DNA of 48,918 nucleotides from Clostridiaceae bacterium BRH_c20a (GTDB lineage: Bacteria; Bacillota; Peptococcia; Peptococcales; BICA1-8). Positions 1-48,918 of the stretch are shown here, in pieces (position 1 is the stretch's first letter; each line of letters begins with the position of its first letter). The position numbers and the translations under genes were made by a program. The DNA lies in assembly GCA_000961765.1 (NCBI GenBank), contig LADT01000072.1:1-48918 (forward strand), read 5' to 3'. The notes below the pieces were generated by a model, which was given only the letters and a program-made list of their open reading frames with translations, did no database searches and was not told the DNA's origin.

Positions 1-354
1 ACTCACTATTGTGGAAAGAGCAAAGCGGGTAAGTTTAGAGTTAAAAGAATCACTAGCAAGAAAAAGATGAGGTCGAAAGTTGTAAAGATAAAGCAATGGC
101 TGAGAAAAAGTTTAACAAAGCCAATAGTACAACTCATAAAAGAACTAAATGTAAAACTACAAGGGCACTATAACTACTATGGCATCACAGATAACACTCC
201 AGGAATAAAGAAGTATGCGTATATAGTTAGAAGAGCCCTATTTCGACACATCAATCGAAGGCGACAAGGAAAGCCATGTGATTTCTTGAAATTCGAGAAA
301 CTAATAAGTAAATACCCATTGGCTACACCGAGAATTCGTGTAAGTATTTATTAG
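1..354 (+). CDS. Group II intron reverse transcriptase/maturase, C-terminal fragment (5' end outside window)
   Basis: The reading frame is open from base 1, so this is the 3' end of a longer gene; the first internal ATG is at 67. The visible residues include HYCGKSKAGKF, then LNVKLQGHYNYYGITDN and a basic tail RRALFRHINRRRQGKP. These are characteristic of the C-terminal part of bacterial group II intron-encoded proteins (maturase domain X and what follows), which help the intron fold and splice and copy it back into DNA. The intron RNA domains V and VI follow directly downstream, as expected when the maturase lies in intron domain IV. Whether the full protein is intact cannot be judged from this window. 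Confidence 0.88.
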   Translation, partial: THYCGKSKAGKFRVKRITSKKKMRSKVVKIKQWLRKSLTKPIVQLIKELNVKLQGHYNYYGITDNTPGIKKYAYIVRRALFRHINRRRQGKPCDFLKFEKLISKYPLATPRIRVSIY

Positions 355-458
355 ACATGAAGACGGAGGCGAAAGTTGTTATGAAGAGCCGGATGCCTTA
401 ATAGGGCACGTCCGGTTCTGTGAGAAGCGGGTGCAGTGATGCACTCCGTTTACTCGAC
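1..458 (+). mobile_element. 3' end of a group II intron (domains V and VI)
   Basis: After the maturase stop comes a 33-base hairpin at 386-418, starting GAGCCGGATGCC and ending GGGCACGTCCGGTTC. This matches the highly conserved catalytic domain V of bacterial group II introns. A second hairpin (GGGTGCAGTGATGCACTCC, 429-447) is the likely domain VI, and the element probably ends at or near TACTCGAC (about 458). The 5' part of the intron lies outside the window, so class and insertion site cannot be assigned. Confidence 0.8.
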
Positions 459-508
459 TTTGCTTCCCTTCTCTGTGTTAAAGTAAAAAGAATGTGGTGG
501 TGATAAAT

Positions 509-824
509 ATGCCCCGTGGAGCCAGAGAAAAAAGCGAAAGTGGAATATACCATATAATGGTGTGAGGGCCAATAGACAGGAAATTTTTCATGATGATGAA
601 GATACCTTAAGATTTTTAGAAACCCTGAATAAAATTAAAACGATGTCAGCAATCAAAGTATACGGCTGGTGCCTAATGGGTAATCATGTACATCTGCTTT
701 TAGGTGAAGGGAAGGGAGATATTTCTATTACCATGAAACGTGTTGGGGTAGGCTTTGTTTGGTGGTAAAACGAGCTGAACAATGGAGATGGAGCAGTTGT
801 CTTGGGTATTATGGTAACAGGTGA
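509..824 (+). pseudogene. Broken REP-associated tyrosine transposase (IS200/Y1-like, RAYT)
   Basis: Three pieces of one protein lie in shifting frames. Frame 2 from ATG 509 gives MPRGAREKSESGIYHIMV and a TGA. Frame 1 (from about 562) continues with RANRQEIF and the diagnostic HUH motif in CLMGNHVHLLL, then stops at 768 after VGFVWW. Another frame gives RAEQWRWSSCLGYYGNR ending at TGA 822-824, which is the usual C-terminal part of this family. The intervening catalytic-tyrosine and HLFQDRF-type section is missing. So the gene has a one-base frameshift and an internal deletion, and cannot encode an active Y1 transposase. Confidence 0.85.
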
Positions 825-1138
825 AGTTAATAACTGTGTCACCAAACAAATAATGTTAAAGAGTTTGCCAAAGAAAGCAGGGAATTATCTCTGCTTTCTT
901 GTTTTATACCAAAAGAATTAAGCTATGGATTTATTACTTGAGCATCGTACTTCTTACTCTAGTTTTGGTTATATCTTGTAAGAAAGGTTGCCCAATTTAG
1001 GGTGCTATATTAAAATATATCTTGCAAGGGTACTTAAAAGCTTTCTTTAACTGCTATTATAACGTTTATAATACTCGGAAGTGATAGTAGATTAAACTGG
1101 TTTTTGGGTGTGGGGAGAAATATAAAAGGAGAAATATA
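825..1138. other. Intergenic stretch, no gene seen
   Basis: Besides the hairpin at 871-900 there is a near direct repeat (ATATCTTGTAAG near 970 and ATATCTTGCAAG near 1016). A TATAAT box at 1067-1072 could be the -10 of the topB promoter, but I see no convincing -35. No credible coding sequence is present. Confidence 0.4.
871..906 (+). terminator. Hairpin followed by a T-rich stretch
   Basis: A perfect 10-base stem (AAGAAAGCAG / CTGCTTTCTT) with a 10-base loop is followed by GTTTTAT. It sits after the transposase remnant and may be its terminator or terminal hairpin. Confidence 0.5.
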
Positions 1139-3061
1139 TTGATTAAAAAATTATTCATCACAGAAAAGCCATCTGTGGCTGACAGCTTTGCCGGCGTGTT
1201 AGGTTTAGAAATTTCCCGATCTGATCGGGGGAGGGGCTATGCGGAAAATGATAGGGCTATCATAAGCTGGTGTTTTGGCCATCTTGTGACAATGGCTTAC
1301 CCTGACGCCTACGATCCTGCCTATAAGTCATGGCAGATAGAGCATCTGCCCATTATTCCCAAAGAATATAAATATATGGTCATTGATAATGCAGGCACAA
1401 AAAAACAGTATGATGTGATCAGGCAACTGATGCATCGTAATGATGTGGATATGATTTACTCTTGTACAGATTGCGGGCGCGAAGGTGAGTATATATTTCG
1501 CCTAGTCTATCAACAAAGTGGAACCAATAAACCTGCCAAACGGGTATGGATATCTTCCCAGACTGAAGAAGCCGTGAAAAAGGGAATTGATGAAGCAAAG
1601 GATATTGGTGAGTACGATTCCTTGTCCAAAGCTGCCTATTGCAGGGCTAAAGAGGATTGGCTCTTTGGCATGAATTTCAGCAGAATTTACACCTGTAAGT
1701 ATGGAAAGGCTTTATCAACCCGTTTTAAAGAGGATAAGCGGTCGGTAATTGCCATTGGTCGAGTGATGACCTGTGTCTTAGGCTTAGTAGTGGATCGGGA
1801 ATTGGAAATTAGAAACTTTGTGCCTAAGGTTCATTATGGGGTAACGGCCAGCTTTCTGTCACAAGAGAGCGGTATTGCTTATAAGGGTAGATGGCAGCCC
1901 AAGAAAAAAGAACAAGAGCTATCAGAGGATCAAAGCGAAGAAAAATATCTTAACAAAGAGGATGCCCTTGAGATTATCGAAAAGTTGAAGGGGCGTGAAG
2001 CAATAGTAAAAAAAGTAGAGATAAAGGTAAAGAAAGAACAGCCACCCCTGCTTTTTAATCTTGCAGAATTACAATCGGAAGTCAATAAAAAATTCAAGCT
2101 TCCTGTAGATCGCACCTTAGAAATCGCCCAACAGCTCTACGAGAAAAAGATGATATCTTACCCTAGAACAGACAGTCGGGTATTGTCCACAGATATCCTA
2201 AATGAAATACCTAAAATTTTAAATGGCTTGTACGGTAATTCTGCTCTTAAGGATTTTGTTTTGAGGATTAAGGATTTTGGCAAGCTTGCTATTAATAAAT
2301 CCTCAAAAAGGTTTGTAGATGATAGTAAGGTCACTGACCACTATGCTATCATCCCTACCTATGTAACGGTTGATTTGTCTAAGCTGGATGCAGATAACCG
2401 AAATGTATACAGCTTAATTGTGAAAAGGTTTCTAGCCATTTTTTTCCCGCAAGCTGAGTACAATACTGTGAAGGTAGAGACAGAAATCAAAGGGGAAATC
2501 TTTGTGACTAATTCCAAAACCTTAAAAGAGCCAGGTTGGAAAGAGGTCTATGATGTCACGCCTTCAAAAAGCGAGGAGGAGATTTCCACCTCACCCATTC
2601 ATCTGCTAATTAAAAAAGAAAAGTCCGCTGTAACGGCCTTTGATTTAGAAGAGAAGGAAACAAAGCCACCCTCTCGTTTTTCCGATGCTTCCTTGGTTCT
2701 GACCATGGAAAAAGCGGGAAAGTATATAGAAAACGAAGAGCTCAGAGAACAGATAAAAACATGTGGTATAGGAACTTCAGCCACCCGTTCGGGGATTATT
2801 AAGAAGCTTAAGAGTATTGGCTATATAAGAATTAACCCTAAAACCCAGATTGTTTCACCGGAGCCCAAAGGAGAAGCGATTGTTGGATTTGTTCGCTTGT
2901 CGGCAAAGGAGCTATTGAATCCTATCCTGACTGCCAGTTGGGAAAAGGGCCTGTTCATGATTCAAAATGATGAGATCACAGAGGAAATTTTTGAAGAGAA
3001 GTTGAATAGCTACATCACTCGAACCATTGAAAAGGTTAAGAAGAACAGAACTATAATTTAA
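1139..3061 (+). CDS. topB: DNA topoisomerase III (type IA)
   Basis: The 640-residue protein opens with a Toprim domain (KKLFITEKPSVADSFAGVL; acidic CTDCGREGEYIF around residue 115-126). The catalytic strand-cleaving tyrosine lies in MISYPRTDSRV (Tyr341). Type IA enzymes relax negatively supercoiled DNA and decatenate replication or recombination intermediates through a 5'-phosphotyrosine link. Length is close to E. coli TopB (about 650). No C-terminal zinc-finger repeats are visible. The start is TTG at 1139, chosen because AAAGGAG lies at the right distance upstream and the Toprim begins immediately. The gene is monocistronic as far as can be seen, with mobile-element debris upstream. Confidence 0.95.
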   Translation: MIKKLFITEKPSVADSFAGVLGLEISRSDRGRGYAENDRAIISWCFGHLVTMAYPDAYDPAYKSWQIEHLPIIPKEYKYMVIDNAGTKKQYDVIRQLMHRNDVDMIYSCTDCGREGEYIFRLVYQQSGTNKPAKRVWISSQTEEAVKKGIDEAKDIGEYDSLSKAAYCRAKEDWLFGMNFSRIYTCKYGKALSTRFKEDKRSVIAIGRVMTCVLGLVVDRELEIRNFVPKVHYGVTASFLSQESGIAYKGRWQPKKKEQELSEDQSEEKYLNKEDALEIIEKLKGREAIVKKVEIKVKKEQPPLLFNLAELQSEVNKKFKLPVDRTLEIAQQLYEKKMISYPRTDSRVLSTDILNEIPKILNGLYGNSALKDFVLRIKDFGKLAINKSSKRFVDDSKVTDHYAIIPTYVTVDLSKLDADNRNVYSLIVKRFLAIFFPQAEYNTVKVETEIKGEIFVTNSKTLKEPGWKEVYDVTPSKSEEEISTSPIHLLIKKEKSAVTAFDLEEKETKPPSRFSDASLVLTMEKAGKYIENEELREQIKTCGIGTSATRSGIIKKLKSIGYIRINPKTQIVSPEPKGEAIVGFVRLSAKELLNPILTASWEKGLFMIQNDEITEEIFEEKLNSYITRTIEKVKKNRTII

Positions 3062-3361
3062 ATAAGTAAAAAATAGTTACAAAGCTAAAGAACTGGACAC
3101 AATATTCTATACGGGATGAAATTAATAATGAAGACAAGGGTAATATAGAAATTGCAGGTGCATGATGTAACTTGCAGAGCCTTTGTTCTTGAGATATAAT
3201 ATATTCTAATGTTATTGTTCGGGAGAATTACCGTACCAATGGGAACCTTTAAACAACGCGGGCGTTTATGTTTATGGGTATACTCATTGTTTTTTCTGCA
3301 GTAACGAATTAAACTCAATTTGCCTGGCAAAGATCCGGGCTTAAAGACAAGGAGGATTTAC
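3062..3361 (+). other. Long leader/intergenic region before RNase J
   Basis: About 300 bases without a supported gene. It holds a good promoter (3172-3200) and then a roughly 155-base transcribed leader. I recognise no riboswitch class. A minus-strand open frame across it (3085-3330) has no ribosome site or recognisable protein features and is treated as chance. Confidence 0.45.
3172..3200 (+). promoter_or_regulatory. SigA-type promoter for the RNase J gene
   Basis: TTGCAG (3172-3177), a 17-base spacer and TATAAT (3195-3200) give a near-consensus vegetative promoter. Transcription would start near 3207 and leave a 5' leader of about 155 bases before the TTG start at 3362. Confidence 0.6.
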
Positions 3362-5026
3362 TTGACCAAAGAAAGCAAATTACAGATTATACCCCTTGGT
3401 GGTTTAGGGGAAATAGGAAAGAACATGACCGTTATCCGTTATAATAATCAGATTATTTTAATTGATGCTGGTCTCTCCTTTCCCGATGAGGAAATGCTAG
3501 GGATAGATCTGGTTATTCCGGATTACACTTATCTAATCGAGAATAAAGAGTTAGTGCTTGGAATCCTTATTACTCATGGACATGAAGATCATATCGGGGC
3601 ATTACCTTACTTATTGAGGGATGTAAATGTACCTGTATTTGGTACAAGACTCACCATCGGTTTGATTAAGTCTAAATTAAACGAAGCTAAGCTAGGACAT
3701 ATAACAACTAACGAAATTAATCCTCGAGATACGATAGAACTTGGAGATTTTAAGGTTGAATTCATCAATGGCAGCCACAGTATTCCAGGAAGTGTAGGTT
3801 TAGCGGTTCATACGCCCATGGGGACCATTGTACATACTGGAGATTTTAAGCTTGATCATACCCCTGTTAGCGGGGGTATTCTTGACATTCACAAGTTTTC
3901 TGAGCTTGGAGACAAGGGTGTTCTTTGTCTCATGTCTGATAGTACAAATGTGGAACGACCGGGATTTACCCAATCAGAGCGGTTGGTTGGCCAAAACATC
4001 GATGACGCATTCAAAATAGCTGAAGGACGAGTTATTTTCGCTAGTTTTGCCTCAAATGTCAATCGACTGCAGCAAGCTATTACTGCAGCTATCAAATATA
4101 ACCGTAAGGTTGCGGCAGTGGGTCGTAGCATGGTTAATGTTATTGAGATAGCCGCCGATTTAGGTTATCTGGATATCCCTCAAGGTATCCTTGTAGAAAT
4201 CGGCGAGATTCTAAAGATGCCGGCCAATGAGGTATGCATCCTAACTACAGGTAGCCAGGGAGAACCTATGTCAGCATTAACTCGAATGGCTATGCATGAA
4301 CACCGCCAGATTTCCATCAATTCGGGTGATACAATCATTATTTCAGCTACTCCCATCCCCGGTAATGAAAAGGCGGTTGCCCGAAATATTGACCAACTGT
4401 TAAAATTGGGAGCAAAGGTAATTTATGAGTCAATTTCCGGAATGCACGTTTCTGGACATGCCAGTCAAGAAGATCTTAAATTAATGATTAGCATGGTCAA
4501 ACCTAAGTATTTTGTCCCAGTACACGGGGAATATCGTATGCTGATAAAACATGCGGAACTCGCCGAACAACTGGGAATTTCTCGGGATAACATTTTTGTT
4601 ACCGAAATTGGGTATGTCCTTGAATTTACACATCAAGGTGCTAGGATTGCTGATAAAGTAACCTCTGGACGAACTCTGATTGATGGGTTAGGTATAGGTG
4701 ATGTAGGGAATATAGTCTTAAGAGATAGAAGGCAGCTATCGCAGGACGGAATATTAATAGTGTTTACTACTTTCAATAGCTCAACTTGGACAATTCAAGC
4801 TGGTCCTGATATAGTCACCCGTGGGTTTGTCTATGCCCGGGAGTCGGAATTGTTGTTAGATGAAGTCAAGGAGATTACAAGGGTAACTGTAACACGCCTT
4901 TTGGAGAGCAATGTCCGGGAATGGGCAAAAATTAAAAATCAGATAAAAGATAGCGTAAGCAAGCATCTTTATGACAAAACCGGAAGACGCCCAGTGATTA
5001 TGCCGATTTTCCAGGAAGTTAAATAA
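3362..5026 (+). CDS. rnj: Ribonuclease J
   Basis: A 554-residue metallo-beta-lactamase/beta-CASP ribonuclease. The zinc-binding motif THGHEDHIGALPYLL is at residues 71-85, and NGSHSIPGS and HTGDFK supply further ligands. The C-terminal RNase J domain ends near GRRPVIMP. RNase J has 5'-3' exo- and endonuclease activity and matures or degrades mRNA and 16S rRNA in Firmicutes. I start at TTG 3362, preceded by AAGGAGGA at 7 bases, rather than at the upstream in-frame TTG 3320, which has no ribosome site; the chosen start gives the usual family N-terminus and length (about 555). A strong terminator follows. Confidence 0.95.
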   Translation: MTKESKLQIIPLGGLGEIGKNMTVIRYNNQIILIDAGLSFPDEEMLGIDLVIPDYTYLIENKELVLGILITHGHEDHIGALPYLLRDVNVPVFGTRLTIGLIKSKLNEAKLGHITTNEINPRDTIELGDFKVEFINGSHSIPGSVGLAVHTPMGTIVHTGDFKLDHTPVSGGILDIHKFSELGDKGVLCLMSDSTNVERPGFTQSERLVGQNIDDAFKIAEGRVIFASFASNVNRLQQAITAAIKYNRKVAAVGRSMVNVIEIAADLGYLDIPQGILVEIGEILKMPANEVCILTTGSQGEPMSALTRMAMHEHRQISINSGDTIIISATPIPGNEKAVARNIDQLLKLGAKVIYESISGMHVSGHASQEDLKLMISMVKPKYFVPVHGEYRMLIKHAELAEQLGISRDNIFVTEIGYVLEFTHQGARIADKVTSGRTLIDGLGIGDVGNIVLRDRRQLSQDGILIVFTTFNSSTWTIQAGPDIVTRGFVYARESELLLDEVKEITRVTVTRLLESNVREWAKIKNQIKDSVSKHLYDKTGRRPVIMPIFQEVK

Positions 5027-5030
5027 GGCT

Positions 5031-5066
5031 AGCAAAAAAAAGCCCCTCGGGGCTTTTTTGCTTTTT
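5031..5066 (+). terminator. Rho-independent terminator after rnj
   Basis: AAAAAGCCCC-TC-GGGGCTTTTTT forms a GC-rich stem with a T run, 5 bases after the rnj stop. Confidence 0.92.
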
Positions 5067-5144
5067 AAATAATGGGGTAGCTCTTGACCTTTATTAGGAG
5101 CAATGGTAATTTTAAGAATATATAGAGAATTGGAGGAGCAATTT

Positions 5145-6056
5145 GTGATAGATAGATATTATACGGGGGTTTTTTTAGTTATTCTTTCAGCCGTTGGATT
5201 TGCCCTGCTTCCTATTTTTGGTCTTTATGCATATGGATACGATGTCTCAGTTCAAACCCTACTTTTCTTTCGCTTTTTTATAGCTAGTATCCTTTTCTTC
5301 AGTTATATCATCTTTAAGGGATTACCGTGGAGACTAAATAGAGGTCAATTATTTTCTCTTTTTATTTTGGGGGGTATCTTATATACTATAATGTCAAATT
5401 TTTATCTTTCTTCGGTAAAATTCATTCCTGCTTCCTTGGCAGTACTTTTATTATACACATATCCAATTTTTGTAACTATACTAGCATTTTTTGTGGAAAA
5501 AGAAAGGTTATCTCTGCAAAATATGGCTGCTATTGGGTTATGCTTTTTAGGACTTTATATAGTTTTAAGGGCTCCATTCCATAACATGAATTATCTGGGA
5601 GTGTTCTTTGCATTAGGGGCCGCAGTAGCTTACGGCATCTATATAATTTTTAGTCGTCAGGTAGTTACACAGGTATCACCTTTAGTCACCAGTGCATATG
5701 TTACGCTTTTTGCTTCTATTTCTCTGTTTGCTCTAGGAATCTTTTTAAATACTTTAAACCTGAGTTCGATAGCATCAGGCTTTGCTTGGCTGCCAGTAAT
5801 GGGCGTGGCTCTTTGTTCTACTGTAATTGCCATATTCACCTTTTTTATCGGGGTCAGTCTAATTGGTTCAACTAAGGCTTCCATCATCAGTACCGTGGAA
5901 CCTTTAATTACAATTATTCTTTCAACCTTATTGTTTGGCGAAGCACTTACTGTGCTTCAACTAGTAGGCGGGCTTCTGGTCTTGGGTGGGGCAATATTAG
6001 CTGTACTTCCCACGGTAGGAATTAGGAAATTTGCAAGCAACAGTCAAAAGGGATAA
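5145..6056 (+). CDS. EamA/DMT-family membrane transporter
   Basis: A protein of 303 residues with about ten hydrophobic segments arranged as two EamA repeats (roughly residues 10-140 and 155-290), the second ending in TVEPLITIILSTLLFGE, a typical drug/metabolite-transporter signature. Such proteins export amino acids, nucleotides or other metabolites; the substrate cannot be told from sequence. I prefer GTG 5145, preceded by GGAGG at 8 bases, to ATG 5103, whose AGGAG is only 2 bases away. The adjacent genes point to no pathway. Confidence 0.85.
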   Translation: MIDRYYTGVFLVILSAVGFALLPIFGLYAYGYDVSVQTLLFFRFFIASILFFSYIIFKGLPWRLNRGQLFSLFILGGILYTIMSNFYLSSVKFIPASLAVLLLYTYPIFVTILAFFVEKERLSLQNMAAIGLCFLGLYIVLRAPFHNMNYLGVFFALGAAVAYGIYIIFSRQVVTQVSPLVTSAYVTLFASISLFALGIFLNTLNLSSIASGFAWLPVMGVALCSTVIAIFTFFIGVSLIGSTKASIISTVEPLITIILSTLLFGEALTVLQLVGGLLVLGGAILAVLPTVGIRKFASNSQKG

Positions 6057-6074
6057 GTTTTATAGACTCTTTTT

Positions 6075-6106
6075 AAGGCCTCCAAATTTTACCGGAGACC
6101 TTTTTT
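6075..6106 (+). terminator. Terminator after the EamA transporter
   Basis: AAGGCCTCC / GGAGACCTT forms a stem with one mismatch, followed by six T. Confidence 0.75.
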
Positions 6107-6157
6107 CTATACTTTAGGGTTGTAGATAGTATAATCTAGGGGAAGGAGTGATGCCCG

Positions 6158-6997
6158 GTGGGTAAGGATAAGGAGTATTGGAAAGTAGATATAAGCAGTG
6201 AAGATGAAAAGGATATAGATATAGAACTTATTTCAGAATTAAATGACCAATATCCCGAAGTTGAACAAGTGGAAGCTGAACAAGAGGAAAAAGGAAGAAA
6301 TAACAAAGGTACCAAGATCATTGCCCTAGTTACTATTACTGTTTTTTGCTTCTTATTAATTAATAGCTGGCTGCAAATATTTAATTTGCCATCCCTTTCT
6401 CTTCTTATCAAATCCTCAGAGTTAAGTGCTGATCCGATAGTAAAAAATCTAAAAAACGCCGTTGTCAAAATAGACACCTTAGAAAGTATGGGTACGGGTT
6501 TTAATATAGCGCCTGACGGCCTAATTATTACTAACTACCATGTTGTAAAAGACGCTAAAACATTACATGTTATATTCTCTTCTGAAATATCCTATCAAGG
6601 TACGCAATTATTAATTATGCCGGAAATTGATTTGGCTATTCTGGAGGTAGCGGGTAAGGATTTGCCTGTTTTAGAGCTAGCCTCCGAGACAAACATAGAT
6701 ATAGGAGAAGACGTATTAATAATAGGTAATGCTTTAGGCTTTTTTAAGATTGTTGAAAAAGGAGAACTATTAGGAAAAATAACGATTAAAGGAATAGATG
6801 GGCAGGTTCTCATGATTAAGGGGCCTATTCATAAAGGAAGCAGCGGAAGTCCTGTATTTAATAAGGAGGGCAAAGTAGTTGCGGTTATTTTTGCAACATT
6901 GCTTCAAGATAATTCAAAGGATGAGATAATTGGCTTGGCTATACCAATACAAAATATAGCTGAGCAGATAGAAAAAGTGATGATGAAGGAAGATTAA
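6158..6997 (+). CDS. Membrane-anchored trypsin-like (HtrA-type) serine protease without PDZ domain
   Basis: 279 residues: an acidic cytoplasmic N-terminus (1-50), one transmembrane segment (about 53-70), and an external trypsin-like domain. The triad is visible as His128 in TNYHVV, Asp158 in MPEIDLAIL and Ser229 in KGSSGSPVF. HtrA proteases degrade or refold damaged exported proteins; here the usual C-terminal PDZ domain is absent and the protein ends soon after the protease core. The start is GTG 6158 with GGAAGGAG upstream; ATG 6151 is out of frame. The very acidic N-terminal tail is unusual and could contact cytoplasmic partners (inference). Confidence 0.88.
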   Translation: MGKDKEYWKVDISSEDEKDIDIELISELNDQYPEVEQVEAEQEEKGRNNKGTKIIALVTITVFCFLLINSWLQIFNLPSLSLLIKSSELSADPIVKNLKNAVVKIDTLESMGTGFNIAPDGLIITNYHVVKDAKTLHVIFSSEISYQGTQLLIMPEIDLAILEVAGKDLPVLELASETNIDIGEDVLIIGNALGFFKIVEKGELLGKITIKGIDGQVLMIKGPIHKGSSGSPVFNKEGKVVAVIFATLLQDNSKDEIIGLAIPIQNIAEQIEKVMMKED

Positions 6998-7057
6998 TTA
7001 TTATATTTGTAATCCAAAGCATTTTTTTACCAGCATTTTTTTTACAATAAAAAACTG

Positions 7058-7086
7058 TTGCTTTATCCCTTGAAAAGATGTAATAT
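7058..7086 (+). promoter_or_regulatory. Possible SigA-type promoter of the DAHP synthase gene
   Basis: TTGCTT (7058-7063), 17 bases, TAATAT (7081-7086). It would give a leader of about 200 bases containing the repeats and hairpin listed next. Confidence 0.4.
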
Positions 7087-7120
7087 GTTATAAAATATCT
7101 TTATAGTTTTAAAGAATTTT

Positions 7121-7242
7121 GTAGGATGGTAGAACTACTAGTATTCGGTACTGTTTTAGGAAAAACAAAATATCTTGGTAGGATGGTAGGACGGTAGGGT
7201 GGCAGAGAAAATGACACACCTCTATTAGGTGTTATTTTTTTA
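7121..7242 (+). promoter_or_regulatory. Leader with direct repeats and a terminator-like hairpin (possible attenuator)
   Basis: GTAGGATGGTAG occurs twice (7121-7132 and 7178-7189); the second copy runs on into GACGGTAGGGTGG. A hairpin ACACCT-CTATT-AGGTGT (7216-7232) is followed by TATTTTTTT. The layout suggests transcription attenuation of the first aromatic-pathway gene. The AGGGTGGCA string recalls a T-box core, but the rest of the T-box signature is missing, so I do not assign a class. Confidence 0.4.
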
Positions 7243-7290
7243 CCCTTTTTTATACCTACAAAAATAAAAAATAGCAAAGGGGAAAATAAG

Positions 7291-8319
7291 ATGAGCATGA
7301 ATTATATAAAAAAAATTCCAACTGCCGATGAAATAATTGAGCAGATACCATTACCAAATCACATTAGAGAAATTCGAAATAATAGGACAAATGATATAAA
7401 AAGAATTATTGAAGGTAAGGATGATAGATTTCTGCTTATTATTGGACCCTGCTCTGCTGATAATGAAAAATCCGTCTGTGAATATATTGGCAGGCTAGCA
7501 AAGGTTCAAGAGAAAGTAAAGGATGTAATACTAATTGTACCTAGAATCTATACAAACAAGCCCCGTACTACCGGGGAAGGTTATAAAGGCATGGTACATC
7601 AACCGGATCCAAACAAGGAGCCTGACTTATTAGAAGGCATAAAAGCCATGAGAAAATTGCATATCAAGGCATTATCAGAATATCACATGCCGGCGGCCGA
7701 TGAAATGCTCTATCCTGAAAACTATACTTATCTTTCCGACCTTTTGGGTTATATTGCAATAGGTGCTCGTTCCGTAGAAAATCAGCAGCACAGATTAACT
7801 GTAAGTGGAGTTAACACACCGGTTGGCATGAAGAATCCTATAAGCGGTGACCTATCAGTAATGTTAAACTCTATCAAAGCTGCTCAGCAGGGTCATCGAT
7901 TTATTTATGGCGGGTGGGAAATCGAAACTACTGGTAATCCATATACCCATGCTGTCTTAAGGGGGGCTGTCGATTCTAATGGCAGAAATATTCCTAATTA
8001 TCATTTTGAGGATATGATTTGCTTTGTGAAAGAGTATGAAAAGTCTCAAGTAATTAATAGGTCTATTATTGTTGATACAAATCATGCTAATTCCATGAAG
8101 TGTTTTGAAGAACAGCCTAGAATAACAAGGGAAATATTACTTAGTAGAAAATACGATTCCCAACTTAATAAAATGGTAAAAGGTTTAATGATAGAGAGCT
8201 ATTTAATAGAGGGCAAACAAGGCATAGGTGAAAATATTTATGGAAAATCCATAACAGATGCCTGTCTTGGCTGGGAGAGTACTGAGAAATTAATTTACTA
8301 TGTTGCTGAAAATGTTTAA
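7291..8319 (+). CDS. aroF: 3-deoxy-7-phosphoheptulonate (DAHP) synthase, class I
   Basis: A 342-residue class I (AroF/G/H-type) enzyme joining phosphoenolpyruvate and erythrose 4-phosphate to DAHP, the first step of the shikimate pathway in the cytoplasm. Visible signatures are LIIGPCSAD, PRTTGEGYKG, YHMPAADEM, GARSVENQQHR, GMKNPISGDL and VDTNHANSMK, covering substrate and metal ligands. The length is typical. The start is ATG 7291 with AAAGGGGA upstream. No other aromatic-pathway gene is adjacent. A repeat-containing leader with a terminator-like hairpin precedes it and may regulate it. Which aromatic amino acid feeds back cannot be told by eye; the symbol aroF is used generically. Confidence 0.93.
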   Translation: MSMNYIKKIPTADEIIEQIPLPNHIREIRNNRTNDIKRIIEGKDDRFLLIIGPCSADNEKSVCEYIGRLAKVQEKVKDVILIVPRIYTNKPRTTGEGYKGMVHQPDPNKEPDLLEGIKAMRKLHIKALSEYHMPAADEMLYPENYTYLSDLLGYIAIGARSVENQQHRLTVSGVNTPVGMKNPISGDLSVMLNSIKAAQQGHRFIYGGWEIETTGNPYTHAVLRGAVDSNGRNIPNYHFEDMICFVKEYEKSQVINRSIIVDTNHANSMKCFEEQPRITREILLSRKYDSQLNKMVKGLMIESYLIEGKQGIGENIYGKSITDACLGWESTEKLIYYVAENV

Positions 8320-8345
8320 GTGAAGGAAAGTATATAAATCATAGG

Positions 8346-8421
8346 CGAGGGTGTTGCATATTGGGGTTAGTTGCTCACGAAAAGGAGTTGACTTAGCTCT
8401 GAAATGTCGCCCTCGTTTTAT
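8346..8421 (+). terminator. Large-loop hairpin with T-rich tail after aroF
   Basis: CGAGGG (8346-8351) pairs with CCCTCG (8410-8415) across a roughly 58-base loop, followed by TTTTATTTATTAT. It could be a terminator or the end of a small structured RNA. Confidence 0.5.
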
Positions 8422-8434
8422 TTATTATATTTTA

Positions 8435-8508
8435 TTTCAAAAATTTATTTTATGTAGTATAATTTGTAAAAAAAGTAGTTTATATAAAATAAAGTCAGTT
8501 TATAAACT
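8435..8508 (+). promoter_or_regulatory. Possible promoter and palindrome upstream of the methyltransferase-GH3-GGDEF operon
   Basis: A consensus TATAAT (8458-8463) lies 17 bases after a weak TTTCAA (8435-8440). Downstream is a perfect 12-base palindrome AGTTTATAAACT (8497-8508), preceded by a partial copy AGTTTATATAAA (8477-8488), which could be a repressor site in the leader. Confidence 0.35.
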
Positions 8509-8528
8509 ATTTCTGTGGGGATTAAACA

Positions 8529-9092
8529 ATGTTATTTATAATCATTGGATGTCTAGCGTTTTTATTTTTATATATTTTTGATATTAACAAGGTTAAATTT
8601 ATTCATAAGAATCTTAATATTTGCTTTGCAGTTGGTGTATTACTTTTAGCTTTTTCGACAATAGGGATATTATTTCATGACTCAAAAAGCTTTGAAATAT
8701 ATCTTCCTTTACGGGTGCTTTTCGGTGTGTTGTCAATTATTGCACTAGTTCTTATGCTTCATGCTTTGTTTTATTCTTTACCTTTTAAGGAGACATACAT
8801 CGAAGTAGAAAAGAGAAACAAAGTTATTGATACTGGGATGTATGCTCTCAGCCGTCATCCAGGCGTATTATGGTTTTTCCTTTTTTATTTCTTTCTCTGG
8901 TTGGCTTGGGGTAAAATGATCATAATGTGGGCCGGGATTGTTTGGACCATTATGGATATAATTCACGTTTATGTACAAGATCGATGGCTTTTTCCTAAAG
9001 CCCTAATTGATTATGACAAATATAAGGACAAAGTCCCATTTCTAATACCTAGTATTCGTAGTATTAAACAATTTATGATGACTATTAAATAG
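8529..9092 (+). CDS. ICMT/PEMT-like integral membrane methyltransferase family protein
   Basis: 187 residues, mostly hydrophobic, with about five membrane segments. The C-terminal half carries the family signature: GMYALSRHPGVLWF (residues about 104-117), then a hydrophobic hairpin, then LIDYDKYKDKVPFLIP, matching the RHP and Y-x(3)-V-P elements that bind S-adenosylmethionine in isoprenylcysteine carboxyl methyltransferase and phospholipid methyltransferase relatives. The acceptor is unknown: lipid amine, carboxylate or thiol are all possible. It is the first gene of a tight operon: 6 bases separate it from the GH3-family gene, which in turn overlaps the cyclic-di-GMP gene. ATG 8529 follows a GGGG ribosome site at a reasonable distance. 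Confidence 0.72.
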   Translation: MLFIIIGCLAFLFLYIFDINKVKFIHKNLNICFAVGVLLLAFSTIGILFHDSKSFEIYLPLRVLFGVLSIIALVLMLHALFYSLPFKETYIEVEKRNKVIDTGMYALSRHPGVLWFFLFYFFLWLAWGKMIIMWAGIVWTIMDIIHVYVQDRWLFPKALIDYDKYKDKVPFLIPSIRSIKQFMMTIK

Positions 9093-9098
9093 GAGGCC

Positions 9099-10709
9099 AT
9101 GATGGGTTTAGACCAGAAACTCCGTGAAAAACAATATGATAAAATTTGGCAAGAGTATTGTGGGTTTTTGGATCTTTCAATGCCACAATACATGGATATA
9201 CAAAACCGACTTATGCTCGAACAGATTGAATTATATTCCAATTGTGAACTGGGCAGACGTATTATGAAAGGGCAAAAGCCAACCACAGTTAATGAATACA
9301 GAAAGGTTGTCCCTCTTACCAAATATGAAGATTATGCAGATATTTTATTGCCAAAGGTGGAATCCGCTCTCCCAGGAAAACCTATGGTATGGATTGAAAC
9401 AACTTGGGAAGGTGGTAAAAATCCAGTAAAAGTTGCGCCTTATACCGAGGGTATGATTAATTGTCTCAAGACTTATTGTGTAACAATAATAATTCTTGCT
9501 TCAAGTAATAAAAAAGGTGAGATTGTATTAAGCGGGGGAGAAAATTTTCTCTATGGTATGGCACCGCTTCCTTACCTTACTGGATTGGTGCCCCATCTCA
9601 TTTCAAGTAGTATGTCTGTAAACTTCCTGCCAACTATCGAAGAAGCAGAGTCGATGAGCTTCAAACAAAGAAATAAGGTCGGATTTGAGTTGGGAATACA
9701 AAAGGGCATAGATCTATTTTTTGGTCTTAGCAGTATAATTGTGAAAATGGGTGATTCCTTTGCAGCGGGCAGTAGCTCTGGCAAAGACTTTTCAGTTCTA
9801 AAAAATTCTCCCAAAATGAATTACCGTTTATTAAAGGCATGGATTAAAAGAAAAGAAGATAATAATCCAATACTGCCAAAGGATATCTGGAAACTTAAAG
9901 GTTTAGTTTGCTCTGGAACAGATAGTGCAACTTTAAAAAAGAAAATGGAATATTATTGGGGAGTTAAGCCGCTGGAGATTTTTGGCGGTACCGAACCCAC
10001 TTGCATTGCCACTGAAACATGGAACAAGAACGGCTTGGTCCTCTTTCCTGACATTTGCTTCTATGAGTTTATTCCAAAGTCAGAGATGGAGAAAAATCTG
10101 GAGGATCCCCTGTATGTTCCCAAAACATACCTATTAAATGAACTGTTAACTGGGATTGAATATGAATTGGTGATTTCAAATTTCAAAGGAGGAGCTTTTG
10201 CCCGCTATAGGACAGGTGATATGTTTAAGTGTCTGTCCTTGAATGATGAGGAAGATAATATTCAACTTCCGCAGTTTGTATATGTTGATCGTGATCCAAG
10301 ATTTATAGACATAGCTGGATTCACTCGCATTTCAGAAGTTACAATTTGCCAGGCTATTGAGCTTTCGAAGCTAGATGTAACAGAATGGTTTGCTGTGAAG
10401 GAATTTGATGGGCTCAAGAGGTCCTTATTACATCTTTATGTTGAAGTGGGGTCAGAGGGTATCCGTGGTCCTATGACAAAAGATATAATCAAAGAGCATC
10501 TTTCAATTTATTTTCGTTATGTTGATACAGACTTCAGCAATTTAAAATCGCTGTTGGGAATTGATCCTCTTAAGGTAACTATTATCCCAACGGGGACTAT
10601 TAGTCAATTTTATACAGCCTTTGGAAGAAGGCTTAGAAAGATGAATCCGTCTCATTTTGATCTTATAGAAGTTTTGAAAATAGCGCAGGGTGGAAACGAG
10701 GTGTTCTAA
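9099..10709 (+). CDS. GH3-family adenylate-forming enzyme (acyl-acid amido synthetase-like)
   Basis: 536 residues resembling the GH3 family, best known from plants, where the enzymes adenylate a carboxylic acid (auxin, jasmonate) and couple it to an amino acid. Supporting features are the N-terminal pattern around TVNEYRKVVPLTKYEDY, the nucleotide-binding LEIFGGTEPTCIATETW (about residues 295-311) and FARYRTGDMFKC (about 366-377), and the C-terminal PLKVTIIPTGTISQFY. The first phosphate-binding loop reads ETTWEGGKNPVKVAPYT (about residue 105), unlike the usual serine/threonine-glycine-rich loop, so activity may be altered. ATG 9099 follows AGGAGG. It lies between a membrane methyltransferase and a cyclic-di-GMP protein and overlaps the latter by one base (TAATG). 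The substrate is unknown. Confidence 0.8.
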   Translation: MMGLDQKLREKQYDKIWQEYCGFLDLSMPQYMDIQNRLMLEQIELYSNCELGRRIMKGQKPTTVNEYRKVVPLTKYEDYADILLPKVESALPGKPMVWIETTWEGGKNPVKVAPYTEGMINCLKTYCVTIIILASSNKKGEIVLSGGENFLYGMAPLPYLTGLVPHLISSSMSVNFLPTIEEAESMSFKQRNKVGFELGIQKGIDLFFGLSSIIVKMGDSFAAGSSSGKDFSVLKNSPKMNYRLLKAWIKRKEDNNPILPKDIWKLKGLVCSGTDSATLKKKMEYYWGVKPLEIFGGTEPTCIATETWNKNGLVLFPDICFYEFIPKSEMEKNLEDPLYVPKTYLLNELLTGIEYELVISNFKGGAFARYRTGDMFKCLSLNDEEDNIQLPQFVYVDRDPRFIDIAGFTRISEVTICQAIELSKLDVTEWFAVKEFDGLKRSLLHLYVEVGSEGIRGPMTKDIIKEHLSIYFRYVDTDFSNLKSLLGIDPLKVTIIPTGTISQFYTAFGRRLRKMNPSHFDLIEVLKIAQGGNEVF

Positions 10710-13267
10710 TGCCTTTTTCGCAAATAATTTTCTGGTTAGTTCCAATAGTAGCATTGATAACCTATTGTTTGCTAATGCTCTTTTTTATGATATCTCAAAA
10801 GGACAAATTGATTAGGATGTTTATGTTAGTTTTAGCTGCATTGATCCTTTGGACTGCATCGGGATTATTTATGAAAATGGAGTTGTCTCCTGGGGTACTC
10901 TTTTGGAATAGGTTAATGGTTGCAGGAACAATTGCTGTCCCATTTCTGCTTTATTGTTTTGTTTCCGTCTTTACAAATTCTCTCAAGGTTTTAAATACAA
11001 TTATCTGGGGATTAATAGCGGTTGCAAGTCTTATAGTAAACTTAATGGGTTTTGTGGTAACTGAAGCTAATATAATTACTAATCCAGTTTTGATAAATGG
11101 GCAACAGTTTAATTTTGTTGAATTACACTATTCCCTAGGATTAATGGCTTATCCAATATTTTTTCTGATGTTTACGATAATTTTTGCGATTTTATTAAAA
11201 ACAAGGAAAGCTGTAAATAGAGGGGACGCTGCATATGGACGAATCGGCCTTATTACTACTGGGGTAGTAATAATGTTCATAGGCTCGCTTTTAAATGTAT
11301 TTCCAGCTATAGGTAAATACCCAGTAGACATACTTGCGTGTTTTATTAATGCAATTCTAATTACAATAGCAATTTACAAATATCGCATGCTGGAATTACG
11401 TTTTATGTTAACAAAGGGTATTGTCTATGGGGGAGTAGTCCTGTTTATTACAGGTTTTTATGTCTACGTTGTTTTTGCTGCTCAACAACAAATGAGTAAT
11501 TACAATATAGTTCCATATTTTACAGTTTTATTAGCTCTTATTGTAGCAGTTGTTTTTCAGCCATTGTATAGGTCTGCAGGTAAACTAGTTGATAAAATGT
11601 TTTATAAGGCTGAGTATTCCCAACGTCAGGCGCTAAGGAACTTCAGTGCTAGTATTTCCAATAATTTAGATTTAAAAGAAATAGCTCAAGAATTAATTGA
11701 AGCGATTCAGCTTGCTATTCCAACAAAAAATATATTTATTTTAATAAAGCATGAGGAGAAGGAACATTATTATGTGTTTTGCTCAGCATCTAAATTACAT
11801 AAGTCGGACTTTAAAATTTCTTTGGATAATCCTATTGCCAAATGGTTCATAAGTAACAACGTAAGTCTCTCACGTACGGAATTATATTCTCAGCCTCTTT
11901 TTAAATCAATGTGGGAAACAGAAAAAAAAGATATTAACGATTTGGGTATTGAAGTTATTACACCTATTAGGAGCAGAAATGATTTAATTGGTATGATCAT
12001 GCTAACAAATAAGAAAAATAATACTGCATACTTGCCGGATGATTTGGATTTACTTACTTATCTAGGGACATCAAGTGCCGTTGCTATTGACAATGCTAGA
12101 CTTTTTGCCCGTGCCCAATTAGAGTCAATTACTGACAGCCTTACAAAGTTATACAACCATGGATATTTCTGCAAAACACTGTCGGAGCAGTTGGAGAAAG
12201 TTGGTTATGCGGAGCTGTCCCTGCTTATGATTGACTTAGATTTATTTAAGCTATACAACGATTTATACGGTCATTTTGAAGGAGATAAGGCACTAAAAAC
12301 CGTTGCCTCAATTATCAAGAAAACTGTTGGAGATAAGGGCATTATTAGCCGCTATGGTGGTGAAGAATTTACCATATTGTTGCCTTATTATAATTCAAAA
12401 AGGGCTTTTGAAGTAGCTGAAAAGATAAGACTCGAAATACAGAGTTCTTTCTTTAATTCAACAGATGTTACTCAGCGGTTTTTAACAGCTAGTATTGGTG
12501 TTTGTACCTATCCTCATGCAGCCCCCAATGCTGAGGAACTTTTAAAGCGTGCTGACTGGGCAATGTATAATGCAAAAAACAATGGAAAGAATCAAACTGT
12601 TATTTATACTCCAAATGTTGAATCTTCCAATAATAATATTGATAAGACGGAAGAAAAACCTTATAAACCGGTCTATATTGCTACGGTATATGCTCTGACA
12701 GCAGCTATTGATGCTAAGGATCATTATACCTTCGGTCATTCCCAAAGAGTTGCCGAATATACCGCTATTCTTGCTAATGCAATAGGCCTAGACAAATCAC
12801 ATCTAGAAATAGTTAGAGAGGCAGCTCTTTTGCATGACATAGGCAAGATTGGAATTCCAGAAAATATTCTTACAAAAACCGGGAAGCTTACCAGTGAAGA
12901 ATATAGCATTGTTAAAGCCCATGTTGAAATGTCTATTACCATTATTAAGCATTTACCCTCTTTAAACCATGTAATACCGGCTGTTATCGGACACCATGAA
13001 AGGTGGGATGGACAAGGCTATCCGCGGGGTCTAAAGGGTGATAATATTCCTTTGTTAGCTAGATGTCTTGCTATAACCGACACTTTTGATGCGATGACCT
13101 CGGACCGTCCATATAGAAAGGGTTTTAGTGTAAAAACAACACTTAATGAGATAAAGAATTGTATTGGAACACAATTTGATCCTGTAATGGCAAATTTATT
13201 TATAAGACTAGTTCTTGAAGGTACCATTGACATAAAACGAACAATAAACAATAGCAAGGCAGTTTGA
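10709..13267 (+). CDS. 7TM-sensor, GAF, GGDEF and HD-GYP cyclic-di-GMP signalling protein
   Basis: 852 residues. In order: about seven to eight N-terminal transmembrane segments (residues 5-300) resembling the 7TM input domain of histidine kinases; a GAF domain (about 310-470); a diguanylate cyclase domain (about 475-635) with intact signature GGEEF (550-554); and an HD-GYP phosphodiesterase domain (about 650-840) with LLHDIGKIGIPE (His709-Asp710) and HHERWDGQGYP. Both the making and breaking domains for cyclic di-GMP look catalytically intact, so net output probably depends on what the membrane and GAF domains sense. The start overlaps the stop of the GH3 gene (TAATG), which implies translational coupling. 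A terminator follows at 13338. Confidence 0.93.
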   Translation: MPFSQIIFWLVPIVALITYCLLMLFFMISQKDKLIRMFMLVLAALILWTASGLFMKMELSPGVLFWNRLMVAGTIAVPFLLYCFVSVFTNSLKVLNTIIWGLIAVASLIVNLMGFVVTEANIITNPVLINGQQFNFVELHYSLGLMAYPIFFLMFTIIFAILLKTRKAVNRGDAAYGRIGLITTGVVIMFIGSLLNVFPAIGKYPVDILACFINAILITIAIYKYRMLELRFMLTKGIVYGGVVLFITGFYVYVVFAAQQQMSNYNIVPYFTVLLALIVAVVFQPLYRSAGKLVDKMFYKAEYSQRQALRNFSASISNNLDLKEIAQELIEAIQLAIPTKNIFILIKHEEKEHYYVFCSASKLHKSDFKISLDNPIAKWFISNNVSLSRTELYSQPLFKSMWETEKKDINDLGIEVITPIRSRNDLIGMIMLTNKKNNTAYLPDDLDLLTYLGTSSAVAIDNARLFARAQLESITDSLTKLYNHGYFCKTLSEQLEKVGYAELSLLMIDLDLFKLYNDLYGHFEGDKALKTVASIIKKTVGDKGIISRYGGEEFTILLPYYNSKRAFEVAEKIRLEIQSSFFNSTDVTQRFLTASIGVCTYPHAAPNAEELLKRADWAMYNAKNNGKNQTVIYTPNVESSNNNIDKTEEKPYKPVYIATVYALTAAIDAKDHYTFGHSQRVAEYTAILANAIGLDKSHLEIVREAALLHDIGKIGIPENILTKTGKLTSEEYSIVKAHVEMSITIIKHLPSLNHVIPAVIGHHERWDGQGYPRGLKGDNIPLLARCLAITDTFDAMTSDRPYRKGFSVKTTLNEIKNCIGTQFDPVMANLFIRLVLEGTIDIKRTINNSKAV

Positions 13268-13337
13268 CCAATAGTATAGGTAATATAGAGAAAGGAAAAC
13301 AATGGGAGAACCTACGGGAATAATTTCTGCATAAAAC

Positions 13338-13375
13338 AAAGGACCATTGAGGCGACCGTAATGGTCCTTTTACTA
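13338..13375 (+). terminator. Terminator ending the methyltransferase-GH3-GGDEF operon
   Basis: A perfect 11-base stem AAAGGACCATT / AATGGTCCTTT with an 11-base loop, followed by T-rich sequence. Confidence 0.88.
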
Positions 13376-13388
13376 TTAGGAAGTATTA

Positions 13389-13418
13389 TTGAGTTAATTG
13401 TTATTCAAGTGATATTAT
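13389..13418 (+). promoter_or_regulatory. Possible promoter of the rhomboid gene
   Basis: TTGAGT (13389-13394), 18 bases, TATTAT (13413-13418), about 80 bases before the gene start. Confidence 0.4.
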
Positions 13419-13498
13419 CGGGAATTGCATTTTGGAAAATGACCTAGAGGGGTAAGCTAAGTATGCGACTTAGATGTTAGCAAAAAGGAGGGTTTTTT

Positions 13499-14095
13499 TT
13501 GGATTATTACAGAGGAGCTTTTGGTGGAAACATTGCTTTTTCGTATTTGAAGAAGCATGCACGTATAATCATTGGAATTATTTCAATCAATGTGGCAGTT
13601 TTTGCAGTGAGCATTCTGATTGGAGTTCACCAATGGACTATTTTTCAGGGAGGAATGGCTCCCTTAGGTTATGTTTTGGCTTCAGGCGAATACTGGCGGT
13701 TTCTTACAGCTATGTTTATCCATTCTGATATTTTGCACCTGGTTTTTAATATGATTATACTTATGCATGCCGGAGGATATTTAGAGCCCCAGTTAGGTTC
13801 CAAATGGTTTGTTGCTTTTTATTTGGTATCTGGATTGTTGGTTTCTTTTTTTACAGGGATATTAAGTAGTACTCTTTCCGTAGGGGCTTCTGGCGCCCTA
13901 TTTGCTATTTTGGGTTATATTCTCTATTTTGACCTGAGAGCCAGAAGAAGTGGAAGGGTGACTAATAGTATGATTATGCCTTTGGTGGTAATAAATATTA
14001 TTTTTACTTTGATTGTGCCCAAGGTTAGTACAGTCGGGCATCTATCAGGTTTAGCTATCGGGTTTTTTTATGCATTTATAAAGGGGAAGAGATAG
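13499..14095 (+). CDS. Rhomboid-family intramembrane serine protease
   Basis: 198 residues with about six transmembrane segments. The catalytic dyad is visible: Ser131 in VGASGALFA and His181 in VGHLSGLAIG. The oxyanion-side motif HSDILHLVFNM (residues 75-85) is also typical. Rhomboids cleave membrane proteins inside the bilayer. The start is TTG 13499 with AAGGAGG 6 to 7 bases upstream; a competing frame starting at 13474 has no recognisable features. No substrate can be named from the neighbours. Confidence 0.93.
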   Translation: MDYYRGAFGGNIAFSYLKKHARIIIGIISINVAVFAVSILIGVHQWTIFQGGMAPLGYVLASGEYWRFLTAMFIHSDILHLVFNMIILMHAGGYLEPQLGSKWFVAFYLVSGLLVSFFTGILSSTLSVGASGALFAILGYILYFDLRARRSGRVTNSMIMPLVVINIIFTLIVPKVSTVGHLSGLAIGFFYAFIKGKR

Positions 14096-14277
14096 ACAGC
14101 CATAGTATGGTTTAACAATATTGTATTTAAATAAAGGTATTAAATAATAGTAAAAAAGTTGTTTTTAGTGACTTTAGAGTCGTATTTTATTAAATATATT
14201 GCATAAAATTACATATTTCGACTTTTTCCAACAATATAGTTAATATTAAAAAAATGCAATAATTTACCTTAATTTAA

Positions 14278-14305
14278 TTGACATTCTAGTAAATACTAAT
14301 AATAC
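14278..14305 (+). promoter_or_regulatory. Promoter candidate very close to the next start codon
   Basis: A consensus TTGACA (14278-14283) is followed 16 bases later by TAATAC (14300-14305). Transcription would begin near 14312, only a few bases before the proposed GTG start at 14318 or 14321, so the message would be almost leaderless unless a later start is used. Confidence 0.45.
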
Positions 14306-14317
14306 GAAAAACTATAG

Positions 14318-14788
14318 GTGGTGAGATCTATTAATAAAATTAAGAATAAGAATATATTGGGGTTAGCCACTGGTATTTTTTATACATTTACACATAAAAT
14401 CGTAACAGTAATTGCAAATAAAATAAATAAAAATAAAGACAAAAAGAATTCCTTGCTTACAAAGAAAAATAGAGCAACCTGTACCCCGGAATTAGGTCGA
14501 ATTTGTTTGAATGAAGCAACAAATTATTTGAAAGGATATTTAATTTCCCAACTAATAACGAAAACAGGTCGTAAATATGCTCCCTTGAAGGGGGCGGGAA
14601 TAGGGACATTTTATTGGATGGGAACTAACAGACTTACTAAAAGAGCAAACCTATTTATAGGTGGGATAACAGGTGCGATAACAGGGCTGTTTGTAAAACA
14701 TTGTGGGCATGATGAGTTATTTCCCTACGAGGTCCCAAAACCAAATTTTTATTATAAGGTGTTAAGGATTAAAAGAAGAAGTAAATAA
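14318..14788 (+). CDS. Unknown basic protein with a glycine-rich hydrophobic stretch
   Basis: I do not recognise this 156-residue protein. It is lysine-rich, with a weakly hydrophobic N-terminus, a conserved-looking LGRICLNEATNYLKGY (about residues 60-75), and a glycine-patterned hydrophobic region with LKGAGIGTFYWMG and LFIGGITGAITGLF (about 94-125), reminiscent of glycine-zipper membrane segments. The start is uncertain: GTG 14318 and GTG 14321 both lie within an AGGTGGTG string. It is followed after 26 bases by the duplicated helical protein, so the two may be co-transcribed. Confidence 0.5.
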   Translation: MVRSINKIKNKNILGLATGIFYTFTHKIVTVIANKINKNKDKKNSLLTKKNRATCTPELGRICLNEATNYLKGYLISQLITKTGRKYAPLKGAGIGTFYWMGTNRLTKRANLFIGGITGAITGLFVKHCGHDELFPYEVPKPNFYYKVLRIKRRSK

Positions 14789-14814
14789 ATCAGCAAGGGG
14801 GCTTTAATTAAATT

Positions 14815-15792
14815 ATGTTCATTAAATTAGGCGCAAAACCGGAAGGAAAACAGTCCATGCTTAATGTTGAAGAAGCCTATTCTTTGTGGGATTTAGCAAC
14901 GGTAAAATATGCAGGAATTGATATGGTACAAATTTGGTATATTTTTGCCCATGACCCGGATCTTAAATTTATTTTAAAAAGATCACTTGATAAACTTAAG
15001 AAACAGGCTAAGGCTTTAGAAAAGGAACTGAAAAAATACTCTATTAATGGGCCAGATCGCCCCCGATCGGATATAAATTCAGCTACTAATTCCGAAATAT
15101 TAACAGATGAAAACTTAGGAAAGTATCTCTTACTAGCTATGCAAGAGGAAATGGAATTATTATTTAAAGCTACTAGAAATGCGACAACTAACGACGCTTT
15201 AAGGGCCTTGTTTATTAAGTTTCTGACTTCGGTAATTGATGATTTAGATAGTTTAATTAAATATTTAAAATTGAAAGGCTGGGTAGGTGTTCCCCCTATA
15301 TACCCAAATATTCCTGTTCAAACACAAGAACAGGCCGATGCAGGGGAAATTTTTCATTTATGGGATCACTTAACTTTTAGATATGACAATATTTATCAAA
15401 CACAATATTGGTATGAACATGCTAAAGACACTGATTTCAAATTATTATTGAAGAAAGGTTTACAGGATAATTTAAAGGTACAAGTGGAACGATTAGAAAA
15501 TGAGCTTAGTAAATTCGGAGTGCCTTTACCTTCTCAACCACCGGCCGTCATAGCTACAACTGGATCGGCAAATCTTGAAGATACTTATATGTATAGAATA
15601 CTCTTTACCGGTATGGTAGGTGCCGCCTGGATGCATGCTTTGGCTTTAAAGCAATGTTTTACTAATGATCGGCTTAGGGGGATTTTTAAGGATTTATTAG
15701 TAGACGAAATAAACATTATTGACAAAATGATCTTATTCGGAAAAGTTAAAGGCTGGTTAGGGGTTGTACCCCAATTTAATCCTATGTTATAA
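14815..15792 (+). CDS. DUF3231-like helical protein with internal duplication
   Basis: 325 residues made of two similar halves. LWDLATVKYAGIDMVQIWY (from residue 24) matches LWDHLTFRYDNIYQTQYWY in the second half; LEKELKKYSINGPDRP matches LENELSKFGVPLPSQPP; and both halves end in GW-x-G (GWVGVPPIYP, GWLGVVPQFNP). The double all-helical layout with a Y/FG-x-PLP-x-RPP-like link is what I recall for DUF3231 proteins, ferritin-like and common in spore-forming Firmicutes; a spore-coat role is inference only. ATG 14815 is preceded by AAGGGGG. It ends at a terminator shared with the convergent antiporter gene. Confidence 0.65.
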   Translation: MFIKLGAKPEGKQSMLNVEEAYSLWDLATVKYAGIDMVQIWYIFAHDPDLKFILKRSLDKLKKQAKALEKELKKYSINGPDRPRSDINSATNSEILTDENLGKYLLLAMQEEMELLFKATRNATTNDALRALFIKFLTSVIDDLDSLIKYLKLKGWVGVPPIYPNIPVQTQEQADAGEIFHLWDHLTFRYDNIYQTQYWYEHAKDTDFKLLLKKGLQDNLKVQVERLENELSKFGVPLPSQPPAVIATTGSANLEDTYMYRILFTGMVGAAWMHALALKQCFTNDRLRGIFKDLLVDEINIIDKMILFGKVKGWLGVVPQFNPML

Positions 15793-15799
15793 ACTTCTT

Positions 15800-15832
15800 A
15801 AGTTTATAAAGGCTTTTTACCTTTTCAAACTT
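15800..15832. terminator. Hairpin between convergent genes (likely two-way terminator)
   Basis: AAGTTT-ATA-AAGG and CCTT-TTC-AAACTT form an interrupted stem with a T-rich loop, overlapped by a direct repeat of TTTATAAAGG. Confidence 0.55.
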
Positions 15833-15865
15833 TATAAAGGTTATATTGCAAAGTATAAATTAAGA

Positions 15866-16822
15866 TCAATTTCTGCTAATGATATACACTAAATATAATA
15901 AATATGCTAATGCCAGTATTATTCCCTCAAACTTTGCAACTTTAAAATGGGTTCTCGAAAATACCAATAATACTAGAGTTAAAAATATCATTAGTATAAT
16001 ATCAAAAAATATTTTGTTATCAACCTTCAGGGGAGAGATAACTGAAGAAATGCCAAGTACAAATAAAATGTTAAAAATATTGCTTCCGATAATATTTCCC
16101 AGTGCAATTTCGCTTTGTCTCTTAATAGCCGCGGTAATAGATGTAATTAATTCGGGTAAGGATGTTCCGATAGCTACGATGGTTAATCCTACTAAGGTCT
16201 CACTCATGCCTAAAGAATAAGCAATTTTAGTGCTGCTTTTTACAACTAAATTTCCTCCATAAATTATTGCTGACAGACCTAATAATGTATAAAAAATATA
16301 TTTAATCCAAGTAACCCTGTCAGCTCTATAATCCGTGCTAGCCCCGTTATCGCGGCTGCTTCTGGCTACCTCAAAAATATAGTACATAAAGATTAAAAAA
16401 AACAGCAGAAATATTAATCCATCACCAGGAGTTATTAAATTATCATTTGTAAACTGTAAACTCGTATCACTTAAAAGGATTAATAATGCAATGCTAGCTA
16501 ATAATGTAAACGGGATTTCTTTTCTAATAGTTTCACTTTCTACTTTTAAAGGGGTTAAAAAGGCAGTTAAACCTATTACAAGAGTAATGTTAAAAATATT
16601 ACTACCAATTACATTTCCTAAGGTTACTTCCACATTCCCGTTTATTGCTGCCATAATACTTACGGTAGCTTCAGGAGAACTGGTTCCAAAGGCTACAATT
16701 GTTAAACCAATTAATATCGAAGGAACTTTAAGTAAACTGGCTATTTTAGATGAGCCATCAACGAAAAGGTCAGCCCCCTTTATTAATAATGCAAAGCCGA
16801 TAATTAACACTAAATAATTCAT
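15866..16822 (-). CDS. Calcium/sodium antiporter, CaCA family (YrbG-like)
   Basis: 318 residues with about ten transmembrane segments and two inverted repeats carrying the alpha motifs: GLTIVAFGTSSPEATVS with GNVIGSNIFN in the first half, and GLTIVAIGTSLPELITS with GNIIGSNIFN in the second. These acidic motifs bind the exchanged cations in K+-independent Na+/Ca2+ exchangers of the YrbG type. Length is typical. It is a single gene on the minus strand, convergent with the preceding plus-strand pair. Confidence 0.93.
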   Translation of the reverse strand: MNYLVLIIGFALLIKGADLFVDGSSKIASLLKVPSILIGLTIVAFGTSSPEATVSIMAAINGNVEVTLGNVIGSNIFNITLVIGLTAFLTPLKVESETIRKEIPFTLLASIALLILLSDTSLQFTNDNLITPGDGLIFLLFFLIFMYYIFEVARSSRDNGASTDYRADRVTWIKYIFYTLLGLSAIIYGGNLVVKSSTKIAYSLGMSETLVGLTIVAIGTSLPELITSITAAIKRQSEIALGNIIGSNIFNILFVLGISSVISPLKVDNKIFFDIILMIFLTLVLLVFSRTHFKVAKFEGIILALAYLLYLVYIISRN

Positions 16823-17230
16823 AATGCTATCTCAATCCTTTGCCAGTCAAATTTCCCATTCATTTGGAAATATCCATAACATTAAACATATTTTTATTTA
16901 TCAATGCCCAATTATTATTATATAAATGCAAAAAAATAGATATTTAGTGAGATTGAATGACGATTAGAGTTTATAAAAAGATGCAAAAATATCAGGGAAA
17001 AAAGCAAGTCGTTAATAAATTGGGCCGATTTTAGTAATTAATATTGAAAATAAGTTGTAAGGTGTACAACCTTGCAACTTATTTTTTATTAAAGTAACCT
17101 AAGGTAAATATTTTAAGGTAAAATGCGATTATAGGATTTTTCCTGCAAAGAGGTATTAATAAATTAATTAAAGTTAAGAAAAGGGGGGAATATGGCTCTA
17201 AAATTAAGCAAGGCCAAGATAATCTAAAAA
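16823..17230. other. Intergenic stretch with one strong hairpin, no supported gene
   Basis: About 400 AT-rich bases. A 25-codon frame (16957-17034) and an 11-codon frame (17192-17227, after AGGGGGG) exist, but neither shows recognisable protein features. The strong hairpin at 17049-17088 is listed separately and might terminate a small RNA. Confidence 0.4.
17049..17088. terminator. Strong hairpin with T runs on both strands and no obvious gene upstream
   Basis: AATAAGTTGTAAGGT / ACCTTGCAACTTATT form a stem of about 14 pairs with one G-T wobble, followed by TTTTTTATT on the plus strand; the complement also ends in TTATTTT. No protein gene ends just before it on the plus strand. Confidence 0.65.
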
Positions 17231-17250
17231 AATGTGATTATTCGCACATT
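17231..17250. promoter_or_regulatory. CRP/FNR-like palindrome overlapping the GntR promoter
   Basis: AATGTG-ATTATTCG-CACATT is a 6-base inverted repeat with the TGTGA-N6-(C)GCACA pattern of Crp/Fnr-family sites. It abuts and overlaps by two bases the -35 box (17249-17254), a position suited to regulation. Confidence 0.45.
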
Positions 17251-17277
17251 TACAAGGAATTAAGGCTATTTTATAAT
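17249..17277 (+). promoter_or_regulatory. SigA-type promoter for the GntR regulator
   Basis: TTTACA (17249-17254), exactly 17 bases, TATAAT (17272-17277): near-consensus. Expected start of transcription is near 17284. Confidence 0.6.
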
Positions 17278-17299
17278 AAATTAAATGGTATAGTTGCTA

Positions 17300-17314
17300 G
17301 GTGGCCGGACCACC
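17300..17314. promoter_or_regulatory. Palindromic operator, likely bound by the adjacent GntR/FCD regulator
   Basis: GGTGGCCGGACCACC is an inverted repeat (GGTGG / CCACC) whose core TGG-N5-CCA fits the TGGTNNGACCA-like sites of FadR/FCD-subfamily repressors. It lies just downstream of the predicted transcription start and before the regulator's ATG, a classic autorepression position. Confidence 0.6.
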
Positions 17315-17338
17315 CAATACCAGGCGGGGAGACGAGAA

Positions 17339-18037
17339 ATGTTTAAGCCAGTCAAAAATCAGAAAATGTATGTGCAGATAGCAGAACAGATCAAGTCGCT
17401 CATTAGTGAGGGAGTATTAAAGGTAGGCGACCGCCTGCCTTCGGAAAGAGAACTTTCCACACAGTTTAGTGTTAGCAGATCGACAGTGAGAGAGTCTTTA
17501 ACATCTCTGGAAATAATGGGCTTAATTGAAGTAAAAACAGGTTTGGGGACCTTTGTTTGTAAACAAAGCCAGCTTGACAATAATATCCTGGGAGAAGAAC
17601 TCGGGAGTAACATCAGTCCTACAGAGCTTTTTGAGGCACGATTAATAATAGAACCTAAACTATCAAATCTAGCAGCTCAACGTGCAACAATTGAAGATGT
17701 TCAGGAAATGGCTAAGGTTATTGAGGAAGCAAAGTATCTTGATCATACCCAAATAGAAAAATTTGAGGAATTGGACAGGAAGTTTCATCTTTTAATAGCT
17801 AAAGCTGCCAACAACGAAGTCTTGTATAAGTTTGAGGAAAATATCAATAGTGAGCGGCTAGGGAAACTCTGGGGCAATATGAAGGTGAAAAGTTTGCAAA
17901 AGGAGGGTCGGGTTGATAAGTATAAAACAGAACACCAGGAAATCCTGGACTCTATCCAAGAACGCAACCCAGCTTTGGCAGAAAAACTTACCCGAAAGCA
18001 TTTACTTGATATTAAAAGAAATATTTTTGGTGATTAG
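17339..18037 (+). CDS. GntR-family regulator, FadR/FCD subfamily
   Basis: 232 residues. The N-terminal winged helix-turn-helix (about residues 8-75) shows VGDRLPSERELSTQFSVSRSTVRESL followed by GLIEVKTGLGTFV (described in two pieces; both typical of GntR). The C-terminal all-helical FCD domain (about 90-225) carries ELFEARLIIEPKLSNLAA, FHLLIAKAANN and HQEILDSI with the metal-binding histidines. These proteins usually repress uptake and catabolism of a small organic acid and are released by it. I start at ATG 17339 (GGGGAG upstream); the longer TTG 17294 start would translate through the operator. The TRAP and dehydrogenase genes downstream are the likely regulon. Confidence 0.92.
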   Translation: MFKPVKNQKMYVQIAEQIKSLISEGVLKVGDRLPSERELSTQFSVSRSTVRESLTSLEIMGLIEVKTGLGTFVCKQSQLDNNILGEELGSNISPTELFEARLIIEPKLSNLAAQRATIEDVQEMAKVIEEAKYLDHTQIEKFEELDRKFHLLIAKAANNEVLYKFEENINSERLGKLWGNMKVKSLQKEGRVDKYKTEHQEILDSIQERNPALAEKLTRKHLLDIKRNIFGD

Positions 18038-18054
18038 AAAAATTTTTAGAAAGT

Positions 18055-18145
18055 ATCCAGCTTAATTATCCGAATTAGATTTTTAGGACAATCTAGCACT
18101 AAGGATTGTCCATTGATAAACGGGCTTTTTAAGCTGGATTTTCTT
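18055..18145 (+). terminator. Nested stem-loops after the GntR gene
   Basis: TCCAGCTT (18056-18063) pairs with AAGCTGGA (18131-18138), followed by TTTTCTT. Inside lies a second hairpin GGACAATC / GATTGTCC (18086-18111). This looks like a terminator or a structured leader for the TRAP operon. Confidence 0.6.
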
Positions 18146-18340
18146 AATTAAAAGGAGGTGTAAGGTCAAAAGTCAGAAAAATATGAATGAACAGAGTATT
18201 ACGAAAAGTAAAAGGGGAGGATGAAGAGAAATAACAAAGGCAGGTGAGGACTAGCTTAAAACGCTTAAAGTAAACCAATGTAATCTATTAAAAATTTTCC
18301 TAAAATTTTTTGAAATTTCCGAAATCAAAGGAGGAGAAAA
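18146..18340 (+). other. Leader before the TRAP operon, no clear promoter
   Basis: Contains an AAAGGAGGTG string near 18152 with no usable frame after it. I find no second copy of the GGTGGCCGGACCACC operator and no convincing -35/-10 pair. Confidence 0.3.
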
Positions 18341-19354
18341 ATGTTAAAAAGACTTTCGATAATTACATTATGTATTTTATTAGTCTTGAGCTTTGCGGGC
18401 TGCGGAACACCCGATATAGACGTGAAGCAGGAGGCCCCCCCTGCTTCAACCGCTCCTGCTAAAACAGAAATTAAACAAATTTCTTTTGGCGGTAGTGCTC
18501 CGGGAGGAGTCTACTTTTATATGATTGGAGTTTTGGCCCCATTTCTAAACGAAAAAATCCCAACGATTAATGTCACTAACGTCTCTACTGCAGCTTCTGT
18601 AGCTAATGCCACCGGAGTAGCCCAGGGTGAACTAGATTTTGGTTTAACCTATGGCTCCTTAGTTTGGGAGATTTGGAATGCCAAGGGTACATACGAGGGT
18701 AAGGGTGACTTGGGTAAGACGGTTACCGGCGTGGTTAAAGCTTATGAAAGCCCCCATTATTTTGTTGTTCTAAAAGGATCGGGTATTAAATCTGTTAATG
18801 ATTTGGCAGGCAAGAAGGTAGCTGTAGGTCCTGCAGGTTCCGGGGCTCAGTATAATTCGGACCTAATATTTAAAGCCCTGAATATAGATGCACAACAAGA
18901 ATTCTTATCTTTTGCTGACGCAGCTTATGCATTGAAGGAAAAAAGGGTTGTAGCTGTTGGTCAGAGTGGTGCACCATCAGGAGCTGTAACTGAGCTTGCT
19001 GAAACAGCTGAAATTGAGATTCTTTACTTTACTGATGAAGAAATGGATGTTTTAGAGAAGGCGTCGCCATTTTATTATAGAGCTAAACTACCGAAAGAAA
19101 CCTATAAAGGTATGACCGAGGATGTCCAAATGCCGTATTTTTCTGTGTACTGGATTGCTAACAAGAATGTACCGGCAGACATAGTAGAAAAAATATTGGA
19201 GGTAGCCTTGGACCCGGCAAATAGATCTACCCTTGTGGAAGGATACAGCCTTTGGAAAGAGATGACTCCTGACTCTAAGAACTTTGAAAGTCTCGGCGCA
19301 CCCATACATCCTGGAGCTAAAGCGTACTTTGAGAAAAATGGCATAACAAAATAA
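18341..19354 (+). CDS. TAXI-family TRAP transporter solute-binding lipoprotein
   Basis: 337 residues with a lipoprotein signal (hydrophobic residues 5-20, lipobox LSFAGC, Cys21). The mature part has the TAXI-type binding-protein pattern: ISFGGSAPGGVYFYMIGVL, STAASVANATGVAQGELDFG, KKVAVGPAGSGAQYNSDLI. It would capture a carboxylate outside the membrane and deliver it to the fused permease encoded next. ATG 18341 follows AAAGGAGGAG. TAXI systems carry dicarboxylates, glutamate or other small acids; the ligand here is unknown. First gene of a probable four-gene operon. Confidence 0.92.
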   Translation: MLKRLSIITLCILLVLSFAGCGTPDIDVKQEAPPASTAPAKTEIKQISFGGSAPGGVYFYMIGVLAPFLNEKIPTINVTNVSTAASVANATGVAQGELDFGLTYGSLVWEIWNAKGTYEGKGDLGKTVTGVVKAYESPHYFVVLKGSGIKSVNDLAGKKVAVGPAGSGAQYNSDLIFKALNIDAQQEFLSFADAAYALKEKRVVAVGQSGAPSGAVTELAETAEIEILYFTDEEMDVLEKASPFYYRAKLPKETYKGMTEDVQMPYFSVYWIANKNVPADIVEKILEVALDPANRSTLVEGYSLWKEMTPDSKNFESLGAPIHPGAKAYFEKNGITK

Positions 19355-19361
19355 TACCAAT

Positions 19362-19392
19362 AGGGGGATGCCGCATTAGTGACATCCCCTCC
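19362..19392 (+). promoter_or_regulatory. Intercistronic hairpin between binding protein and permease genes
   Basis: AGGGGGATG / CATCCCCT gives an 8-pair GC-rich stem with no T run after it. In transporter operons such hairpins can protect the upstream binding-protein message or partly stop transcription, so that more binding protein than permease is made. Confidence 0.55.
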
Positions 19393-19425
19393 TACTACAA
19401 AAGTGGCGAAGGAGTGTAGTGCAAA

Positions 19426-21309
19426 ATGAAACTAAGAAACTTGGAGGGAGGATGGAAACAGGCATTCCGCTGGTGTGCAATTGCCTTTTCACTCCTGTTC
19501 CTATACTCAGCAGGAATCGGAATAGTACCTACACAGGTTAGTCGAGGAATGTATTTGATGTTTAACCTCTTACTCTGTTTTATGCTTTATCCGTTAGTAC
19601 GAGGTAAAGGCGGAGGTAATAAGGTCCCTGTATATGATATTGTATTATCGATTCTTACTATTGCCTCCTTTAGTTACTGGATATTAGAGTTTCGTAATTA
19701 TGCCACTAGGATTGGCATGCCAAACAACCTTGATATTTTCTTTGGCTTTGTTGCAATTGTTCTGCTTTTCGAAGCTACTAGGAGGGTTTTGGGCAATACA
19801 TTAGTAATAGTCGGTTTGCTATTTTTTTTGCAGCTTTATTTTGGTCCTTACTTACCAGGCACACTCGCCCATAAAGGATTCAGTGTTGCCAGGATAATCG
19901 AATTTACTTATTCTTCTATGGAAGCCATATTTGGGGTGATAACCCATACATTTGCTCAATATGTTCTACCTTTCGTAGTCCTAGGAGCCTTTTTTGAAAA
20001 ATCTGGGGCTGGAATGTTTTTTATTAGGTTGGCTCTTTCAGTGACTCGCGGTTGGGCTGGCGGACCTGCCAAAGTAGCCGTTATAGCAAGCGCATTATTT
20101 GGCTCAATTAGCGGCAGCTCGGTAGCAAACGTTGTATCTACGGGAGCATTTACAATTCCAATGATGAAAAGAGTTGGTTTTAGACCTCATGTGGCTGGTG
20201 CCATTGAGGCAGCAGCCTCTACGGGCGGGCAGTTTCTTCCACCAGTTATGGGGGCAGGTGCATTCCTTCTTGCTACGTTGACAGAAACACCCTATGCTCA
20301 GATTGCCTTAATGAACGTTATACCAGCTTTGCTGTATTTTTACTGGGTAGGCTGTGCTGTTCATTTCGAAGCTAAAAAATATGATCTCGGGGGTCTGCCA
20401 GATGATGAAATACCAAAGTTTAGTGATACTCTAAAAGAGGGCTGGTTCTTTATTGTTCCACTGATCTTAATCGTAGTTTTCTTGGTAATGGGCTTCTCCC
20501 CGTCTCTAGCCGCTTTTTGGGCTATTATAACTTGTATTGTATTGAGTTGGGCCAGAAGAGAAACAAGAATGGGCCCTAAGGACATTCTTGATGCTCTAGA
20601 ACTTGGTGGCAAGAATAACGTGTCCGTAGGGGCCTCTATTGGTATGCTGGGCATCATTATGGGAGGTATCGTTCTGGCAGGACTAGGGGCAAAATTTGGC
20701 TACTTGGTTGTTTCCCTTTCGGGTGGATATCTCTTTATCAGTATTATTTTAACTGCCTTTGTTGGGGCTCTAATTGGGATGGGAGCCACTCAGACTGCTA
20801 CCTATATCATACTCTCTATGATCGTAGTACCTGGTTTGGTTAAGTATGGTGTTAGCCCAGTAGTTGCGCATATTGTAGCTTTCTGGTTCTCAGCCGTCTC
20901 AAATGTAACGCCGCCTGTCTGTGTTTCAGCCTTTGCTGCCGCTTCAATTGCGGAAGCTGATCCTATGAAGACTGGTTTTGCTGGGGTAAAGTACAGTGCT
21001 TTTCTCTTTATTTTACCCTTTACATTTATTTATTCGCCGGAAATTTTATTAGGAGGAGATTCACTTTGGGAAACGTTCTATTTCGTTGGTGGACTTCTCA
21101 TAGGGGTACCTGTTCTTGCTGCAGGTATACAGGGCTATTTACTGCGTAATATGAACATAGTTGAACGGGGCTTATTAGTAATTGCAGGGCTTGCGATGTG
21201 CGTTCCTGAACCGATAACAGATATTTTAGCTATAGCTATTATTATAATCGTGTATTATTTTCAAAAAAAAGGAAGGGGCAATAATAATAATACCTTAACT
21301 ACAGCTTAA
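19426..21309 (+). CDS. TRAP transporter fused permease (DctQ-DctM type)
   Basis: 627 residues with about 16 to 18 transmembrane segments. The N-terminal part (about residues 1-130) corresponds to the small DctQ subunit and the rest to the large DctM subunit, with FGSISGSSVANVVSTG and AASTGGQFLPPVMGAGAF as conserved signatures. It is the sodium- or proton-coupled membrane channel partner of the upstream TAXI binding protein. GAAGGAG lies upstream of ATG 19426 at a slightly long spacing. Fusion of Q and M is normal for TAXI systems. Confidence 0.93.
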   Translation: MKLRNLEGGWKQAFRWCAIAFSLLFLYSAGIGIVPTQVSRGMYLMFNLLLCFMLYPLVRGKGGGNKVPVYDIVLSILTIASFSYWILEFRNYATRIGMPNNLDIFFGFVAIVLLFEATRRVLGNTLVIVGLLFFLQLYFGPYLPGTLAHKGFSVARIIEFTYSSMEAIFGVITHTFAQYVLPFVVLGAFFEKSGAGMFFIRLALSVTRGWAGGPAKVAVIASALFGSISGSSVANVVSTGAFTIPMMKRVGFRPHVAGAIEAAASTGGQFLPPVMGAGAFLLATLTETPYAQIALMNVIPALLYFYWVGCAVHFEAKKYDLGGLPDDEIPKFSDTLKEGWFFIVPLILIVVFLVMGFSPSLAAFWAIITCIVLSWARRETRMGPKDILDALELGGKNNVSVGASIGMLGIIMGGIVLAGLGAKFGYLVVSLSGGYLFISIILTAFVGALIGMGATQTATYIILSMIVVPGLVKYGVSPVVAHIVAFWFSAVSNVTPPVCVSAFAAASIAEADPMKTGFAGVKYSAFLFILPFTFIYSPEILLGGDSLWETFYFVGGLLIGVPVLAAGIQGYLLRNMNIVERGLLVIAGLAMCVPEPITDILAIAIIIIVYYFQKKGRGNNNNTLTTA

Positions 21310-21342
21310 CCCGGTCAAGTTATTATAAAGAGGTGAGAAGCT

Positions 21343-22227
21343 ATGAAAAAGATAGGATTTATTGGTTTAGGAATAATGGGTTTGCCCATGGCCAGTCATT
21401 TACTAAAAGCAGGGTATGAAGTGATTGTTTACAATAGAACTATGAGTAAAGCACAGCCCATAGTGGAAAAAGGCGCTAAATTAGCGGATTCCCTTAGAGA
21501 ACTGGCTCGTGAGAGTGAAGCCGTTATAATCATGGTCAAAGCTGATGCGGAAGTTGAGGAAGTTATTTTGGGAAATAATGGGATACTTGAGGGCGCTAAG
21601 CCCGGATTTATTATCATCAACAGTAGTACCATTTCTCCTAAAACCAGCATCCGACTAGCCGCTAAAACGGCTAAAGCTGGTGTAGAAATTCTGGATGCAC
21701 CTGTTACTGGCAGTGGAGTTCAGGCCATAGAGGCTAAACTCACCTTTATGGTGGGCGGCAATGAAGAGGTGTTTAAGCGCTGTATGCCTCTCTTCACAGT
21801 TATGGGCAAACAGGCATTTTATATGGGCGAAAGCGGCAAAGGATCATATACCAAGCTGGGTAACAATGTTATGTTGGCCATTAATCTCTTAGCGGTTTCA
21901 GAGGCTCTGACCTTGATATATAAAGCGGGAATTGACCCCGAAGTATTTCTTCAGGTCGTAGGTGGCGGTGGAGCCCGTAGCGGAATGGCTGAGACTAAGA
22001 TACCCAAAATTGTAAAAAGGGATTATAAGCCTGCATTCGGTACCGCCATGTTGGCAAAAGACCTAGCATTAGCTTCTGATCTAGCTAGGGAATTACAGGT
22101 TCCTGTTCCAGTAATGTCTACTGTAAAAGAGATGGTTCAGATTGCAGTGGCGAAAGGTTTTTCTGACGAAGATGTTTGTTCTGTAATTAAATGTTATGAA
22201 GAATGGGCCGGCATAGAGATCAAATAG
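21343..22227 (+). CDS. NAD(P)-dependent beta-hydroxyacid dehydrogenase (3-hydroxyisobutyrate dehydrogenase family)
   Basis: 294 residues, usual for the family. An N-terminal Rossmann domain starts with IGFIGLGIMGLPMASHLLKA (GxGxxG). The substrate-binding motif DAPVTGSGVQAIEAKL is at 118-133, and the catalytic lysine is Lys171 in GSYTKLGNN. Relatives reduce tartronate semialdehyde, oxidise 3-hydroxyisobutyrate or act on 2-(hydroxymethyl)glutarate and sulfolactaldehyde-type compounds; the exact substrate cannot be told here. Its place between a TRAP uptake system and an iron alcohol dehydrogenase supports use of an imported small hydroxy- or oxo-acid. Confidence 0.9.
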   Translation: MKKIGFIGLGIMGLPMASHLLKAGYEVIVYNRTMSKAQPIVEKGAKLADSLRELARESEAVIIMVKADAEVEEVILGNNGILEGAKPGFIIINSSTISPKTSIRLAAKTAKAGVEILDAPVTGSGVQAIEAKLTFMVGGNEEVFKRCMPLFTVMGKQAFYMGESGKGSYTKLGNNVMLAINLLAVSEALTLIYKAGIDPEVFLQVVGGGGARSGMAETKIPKIVKRDYKPAFGTAMLAKDLALASDLARELQVPVPVMSTVKEMVQIAVAKGFSDEDVCSVIKCYEEWAGIEIK

Positions 22228-22300
22228 CTCACCTTACTGCTGCCCAAAGCATAAAGATGTTCAATAATGACAAAATATTTTATTCAAAGGAGAGAAAACA

Positions 22301-23464
22301 ATGTTTCAAAATATCAATTTTACTACACCATCAATTATTTTTGGAATGGACACATTAAATCAGGTGGGTAAGCAAGCTAAAAAACTAGGTGCTAGCCGGG
22401 TATTATTGTTGACAGGTCCTAATGTCCAAAAAGCTGGATATGTGGAAAAAGTAGCAGCCTTATTAAAAGCAGAATCAATTGAGGTAGAAGTAAACATTCA
22501 AGGTAGAAATACTCCGGAACCAGCTACCCATATACCAGAAGCTGTAGCTGAGGTTGCTAAAAATATGAAAGCAGATGTAATTATTGGTATGGGAGGAGGC
22601 AGTGTGCTGGATGTTGCCAAAATGGCCTCTGCACTTTTGACTAATCCCTTAAAGGTTCGCGATTACTTCGGTAGAGAGAAAGTCCCCAACCGTGGAATAC
22701 CTACAATTATGATTCCTACTACTTCGGGAACTGGAGCTGAGGTAACAAAACATGCTATTTTCCTTGATGAAGAAACCCAGGTAAAAAAAGCAGTAGCTTC
22801 TTCAGCTCTTCTGCCTAATGTAGCTATAATTGACCCTCTTTTAACAGTCAGCTGCCCGCAGGTTGTTACTGCTAATGCAGGGATTGACGCATTAATTCAT
22901 GCAGTTGAACCTTTTGTTTCTAAAAACGCCAATCCTGTTACTGATTGCATAGCCCTTAAGGCTATCAGCCTTATGACTAAATGGCTTGGACCTGCCTTCG
23001 CTGATGGTGACGATCTTGATGCCCGTTACAATATGGCTCTAGGGTCTGTAATGGCAGGCTTGGTATTAAATAATTCCGGTACCAGCATAGTTCATGCTTT
23101 AGCTTATCCAATAGGTGGTGAATACCATGTTCCCCATGGACCAAGTTTAACCTGTATAATTCTTCCCTGCTTTGACTACATTATGCTGGCTCGACAGGAG
23201 AAGTTCGCTTTAATGGCTGAAGCTATGGGAGAACGGATAGAGGGGTTAACGACACGGGAGGCAGCGGAATTATCCTTGATAGCTCTTGAGGATTTGCTTA
23301 AAAAACTGAATCTCCCTACTACTTTGACACATCTTAACATTACAGATAGATCTAGAGTAGACCAGTGGGCAATTGATGCACATGCTGAGCAAAGGCTTCT
23401 TTCCAGAGCGGTTCGGAAACTTTCCGTGGATGATATTAAGATTATTTACAATAACTCATTTTAA
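22301..23464 (+). CDS. Iron-containing alcohol dehydrogenase
   Basis: 387 residues of the group III Fe-ADH family. The NAD-binding GMGGGSVLDVAKMAS (about residues 95-110), TTSGTGAEVTKHA, and the metal-binding histidines in HALAYPIGGEYHVPHG (about 266-281) are all present. It would oxidise an alcohol or reduce an aldehyde or semialdehyde, probably as a partner of the adjacent hydroxyacid dehydrogenase. AAAGGAGAG precedes ATG 22301. A strong terminator follows, ending the TRAP operon. Confidence 0.93.
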   Translation: MFQNINFTTPSIIFGMDTLNQVGKQAKKLGASRVLLLTGPNVQKAGYVEKVAALLKAESIEVEVNIQGRNTPEPATHIPEAVAEVAKNMKADVIIGMGGGSVLDVAKMASALLTNPLKVRDYFGREKVPNRGIPTIMIPTTSGTGAEVTKHAIFLDEETQVKKAVASSALLPNVAIIDPLLTVSCPQVVTANAGIDALIHAVEPFVSKNANPVTDCIALKAISLMTKWLGPAFADGDDLDARYNMALGSVMAGLVLNNSGTSIVHALAYPIGGEYHVPHGPSLTCIILPCFDYIMLARQEKFALMAEAMGERIEGLTTREAAELSLIALEDLLKKLNLPTTLTHLNITDRSRVDQWAIDAHAEQRLLSRAVRKLSVDDIKIIYNNSF

Positions 23465-23495
23465 GCGCAAAATATTCACCAGATAAATAATTCCA

Positions 23496-23541
23496 AATAC
23501 AACCCTGGCACGTATTAACCTGCCGGGGTTGTATTATTTTA
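23496..23541 (+). terminator. Terminator of the TRAP/dehydrogenase operon
   Basis: A 15-pair stem from AATACAACCCTGGCA to TGCCGGGGTTGTATT with one G-T wobble, followed by ATTTTAGG. Confidence 0.88.
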
Positions 23542-23717
23542 GGTCTTTGAATAATTAGTTTAAAAATTTTAAAATTAGGAAAATAATATACTATTTAACA
23601 AATTAGCAGTAAAATAAAGAATAGATTTATAAATGAAACAAAAATCCAATTTCCAATTCTAAAAAAAACTATGCTAATTGTCTGATTGGTTGGAATAAGA
23701 GATAAATTATTGGTGAG

Positions 23718-24296
23718 GTGAAGAAGGTGAACTTAAATTTACAAAAGGATATTTTCCTTGGTTTTTTTCGTGCAGGAATGCTGGGTTATGGAGGCGGACC
23801 ATCATCAATTCCTTTAGTTCATACTGAAGTTGTTAAAAAATACAAATGGATGACAGATGAAGAGTTTAGTGATGTTTTAGCTTTGGGAAATAGTTTGCCG
23901 GGGCCGATAATTACAAAAATGGGAGGTTATATTGGATATAGAGTTGGTGGAGTTATCGGCCTATTAAATGCTGTATTAGCAACAGTTTTGCCAACTGTAT
24001 TTATCATGATTGGTTTAATAGGTACTTTATCCCGATTTCAAGACTCACCAGTTATCAAAGGTATGACTCAAGCTGTTGCACCTGTTGTCGGGGTTATGCT
24101 ATTTTCGCTGGCGTATTCCTTCGCAAAAAAAGCTAAATTTGATCTTGGTTGGACTGTTACACTTACCTTAAGTATTTTTAGCTTAATCTTCTATCAATTT
24201 ATGAATATTCATCCTGGATTTATAATTGGTGTACTTTTACTATATGGTCTTTTAGGCGGAAAAGTAAAGGTTTTTACTGAAAAGGAGAAGGAGTAA
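23718..24296 (+). CDS. chrA: Chromate transporter family protein, first half-size subunit
   Basis: 192 residues of the CHR family, single-domain type. FFRAGMLGYGGGPSSIPLV (about residues 16-34) and LALGNSLPGPIITKMGGYIGY are the family motifs, with five to six membrane segments. Short ChrA proteins come in pairs that replace the two halves of a long one; the second subunit starts 2 bases after this stop. The family exports chromate, but in anaerobes the natural substrate may differ. GTG 23718 is used; GTG 23727 is a possible alternative. Confidence 0.88.
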   Translation: MKKVNLNLQKDIFLGFFRAGMLGYGGGPSSIPLVHTEVVKKYKWMTDEEFSDVLALGNSLPGPIITKMGGYIGYRVGGVIGLLNAVLATVLPTVFIMIGLIGTLSRFQDSPVIKGMTQAVAPVVGVMLFSLAYSFAKKAKFDLGWTVTLTLSIFSLIFYQFMNIHPGFIIGVLLLYGLLGGKVKVFTEKEKE

Positions 24297-24298
24297 TA

Positions 24299-24832
24299 AT
24301 GATAATTTATTGGCAGATTTTTTTAGCTTTCTTTATTCCAGCCATAGTCGGATATGGCGGAGGACCAGCCTTTATACCACTAATTCGAAATGAGGTCGTA
24401 AATACATATGGATGGATAACATTGGAAAAATTTGCTGAATTATTAGCTATTGCTAATTCCTTGCCAGGACCAATTGCAACTAAAATAGGTGGCTACATAG
24501 GATATCAGATGGGAGGAGTAATGGGTGTAGTAGTGGCCTTATTTGCATTGATAGCTCCCTCTCTATTGGCTATGCTGTTTCTACTTGGGTTATTGAATAA
24601 GTTTAAAGATTCACCTAGGGTAAAAGTGATGACTGGCTTAATAAGGCCAACAATTGCTATTCTTTTAGGAGTCTTAGCGTATGAGTTTTTCTTTAGGTCC
24701 TGGGTATCCATAGGATCATTTCATACTGCATTATTAATTTTGCTTAGTTTTTTACTTTTGGAAAGATGGAAAATACATCCTGTTTATGTTATAGTGGGCT
24801 CTCTTTTTTATGGTGCATTTTTAATTGCATAA
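24299..24832 (+). CDS. chrA: Chromate transporter family protein, second half-size subunit
   Basis: 177 residues, homologous to the preceding gene: FFIPAIVGYGGGPAFIPLI and LLAIANSLPGPIATKIGGYIGY, with about five membrane segments. The two probably form a heterodimer with opposite membrane orientation (known for paired short CHR proteins; inferred here). ATG 24299 lies just after the upstream stop, with AAGGAGAAGGAG as its ribosome site inside the end of the first gene. Confidence 0.88.
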   Translation: MIIYWQIFLAFFIPAIVGYGGGPAFIPLIRNEVVNTYGWITLEKFAELLAIANSLPGPIATKIGGYIGYQMGGVMGVVVALFALIAPSLLAMLFLLGLLNKFKDSPRVKVMTGLIRPTIAILLGVLAYEFFFRSWVSIGSFHTALLILLSFLLLERWKIHPVYVIVGSLFYGAFLIA

Positions 24833-25002
24833 AGGGAAAATTGTTAATTCCATGCCGTAAAAGGTATTACTCGGTTGGAAATTCATATTTTACTTCATTT
24901 GTGAAATATATGAAATTAACAAAATCAACAATAGCTAGAAGGAAAAAAGGTAAAAATTAGAATATTTCAAGATATGCATATTTAAATTAAGGAGGCTTCT
25001 CA

Positions 25003-26114
25003 ATGATTTATCATCATTTGTATAACAGGTATAGCAATCAGAAAAGCATTAAAGCTGGTATTATAGGGGCTGGGCAATATGGCACGGCAGTTATCACTCA
25101 ATCGTTGTATAATCCGCTTTTGGAAATACCTATTATTGCTGATTATAACCTGCAAGCTGCTAGAAGAGCTTATAATTATGCAGGGATACAAGATTCCGAT
25201 ATAGTGGAAACTGAGAGTTATGAAAAGGCATTAAGAGCAATTGAGGGTGGGAAATATGTAATTGTCCAAGATCCTTCTCTTTTGATGAAGTTACCGATAG
25301 ATGTAATTGCCGAAGCAACAGGTGTACCTGAAGCTGGTGCATTATATGGTTATGAAGTGAGGTTTATATAAATTCAATGCCTGATTATGCTGTTAAGGAA
25401 TATTTTGAGGAGAGAAAAAGGATATTTGATTATTTACCTCAGGCTGGAGCTTTTGACCTGTGTGAATTAACTATAGCAGCTAATGCGACAGGACTCTCTC
25501 CTGATATCCCGGAAACTTATCAGCCAGCAGTAAGGACAACAGAGATACCGAAGGTGCTTTGTCTTGAAGAAGATGGTGGAATACTGAGGAAAAGTGGTGT
25601 AATAGATCTAGTTACCTGCCTAAGAGAAAGCCAGGAAGCAGGACTAGGGGGAGGAGTATTTATTATTGTTTCCTGTGAAAATGATTACTCTAGACATATA
25701 TTGACTACTAAGGGTCTCATAAATAATAAAAGTGGTAGAGCATCTTTAATATATAGACCGTACCATCTATGTGGTGTGGAAACACCTACGTCATTGCTTT
25801 GTGCAGGTCTTCTTGGTATTTCAACCGGGTCTGATTCATACTTGCCTCGCTATGACCTGATCAAGACGGCACAGCGTGAAATGAAAAAAGGTGAGATATT
25901 AGAAGGGGACTATACCCCTGATTTGAAAGCTTCTATTGTTCCTGCAGTTAAAAAAGGCAATAATATTCCTATACCTGCCCATCTATTAAATGGCAATAGG
26001 CTAACTTGTGATATAAAGGCTGGAACAGTAATTACATATGACATGGTGGAAGCTCCGGTAAATTCCGTTATTTGGAATCTCAGAGCTCAACAAGACGCCC
26101 ATTTCTTAAAATAA
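25003..26114 (+). pseudogene. SAF-domain homoserine-dehydrogenase-like protein, broken by internal deletion and frameshift
   Basis: Two consecutive frames are parts of one protein. The first (25003-25371, after AAGGAGG) has the NAD-binding start IKAGIIGAGQYGTAVITQSL and VIAEATGVPEAGALYGYEV, then stops. The second (25377-26114, another frame) continues with MPDYAVKEYFEERKR, GGGVFIIVSCENDYSR, a SAF region with VKKGNNIPIPAHLL and CDIKAGTVITYDMV, and ends in QDAHFLK. Intact relatives, as I remember them, have about 430-450 residues with a section between these parts that is absent here, so roughly 100 residues are gone and the join is out of frame. Such proteins serve sugar-acid or branched-sugar catabolism. 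Confidence 0.8.
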
Positions 26115-26206
26115 TGTTGGGGATTATAACAAGTATACAATACACATGTGTGTAATACATTGAGAGTTAATAAGGAAAATTATTATTATATAAGTGAAAC
26201 AACTGT

Positions 26207-27325
26207 TTGAGTGTTGGTGCAACTCAGAGTGGATTACCATATATGGCATTTTTGGCATCATATGCTATTTTTATGTGCATCGCGGGAGGCTTTATTGACA
26301 AATATAGTCCATCGCTAGTCATTATTATGGGAGGGTTTCTAGTTGGTAGCGGGTGGATTTTATCAGGATTTGCTACTAATATTAATATGCTGACAATAAC
26401 ATATGGTTTCATTGCAGGTGGAGGTGTCGGTATTATTTACGGAGTCCCCATTGCTGTTGTAACAAGATGGTTCCCTGATAGGAAGGGCTTAGCAGTTGGT
26501 TTAACTTTATTAGGCTTTGGTTTATCTCCATTTATTACGGCGCCCATATCTAGGTGGCTTATTGATCTGTATGGACCAATGCACACATTTAAGATTCTAG
26601 GTATTATTTTTTTTATAGTAATTACCGCTTTAGCTATACCTTTTAGATTCCCTAGAGGAAATGTATTAAATATTCGTAAGAGTATAATTAAGAACAAGAG
26701 GCAACCCAGGGAGTTTACTCCAAATGAAATGTTAAGGTCAGCAAAATTCTATGGTCTTTGGTTATGCTATGCAATTGGAACAATGGTTGGGCTATTAGCA
26801 ATTGGAATAACAAGTCCCGTGGGGGAGGAAGTAATTAAGTTGGATTCCCATCAAGCAGCTCTAATGGTTTCGATATTTGCCATTTTTAACGGTATTGGAC
26901 GACCCCTATTTGGTTGGCTTACAGACAAGCTTAATCCACTAAAGACTGCTGTAATATCCTATATTATAATTATTGCCTCAGCAAGCCTAATGATGATAGC
27001 TAAAGAAGGAACAGTATTTTTATATATGCTTTCCTTTGCAATGCTCTGGTTAATTCTTGGCGGTTGGTTAGCTATCGCTCCTACAGCCACTGCAATCTAT
27101 TTTGGTATGGAAAATAACAGTAGAAATTATGGGTTTGTTTTTACAGCATATGGTGCAGGGGCAGTAGTAGGAGTTGTACTTTCCGGGATGATTAGGGATT
27201 CCTTAGGCAGCTACATTTATGTGTTCTATCCCATGATTCTTCTTGCATTATTAGGAATTTTCATTGCGGCAGTGTTTTTAAATACGAACTATAAATTCAC
27301 CACTAAATTTGCTAAAATTAAATAA
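26207..27325 (+). CDS. OFA-family MFS transporter lacking the first membrane helix (probable pseudogene)
   Basis: 372 residues from a TTG, with about eleven membrane segments. GVGIIYGVPIAVVTRWFPDRKGLA and the second-half NGIGRPLFGWLTDKL fit the oxalate/formate-antiporter-like (OFA) branch of the MFS, where proteins usually exceed 400 residues and begin with one more helix. Here the first residues (SVGATQSGLPYMAFLASYA) already match the loop after helix 1. An in-frame TGA stands 12 bases upstream, and I could not find the missing helix in any upstream frame. TTG 26207 has no good ribosome site. With the broken gene just before it, this points to a decaying catabolic locus. Confidence 0.65.
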   Translation: MSVGATQSGLPYMAFLASYAIFMCIAGGFIDKYSPSLVIIMGGFLVGSGWILSGFATNINMLTITYGFIAGGGVGIIYGVPIAVVTRWFPDRKGLAVGLTLLGFGLSPFITAPISRWLIDLYGPMHTFKILGIIFFIVITALAIPFRFPRGNVLNIRKSIIKNKRQPREFTPNEMLRSAKFYGLWLCYAIGTMVGLLAIGITSPVGEEVIKLDSHQAALMVSIFAIFNGIGRPLFGWLTDKLNPLKTAVISYIIIIASASLMMIAKEGTVFLYMLSFAMLWLILGGWLAIAPTATAIYFGMENNSRNYGFVFTAYGAGAVVGVVLSGMIRDSLGSYIYVFYPMILLALLGIFIAAVFLNTNYKFTTKFAKIK

Positions 27326-27355
27326 ATGTATTTTTAATAGAAAGGGGTGGTGGGT

Positions 27356-27787
27356 GTGCCAAGGCCTCCTATATGCCGTAGAGTTGAGTTTAAACCTGAA
27401 TTTACTTATTTTAAGCCTGCAGGAATTCCCAAACATCAATTACAAGAATTAGTTTTACACGTCGAAGAAGTTGAAGCTATACGTCTGAAAGATAGAGAGG
27501 GTTTAGAACAAGCTGATTGTGCCGAGAAAATGCAGGTTTCCCGCCCTACCTTTCAAAGAATTCTTATGAGTGCTAGAAGTAAGCTAGCTCAAGCTATTAT
27601 TGAAGGGAAAGCTATTAAGATTGAGGGCGGAAATTTTTGCTTTACAGAGAAAAGGAATTTCATTTGTTCTTCTTGTGAGCACAAATTTGAAAAGACTCTT
27701 GGGACATGCGATAAAAGTGAAATTAGGTGTCCAAAATGTGAGTTTTTTTCCCAAAGAGTGCCTGAAAAGTTATTGGAAGAAGAATGA
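27356..27787 (+). CDS. DUF134 (UPF0251) helix-turn-helix protein with C-terminal zinc ribbon
   Basis: 143 residues. It begins with the family pattern PRPPICRRVEFKPEFTYFKP, followed by a sigma-region-4-like helix-turn-helix (EEVEAIRLKDREGLEQADCA, then MQVSRPTFQRILMSARSKLA), and ends with a four-cysteine ribbon, CSSC (about residue 100) and CPKC (about 127). It probably binds DNA; the regulated genes are unknown. GTG 27356 is chosen because family members start at PRP and AAAGGGGTGG lies at the right distance; upstream in-frame GTGs at 27347 and 27350 are alternatives. Confidence 0.85.
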   Translation: MPRPPICRRVEFKPEFTYFKPAGIPKHQLQELVLHVEEVEAIRLKDREGLEQADCAEKMQVSRPTFQRILMSARSKLAQAIIEGKAIKIEGGNFCFTEKRNFICSSCEHKFEKTLGTCDKSEIRCPKCEFFSQRVPEKLLEEE

Positions 27788-27796
27788 TTGGTAATA

Positions 27797-27827
27797 GACT
27801 ATAGTCGATAGCTGATAGTCTATAGTG
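27797..27827. repeat. Short imperfect palindromic repeat
   Basis: GACTATAGTCGATAGCTGATA followed by GTCTATAGTG: an imperfect inverted repeat built of CTATAG and GATAG units. Function unknown. Confidence 0.4.
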
Positions 27828-27874
27828 GATAACAATGGATGTAAACGGTAAGAAAATGATTTATTATCAGAAAA

Positions 27875-27910
27875 ACCCGTATCACTACAAAAGTGGTACG
27901 GGCTTTTATT
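27875..27910 (+). terminator. Terminator after the DUF134 gene
   Basis: CCCGTATCACT / AGTGGTACGGG (11 pairs, one wobble) followed by CTTTTATTTT. Confidence 0.85.
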
Positions 27911-27993
27911 TTAAGATAATATTTATTGCTCAAAGTGGTATGAAAATGCTATATAAAATTATAAAAAACGGTTATTCTGTAACACTGTAGCAC

Positions 27994-28026
27994 GTAAGTT
28001 AAAATAGCGAAGCTATTTTAACTTAC
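27994..28026. repeat. Perfect 15-base inverted repeat overlapping the dapL stop codon
   Basis: GTAAGTTAAAATAGC-GAA-GCTATTTTAACTTAC. The right arm contains the complement of the dapL TAA stop (28023-28025). Neither strand has a T run after it, so it is not a standard terminator. Confidence 0.7.
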
Positions 28027-29255
28027 AATTTAAGGTTATTCTTAATCCTTTCGATGGCTTGTTCAGTATTTTCCCTAGTGCCAAATGCAGTTAGACGGAA
28101 ATAGCCAGCACCAGATGGGCCAAATCCTGTTCCGGGTGTACCAACAATATTGACTTCCTTTAGAAGCTTATCAAAAAACTCCCAGGAGTCCATATTGTTT
28201 GGAGTTTTTAGCCAGATATAAGGTGCATTTATGCCCCCGAAAACCTGTAAACCAATACTTTCTAGGCCTTCTCTAATTATTTTTGCATTTGCCATGTAAT
28301 AATTAATAGTATCTTTAATTTGCTGCTGGCCTTCCGGTGAGTATACAGCTTCTGCAGCTTTTTGGATTATGTAAGGAACACCATTAAATTTCGTAGTTTG
28401 TCGTCTATTCCAAAGACTATTTAAGGGATGGCTTTCTCCCTTAGTTGTATAAGCCATAACAGTTTTAGGAACTACAGTATAGGCACAACGGGTACCGGTA
28501 AAGCCCGCTGTCTTTGAAAAAGACCTAAACTCAATAGCGACATCTTTGGCTCCTTCAATTTCATAAATGCTGTGGGGAATATCTTTTTCTTGGATAAAAG
28601 CTTCATAAGCAGCATCAAAGAGAATAATAGCCTTATTCTCTTGTGCATATTTAACCCATTTTTCCAGCTCGGTTTTTGGTAAAGTCGTACCGGTTGGGTT
28701 ATTTGGTACACAGAGGTAAATTATGTCAACTTTTTCCTTGGGGAGCTCTGGAATAAAGTTGTTTTCAGCATTACAGGCCATGTAAACTAATTTGGTGAAT
28801 TTGCCGTTTTCTAAAGAACCAGTTCGGCCTGCCATAACATTACTATCTAAATATACCGGGTAGACAGGATCGGTGATAGCTACTATATTGTCTATTCCAA
28901 ATATCTCCTGGAAATTTCCTGTATCACTTTTTGTACCATCACTTACAAAAACCTCATCAACTTCAAGCTTAATACCTCGGGGTAGATAATCGTGCTCAAT
29001 AATTGTTTGAATTAGAAATTCATAGCCTTGTTCTGGGCCATACCCGCGGAAAGTTTCAGCTTGTCCCATTTCATCCACAGCCCCATGGAGATTTTTAATA
29101 ATTGCAGGTGCTAGTGGTTTAGTCACGTCACCAATACCTAAGCGAATAATATTTGCCTCAGGGTTCGCTTTTTTATATTCGGTTACCCTTCTACCTATTT
29201 CAGCAAATAGATAACTTCCTGGTAGTTTGAGATAGTTTTCATTAATTAATGCCAT
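28023..29255 (-). CDS. dapL: LL-diaminopimelate aminotransferase
   Basis: A 410-residue class I/II PLP aminotransferase whose motifs match DapL closely: [54 protein letters not shown], and the PLP lysine Lys248 in [15 protein letters not shown]. It converts tetrahydrodipicolinate to LL-diaminopimelate in one step, replacing the acylase branches of lysine and peptidoglycan-precursor synthesis. This route is known in plants, Chlamydia and some anaerobic Clostridia. It stands alone on the minus strand, and a 15-base perfect hairpin covers its stop codon. Confidence 0.95.
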
Positions 29256-29567
29256 TTTATTACTCCCTTCTACATAATAATGTCTTTAATTATACAATAA
29301 ATTTCCTAATAATGCTAGATTTGACTAGTAAATTCTTATTGCTCTAGTTATATTGTGTGAAATTAGTTGGGTTTATTCTATGTTTTTATGTATGTACTAA
29401 AAGGTACATAAAAATTACTTATGGGCATAGCAAAGTCATATACCATAAAAAGGAAGGAAAAGTGCTATAAATATAGAATATAAATAATATTTATATGTAA
29501 TAAAATTAGTTTATCGATTTGCACTTTGTGACTACTACTAGAATCGAGGAAAAAGGAGGTATAAAAA
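29256..29567. other. Divergent intergenic region between dapL and the hydrogenase operon
   Basis: AT-rich, no gene seen. It holds an inverted repeat TATGTAC-TAAAAG-GTACATA (29391-29410), a possible operator. No clear vegetative promoter stands out on either strand; the hydrogenase ribosome site AAAGGAGG is at about 29552-29559. Confidence 0.4.
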
Positions 29568-30521
29568 GTGAAAAAGTCCTTAGAGGATTCAGCCGAAAAA
29601 GGATATGAACGTCTTGAAAGTCGTGGAGTATCTAGGCGGGATTTCTTAAAACTGTGCAGCTTGAGCTGCGTAGCTTTCGGTCTTGATTTAAGCGTTGCTC
29701 CTAAAATGGCTGATGCAGCAGCAGCCAAGTTAATGAAAAAACCGGTAATCTGGATGCAGGGGCAAGGGTGTACTGGGTGTAGTTCTTCTCTCTTATCTTC
29801 TATTAATCCGGGACCGGAAAAACTTTTATTGGAATTGTTATCTGTAAGATTCCATCCTACCATTATGGCAGCAGCGGGAGAACAAGCTGTGCAGAGCTGG
29901 GAAGAGTGTGTAGCAGAGGGGAACTATCTTTTAGTACTAGAAGGGTCAATTCCTACCCGTGATCCACGCTTCTGTACAGTGGAAGGTCAGCCATTTGGGG
30001 AATTGTTTAAAAAAGCTGCAGCAAATGCAGATCTGGTAATAGCTGCAGGGTCATGTGCATGTTACGGAGGTATACCCAGGGCTGGAATAACAGGAGCAGT
30101 GGGTGCCCAAGATGCTTTAAAAGATACGAAGGTGCTAAATCTGCCGAGTTGTCCTGTAAAACCAGATAGATTGATTAGTACAATACTTTACTACTTAGGT
30201 CACAATGAACTACCTCGTTTAGACAATGATGGCCGTCCGGTAGCTTATTACCGTTATGTTTTACACGATAGCTGCCATCGCAGGCTCCACTATGAACGGG
30301 GAGAATTTTTATCCGATTGGAATGACCCGAAAACTAGCGATTGGTGTCTATACAATAAAGGGTGCAAGGGTAAAGAAACCTTTACTAATTGCTCCAGCTA
30401 TTGGTGGAATGATGGTGTTAGCTATTGTGGTGCAGTGGGTTCTCCATGCTCTGGGTGCAGTCAACCTAAATTTTATGAAGAGTTCTCACCATTATTTGCT
30501 AATCCCGAGGAGGTAAAGTAG
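29568..30521 (+). CDS. [NiFe] hydrogenase small subunit with Tat signal
   Basis: 317 residues. The N-terminus carries a Tat signal, SRRDFLK at residues 22-28, followed by a moderately hydrophobic stretch, so the folded heterodimer is exported. Iron-sulfur ligands include GCTGCSSSLL (Cys68, Cys71), GSCACYGG, LPSCPVKP, then HDSCHRRLHYERGEF and a C-terminal cysteine-rich part with CSSYWW, CGAVGSPCSGC. These fit three clusters carrying electrons away from the active site. GTG 29568 follows AAAGGAGG. First gene of the hydrogenase operon; its stop directly abuts the ATG of the large subunit. Confidence 0.95.
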   Translation: MKKSLEDSAEKGYERLESRGVSRRDFLKLCSLSCVAFGLDLSVAPKMADAAAAKLMKKPVIWMQGQGCTGCSSSLLSSINPGPEKLLLELLSVRFHPTIMAAAGEQAVQSWEECVAEGNYLLVLEGSIPTRDPRFCTVEGQPFGELFKKAAANADLVIAAGSCACYGGIPRAGITGAVGAQDALKDTKVLNLPSCPVKPDRLISTILYYLGHNELPRLDNDGRPVAYYRYVLHDSCHRRLHYERGEFLSDWNDPKTSDWCLYNKGCKGKETFTNCSSYWWNDGVSYCGAVGSPCSGCSQPKFYEEFSPLFANPEEVK

Positions 30522-32078
30522 ATGAGCAAAAGAATAGTAATTGACCCTGTTACTAGGATTGAGGGACACCTTAGAGTGGAAGTAATAGTTGAAAATGGTG
30601 TGGTAGTTGATGCTTGGACTAAAGGAACTATGTTTAGGGGATTAGAGCAAATTATTCAGGGTAAAGACCCTAGAGATGCCATATATATTACCGAAAGAAT
30701 ATGTGGAGTTTGTATGGCTTCCCATGGTTGGACATCTGCCATGGCTGTAGAAACTGCCCATGGTGCGGTTATTCCGTCAGCTGCAAGAGTTATTAGAAAT
30801 CTTATGGTTGGTGCATTGTGGCTGCACGATCATCCTTTACACTTTTATCATCTTTCTGCTTTAGATTATCTAGATGTATTGGCAGTTAAAGACTACCAAG
30901 GAAATGATCAAAATCTCTTAGGTGTTAAAGCTAAAATCATGAAACTGGTTGAAGGTGGAGATACAGCACCCTTGACCCCTAGATATGTGCCTGATGATTT
31001 TTCAGTTAAGGACCCTGATACTGTTATTACAGCCTTATCCCATTATCTTCAAGCACTGCATGTTCAAGCTAAGGCAAAACAAATGTCCGCTATTCTTGGC
31101 GGTAAGCAGCCTCACCAGTCCAGTATTATTGTGGGTGGAGTAACAGTTTATCCTACCGATGAAAATATAAATCAGTTTAGACAGCTTTTAGCTGAAGTAG
31201 TCCATTTTATCAAAACCGTTTATATTCCTGATGTTATTTATTTTGCAACAGGACCTCTGCTTCCTTTAGCAAAAGCAGGGATTGGAAAAGGGCCAGGAAA
31301 CTATTTGTCGTATGGAGCATTTGATCTGGATGACTCTGGAAAAGATAAGCTTTATAAGAGTGGCTTTGTAAGTAATGGTCAAATTGAAGCCTTCAATGAT
31401 GCACATATTACTGAAGCAGTAACTAGTGCCTGGTATAGAAATGCTAACCCAGCCCATCCGTGGGATGGAGCTACTGATGTTAACCTTGATAAATCAAGTG
31501 CATATACCTTTATAAAGGCTCCAAGGTATAAGAGTCTCGCAACTGAAGTTGGTCCATTGGCGAGAATGATTGTTGCAGGGTATGAGCCATATGTAAAATT
31601 AACGAAAGAGTACGGGATTAAGCCGGGTGCTGTAGCCCGTCACTTAGCAAGAGCCCAAGAGACTATGCTTGTGGCTGATCAAATGTTTAAGTGGATTAAG
31701 GAATTGGAAGAGTTATTAGAAGAAGGCAAATCCAGCAGTCTAGGAAGAACCAAAATTCACGATACCGATTCTTGGGAGCCTCCACAATCAGGTAAAGGTG
31801 CAGGTCTTAATGAAGCGCCTAGGGGTGCTTTAGGTCATTGGGTTGAGATCCAGGATAAAAAAGTTAAGAATTATCAAATGGTAGTGCCCACCACCTGGAA
31901 TGCTTCCCCCCGTGATGATAAAGGGGTCCGTGGTCCTCTAGAACAGGCTCTAATAGGACTTCCTGTTGACGAAAATAATCCTGCAAATGTAGTACGGGTA
32001 ATCAGATCCTTTGACCCCTGTCTGGCTTGTGCAGTACATGTGGTTAGTCCTAAAGGTGAAAAGTTAATTCAAATTTAA
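30522..32078 (+). CDS. [NiFe] hydrogenase large (catalytic) subunit
   Basis: 518 residues. The Ni-Fe site is formed by the N-terminal ERICGVCMASHG (Cys62 and Cys65 region) and the C-terminal DPCLACAVH. The 12 residues after that His (VVSPKGEKLIQI) are the tail removed by the maturation protease once nickel is in place, and the protease gene follows. The protein has no signal of its own and is exported with the small subunit through Tat. It oxidises or produces hydrogen; an exported group 1 enzyme usually serves H2 uptake. Confidence 0.96.
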   Translation: MSKRIVIDPVTRIEGHLRVEVIVENGVVVDAWTKGTMFRGLEQIIQGKDPRDAIYITERICGVCMASHGWTSAMAVETAHGAVIPSAARVIRNLMVGALWLHDHPLHFYHLSALDYLDVLAVKDYQGNDQNLLGVKAKIMKLVEGGDTAPLTPRYVPDDFSVKDPDTVITALSHYLQALHVQAKAKQMSAILGGKQPHQSSIIVGGVTVYPTDENINQFRQLLAEVVHFIKTVYIPDVIYFATGPLLPLAKAGIGKGPGNYLSYGAFDLDDSGKDKLYKSGFVSNGQIEAFNDAHITEAVTSAWYRNANPAHPWDGATDVNLDKSSAYTFIKAPRYKSLATEVGPLARMIVAGYEPYVKLTKEYGIKPGAVARHLARAQETMLVADQMFKWIKELEELLEEGKSSSLGRTKIHDTDSWEPPQSGKGAGLNEAPRGALGHWVEIQDKKVKNYQMVVPTTWNASPRDDKGVRGPLEQALIGLPVDENNPANVVRVIRSFDPCLACAVHVVSPKGEKLIQI

Positions 32079-32097
32079 GCTTCTAGTTTAAGCATAC

Positions 32098-32574
32098 ATG
32101 CGGGAGGTGAAAGACCTGCAGAAAAAGGTCTTGGTACTTGGCGTTGGAAATATTTTATTAAAAGATGATGGATTAGGGCCTTTTGTTGTCAAGGAGTTGG
32201 AGGAAAGCTATCAGAATTCCGATGTAACCTTTTTAGACGGAGGAACCTTGGGGCTTGACCTTTTAGCTTATATAGAAGGGCATAGTTGTTTACTGATAAT
32301 TGATGCATTAGATGTTGGGAAAGAGCCGGGAAGCATTTTCAGCTGGGAGGGGAAAATCCTAGATGGATTCTCCCAACAGGTATCTATCCACGATGTCGGT
32401 GTAAAAGAACTCTTACTTGCTTTAAATTTGTTAGATATTGATATAGAGATCGTAGTTATGGGTATCCAGAAGGAGGATATCTCCTGGGGTATGGGATTAT
32501 CAGAAAGTGTACAAAAATCCATTCCGCTTCTTAAAGAGGCTGTCATTAATCGATTGAATGAGTATTTGGGTTGA
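32098..32574 (+). CDS. Hydrogenase maturation endopeptidase (HyaD/HybD family)
   Basis: 158 residues with the family signatures VLVLGVGNILLKDDGLGPFV (nickel-sensing acidic residue), DGGTLGLDLL, LIIDALDVG and the metal-ligand histidine in VSIHDVGVKELL. It cleaves the C-terminal tail of the hydrogenase large subunit after nickel insertion. Start uncertain: ATG 32098 has no clear ribosome site, whereas GGGAGGTGA inside the predicted N-terminus would suit an unusual CTG start at 32116 just before QKKVLVLG. The general maturation genes hypABCDEF are not in this window. Confidence 0.92.
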   Translation: MREVKDLQKKVLVLGVGNILLKDDGLGPFVVKELEESYQNSDVTFLDGGTLGLDLLAYIEGHSCLLIIDALDVGKEPGSIFSWEGKILDGFSQQVSIHDVGVKELLLALNLLDIDIEIVVMGIQKEDISWGMGLSESVQKSIPLLKEAVINRLNEYLG

Positions 32575-32702
32575 TGTTAGCTAGTAAACTTTGGTTTTAA
32601 ATTAAATACTACTTTTATTTGGGAGGTGGTTTGGGAAAAATTTCCGGCAACAGCATTTTTTATTTATAAAGGTCTAATTAAAATTAAGAGGAGGTTCGTA
32701 TC

Positions 32703-33542
32703 ATGACTGATCAATACAACAACACAATTTCCAGAAGAAGTTTTCTGACAAATGGAGCCATTGCAGCAGGAACTATTGCCGTTGGTGGTGGTGTTTTAGG
32801 AGCATTTAATCTTAACTCAGTTAGAGCAGCAGATGAGGTAGTACAATCTTGGCCATTACCCTATGTCCAATTGGATGTTGAAAAAGCGAAGGAGTTAGGT
32901 TACTGGGGATATATGAGTAGTCAATGCTCTTATGGGGCTTTTGATGCCGTTCTATCCCAATTACAAGAAAAAGTTGGCCATCCTTATACTAGCATACCAG
33001 CTGACATGATGAAGTGGGGCGGAACAGGGGGAGCAGGTTGGGCAACCTTATGCGGAGCTTTAATCGGTGCCTCAACAGCAATTAACCTTGTAGTAGGTAA
33101 AGATGCTAATACACTTGTTGAAGAATTATATAAGTGGTATACTACCTTCCCATTCCCTGAGTATATGCCTCCTGCCGGTAAAGCAGGTAAGGCTGAAGGC
33201 AAATTGGTCACTAGTGCTTGTGGATCCGTACTTTGTCACGCTTCAGTTAGTGATTGGTGCAGTGTTTCTAAATATAGGGCTGAAGGTAAAGAACGCAGTG
33301 AACGCTGCGGCAGGCTTACCGCTGATGTTTCAGCCAAAACAGTACAAATGTTAAATGCTTATCATAAGAAAATGTTTACTCCCGTATTAAAAAATGCTGA
33401 ATCTGTAGGCGAATGTATGACCTGTCACGGCAAAGGCGGAACATTAGAAAATACTAGGGGTAAAATGGACTGTATCCAGTGTCATGATGATGTTGATACA
33501 AATAACTTGTTAGGTCATATCAAACAGCAGTGGAATTTATAG
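32703..33542 (+). CDS. Tat-exported split-Soret-type diheme cytochrome c (C_GCAxxG_C_C family)
   Basis: 279 residues. A Tat signal (ISRRSFLTNGAIAAGTIAVG) is cleaved near SVRA. The middle has the C_GCAxxG_C_C pattern (SSQCSYGAFDAVL, TLCGALIGAS, ACGSVLCHASVSDWC, ERCGRL), suggesting a metal or iron-sulfur site. Two heme-binding motifs lie at the end: CMTCH (238-242) and CIQCH (257-261). This layout recalls the split-Soret cytochrome c of Desulfovibrio, a dimer with stacked hemes. Its place after the hydrogenase genes suggests it takes electrons from the exported hydrogenase (inference). GAGGAGG precedes ATG 32703. Confidence 0.82.
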   Translation: MTDQYNNTISRRSFLTNGAIAAGTIAVGGGVLGAFNLNSVRAADEVVQSWPLPYVQLDVEKAKELGYWGYMSSQCSYGAFDAVLSQLQEKVGHPYTSIPADMMKWGGTGGAGWATLCGALIGASTAINLVVGKDANTLVEELYKWYTTFPFPEYMPPAGKAGKAEGKLVTSACGSVLCHASVSDWCSVSKYRAEGKERSERCGRLTADVSAKTVQMLNAYHKKMFTPVLKNAESVGECMTCHGKGGTLENTRGKMDCIQCHDDVDTNNLLGHIKQQWNL

Positions 33543-33579
33543 AGCCCTGAGCTTCTTGTGTCTATAAGGAGGTTATTTT

Positions 33580-33768
33580 GTGTTTGGACTACTGCCCAAT
33601 GTTGGCATGCCAGAGTTGATGCTAATACTGGCTCTTGCATTGATCATTTTTGGACCTGGTAAGCTGCCTGAAGTTGGCAGAGCAGTTGGTAAAAGCATTA
33701 AAGAATTTAAAGGCGCAATGAATAAGGTGGAAAAAGAGATTGCTGATCCACTTAATGAAAAAGAATAG
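33580..33768 (+). CDS. tatA: Twin-arginine translocase subunit TatA
   Basis: 62 residues: one N-terminal membrane helix ([19 protein letters not shown]), the FGPGKLPE hinge, and an amphipathic helix ([13 protein letters not shown]) with a charged tail, all standard for TatA/E. It is the pore-forming part of the system that exports folded Tat proteins, and is placed right after two Tat substrates. No tatC is in the window. GTG 33580 follows AAGGAGG. Confidence 0.94.
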
Positions 33769-33778
33769 TTTTTAAAGT

Positions 33779-33826
33779 AATAAGTCCTTGTTCCCTCTAT
33801 CACTAGAGAGACAAGGACTTATTTTT
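33779..33826 (+). terminator. Terminator of the hydrogenase operon
   Basis: AATAAGTCCTTGT / ACAAGGACTTATT (13 pairs) with a second small hairpin in the loop, followed by TTTT. It may also end the convergent minus-strand gene. Confidence 0.88.
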
Positions 33827-33842
33827 GGCAATTACTGAGGTA

Positions 33843-34421
33843 TTAAAGATTATTATAAATATTACTAATATTATTAAGATCTAACTTATTGGGAAAAGAG
33901 GGGATAGTGGGCAATAAGTAGCATAGATCAGACAAACGTGCTTCCTTTTTTTGCAGCAAAGCCTCATATTCTTTATACATTCCTGAATTTTTAATTTGCT
34001 GTAGTGTATCTGATTCAATCATTCTTTCCATCTTTTTTAGATTTTCTTTTATTAGCCTATTTTCAATAGATATTCTAGATATCAGTTTGTTTGCAGCAGC
34101 TATTTCTTTCCTGAGTTTTATACGTTTAAAATAAAATTTTAAAGGGAAAGTGACTTTTATAATCTCCTGGGGGTCATTAGTAAATTGGTACCATCGATTA
34201 ATCTCTTCGGTTACATGATTACTGTGCTCTTTAATTTTTTCAATATTAGTTTTGAGTTTATTAATCTCCCCATCTCTATTTTCTCTATTATTTAAATTAT
34301 ATTGTTCTAAATATGTGGCAGAGATTTCCGAAATGTTTTGGGAAACCATATTAAGTTCTTTATAGACATTTTCTAAATCTATTAATACAGCTTTGAGAAA
34401 TCCAATTCTTCTTTCAATCAT
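33843..34421 (-). CDS. Unknown coiled-coil protein
   Basis: I do not recognise this 192-residue protein. It is highly charged and helical, with long stretches of heptad-like sequence (for example INKLKTNIEKIKEHSNHVTEE and NRLIKENLKKMERMIE) and no signal peptide or membrane segment. It lies 16 bases after the HEAT/membrane protein on the same strand, with AGGAGG upstream of its ATG, so the two probably form an operon and may work together at the membrane (inference). Confidence 0.6.
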   Translation of the reverse strand: MIERRIGFLKAVLIDLENVYKELNMVSQNISEISATYLEQYNLNNRENRDGEINKLKTNIEKIKEHSNHVTEEINRWYQFTNDPQEIIKVTFPLKFYFKRIKLRKEIAAANKLISRISIENRLIKENLKKMERMIESDTLQQIKNSGMYKEYEALLQKKEARLSDLCYLLPTIPSFPNKLDLNNISNIYNNL

Positions 34422-34437
34422 GATTAACCTCCTTTAC

Positions 34438-35448
34438 CTAGCTGTCTTTTACTAAACGTACAGCTGAGAATAGATACTCCTGTATATTTTGCCAAGCGGA
34501 AGTGGTTTTGATTTTACCTAACCAGATTTTGCTGATATTTGCTGCTTCAGTATAGAAGGAAGTGGTAAAATCTCTGCTTCTTATCAGTAAATCATGATTA
34601 AAGGCTTTAAAGTCTTGACCTAAAAATCTTGTTGCTATTTCTTCTCCATTAGATGTATAGCTGAAGAAAAGGAAAAGAAAGGCTAAGGCTAAAAAAGCGA
34701 AGGATTTATTGTTTCTAATTACTCGAAACGGAGTAAAAATGATAAATAGGAGACTAAATACTAGCTTCTTTAAAAGCTCAATAGGATTTAACCTGTTTTT
34801 GTGCTGGTTATATAGGCTGATTAGGGAATTTATTGCCCAATGGAATAATTTCTTAATTATCCTCGACCAAAACAGTACCAATAAAATTAATAGCTTACTC
34901 CATAGAATAGTAGGTATTCTTTTTAGTACATCTCCTGATGTTGAGAGAAAATTATCTTTCCAGGTATCAAGCCACAAATTCAAATTAAAATCTGTTTGGA
35001 AATCCACTTCTTGGTCCCGTATTAAATAATCCTCCTCGATTTCATTATCTTTATAAAAAGGAGAATGAATCATAAAAAATCCATCCGGAGTTTTTGGTTC
35101 AATGAGGGTAAATTTTATGAATTCAGGTTGATCTTCTTCCCCTGTGTATTTGTCTACTTGCGAATTAGAAATAAATAGATCTAAACCATGTTCAAGGCCG
35201 ATCTTCTTTATCGTCCAACCGGCTAACTCTTTATTAACAAGGTCTTCCGAAGGGTTATTTAAAATTTCTTCAAGTATATTTATCCCTTCTAAGAGCCTTA
35301 AATGATTTATCCTTAGAATTGCTTGACGCCTTATATTTGGATTAGAATTATTTATATAAAAAATGAGGTCTTTAAAATTGGTTAAACTCTTAAGGACTTC
35401 TGATGCTTCCTTTTCAACTTTATACCATTCGGGATAGTTCAGGACCAT
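34438..35448 (-). CDS. Unknown HEAT-like, C-terminally membrane-bound protein
   Basis: 336 residues. Residues 10-95 look like two to three HEAT-type helical repeats (SNPNIRRQAILRINHLRLLE, then NPSEDLVNKELAGWTIKKIG). A middle soluble part (100-170) has no recognisable fold, and three hydrophobic segments follow (about 182-203, 228-245, 249-264) before a hydrophilic tail. No catalytic motif seen. It is first of a two-gene minus-strand operon with the coiled-coil protein and divergent from the L,D-transpeptidase, so an envelope-related scaffold role is possible but unproven. A GGGGGGAATAG string serves as ribosome site. Confidence 0.6.
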   Translation of the reverse strand: MVLNYPEWYKVEKEASEVLKSLTNFKDLIFYINNSNPNIRRQAILRINHLRLLEGINILEEILNNPSEDLVNKELAGWTIKKIGLEHGLDLFISNSQVDKYTGEEDQPEFIKFTLIEPKTPDGFFMIHSPFYKDNEIEEDYLIRDQEVDFQTDFNLNLWLDTWKDNFLSTSGDVLKRIPTILWSKLLILLVLFWSRIIKKLFHWAINSLISLYNQHKNRLNPIELLKKLVFSLLFIIFTPFRVIRNNKSFAFLALAFLFLFFSYTSNGEEIATRFLGQDFKAFNHDLLIRSRDFTTSFYTEAANISKIWLGKIKTTSAWQNIQEYLFSAVRLVKDS

Positions 35449-35646
35449 TACTATTCCCCCCCCTATAAAACAGATAGATAAATTATTGTATATAAGAATA
35501 GCATTTTTTTAGGAAGGATTATGTAGCCTATAGTAACTAAATACATAGGTCTACAGTATTAATTTAAGAATCAATACTAATTTATTTGTATTAAATAATT
35601 TGTTTTTGTTGACAATAAAAGCAGTAAAATGCAAGGGGTGGAAAAA

Positions 35647-36582
35647 ATGAAAGGGAAAATTTCATCATTAATTAGTATAGTTTTTTTAATATTAATATTG
35701 ACTGGGGCTACTTGGCCAGATAATTTGGCTTTATTTAAGGGTGCTGATTATGAACAAACAAGAAATCTTTGGCTTCAGGATCCTCCTCTTACCGGCACAG
35801 ATATTGTTGAATTACAGGAAAGGTTAAAAGAACTTGGTTTTTATCAAGGAAAAACAGGGGGTACCTATGATCGGGAAGTAGAGCAGGCAGTTATTAATTT
35901 CCAGATTGATAATGGTCTTAGTCCTGATGGCATTGTTCGTGATTATCTATGGATCAGACTAGCAGATAAAGAAATACCGGTTAGCAAAAAAACAAAATTA
36001 GACCCGCCATCAGGTAATGTTTTAATAATTATTGATACATTTAAATTAAAACTAGTTGTTCTCAATGATAATGAGCTGTATAAAGTATTTCCCATTGCAA
36101 TTGGAAGATCTTCGACACCCACTCCCATAGGCAGCTTTAAAGTTGTGCATAAAGCTGTTAATTGGGGAACAGGTTTCGGAACTCGCTGGATGGGGCTTAA
36201 TGTTCCATGGGGGAAGTATGGAATTCACGGTACTAATAAGCCTTGGTCCATTGGCAGAATGGCCAGTCATGGCTGTATCAGAATGCATAACAGGGATGTA
36301 GAGCAGCTTTATCCGTGGGTAAAGAATGGAACGGAAGTTATTATAGTTGGTAATCCTTTTGGAAGGTTATCTTATAATCAAAGAACTTTAAAAAGAGGTT
36401 CAAGAGGCTCTGATGTAGTAGCTCTCCAAGAAAAGTTAATTGTATTAGGGTTTTTAACCGGTAAAGCTGACGGAATTTATGGCTATGGAACTGAAAAGGC
36501 AGTTAAGGAATTTCAGAAGGCAAATAATCTTAAAATTACGGGACAAATAGGATGGGAAGAGTACAGGCGGTTGAATATATAA
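35647..36582 (+). CDS. L,D-transpeptidase with two peptidoglycan-binding domains
   Basis: 311 residues. Signal peptide (about 1-22); first peptidoglycan-binding domain (about 50-100, LQERLKELGFYQGKTGG); YkuD catalytic domain (about 120-235) with HGTNKPWSIGRMASHGCIRM, catalytic Cys210; second peptidoglycan-binding domain (about 250-310, LQEKLIVLGFLTGKADGIYG). It forms 3-3 cross-links or attaches groups to peptidoglycan outside the membrane. I start at ATG 35647, which has AAGGGGTGG upstream and gives a clean signal peptide; ATG 35629 is in frame but overlaps that site. The domain order, with binding modules on both sides of the catalytic one, is typical of clostridial spore-former enzymes. Confidence 0.92.
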   Translation: MKGKISSLISIVFLILILTGATWPDNLALFKGADYEQTRNLWLQDPPLTGTDIVELQERLKELGFYQGKTGGTYDREVEQAVINFQIDNGLSPDGIVRDYLWIRLADKEIPVSKKTKLDPPSGNVLIIIDTFKLKLVVLNDNELYKVFPIAIGRSSTPTPIGSFKVVHKAVNWGTGFGTRWMGLNVPWGKYGIHGTNKPWSIGRMASHGCIRMHNRDVEQLYPWVKNGTEVIIVGNPFGRLSYNQRTLKRGSRGSDVVALQEKLIVLGFLTGKADGIYGYGTEKAVKEFQKANNLKITGQIGWEEYRRLNI

Positions 36583-36592
36583 TATAATAATA

Positions 36593-36623
36593 GTGGTTAA
36601 GTGGTTGAGTGGTTGAGTGGTTA
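36593..36623. repeat. Tandem 8-base repeat, nearly four copies
   Basis: GTGGTTAA, GTGGTTGA, GTGGTTGA, GTGGTTA in a row, between a stop codon and a terminator. A likely site of slipped-strand length variation. Confidence 0.75.
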
Positions 36624-36633
36624 GTGTATTAGT

Positions 36634-36667
36634 AAAGGCTGAGGTGGTTTTTTAACCTCAGCCTTTA
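36634..36667. terminator. Two-way terminator between convergent genes
   Basis: AAAGGCTGAGGT / ACCTCAGCCTTT (12 pairs) around a T-rich loop. It can serve the L,D-transpeptidase gene on the plus strand and the bactofilin-like gene on the minus strand. A small GCCCC-GGA-GGGGC hairpin lies downstream near 36705. Confidence 0.8.
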
Positions 36668-36744
36668 CATTGGTTATTAAATTGTATACCGTGTTTATCC
36701 GTGTGCCCCGGAGGGGCCCGTGGTTATAATTCATGTTTTTCCAG

Positions 36745-37692
36745 CTATTCTTTTCTAAATCCTAAGTGGGAAATTACTGCAATCCCAATAGCCATTACCT
36801 TTGCAAAGAACAAGATTATCCATCCAATTATGGGAATTTGAATAACCAACACCAGTAGCAATATCCCTGCGATAAGCTTAAGAATCTCTGAATTTCCTTT
36901 ATAGCCAACTAGAGAGGTTACCTTTTCACCAATTATTTCTGCAATTACGGCTAATCCCCAGATAACCAAAACACCAAAGGCTAACCAGAAGAGTAAAAGC
37001 AGTGGTATGCCTATAATGGTAATTAATAAAACAAAGCTTATGGGTAGGAAGAAAATAGTTAAGAGTAGCCCAAAGAGAAAGGCTTTACCTGGTTCAGCTA
37101 GTGCATAAATTTTCGACTTCTCTAAGCCTTGGGGAAAAAGAAGGCCAATTAAAAGAACCAATAATGCCATCAGCATTGTACCAAATATGGCAAAAGCAAA
37201 AAATACAGTTGCTAAGGATATACCGAAAAATGCAAATTTCTCAGGAAAATTAACAAAGAAGTCAGAAATACTAATTTCCGTTTGAGCACCTTTGATTTGG
37301 GCACCGGGCTCCTTGGTGAGTTTTACTCCAACCATAACCAAGTCACCGTGGATTACGGCTTCCTTTGCTAAGAGGGCACTGCCCCCGACTACTACCAAGT
37401 CACCATAAATTGCTTTATTTACTACAGCATCCCCACCAATTGTTACAACAGCGTCTTGAATATCTCCATTGACTTCGATATTTCCGCCTATTGATACAAC
37501 TGTATTTGCAGTACCGTCAACTTTAATGTCACTGCCGATTCCCACCAGGGCATCATAGTTTTCCTCAGGTTGAACATAGATATCCTGACCAACTTTTACG
37601 ATAGCACCGTCACTAGCTGCTAAACTAGCTGAAGGAAGGGCAAAAAATACTAATATAATTAATACAGGGAAAATTAGGTATTTACGAAACAT
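36745..37692 (-). CDS. Exported bactofilin-like repeat protein with C-terminal membrane region (second of a pair)
   Basis: 315 residues. Signal peptide (FRKYLIFPVLIILVFFALPS, cleaved after SLA), then short beta-type repeats resembling polymer-forming (bactofilin-like) proteins: YDALVGIGSDIKVDG, NTVVSIGGNIEVNG, DAVVTIGGDAVVNK, GDLVVVGGSALL. The C-terminal half has several transmembrane segments (about residues 155-310). I start at ATG 37692, which has AAGGAG upstream and a clean signal peptide; the frame continues open to 37752 without a ribosome site. It overlaps the end of its paralogue by 11 bases. Probably part of the ECF sigma regulon; function unknown. Confidence 0.72.
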   Translation of the reverse strand: MFRKYLIFPVLIILVFFALPSASLAASDGAIVKVGQDIYVQPEENYDALVGIGSDIKVDGTANTVVSIGGNIEVNGDIQDAVVTIGGDAVVNKAIYGDLVVVGGSALLAKEAVIHGDLVMVGVKLTKEPGAQIKGAQTEISISDFFVNFPEKFAFFGISLATVFFAFAIFGTMLMALLVLLIGLLFPQGLEKSKIYALAEPGKAFLFGLLLTIFFLPISFVLLITIIGIPLLLLFWLAFGVLVIWGLAVIAEIIGEKVTSLVGYKGNSEILKLIAGILLLVLVIQIPIIGWIILFFAKVMAIGIAVISHLGFRKE

Positions 37693-38584
37693 GATCTCCA
37701 TCTCCTTTTTTCTTATTAAACCAGGGGTTGCCTGTTCCAAATTTACTATCAAGAATTACTCCAAGTCCAATTATAGCGATTATTGGTACTACCAGAAAAC
37801 CGATAAAAGGTGCTTTAATTGCCAGCCAGATTATGGAAACACCAATAACACCCTCTAAAATAAGATTTTTCTCCCAGTCTTTTTTAATCAGGGGTAAAAC
37901 TTTATTACCGGTGAATAAGCCTACAATCCATAAACCGATTATGATTGGTATAGGAATAAGAAAAATTAAAATGGCTGCAACAGGTATGCCAATAATAGTT
38001 ATGACTAAGGCGATTAGTAAAAAGGGTAGAGCAAACCAACCTAAGAGGCCTTTGAGAATTACCTGACCTATATTGGAGCTAAACCACCGATGCATATTTT
38101 CCATGCTCTTGCCGAATAAGCTCAGACCTATTAAGGTTAAGGCTGCTAATCCTAAGAGTTGGACAATAACCCCTCCTCCCCAGTTAGGAGAGTAGTTGTT
38201 GACATAGCGGACCTCCCGTTGAGCAGAGGGGGCTGAATCGGTTGCTCTATTAAAGTTTCTATTAGTAATCTCACTGATTTTGCCGTTTATCGTAACATTT
38301 TCGGAGTTTTTAATTACCCTTCCGGCAATAGCTACTAAATCACCATTGACGATTGCATTATCTTCTAAATAAATATTACCTTTAAAAGCAGTTACATTCC
38401 CGTTTACTTTTCCTAATATTTTTATGTCACCCGTTAAGGCTACAACATCACCATTTATTTCTTCATTATTTTGAATTTCTATATTACCTGTGAGCTTTAT
38501 TACCTCTCCCGCAAAAGCAGTTGATGGTAAGGCTATCAAAATAATACAAAGAATGGTGACTACAAGCAATTTAAACATTTTCAT
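37682..38584 (-). CDS. Exported bactofilin-like repeat protein with C-terminal membrane region (first of a pair)
   Basis: 300 residues, paralogous in layout to the next gene. Signal peptide (residues 1-25, ending PSTAFA), four short repeats (VIKLTGNIEIQNNEEING, DVVALTGDIKILGKVNG, NVTAFKGNIYLEDNAIVNG, DLVAIAGRVIK), a linker, then about five membrane segments (135-157, 178-225, 246-277). Such repeats form a stacked beta-helix in bactofilins, which are normally cytoplasmic; here they would lie outside the membrane. ATG 38584 follows AAGGAGG and overlaps the anti-sigma gene by 14 bases, so translation is probably coupled. Confidence 0.72.
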   Translation of the reverse strand: MKMFKLLVVTILCIILIALPSTAFAGEVIKLTGNIEIQNNEEINGDVVALTGDIKILGKVNGNVTAFKGNIYLEDNAIVNGDLVAIAGRVIKNSENVTINGKISEITNRNFNRATDSAPSAQREVRYVNNYSPNWGGGVIVQLLGLAALTLIGLSLFGKSMENMHRWFSSNIGQVILKGLLGWFALPFLLIALVITIIGIPVAAILIFLIPIPIIIGLWIVGLFTGNKVLPLIKKDWEKNLILEGVIGVSIIWLAIKAPFIGFLVVPIIAIIGLGVILDSKFGTGNPWFNKKKGDGDHVS

Positions 38585-39137
38585 AATTTATTATCCTCCT
38601 TGAATAAAGTAACATGATCAAGATTGCGAAACTAACCATACTCAACAATAAAACCGTGACAAGAAATAAGGATGAGTAGGGGTTATTAAAAACGTTTTTA
38701 AAGACACTTAGTAGGTTATATCCATAAGTTAGCCAGTAGACTATGTTTTCGATAAATCCCAGGGAAGAATTTTCATAACCTAGGTACAAGAGACCACCTG
38801 CAATCAGTGAGATAAGTACGGAACCAAGTAAGAATATTCCTGAGGAACAAAACAACACTAGTCCGGCAACTATTCCAGTAAAACTCTTTGAGGGTATACT
38901 TTTTTGTGCTGGAGACTTGCTGTAGATAGTATTCATTATTGTTTCGATTAGTTGTTCGCCTGGTTCTAATTCAGGTAAATTTCTTAATCCATATATAGTT
39001 TGGTAAAAATCCTGGCGAATCTCCTGGCAGGTGAAACAATGGCTGCAGTGTTTATCTAATAGCTCCATTTCTTCTGGGGTTAATTCACCATCTAGCTCTT
39101 TTTGAATAAGTTCATAAATGTTCATACACTCATTCAT
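38571..39137 (-). CDS. Zinc-type anti-sigma factor (membrane protein)
   Basis: 188 residues. The cytoplasmic N-terminus has the zinc anti-sigma motif H-x3-C-x2-C in DKHCSHCFTC (His30, Cys34, Cys37); three to four membrane segments follow (about residues 85-185). It would hold the partner ECF sigma factor inactive until an envelope signal arrives. It overlaps the sigma gene by 4 bases (ATGA type) and the first bactofilin-like gene by 14, so the four genes form one operon. Confidence 0.9.
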   Translation of the reverse strand: MNECMNIYELIQKELDGELTPEEMELLDKHCSHCFTCQEIRQDFYQTIYGLRNLPELEPGEQLIETIMNTIYSKSPAQKSIPSKSFTGIVAGLVLFCSSGIFLLGSVLISLIAGGLLYLGYENSSLGFIENIVYWLTYGYNLLSVFKNVFNNPYSSLFLVTVLLLSMVSFAILIMLLYSRRIINYENV

Positions 39138-39667
39138 AGTTCCACCTCCTTAAGTTGAATTCGCAGCATATCTCTACCTCTGCGGACATGGGTTTTCACT
39201 GTATTAAGAGGTAGATTGAGGACATTTGCAATTTCCTGGTATTCCAGTTCTTTAATATGTCGTAGTATTACTGCCATACGGTATTTCTCCGGTAGTTTTA
39301 AAAGGGCTTTGCTAATTTCCTCCTGAACCTGGGTTAATTCTATATTTGCTTGAGGATCACCCAGATCACTTTTTATGGAAAAGTCCAGTTCTTCCCAGGG
39401 CTTTCTTTTTTTTATTAAGTCCTTAGCAATATTTACTGTTATTTTATATAGCCAAGGACGAAAAGTGTTATTACCGTCAAATAAAGCAAGCTTGTTATAA
39501 AGACGGATAAAAGTCTCTTGAGCTGCATCTAAAGCGTCTTGAGAATTTCCCAGGTACCTGCAGCAGATAGTAAAAACAGGCTTCTGGTAACGTCTTATTA
39601 ACTCTTCAAAAGCTTGTTTATCACCCTGTTGACTTTTGATTGCTAACTGTTCATCAGTAAAAACCAT
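39134..39667 (-). CDS. ECF-type RNA polymerase sigma factor
   Basis: 177 residues. Region 2 (about 10-80) with AFEELIRRYQKPVFTICCRY and DALDAAQETFIRLYNKL binds the -10 element, and region 4 (about 115-170) with LPEKYRMAVILRHIKELEYQ and LNLPLNTVKTHVRRGRDMLR binds the -35. It resembles SigW-like envelope-stress sigma factors and is paired with the anti-sigma gene. A matching TGAAAC-N17-CGTA promoter stands upstream on the minus strand, so it probably drives its own operon. Confidence 0.93.
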   Translation of the reverse strand: MVFTDEQLAIKSQQGDKQAFEELIRRYQKPVFTICCRYLGNSQDALDAAQETFIRLYNKLALFDGNNTFRPWLYKITVNIAKDLIKKRKPWEELDFSIKSDLGDPQANIELTQVQEEISKALLKLPEKYRMAVILRHIKELEYQEIANVLNLPLNTVKTHVRRGRDMLRIQLKEVEL

Positions 39668-39703
39668 AAATTAATAACCCCTTTATTCTACCTCTGTATC
39701 TAT

Positions 39704-39730
39704 TACGAAGGGAAAAAGAAAAAAGTTTCA
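39704..39730 (-). promoter_or_regulatory. SigW-like ECF promoter, probable autoregulation of the sigma operon
   Basis: Read on the minus strand: TGAAAC (39730-39725), a T-rich 17-base spacer, CGTA (39707-39704), then the sigma ATG about 37 bases on. SigW-type promoters have TGAAAC, about 16 bases, CGTA. Confidence 0.65.
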
Positions 39731-39828
39731 AAAAATGTTTATTTATATTTTCCATTAAATACTAGTTCATACAAACTATTGATGCAAGGAAGAATAAGAA
39801 TAGAATTTTTTAATAAAAGGAGATCTTT

Positions 39829-41232
39829 ATGGGAAAAAATAAAAACCTTTGGATAGAGAAAGTAGCAATTTCATCAGCTTTAGGTATTGCTGGTGCTTTA
39901 GGAACTATCTGGTTGGGCAGAATGGCATTTAAAAAAGGGACAAATAGCTTTTTAAAGAGGCTAATGGTCGACAAGTATCCGGAAAATTTATGGGAGTTTG
40001 TGTCCGCGTCCAGAAAGTTTGGTTTACAGACAATAGTGGAGACTAACTTGAGAACACAAGAAGGTAAAATGATTAAGAGGCCTCTAGGAAGCCCTAAAAA
40101 ATTACCAAATTTAAACAATGTAATGTTTAATTTTGCCCAACTTCATACACTGCCAACTGATGAAGGGATTATGCCAGACACAACTGTTACCATAGGGCCC
40201 TGTGCGAAAAAGCCACTACTATTGAAAATGCCTATTATGATAGCACCCATGGCATATGGCTTATCTTTGTCGGAAAAAGCAAAAGTAGCTTTAGCCAAAG
40301 GCAGTGCCTTAGCGGGGATAGCGACAAATACCGGTGAAGGACCATTTTTACCTTCGGAAAGGCAGGCTGCTGATAAGCTAATCCTCCAATATAACAGAGG
40401 TAAATGGAGCAAGTCTAAAGAGGTTTTACAGGCAGTAGATATGATTGAGCTATACTTTGGACAGGGGGCTACCGGAGGAGTCGGACATTATATTGAAAAC
40501 AAAGAGATTGATTGGCTGGTGAGACAGCGAATGGGCCTTAAGTGGGGAGAAGAAGGTGTGATTCACGCTACTTTGCCAGAGGTAGGTATGCATCGTCAAG
40601 GTTTAAAAAACTTGATAGAAGAATTAAAAGAAATTACGGGAGGTGTACCCATAGGAGGGAAAATTGCAGCAGGGAAAAACCTGGAAAGAGATTTAGAAAT
40701 ATTAGCAGAAGCACAGGCAGATTTTATTACTGTTGCAGGTGCTGAGGCGGGGGCTAGGAATGCTCCGCCAATCCTAGAGGACGATTTTGGATTACCGCTA
40801 TTTTGGGCATTATGCAGAGCTAATACATTTTTAGATAAACACAACCTAAAAGATAAAATAAGCTTAGTAGTAGCAGGAGGGCTAGCTGCACCGGGGGATT
40901 TTTTAAAGGCAATAGCTTTAGGTGCAGATGCAGTATATATAGGAAGCATAGCACTATTTGCTATGTCCCATACCCAGGTACTAAAAGCCTTACCCTGGGA
41001 GCCACCACCTGAGATAGTGTTTTTTAAGGGTAAGTACCAGCATAAATTAAAGATAGAAAAAAGTGCACAAAATCTCCATAAATTTCTTACATCCTGTCAG
41101 GAGGAAATGCAGGAAGGAATTAGAGCTTTAGGAAAAACTAGTATCAGTCAAATAAATAAGGAGGATTTATTTGCCTTAGATCCTTTAACTGCCGAAACAG
41201 CAGGAATACTTATGGGAAACTTAGGCGAATAA
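39829..41232 (+). CDS. FMN-binding glutamate-synthase-related protein
   Basis: 467 residues with one N-terminal membrane segment (about 12-32) and then a (beta/alpha)8 FMN-binding domain like that of the glutamate synthase large subunit: MIAPMAYGLSLSEKAKVALA, ATNTGEGPFLPSE, YFGQGATGGVG, then GGKIAAGKNLERD, DFITVAGAEAGARNAP, VAGGLAAPGDFLKA and GADAVYIGS. The glutaminase domain is absent, so it is not a complete glutamate synthase. The substrate is unknown; membrane-attached members of this family are common in bacteria. AAAGGAGA precedes ATG 39829. It is divergent from the ECF sigma operon. Confidence 0.85.
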   Translation: MGKNKNLWIEKVAISSALGIAGALGTIWLGRMAFKKGTNSFLKRLMVDKYPENLWEFVSASRKFGLQTIVETNLRTQEGKMIKRPLGSPKKLPNLNNVMFNFAQLHTLPTDEGIMPDTTVTIGPCAKKPLLLKMPIMIAPMAYGLSLSEKAKVALAKGSALAGIATNTGEGPFLPSERQAADKLILQYNRGKWSKSKEVLQAVDMIELYFGQGATGGVGHYIENKEIDWLVRQRMGLKWGEEGVIHATLPEVGMHRQGLKNLIEELKEITGGVPIGGKIAAGKNLERDLEILAEAQADFITVAGAEAGARNAPPILEDDFGLPLFWALCRANTFLDKHNLKDKISLVVAGGLAAPGDFLKAIALGADAVYIGSIALFAMSHTQVLKALPWEPPPEIVFFKGKYQHKLKIEKSAQNLHKFLTSCQEEMQEGIRALGKTSISQINKEDLFALDPLTAETAGILMGNLGE

Positions 41233-41246
41233 AAAAACATTAAATT

Positions 41247-41272
41247 GTTTAAATAAATAATATTTTGGGGAA
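41247..41272 (+). promoter_or_regulatory. Possible SigB-type promoter before the RsbW-like gene
   Basis: GTTTAA (41247-41252), 14 bases, GGGGAA (41267-41272), close to the general-stress consensus GTTTAA-N12-14-GGGTAT (first box perfect, second 4 of 6). Its position ahead of an anti-sigma kinase gene makes it more believable. Confidence 0.4.
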
Positions 41273-41327
41273 GTATTGTGTAGTGAATTTAAATAAATCA
41301 GGATGTAGGAGTTAACGGGGGGCAGAT

Positions 41328-41708
41328 ATGACTACTAAAAGAGATTTTGTACTTTTTGGTCTTGATAAGCACAATAAGGTAATAGACTATATAAGAAATG
41401 ATATTGTCAAGTGCCCCTTTATTATGGATATAGAATTAATTATCTCTGAGGCTGTTTCTAATGCCTTTATCCATGGTAATCAAAAGGATGTTTCTAAGCC
41501 TATATATGTAAGATATAAAAATAATGGCAAACAAATAGTTCTAGAAATAGAGGACTGTGGTCCTGGCTATAGTAATGTAATAATACCTAAAGAAATTTCT
41601 GATGATGATCTTCTAAATGAAGGTGGTAGAGGCTTATTCCTTATCAGTTGCATAGCTGACGAAATTATTTTTTTTCAGAGAACAATAATTATCAAAAAGA
41701 ACATATAA
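41328..41708 (+). CDS. RsbW/SpoIIAB-like anti-sigma serine kinase (HATPase domain)
   Basis: 126 residues, a single GHKL ATPase domain. N box ELIISEAVSNAFIHGN (about residues 44-59), G1 box EIEDCGPGY (about 81-89), and G2 box EGGRGLFLISCIADE (about 104-118) are all visible. Such proteins bind a sigma factor and phosphorylate an anti-anti-sigma partner. Neither a sigma factor of that class nor an STAS partner is adjacent, so it may act on partners elsewhere. GGGGGG lies upstream of ATG 41328. Confidence 0.88.
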   Translation: MTTKRDFVLFGLDKHNKVIDYIRNDIVKCPFIMDIELIISEAVSNAFIHGNQKDVSKPIYVRYKNNGKQIVLEIEDCGPGYSNVIIPKEISDDDLLNEGGRGLFLISCIADEIIFFQRTIIIKKNI

Positions 41709-41780
41709 AGTTTTACTTTTAAAATATATAAATGTATATTATAATTGAAATAAGAAATATTTTGCAAGTCGGAGGTAGCA

Positions 41781-42170
41781 ATGAAACGGCTGGTACTAAT
41801 ATTTATCTGGTTTATCGGTATTACAATAGTGATTAAGTTAGTATTGCATAATCAGCCATTAGGATATTTCTGGCTAGTAGTTATAGGTTTAAGTGTTTTT
41901 TTCGGTTTCTATGGGGGCCAAGAAAAAAAGATACCAGAGGATTTTAATCACCAACTCCGGCTGTGGTTAGATAAGTACAGAGATTATCCCTATTATCATA
42001 GACAACAATTTTTAAGTGATGTAGTTAAAAGAGCTTTGAAAATAGGTCAAGTTAATCATGTGGAAAAATTCCTAAACTATATTGTTGAAACTGAGCCTGA
42101 TAATGAAACTGCCCAGAGTCTATTGATTGCCCTTTGGGGCACAGAAGTAATTAATAATAAGAGTGCTTAA
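41781..42170 (+). CDS. Unknown small membrane protein with cytoplasmic tail
   Basis: I do not recognise this 129-residue protein. Two hydrophobic segments (about 4-22 and 27-44) are followed by a charged helical tail of about 80 residues that might form a tetratricopeptide-like helical pair (LSDVVKRALKIGQVNHVEKF, ETEPDNETAQSLLIALWG). GGAGG precedes ATG 41781. It lies 72 bases after the RsbW-like gene and ends at a terminator, so the two may share a transcript. Confidence 0.6.
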   Translation: MKRLVLIFIWFIGITIVIKLVLHNQPLGYFWLVVIGLSVFFGFYGGQEKKIPEDFNHQLRLWLDKYRDYPYYHRQQFLSDVVKRALKIGQVNHVEKFLNYIVETEPDNETAQSLLIALWGTEVINNKSA

Positions 42171-42174
42171 CCTG

Positions 42175-42201
42175 AAAGCCTGTTAATAGCAGGCTTTTTT
42201 C
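42175..42201 (+). terminator. Terminator after the small membrane protein
   Basis: AAAGCCTG / CAGGCTTT with a 7-base loop and a T run. Confidence 0.88.
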
Positions 42202-42311
42202 TATTTATAATACCAGGGTTATTAATGCTATTGTATTTATGTATTTAACTTTTTTACTTTTCGCATTTAAAATAAGTTTAAAGGCATAATAGATGTAGGA
42301 GGATAATTAAT

Positions 42312-43340
42312 ATGGACATAAAAAACAGTATTGTTCCAGGTCTAATTATAACGGTGATAATTGCATACTTTTCTGAATTTATTCACGGTATTATAGTAAT
42401 TGGTGGGCAAAAGCCTGTCAGTGGAGTTATCATTGCAATCTTAGCCGGGATTTTAATAAAAAATACTATTGGTGTAGGTCCCCGATTTCAACAAGGTATA
42501 GACTTTGCTTTAAAAAAGGTTTTAAAAGGAGCAATAATCCTATTGGGTCTAAGCCTGAGCTTTGTAACTGTTGTGACTACCGGAGCTAAAGCATTTGTTA
42601 TTATTTTAGTTTGTGTGATTTTTGCAATTACTTTCACTTATTTTATTGGCAGAAAGTTAGGCTTACCTGATAAATTAGCCATGCTAATCGGTATAGGGAC
42701 AGCTATTTGTGGTTCAACAGCTATTGTTGCTGCCTCCCCTGCTATTGATGCTCGGGATGAAGAAGTAACATTCTCGGTAGCTACTATTACAATTTTTGGA
42801 GTGCTAGCTATCTTTTTATATCCAATTTTAGGTAAAATCCTTGTTTTGACAGACATGCAGTTTGGAACCTGGTCAGGAATAGCTGTTCATGAAACTGCAC
42901 AAGTGGTAGCAGCCGGCTTTGCTTATAGTGATGCCGCAGGAAAAATAGCTACAGTTGTTAAGTTAACACGGACAGTTTTATTAGCACCTATTGTTCTTAT
43001 TTTAGGTGTTATGTATTCACGGAAGCAAAACAGCACTACAGCAGGTAAAGTGAATTATTTTAAAATTTTTCCTTGGTTTGTAGTAGGCTTTATCGCACTG
43101 GCAGGTTTACGGACTGTTGGTGACGCCTTATGGCTTAACAGCATAGAGTGGACAACCTTTTTATCCCAAACAAACTCAGTTTCTAAGTTTATGATTGTAA
43201 TGGCTATGGCTGGAGTTGGACTATTAACTAATTTTGACGATATGAAACAAGTAGGAATTAAGCCCTTTATAGTTGGCCTAGTTGCTTCATTAATAATGGC
43301 GGTATTCAGTATTGCGCTAATTTTCATCTTAGGCATTTAA
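42312..43340 (+). CDS. YeiH-family putative sulfate/anion exporter (UPF0324)
   Basis: 342 residues with about ten transmembrane segments. GAIILLGLSLSF, IGIGTAICGSTAIVAASPAI and GIAVHETAQVVAAGFAYS are hallmarks of the YeiH/UPF0324 family, members of which are thought to export sulfate or related anions released in sulfonate use. The substrate here is unproven. GTAGGAGGA precedes ATG 42312. It is a single-gene unit, with the glutamine synthetase leader following. Confidence 0.9.
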   Translation: MDIKNSIVPGLIITVIIAYFSEFIHGIIVIGGQKPVSGVIIAILAGILIKNTIGVGPRFQQGIDFALKKVLKGAIILLGLSLSFVTVVTTGAKAFVIILVCVIFAITFTYFIGRKLGLPDKLAMLIGIGTAICGSTAIVAASPAIDARDEEVTFSVATITIFGVLAIFLYPILGKILVLTDMQFGTWSGIAVHETAQVVAAGFAYSDAAGKIATVVKLTRTVLLAPIVLILGVMYSRKQNSTTAGKVNYFKIFPWFVVGFIALAGLRTVGDALWLNSIEWTTFLSQTNSVSKFMIVMAMAGVGLLTNFDDMKQVGIKPFIVGLVASLIMAVFSIALIFILGI

Positions 43341-43367
43341 ATATTTTGTATACATTTAAAAATCATA

Positions 43368-43396
43368 TTGCAAAAATTAAAGTTTAATAATATTAT
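43368..43396 (+). promoter_or_regulatory. SigA-type promoter for glutamine synthetase
   Basis: TTGCAA (43368-43373), exactly 17 bases, TATTAT (43391-43396). Transcription would start near 43403, just ahead of the paired hairpins. Confidence 0.55.
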
Positions 43397-43430
43397 ATTC
43401 AATATAAGGAGATTAAATATAATATCAATC

Positions 43431-43473
43431 ATGAAACAAAGGCGTTTCATTAAAGAATTGAACAAAGGCGTTC
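43431..43473 (+). promoter_or_regulatory. ANTAR-type dual-hairpin antitermination target
   Basis: Hairpin P1 is ATGAAAC-AAAGGC-GTTTCAT (43431-43450, 7 perfect pairs, six-base loop). Nine bases later hairpin P2 is GAAC-AAAGGC-GTTC (43460-43473) with an identical loop. ANTAR-domain proteins bind such paired hairpins whose hexaloops have A at position 1 and G at position 4, as here. The P2 loop and right arm are also the left arm of the terminator that follows, so the two structures exclude each other. The ANTAR protein itself is not in the window. Confidence 0.8.
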
Positions 43474-43498
43474 TGATTTTTTCAGGACGCCTTTTTTT
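43464..43498 (+). terminator. Conditional terminator in the glutamine synthetase leader
   Basis: AAAGGCGTTCTGA / TCAGGACGCCTTT (13 pairs, one G-T) followed by T-rich sequence, about 40 bases before the glutamine synthetase ATG. It overlaps hairpin P2. Confidence 0.9.
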
Positions 43499-43539
43499 AT
43501 TTTTCTTTTTAAAAATATATTAAATAGGAGGAGTACAAT

Positions 43540-45636
43540 ATGTCAAACTCAAATAACTTAACTAATATTTTCGGAGAAAATGTCTTTAATTGCTCGGTTA
43601 TGAAGGCAAAGCTTCCCAGGAACGTTTATAAGAATTTAAAGAGAACTATCGATGAAGGGGTCGAATTAGACCCAACCATTGCGGATGTCATTGCAAATAC
43701 TATGAAGGATTGGGCTTTGGAAAAAGGAGTAACCCACTATACTCATTGGTTTCAGCCTATGACAGGTACTACTGCAGAAAAACATGATGCATTTATTGCT
43801 CCTACAGCCGATGGTAAGGTAATTCTTGAGTTTTCGGGAAAAGAATTAATTAAAGGTGAGCCAGATGCATCTTCCTTCCCTAATGGTGGAATCAGGGCTA
43901 CTTTTGAGGCTAGAGGGTATACAGCCTGGGATTGTACTTCACCGGCATTTATTAGAGATAATGTTCTTTGTATACCTACTGTTTTTGTTTCTTATACAGG
44001 AGAGGCACTTGATAAGAAAACGCCTTTATTAAGGTCTATGGATGCATTAAATAAACAGGCCATAAGGATTTTGAGGCTATTTGGTAATACAAGTACTAAA
44101 AGGGTTGTTACTACAGTTGGTGCTGAGCAGGAGTATTTTTTAATTGACAAAAAATATTATGATCAGAGGAAGGATTTGATATTTGCAGGAAGAACCTTAT
44201 TTGGGGCAATGCCCCCTAAAGGTCAAGAGTTAGAGGATCATTATTTTGGAAGTATAAAAGACCGGGTAGCTAAATATATGCAAGAATTAGATATGGAATT
44301 ATGGAAGCTAGGGGTTAGTGCCAAAACTGAACATAATGAAGTTGCTCCTGGGCAGTTTGAGCTTGCACCAGTTTTTACTACAACTAATAAGGCCACTGAT
44401 CATAATCAGTTAATTATGGATACTCTAAAGAAAGTAGCCAATAGAAACGGCCTGGTTTGCCTGCTTCATGAAAAACCCTTTGCCGGTATTAATGGTTCGG
44501 GTAAACATAATAACTGGTCAATGAGTACCGATGACGGGCAAAATCTCCTCGAACCAGGTAATGACCCTCATGAAAATGCCCAGTTTTTATTGTTTTTATC
44601 AGCAGTTATCAAGGCGGTAGATACTTATCCAGAACTATTGAGATTAGCTGCGTCTAATCCTGGAAATGATCACCGGTTAGGTGCCAATGAAGCACCTCCA
44701 GCAATCATCTCTATCTTCTTAGGCGATCAATTAACAGACATTATTGAGCAGCTAGAAAAAGGTATTGCTACAAGCAGTAAACAGGGTGGAGAGCTTAGGA
44801 TCAGTGTACCTACGCTACCTGCTCTTCCTAAAGATAATACTGACCGGAATAGAACTTCACCTTTTGCCTTTACAGGGAATAAATTTGAATTTAGAATGGT
44901 TGCGTCTTCTTTATCTATTGCCGGCCCTAATTTTGTATTAAATACAATTGTAGCTGAAGTTTTAAAAGAAATTGCCGATCGTTTAGAAAAGGCCGCTGAT
45001 TTCGAAATGGAAATCCAAGCCTTATTACAAGAAATTGTAAAAAAACACAAAAGAATTATTTTCAACGGTAACAACTATTCAGATGATTGGGTTAAGGAGG
45101 CTGAACAGAGGGGTCTTCCTAATATTAGGTCCTTTGTGGAGTCAGTGCCTTCCATTATCCATGAAAAATCTATAAAAGTATTTGAGGAGCATGGTGTATT
45201 AAATAAAACTGAGTTGTACTCCCGGTATGAAATTGTTTTAGAACAATACATTAAAACGATTAATATTGAGGCCCTTACTATGGTGGATATGTCCAAAAAA
45301 CAAATTATACCTGCAGCTATTAAATATTGTACTGCTCTAGCCCAATCTATTAATGAAATAAAAGCCACAGGTTTAACGGATTTAACCTCGGTTCAAGAAG
45401 AATATTTAAAAGAGATATCTAATGTACTAATTTCCTGTAAAGCTAAGGTATTAGATTTAGAGAACGCGCTGAAAAATGCCGATCATGAAAATATCTATGA
45501 CCATGCTCTGGCTTTTAGAGAGGAAGTATTTAGTAAAATGGCTGAACTACGTAGAGATGGAGATAAGCTGGAAACATTGGTCGATAGTTCTTTATGGCCG
45601 ATGCCAACATATGAGGAAATGCTATTTAATATGTAG
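43540..45636 (+). CDS. glnN: Glutamine synthetase type III
   Basis: 698 residues, the size of GSIII (about 700-730), much longer than GSI. Signatures include [18 protein letters not shown] (about residues 68-85), [48 protein letters not shown] and [11 protein letters not shown]. It makes glutamine from glutamate, ammonia and ATP. AGGAGGAG precedes ATG 43540. Expression is probably controlled by ANTAR-dependent antitermination, through the hairpins and terminator just upstream, presumably in response to nitrogen supply. A clean terminator follows. Confidence 0.96.
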
Positions 45637-45663
45637 AAAAAACGGGCTGAGCCCGTTTTTTTG
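45637..45663 (+). terminator. Terminator after glutamine synthetase
   Basis: AACGGGC-TGA-GCCCGTT with a run of seven T. Confidence 0.93.
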
Positions 45664-45777
45664 TTTATTAATAACAAAACCCATAATTTTTTTAAAAATG
45701 CCAATTTATACTTGGTAATATTCTTTTGTAAAGGTGGGAAAATATAAGAAAAAGACAAAATAAAAAGGAGATTTTTT

Positions 45778-46812
45778 ATGCAGAATAACAAAAAGTTGTT
45801 TAGTCTTATAATTGTGATGCTTATTATTTTGTTTATTACAGTACTGGGTTGCGCTAAAAAAGATGAGCCTGCTCCAGAGGGTAAGAAGGATGAGGAAAAA
45901 AATCAGGCTCAGGCTATTTATGTTGGTTCTGATAAATGTTATGACTGTCATACCGGAATAAAAGAAGAGGTTAGTGCAAATTCCCATGGTACGGCTTTTA
46001 AATCCCTCGAGAGCTTTAACGTAGAAATTGATGAAAACATTAAGGTTTATGAAGAGGTGAAGGATGGTGAGCCGAAAACCCACAGTTTAAAAGCTGCTAA
46101 AATAGCAGGAGTTATGTCCGATAAGTATCTTATAGGTACTCTGGATGATAAACATTTTCGTGTAGCGGGAGTAAAAATGGAAAATGGACAGTGGAAGCTA
46201 GAGCCCGCTGATTCTAAAGATATAAATAATGACGGGACGGAGGACTGGATTATCAAGGGTTATACCTGTGGTGACTGTCATAGCCCTGGCTTAGCTAAAG
46301 GGTCTGAACAGGCAGCAAAAGTGGAGCCTGGTTTTGGTTGCGAAAGTTGTCATGGTCCAGGTAGTATCCATGTTACTACTAAGGCGAAAGATGCTATTAG
46401 TGATGGTAAAGAAGCTTGTATAAATTGCCATACCGCAAGTGAACCGACAGTCGAAGGGGAATTTCTCATTGCCCAAAATCATTATGGGACTAGAAGCTGG
46501 TTTGATAGTAATCATAATAAAGGAAGTGCTGCAGATTGTTTGACCTGTCATACTTCCCATAGTGTGAACTCAGAAGGTAAGATGTTAAAACAAAATAGTG
46601 CTCAGGAAGTATGCGGTAGCTGTCATGGCAAAGCAATGAATGCTGAAGACTTTATGTGGATAAATCCAACAGATGCCCGGGGTCATTTTACAAAAGACCA
46701 TAGCTTTGGCAAATACCCTTATGAAGTATATGACGATGATCCAGAAACCAAACCTGTAGAAATCCGTAATCCCGATACGATTAACAAGATGAAAAAGAAA
46801 ATGACGAAATAA
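45778..46812 (+). CDS. Six-heme c-type cytochrome lipoprotein
   Basis: 344 residues with a lipoprotein signal (hydrophobic 8-24, lipobox TVLGC, Cys25) and a charged linker. Six CxxCH heme motifs: CYDCH 54-58, CGDCH 164-168, CESCH 188-192, CINCH 214-218, CLTCH 254-258 and CGSCH 279-283. The pattern CESCHGPGS is typical of the cytochrome c554/c3-related multiheme family. It would be anchored to the outer face of the cell membrane and carry electrons to or from an external partner, possibly a reductase. AAAGGAGA precedes ATG 45778. No reductase gene is adjacent, so its partner is unknown. Confidence 0.92.
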   Translation: MQNNKKLFSLIIVMLIILFITVLGCAKKDEPAPEGKKDEEKNQAQAIYVGSDKCYDCHTGIKEEVSANSHGTAFKSLESFNVEIDENIKVYEEVKDGEPKTHSLKAAKIAGVMSDKYLIGTLDDKHFRVAGVKMENGQWKLEPADSKDINNDGTEDWIIKGYTCGDCHSPGLAKGSEQAAKVEPGFGCESCHGPGSIHVTTKAKDAISDGKEACINCHTASEPTVEGEFLIAQNHYGTRSWFDSNHNKGSAADCLTCHTSHSVNSEGKMLKQNSAQEVCGSCHGKAMNAEDFMWINPTDARGHFTKDHSFGKYPYEVYDDDPETKPVEIRNPDTINKMKKKMTK

Positions 46813-46883
46813 ATATTAACCATAGGTACGGTTGTAAACTATCAGTATAAATGAGCTGTGCGAAAACCAATATTAATAAAGTC

Positions 46884-46916
46884 TTGACAATAGTATATAC
46901 TAAAATATATACTATA
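46884..46916 (+). promoter_or_regulatory. vapBC promoter with palindromic operator
   Basis: TTGACA (46884-46889) and TATACT (46908-46913) are separated by 18 bases (TATATA at 46906 gives 16). Between and over the boxes lie the palindrome TAGTATATACTA (46891-46902) and a related half ATATATACTATA (46905-46916), a likely binding site for the VapB-VapC complex, giving autorepression. Confidence 0.65.
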
Positions 46917-46932
46917 AATGAGGTGATTAAAA

Positions 46933-47163
46933 ATGGAAACTGCGAAATTATTTATCAATGGTCAGAGCCAAGCTGTCCGGCTACCGAAAGAATACCGTTT
47001 TTCGGGTAACGAAGTATATATTCAAAAAGTGGGTAATTCTGTTATGTTGTTTCCAAAAGAGCGTGCATGGGAAACCTTTCTTAACGGTCTTAACGGCTTT
47101 ACCGATGATTTTTTTGCAGACGGACGTAATCAGGGTGTTCAAACGCCGAGGGAGACATTATGA
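46933..47163 (+). CDS. vapB: VapB-type antitoxin
   Basis: 76 residues. The N-terminal AbrB-like DNA-binding swap domain shows AKLFINGQSQAVRLPKEYRF and VYIQKVGNSVMLFPKE, typical of VapB antitoxins; the C-terminal tail would bind and block the toxin. GAGGTGA precedes ATG 46933. It overlaps the toxin gene by 4 bases, and the operator palindromes lie in its promoter. Confidence 0.92.
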   Translation: METAKLFINGQSQAVRLPKEYRFSGNEVYIQKVGNSVMLFPKERAWETFLNGLNGFTDDFFADGRNQGVQTPRETL

Positions 47164-47564
47164 AATACATGTTGGATACAAATATTTGTGTGTATCTCAT
47201 AAAGAAAAAACCAGAAAATGTGCTCATAAAGCTCCATTCGAACATGGGTGACGGTGTTACCATTTCTGCAATTACCCTTGCAGAACTCATGCATGGTGTA
47301 GAAGCAAGCGCATACCCGGAAAAAAATACACTTGCATTAAATCAATTTTTGTCCGTTGTGGACATCTTGCCATTTGATGATGAAGCGGCTGCAAAATACG
47401 GGAAAATTTGTGCAACGTTACGGGGGCAAGGAACTCCGATTGGAGTTATGGATATGTTGATTGCAGCGCATGCGAAGGCTAAAGGACTTATTATCGTCAC
47501 TAATAATGTCCGTGAATTCGAGCGAGTTGAGGGACTTGGGCTCGAAAATTGGGTTAGCGCATGA
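47160..47564 (+). CDS. vapC: VapC-type PIN-domain toxin ribonuclease
   Basis: 134 residues. The PIN domain's acidic metal-binding residues are visible: Asp6 in MLDTNICVYLI, Glu43 in ISAITLAELMHG, Asp98 in GVMDMLIAAHA and the later Asn/Glu in VTNNVREFERV. It would cleave an RNA target, tRNA or rRNA in studied members, unless bound by VapB. ATG 47160 overlaps the antitoxin stop. All key residues look intact. A terminator follows. Confidence 0.93.
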   Translation: MKYMLDTNICVYLIKKKPENVLIKLHSNMGDGVTISAITLAELMHGVEASAYPEKNTLALNQFLSVVDILPFDDEAAAKYGKICATLRGQGTPIGVMDMLIAAHAKAKGLIIVTNNVREFERVEGLGLENWVSA

Positions 47565-47603
47565 AAGCCTGTCGGCATTGCTTTGCTGATCAAGAGTAGA
47601 CTC

Positions 47604-47638
47604 AAACGAGGCACTTCATTGTTAAGTACCTCGTTTTT
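47604..47638 (+). terminator. Terminator after vapC
   Basis: AACGAGGCACTT / AAGTACCTCGTT (12 positions, one mismatch) followed by TTTT. Confidence 0.85.
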
Positions 47639-47679
47639 CATTCCCGTATCGGTTTAAGGTATGGTTTAACAAGTTTTAT

Positions 47680-48189
47680 TTATTGGATTCTTAAAATGAT
47701 TTTTAAAGGTTTTAGAGCAAACTGAACTGCTAACCCGATGAAAAAACCAGTAATGACCCCTGATATGATCAATGCCGGCAAATAATAAAAAAGATTAAGG
47801 TTACTTACGATAAAGCTAGCTACAGCGATTTGTCCAATATTATGGGCCACTGCGCCAGCAATACTAATAGTGGGAATGCTAAAAAATCTATAAAACCATT
47901 TATATAACATATACATAATTACTGTGCTGAAAAGCCCACCTATGACACTAAAAAGAAAGGAGGAGGGACCTCCAGCAAACAAAGAACCCAGAAAGGTTCT
48001 AACAATGACAACTAATATTGCCTCCTTAAAGCCTAAAATTATAATAGTAAATAAAGTTATAATATTAGCCAGACCCAACTTTACTCCGGGAATTGGTATC
48101 GGCACAGGGATAAACCTCTCAATAACGTGGAGGGCTAAGGCTTGGGCAATTAATAGTCCAAGTAGGGTAATTGTTTTAGTTTTAGTCAT
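47680..48189 (-). CDS. Gx transporter family protein (heptaprenyl diphosphate synthase component I-like)
   Basis: 169 residues with about five membrane segments and the family pattern GVKLGLANIITLFTI, FGFKEAI-like region (ILGFKEAILVVIVRTFLGSL), FSVIGGLFSTVIM and AVAHNIGQIAVAS. The name 'heptaprenyl diphosphate synthase component I' is historical; the proteins resemble ECF-type substrate-binding membrane subunits. It is the third gene of a minus-strand operon after ApbE and the NusG-domain-II protein, a common cluster in Clostridia linked to flavin-modified external redox proteins (recalled association, not proven here). Confidence 0.86.
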   Translation of the reverse strand: MTKTKTITLLGLLIAQALALHVIERFIPVPIPIPGVKLGLANIITLFTIIILGFKEAILVVIVRTFLGSLFAGGPSSFLFSVIGGLFSTVIMYMLYKWFYRFFSIPTISIAGAVAHNIGQIAVASFIVSNLNLFYYLPALIISGVITGFFIGLAVQFALKPLKIILRIQ

Positions 48190-48200
48190 ATATTCACTTC

Positions 48201-48590
48201 CTAGAAAGATAAATCATCAATATTACTGTCTCCGGGACCTGCTATAAATACAACAACTTTATTGGGCAAACAGACAATGTTTTGGCCTGGTTTAGAAATA
48301 GCACCTGTTCTGATGCAAACTTTATCAGGACACGAGGCATCTTCAACATGTATACTGTCTTTTTCAACTACAATATGGATTTGATTATCTTCGGGCAGAT
48401 CTATAATCAATTCCTGAATATCACTGGTATCAATGGGAATTTCTTGGTAGACCTGACCATCAATTTCAATTATTGCAATTTTATCTTCAACATCAGGCCA
48501 TATATAATTTTGTAAAAGCCAGCCCGTAAGGGCGATTAATAAAAAAAAGAGAATAAGAATATCACCTTTTTTTGTTTTCAATAAAATCAC
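48201..48590 (-). CDS. NusG domain II-containing membrane-anchored protein
   Basis: 129 residues: one N-terminal membrane segment (about 12-28) then an external NusG-domain-II-type beta domain (about 35-125) with EDASCPDKVCIRTG and PGQNIVCLPNKVVV, where two cysteines are close together. Function unknown; it constantly accompanies Gx transporters. Start uncertain: GTG 48590 lies 2 bases after the apbE stop, while TTG 48581 has AAGGGTG at a better distance. Co-transcribed with apbE and the Gx transporter. Confidence 0.85.
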   Translation of the reverse strand: MILLKTKKGDILILFFLLIALTGWLLQNYIWPDVEDKIAIIEIDGQVYQEIPIDTSDIQELIIDLPEDNQIHIVVEKDSIHVEDASCPDKVCIRTGAISKPGQNIVCLPNKVVVFIAGPGDSNIDDLSF

Positions 48591-48592
48591 CC

Positions 48593-48918
48593 TTATTCCT
48601 GTAGTTGAAACTCGGATTTTGTTATTTCAAATTGTTCTTTTGTAATACCCCGGGAAACATAAACCTTTTTATCATAGGTAATAAAAATTGCTTCGGTATT
48701 AGCTAGATCCTCGATGATCTTCATTCCTTTATCTAAGCCTAACAGAAAAATACTAGTTGATAAAGCATCGGCATCAATAGATTCTTTGGTAATTATTGAA
48801 ACACTTATCAGATTATTTTCAGCAGGGTAACCTGTTTGGGGATCGATAATATGATGATATCTTTTTCCATTTTGCTCAAAATATTTTTCATAGGTGCCGG
48901 AAGAAACTAGGGCTTGGT
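48593..48918 (-). CDS. apbE: FAD:protein FMN transferase, C-terminal part (5' end outside window)
   Basis: The minus-strand frame is open from the window end to TAA at 48593-48595, giving about 107 residues. It contains RYHHIIDPQTGYPAENNL and DADALSTSIFLLGLDKGM, both hallmark regions of ApbE, which moves FMN from FAD onto a threonine of exported redox proteins. The end reads VYVSRGITKEQFEIT. It is the first gene of the operon with the NusG-domain-II and Gx proteins; the N-terminal half lies beyond 48918. Confidence 0.93.
   Translation of the reverse strand, partial: QALVSSGTYEKYFEQNGKRYHHIIDPQTGYPAENNLISVSIITKESIDADALSTSIFLLGLDKGMKIIEDLANTEAIFITYDKKVYVSRGITKEQFEITKSEFQLQE

Follow-up and report, generated by a model that had tools for sequence, protein, structure and literature searches.

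The window analyzed here, a stretch of 48,918 nucleotides from Clostridiaceae bacterium BRH_c20a, contains three consecutive genes (the trio) and associated putative transcription signals, which are as follows.

8343..8418, + strand: terminator-like hairpin separating the upstream DAHP synthase gene from the trio (-33.4 kcal/mol, z -5.0)
8436..8463, + strand: weak promoter-like site, TTCAAA-16-TATAAT (10/12 matches)
8529..9092, + strand: gene 1, ICMT/PEMT-like membrane protein of the methyltransferase superfamily (187-aa ORF)
9099..10709, + strand: gene 2, GH3-family adenylate-forming enzyme (536-aa ORF)
10709..13267, + strand: gene 3, HisKA_7TM-like sensor-GAF-GGEEF-HD-GYP c-di-GMP enzyme (852-aa ORF)
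13339..13370, + strand: terminator-like hairpin 3' of gene 3 (12-bp stem, z -4.2)

The tight packing described in an earlier, sequence-only reading of this DNA is confirmed by the ORF coordinates, with 6 nt between genes 1 and 2 and a junction of -1 nt between genes 2 and 3, in the form of a TAATG overlap. An AGGAGG ribosome-binding site can be read directly in the sequence 5' of gene 2. Since significant hairpins are found on both sides, the trio looks like a separate transcription unit. The first of these hairpins is present as a single copy in the genome, which rules out that it is a repeated element. The second had been called a strong terminator; although the hairpin is significant, this wording is slightly generous because its tail consists of just 4 T. 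The promoter-like site is suggestive at most since shuffled sequence gives nearly as many, and we found no Rfam match to an RNA switch at the operon head. Elsewhere in the window, a match to the group II intron RNA RF00029 (43.6 bits, 384-458) lies just 5' of a topoisomerase gene (1139-3061), and a 156-aa ORF (14318-14788) with no match in Pfam or NCBIfam neighbors a gene encoding a DUF3231 protein (14815-15792).

Gene 3 encodes a probable membrane sensor with a predicted c-di-GMP output

In Pfam, gene 3 displays HisKA_7TM, GAF-like, GGDEF, and HD_5/HD (HD-GYP) domains. Its N-terminal membrane domain and GAF are homologous to those of HisKA_7TM sensor kinases, but the output is GGDEF-HD-GYP instead of a histidine kinase. 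The "7TM" label given previously agrees with the domain match but is an understatement, as hydropathy indicates approximately nine membrane segments. Five membrane residues (Y19, M55, P61, F84, and P205) are conserved in the gene 3 family and absent in the related kinases (two kinases compared). As also stated previously, the output domains are intact in the window protein, with RYGGEEF matching the diguanylate cyclase signature GG[DE]EF, and HDIGK and HHERWDGQGYP corresponding to the HD-GYP motifs. With both sets of motifs in place, this protein may both make and hydrolyze c-di-GMP. The RxxD product-inhibition site, visible in L038, L040-L042, and L093-L095, is not seen in it.

Within the family, nearly all proteins have intact HD-GYP motifs, the exceptions being L042 (domain absent) and L043 (variant). 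Thirteen members retain the GG[DE]EF signature (SGEEF in L033), whereas in the others, about half, GGDEF is degenerate and reads SGKEF, NGKEF, SGKVF, or VGDIF. Since HD-GYP is nearly always preserved while GGDEF is so often degenerate, c-di-GMP is predicted to be the constant of the family and its hydrolysis the commoner activity. The proposal that the third protein sets c-di-GMP levels therefore holds for HD-GYP as the conserved output but only for part of the family with regard to GGDEF. There are two unusual versions of gene 3. In L042 (8488-10467), the protein stops after a GGDEF domain in which both the signature and RxxD are preserved, giving a version of the sensor limited to synthesis, while in L091 (8378-10914), which belongs to a single-contig genome, the gene is split into two ORFs (84 + 752 aa) by a frameshift or a sequencing error.

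Genes 1 and 2 resemble a membrane methyltransferase and acyl acid amido synthetases

Gene 1 had been identified as an ICMT/PEMT-like methyltransferase. For the ICMT part of this assignment, the gene 1 family profile has MaICMT (4a2n) as its best PDB match (E 1.8e-4), and the same structure is the top fold match of the predicted model (prob 0.93), a weak match considering TM 0.49, E 0.6, and pLDDT 72. In contrast, gene 1 itself falls short of the PEMT profile (21.7 bits, cut-off 25) and scores 23.9 bits with the ICMT equivalog model (cut-off 160), even if PEMT is the commonest family matched by its relatives (13/18). Like MaICMT, gene 1 is a small multi-pass protein with an RHP motif and a C-terminal Y..Y...P pattern. 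Unlike MaICMT, it has RHPG, which is invariant in its family, in place of RHPM, and Q-D/E in place of the EE motif. Judged by profiles and a predicted structure, gene 1 belongs weakly, yet consistently, to the PEMT/ICMT fold group. Methylated alkylpyrones are associated with the bpsA-bpsB operon, in which the ICMT-like BpsB probably methylates alkylpyrones.

Gene 2 is a divergent GH3 protein, and the GH3 assignment made earlier held when profiles were used. It scores above the cut-off of PF23571 (45.8 vs 23.6 bits) and just under that of PF03321 (22.7 vs 23.6 bits), and these profiles are matched by 17/17 and 15/17 members of its family, respectively. The family profile retrieves plant GH3 crystal structures with E values down to 1e-15; the predicted structure of gene 2 is poor (pLDDT 55). 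Gene 2 belongs to the same family as the plant acyl acid amido synthetases JAR1, GH3.12, and GH3.15 and keeps two of the three GH3 motifs. These are motif II (YGSSE; GGTE in gene 2), in which T298 and E299 are invariant in the family, and motif III (GLYRYRxGD; GGAFARYRTGD in gene 2), in which G364, G365, R369, Y370, R371, G373, and D374 are invariant. It differs from the plant enzymes by low identity, by its bacterial operon setting, and by motif I, where SSGTSxGxxK is replaced by TTWEGGKNPVK. In the trio GH3s, motif I reads TTWEGGxxPxK in a core group and TSG-K/R-x.....K in an outer group (L040-L043), with a hydroxyl residue and the final Lys retained. In OlsH, Ser115 in motif I is essential. 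A MAFFT alignment that includes the outer group equates this residue with Thr102 of the core group and with a Ser of the outer group, a position that might be one residue off since an HMM alignment to plant GH3 places it one later. With TTWEGG as motif I in the core group, adenylation by gene 2 is not assured.

Since the EE motif of gene 1 and motif I of gene 2 are both altered, the chemistry may differ from that of the characterized families. Gene 1 could be a reductase-like or inactive member of its fold and/or gene 2 a non-adenylating GH3 homolog, with a product other than a methylated amide. This would fit with the DUF1295 or Steroid_dh matches of some gene 1 family members and with steroid 5-alpha-reductase being the second structural match of the gene 1 model. 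However, PEMT and 4a2n remain the leading family and PDB matches for gene 1, and GH3 motifs II and III do not vary, so we consider this reading improbable.

The trio is conserved, and its members co-occur exclusively

We searched for GH3 in the contigs of the genome, 46 genomes of its class, 398 genomes of its phylum, and further groups, and then read the neighborhoods of the loci. The three genes are found in the same order and on the same strand in 24/24 loci spanning gene 1 into gene 3 (the window, L002-L006, L013-L016, L033, L035-L038, L040-L043, and L091-L095), which are distributed in several classes of Bacillota, in many anaerobic, unrelated bacteria. Among these, L003 and L004 are near-identical, gene 3 of L004 runs off the contig end, and L005/L034, which are one locus, were counted once. 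Gene junctions range from -68 to +62 nt. The contig-end loci L007, L017, and L039, together with L046, fit the same pattern, and the only GH3 matches without the trio are two distant partial ones (L044 and L045, 41-44 bits). The sequence-only reading had made its proposal depend on the trio being kept together in relatives, and conservation turned out to be stronger than it claimed.

Co-occurrence is exclusive as well. Among the 398 phylum genomes, the 13 with a GH3 of this subfamily (>100 bits) are the same 13 that have the ICMT subfamily (at least 190 bits), the next-best ICMT profile score being 47.5 bits, and all 13 have the sensor. The sensor domain is otherwise found in G023 and in three weaker matches: L076, which is a histidine kinase according to Pfam; L078, which groups with L076 in the tree; and L077, which is broken by a stop. 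The probability of identical GH3 and ICMT genome sets arising by chance is ~10^-24 assuming independent genomes, which these are not fully since 4/13 share one genus, but even when kinship is allowed for, chance is extremely unlikely.

The trio is inherited as a unit with varied flanks

The pairwise identities of the three trio proteins correlate (r 0.87-0.94), and their trees give the same main clades, except for L006, which is shifted on a long branch in the ICMT tree. The window GH3 is 67% identical to that of G384, from another class, but only ~50% identical to those of several genomes within its order. No GH3 of its subfamily is present in four genomes of its own family. The closer relative in another class and the absence within the family point to transfer of the whole cassette, which thus appears to move horizontally. 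Carriage on a phage or plasmid was considered and rejected, as there was no GH3 match in viral contigs, plasmids, or phages. The genes flanking the trio vary, and apart from one heterogeneous link in three loci, no non-GGDEF family recurs in at least three loci. Taken together, gene order, co-occurrence, co-phylogeny, and varied flanks strongly support the notion that genes 1-3 form a joint functional unit. The opposite possibility, a chance local operon devoid of joint function, has nothing in its favor that we could find, and we reject it as having a negligible probability in view of 24 loci, differing flanks, and exclusive co-occurrence.

Two genomes encode solo sensors with the TM-GGDEF-HD-GYP architecture (L055 4741-7284 and L056 5744-8287), while both enzymes are missing. 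These sensors retain all five family-specific membrane residues and nest inside the trio sensor family in the tree, beside L006, with full support, which suggests that the enzymes were lost secondarily. PucR-type regulators and rubrerythrin are encoded near the L055 sensor. Since solo sensors occur without the enzymes, a sensor can function alone, which is compatible with gene 3 reading an unrelated cue and controlling, through c-di-GMP, either the enzymes or the physiology that they serve, in which case they would be an effector arm and not the source of a signal. Genomic linkage alone does not give the direction of information flow. However, no c-di-GMP-binding domain is visible in genes 1 or 2 in a domain search, and we regard such an arrangement as distinctly unlikely.

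A tentative model for lipid signaling by the trio

Two known systems offer precedents. In Singulisphaera acidiphila, N-acyl-ornithine is the product of the GH3 enzyme OlsH, an example of a bacterial GH3 coupling a fatty acid to an amino acid, and the OlsH operon includes a methyltransferase (PMC12493201). The OlsH/OlsG/OlsI operon resembles the trio in that it combines a GH3-like enzyme with a methyltransferase and starts with the formation of a lipid amide bond, but it has no c-di-GMP sensor, while the trio has no recurring OlsI-like acyltransferase; in addition, OlsG targets the delta-nitrogen of ornithine, whereas gene 1 is an ICMT/PEMT-like membrane protein (PMC12493201). In the second system, the gene for the DSF synthase RpfF adjoins that of its receptor RpfR (PMC6361424). 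The logic is similar to that of the trio, as the gene of a lipid-signal synthase neighbors that of its receptor, a multidomain c-di-GMP enzyme, but the components are different: cis-2 fatty acids are made by RpfF, an enzyme of the crotonase type, and RpfR is a soluble PAS-GGDEF-EAL protein (PMC6361424). Neither a crotonase-type synthase nor a PAS-GGDEF-EAL architecture was found in genes 1-3 by domain search.

Starting from the observed gene content, order, exclusive co-occurrence, co-inheritance, and motif states, we infer the chemistry, substrate, ligand, and signaling direction of the trio by analogy with these systems. In our model, 1) gene 2 would activate a carboxylic acid, with a fatty acid as the most likely candidate, and couple this to an amine, for instance an amino acid, 2) gene 1 would act at the membrane and methylate the resulting amphipathic conjugate, perhaps to a carboxyl methyl ester, 3) the membrane domain of gene 3 would bind the methylated product or a cue that depends on it, and 4) gene 3 would then alter c-di-GMP, chiefly through hydrolysis by HD-GYP and, in certain lineages, additionally through an active GGDEF. 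The trio would thus be a self-contained, horizontally moving cassette for the synthesis of, and response to, a lipid signal. We favor this model because of the co-inheritance of the trio and the analogies with OlsH and RpfF/RpfR, while giving it slightly less than an even chance of being correct. The joint role proposed originally stands as far as a functional unit is concerned, and a membrane conjugate sensed by the third protein appears to be the most economical reading. Against the model are the altered GH3 motif I (TTWEGG in the core group), the changed EE motif of gene 1, and the presence of reductases in the ICMT superfamily. Moreover, the same co-occurrence would be expected of a sensor that regulates the enzymes, or of c-di-GMP and the lipid contributing to a single envelope function with no ligand being bound.

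The Singulisphaera operon, which makes a membrane lipid, also raises the possibility that genes 1 and 2 produce a bulk methylated amino-lipid, comparable to the OlsH/OlsG trimethyl-ornithine lipid, which would be structural and not a signal, with gene 3 sensing the state of the membrane to switch between sessile and motile modes. This would fit with the products of genes 1 and 3 both being located in the membrane. However, gene 2 scores only 11.9 bits with the OlsH lyso-ornithine lipid synthetase model NF052613 (cut-off 620), which is matched by 5/17 members of its family at E <= 0.01; no OlsI-like O-acyltransferase family recurs around the trio loci; and a strict one-to-one tie to a dedicated sensor would be unusual for a bulk lipid pathway. 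We therefore view such lipid remodeling with feedback as unlikely, while taking it seriously.

No description of this set of genes was found in a literature search that most subscription papers lay outside the reach of, and the trio suggests an undescribed built-in signaling system. One form of the signal-cassette model, which we consider somewhat less likely than not, is an undescribed class of lipid autoinducer systems in anaerobic Bacillota, in which GH3 and the methyltransferase would make a methylated acyl-amide, a dedicated membrane receptor would convert it into c-di-GMP hydrolysis or synthesis, and solo receptors could eavesdrop. If the model is true, anaerobic Gram-positive lineages would possess a complete three-gene small-molecule circuit tied to c-di-GMP, roles could be assigned to an uncharacterized bacterial GH3 subfamily, and the trio would offer a way to a new signal molecule. 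Should the signal idea prove wrong, a lipid-conjugating pair strictly co-inherited with a c-di-GMP sensor still clearly connects lipid chemistry to c-di-GMP in a way that can be tested. Several relatives from the same order (L079, L080, L081, and L082; G038:C38, G031:C85, G043:C97, and G036:C155, respectively) show another uncharacterized bacterial setting for GH3 enzymes, in which genes of a different GH3 subfamily form adjacent tandem pairs and neither the ICMT nor the sensor family was matched next to them.
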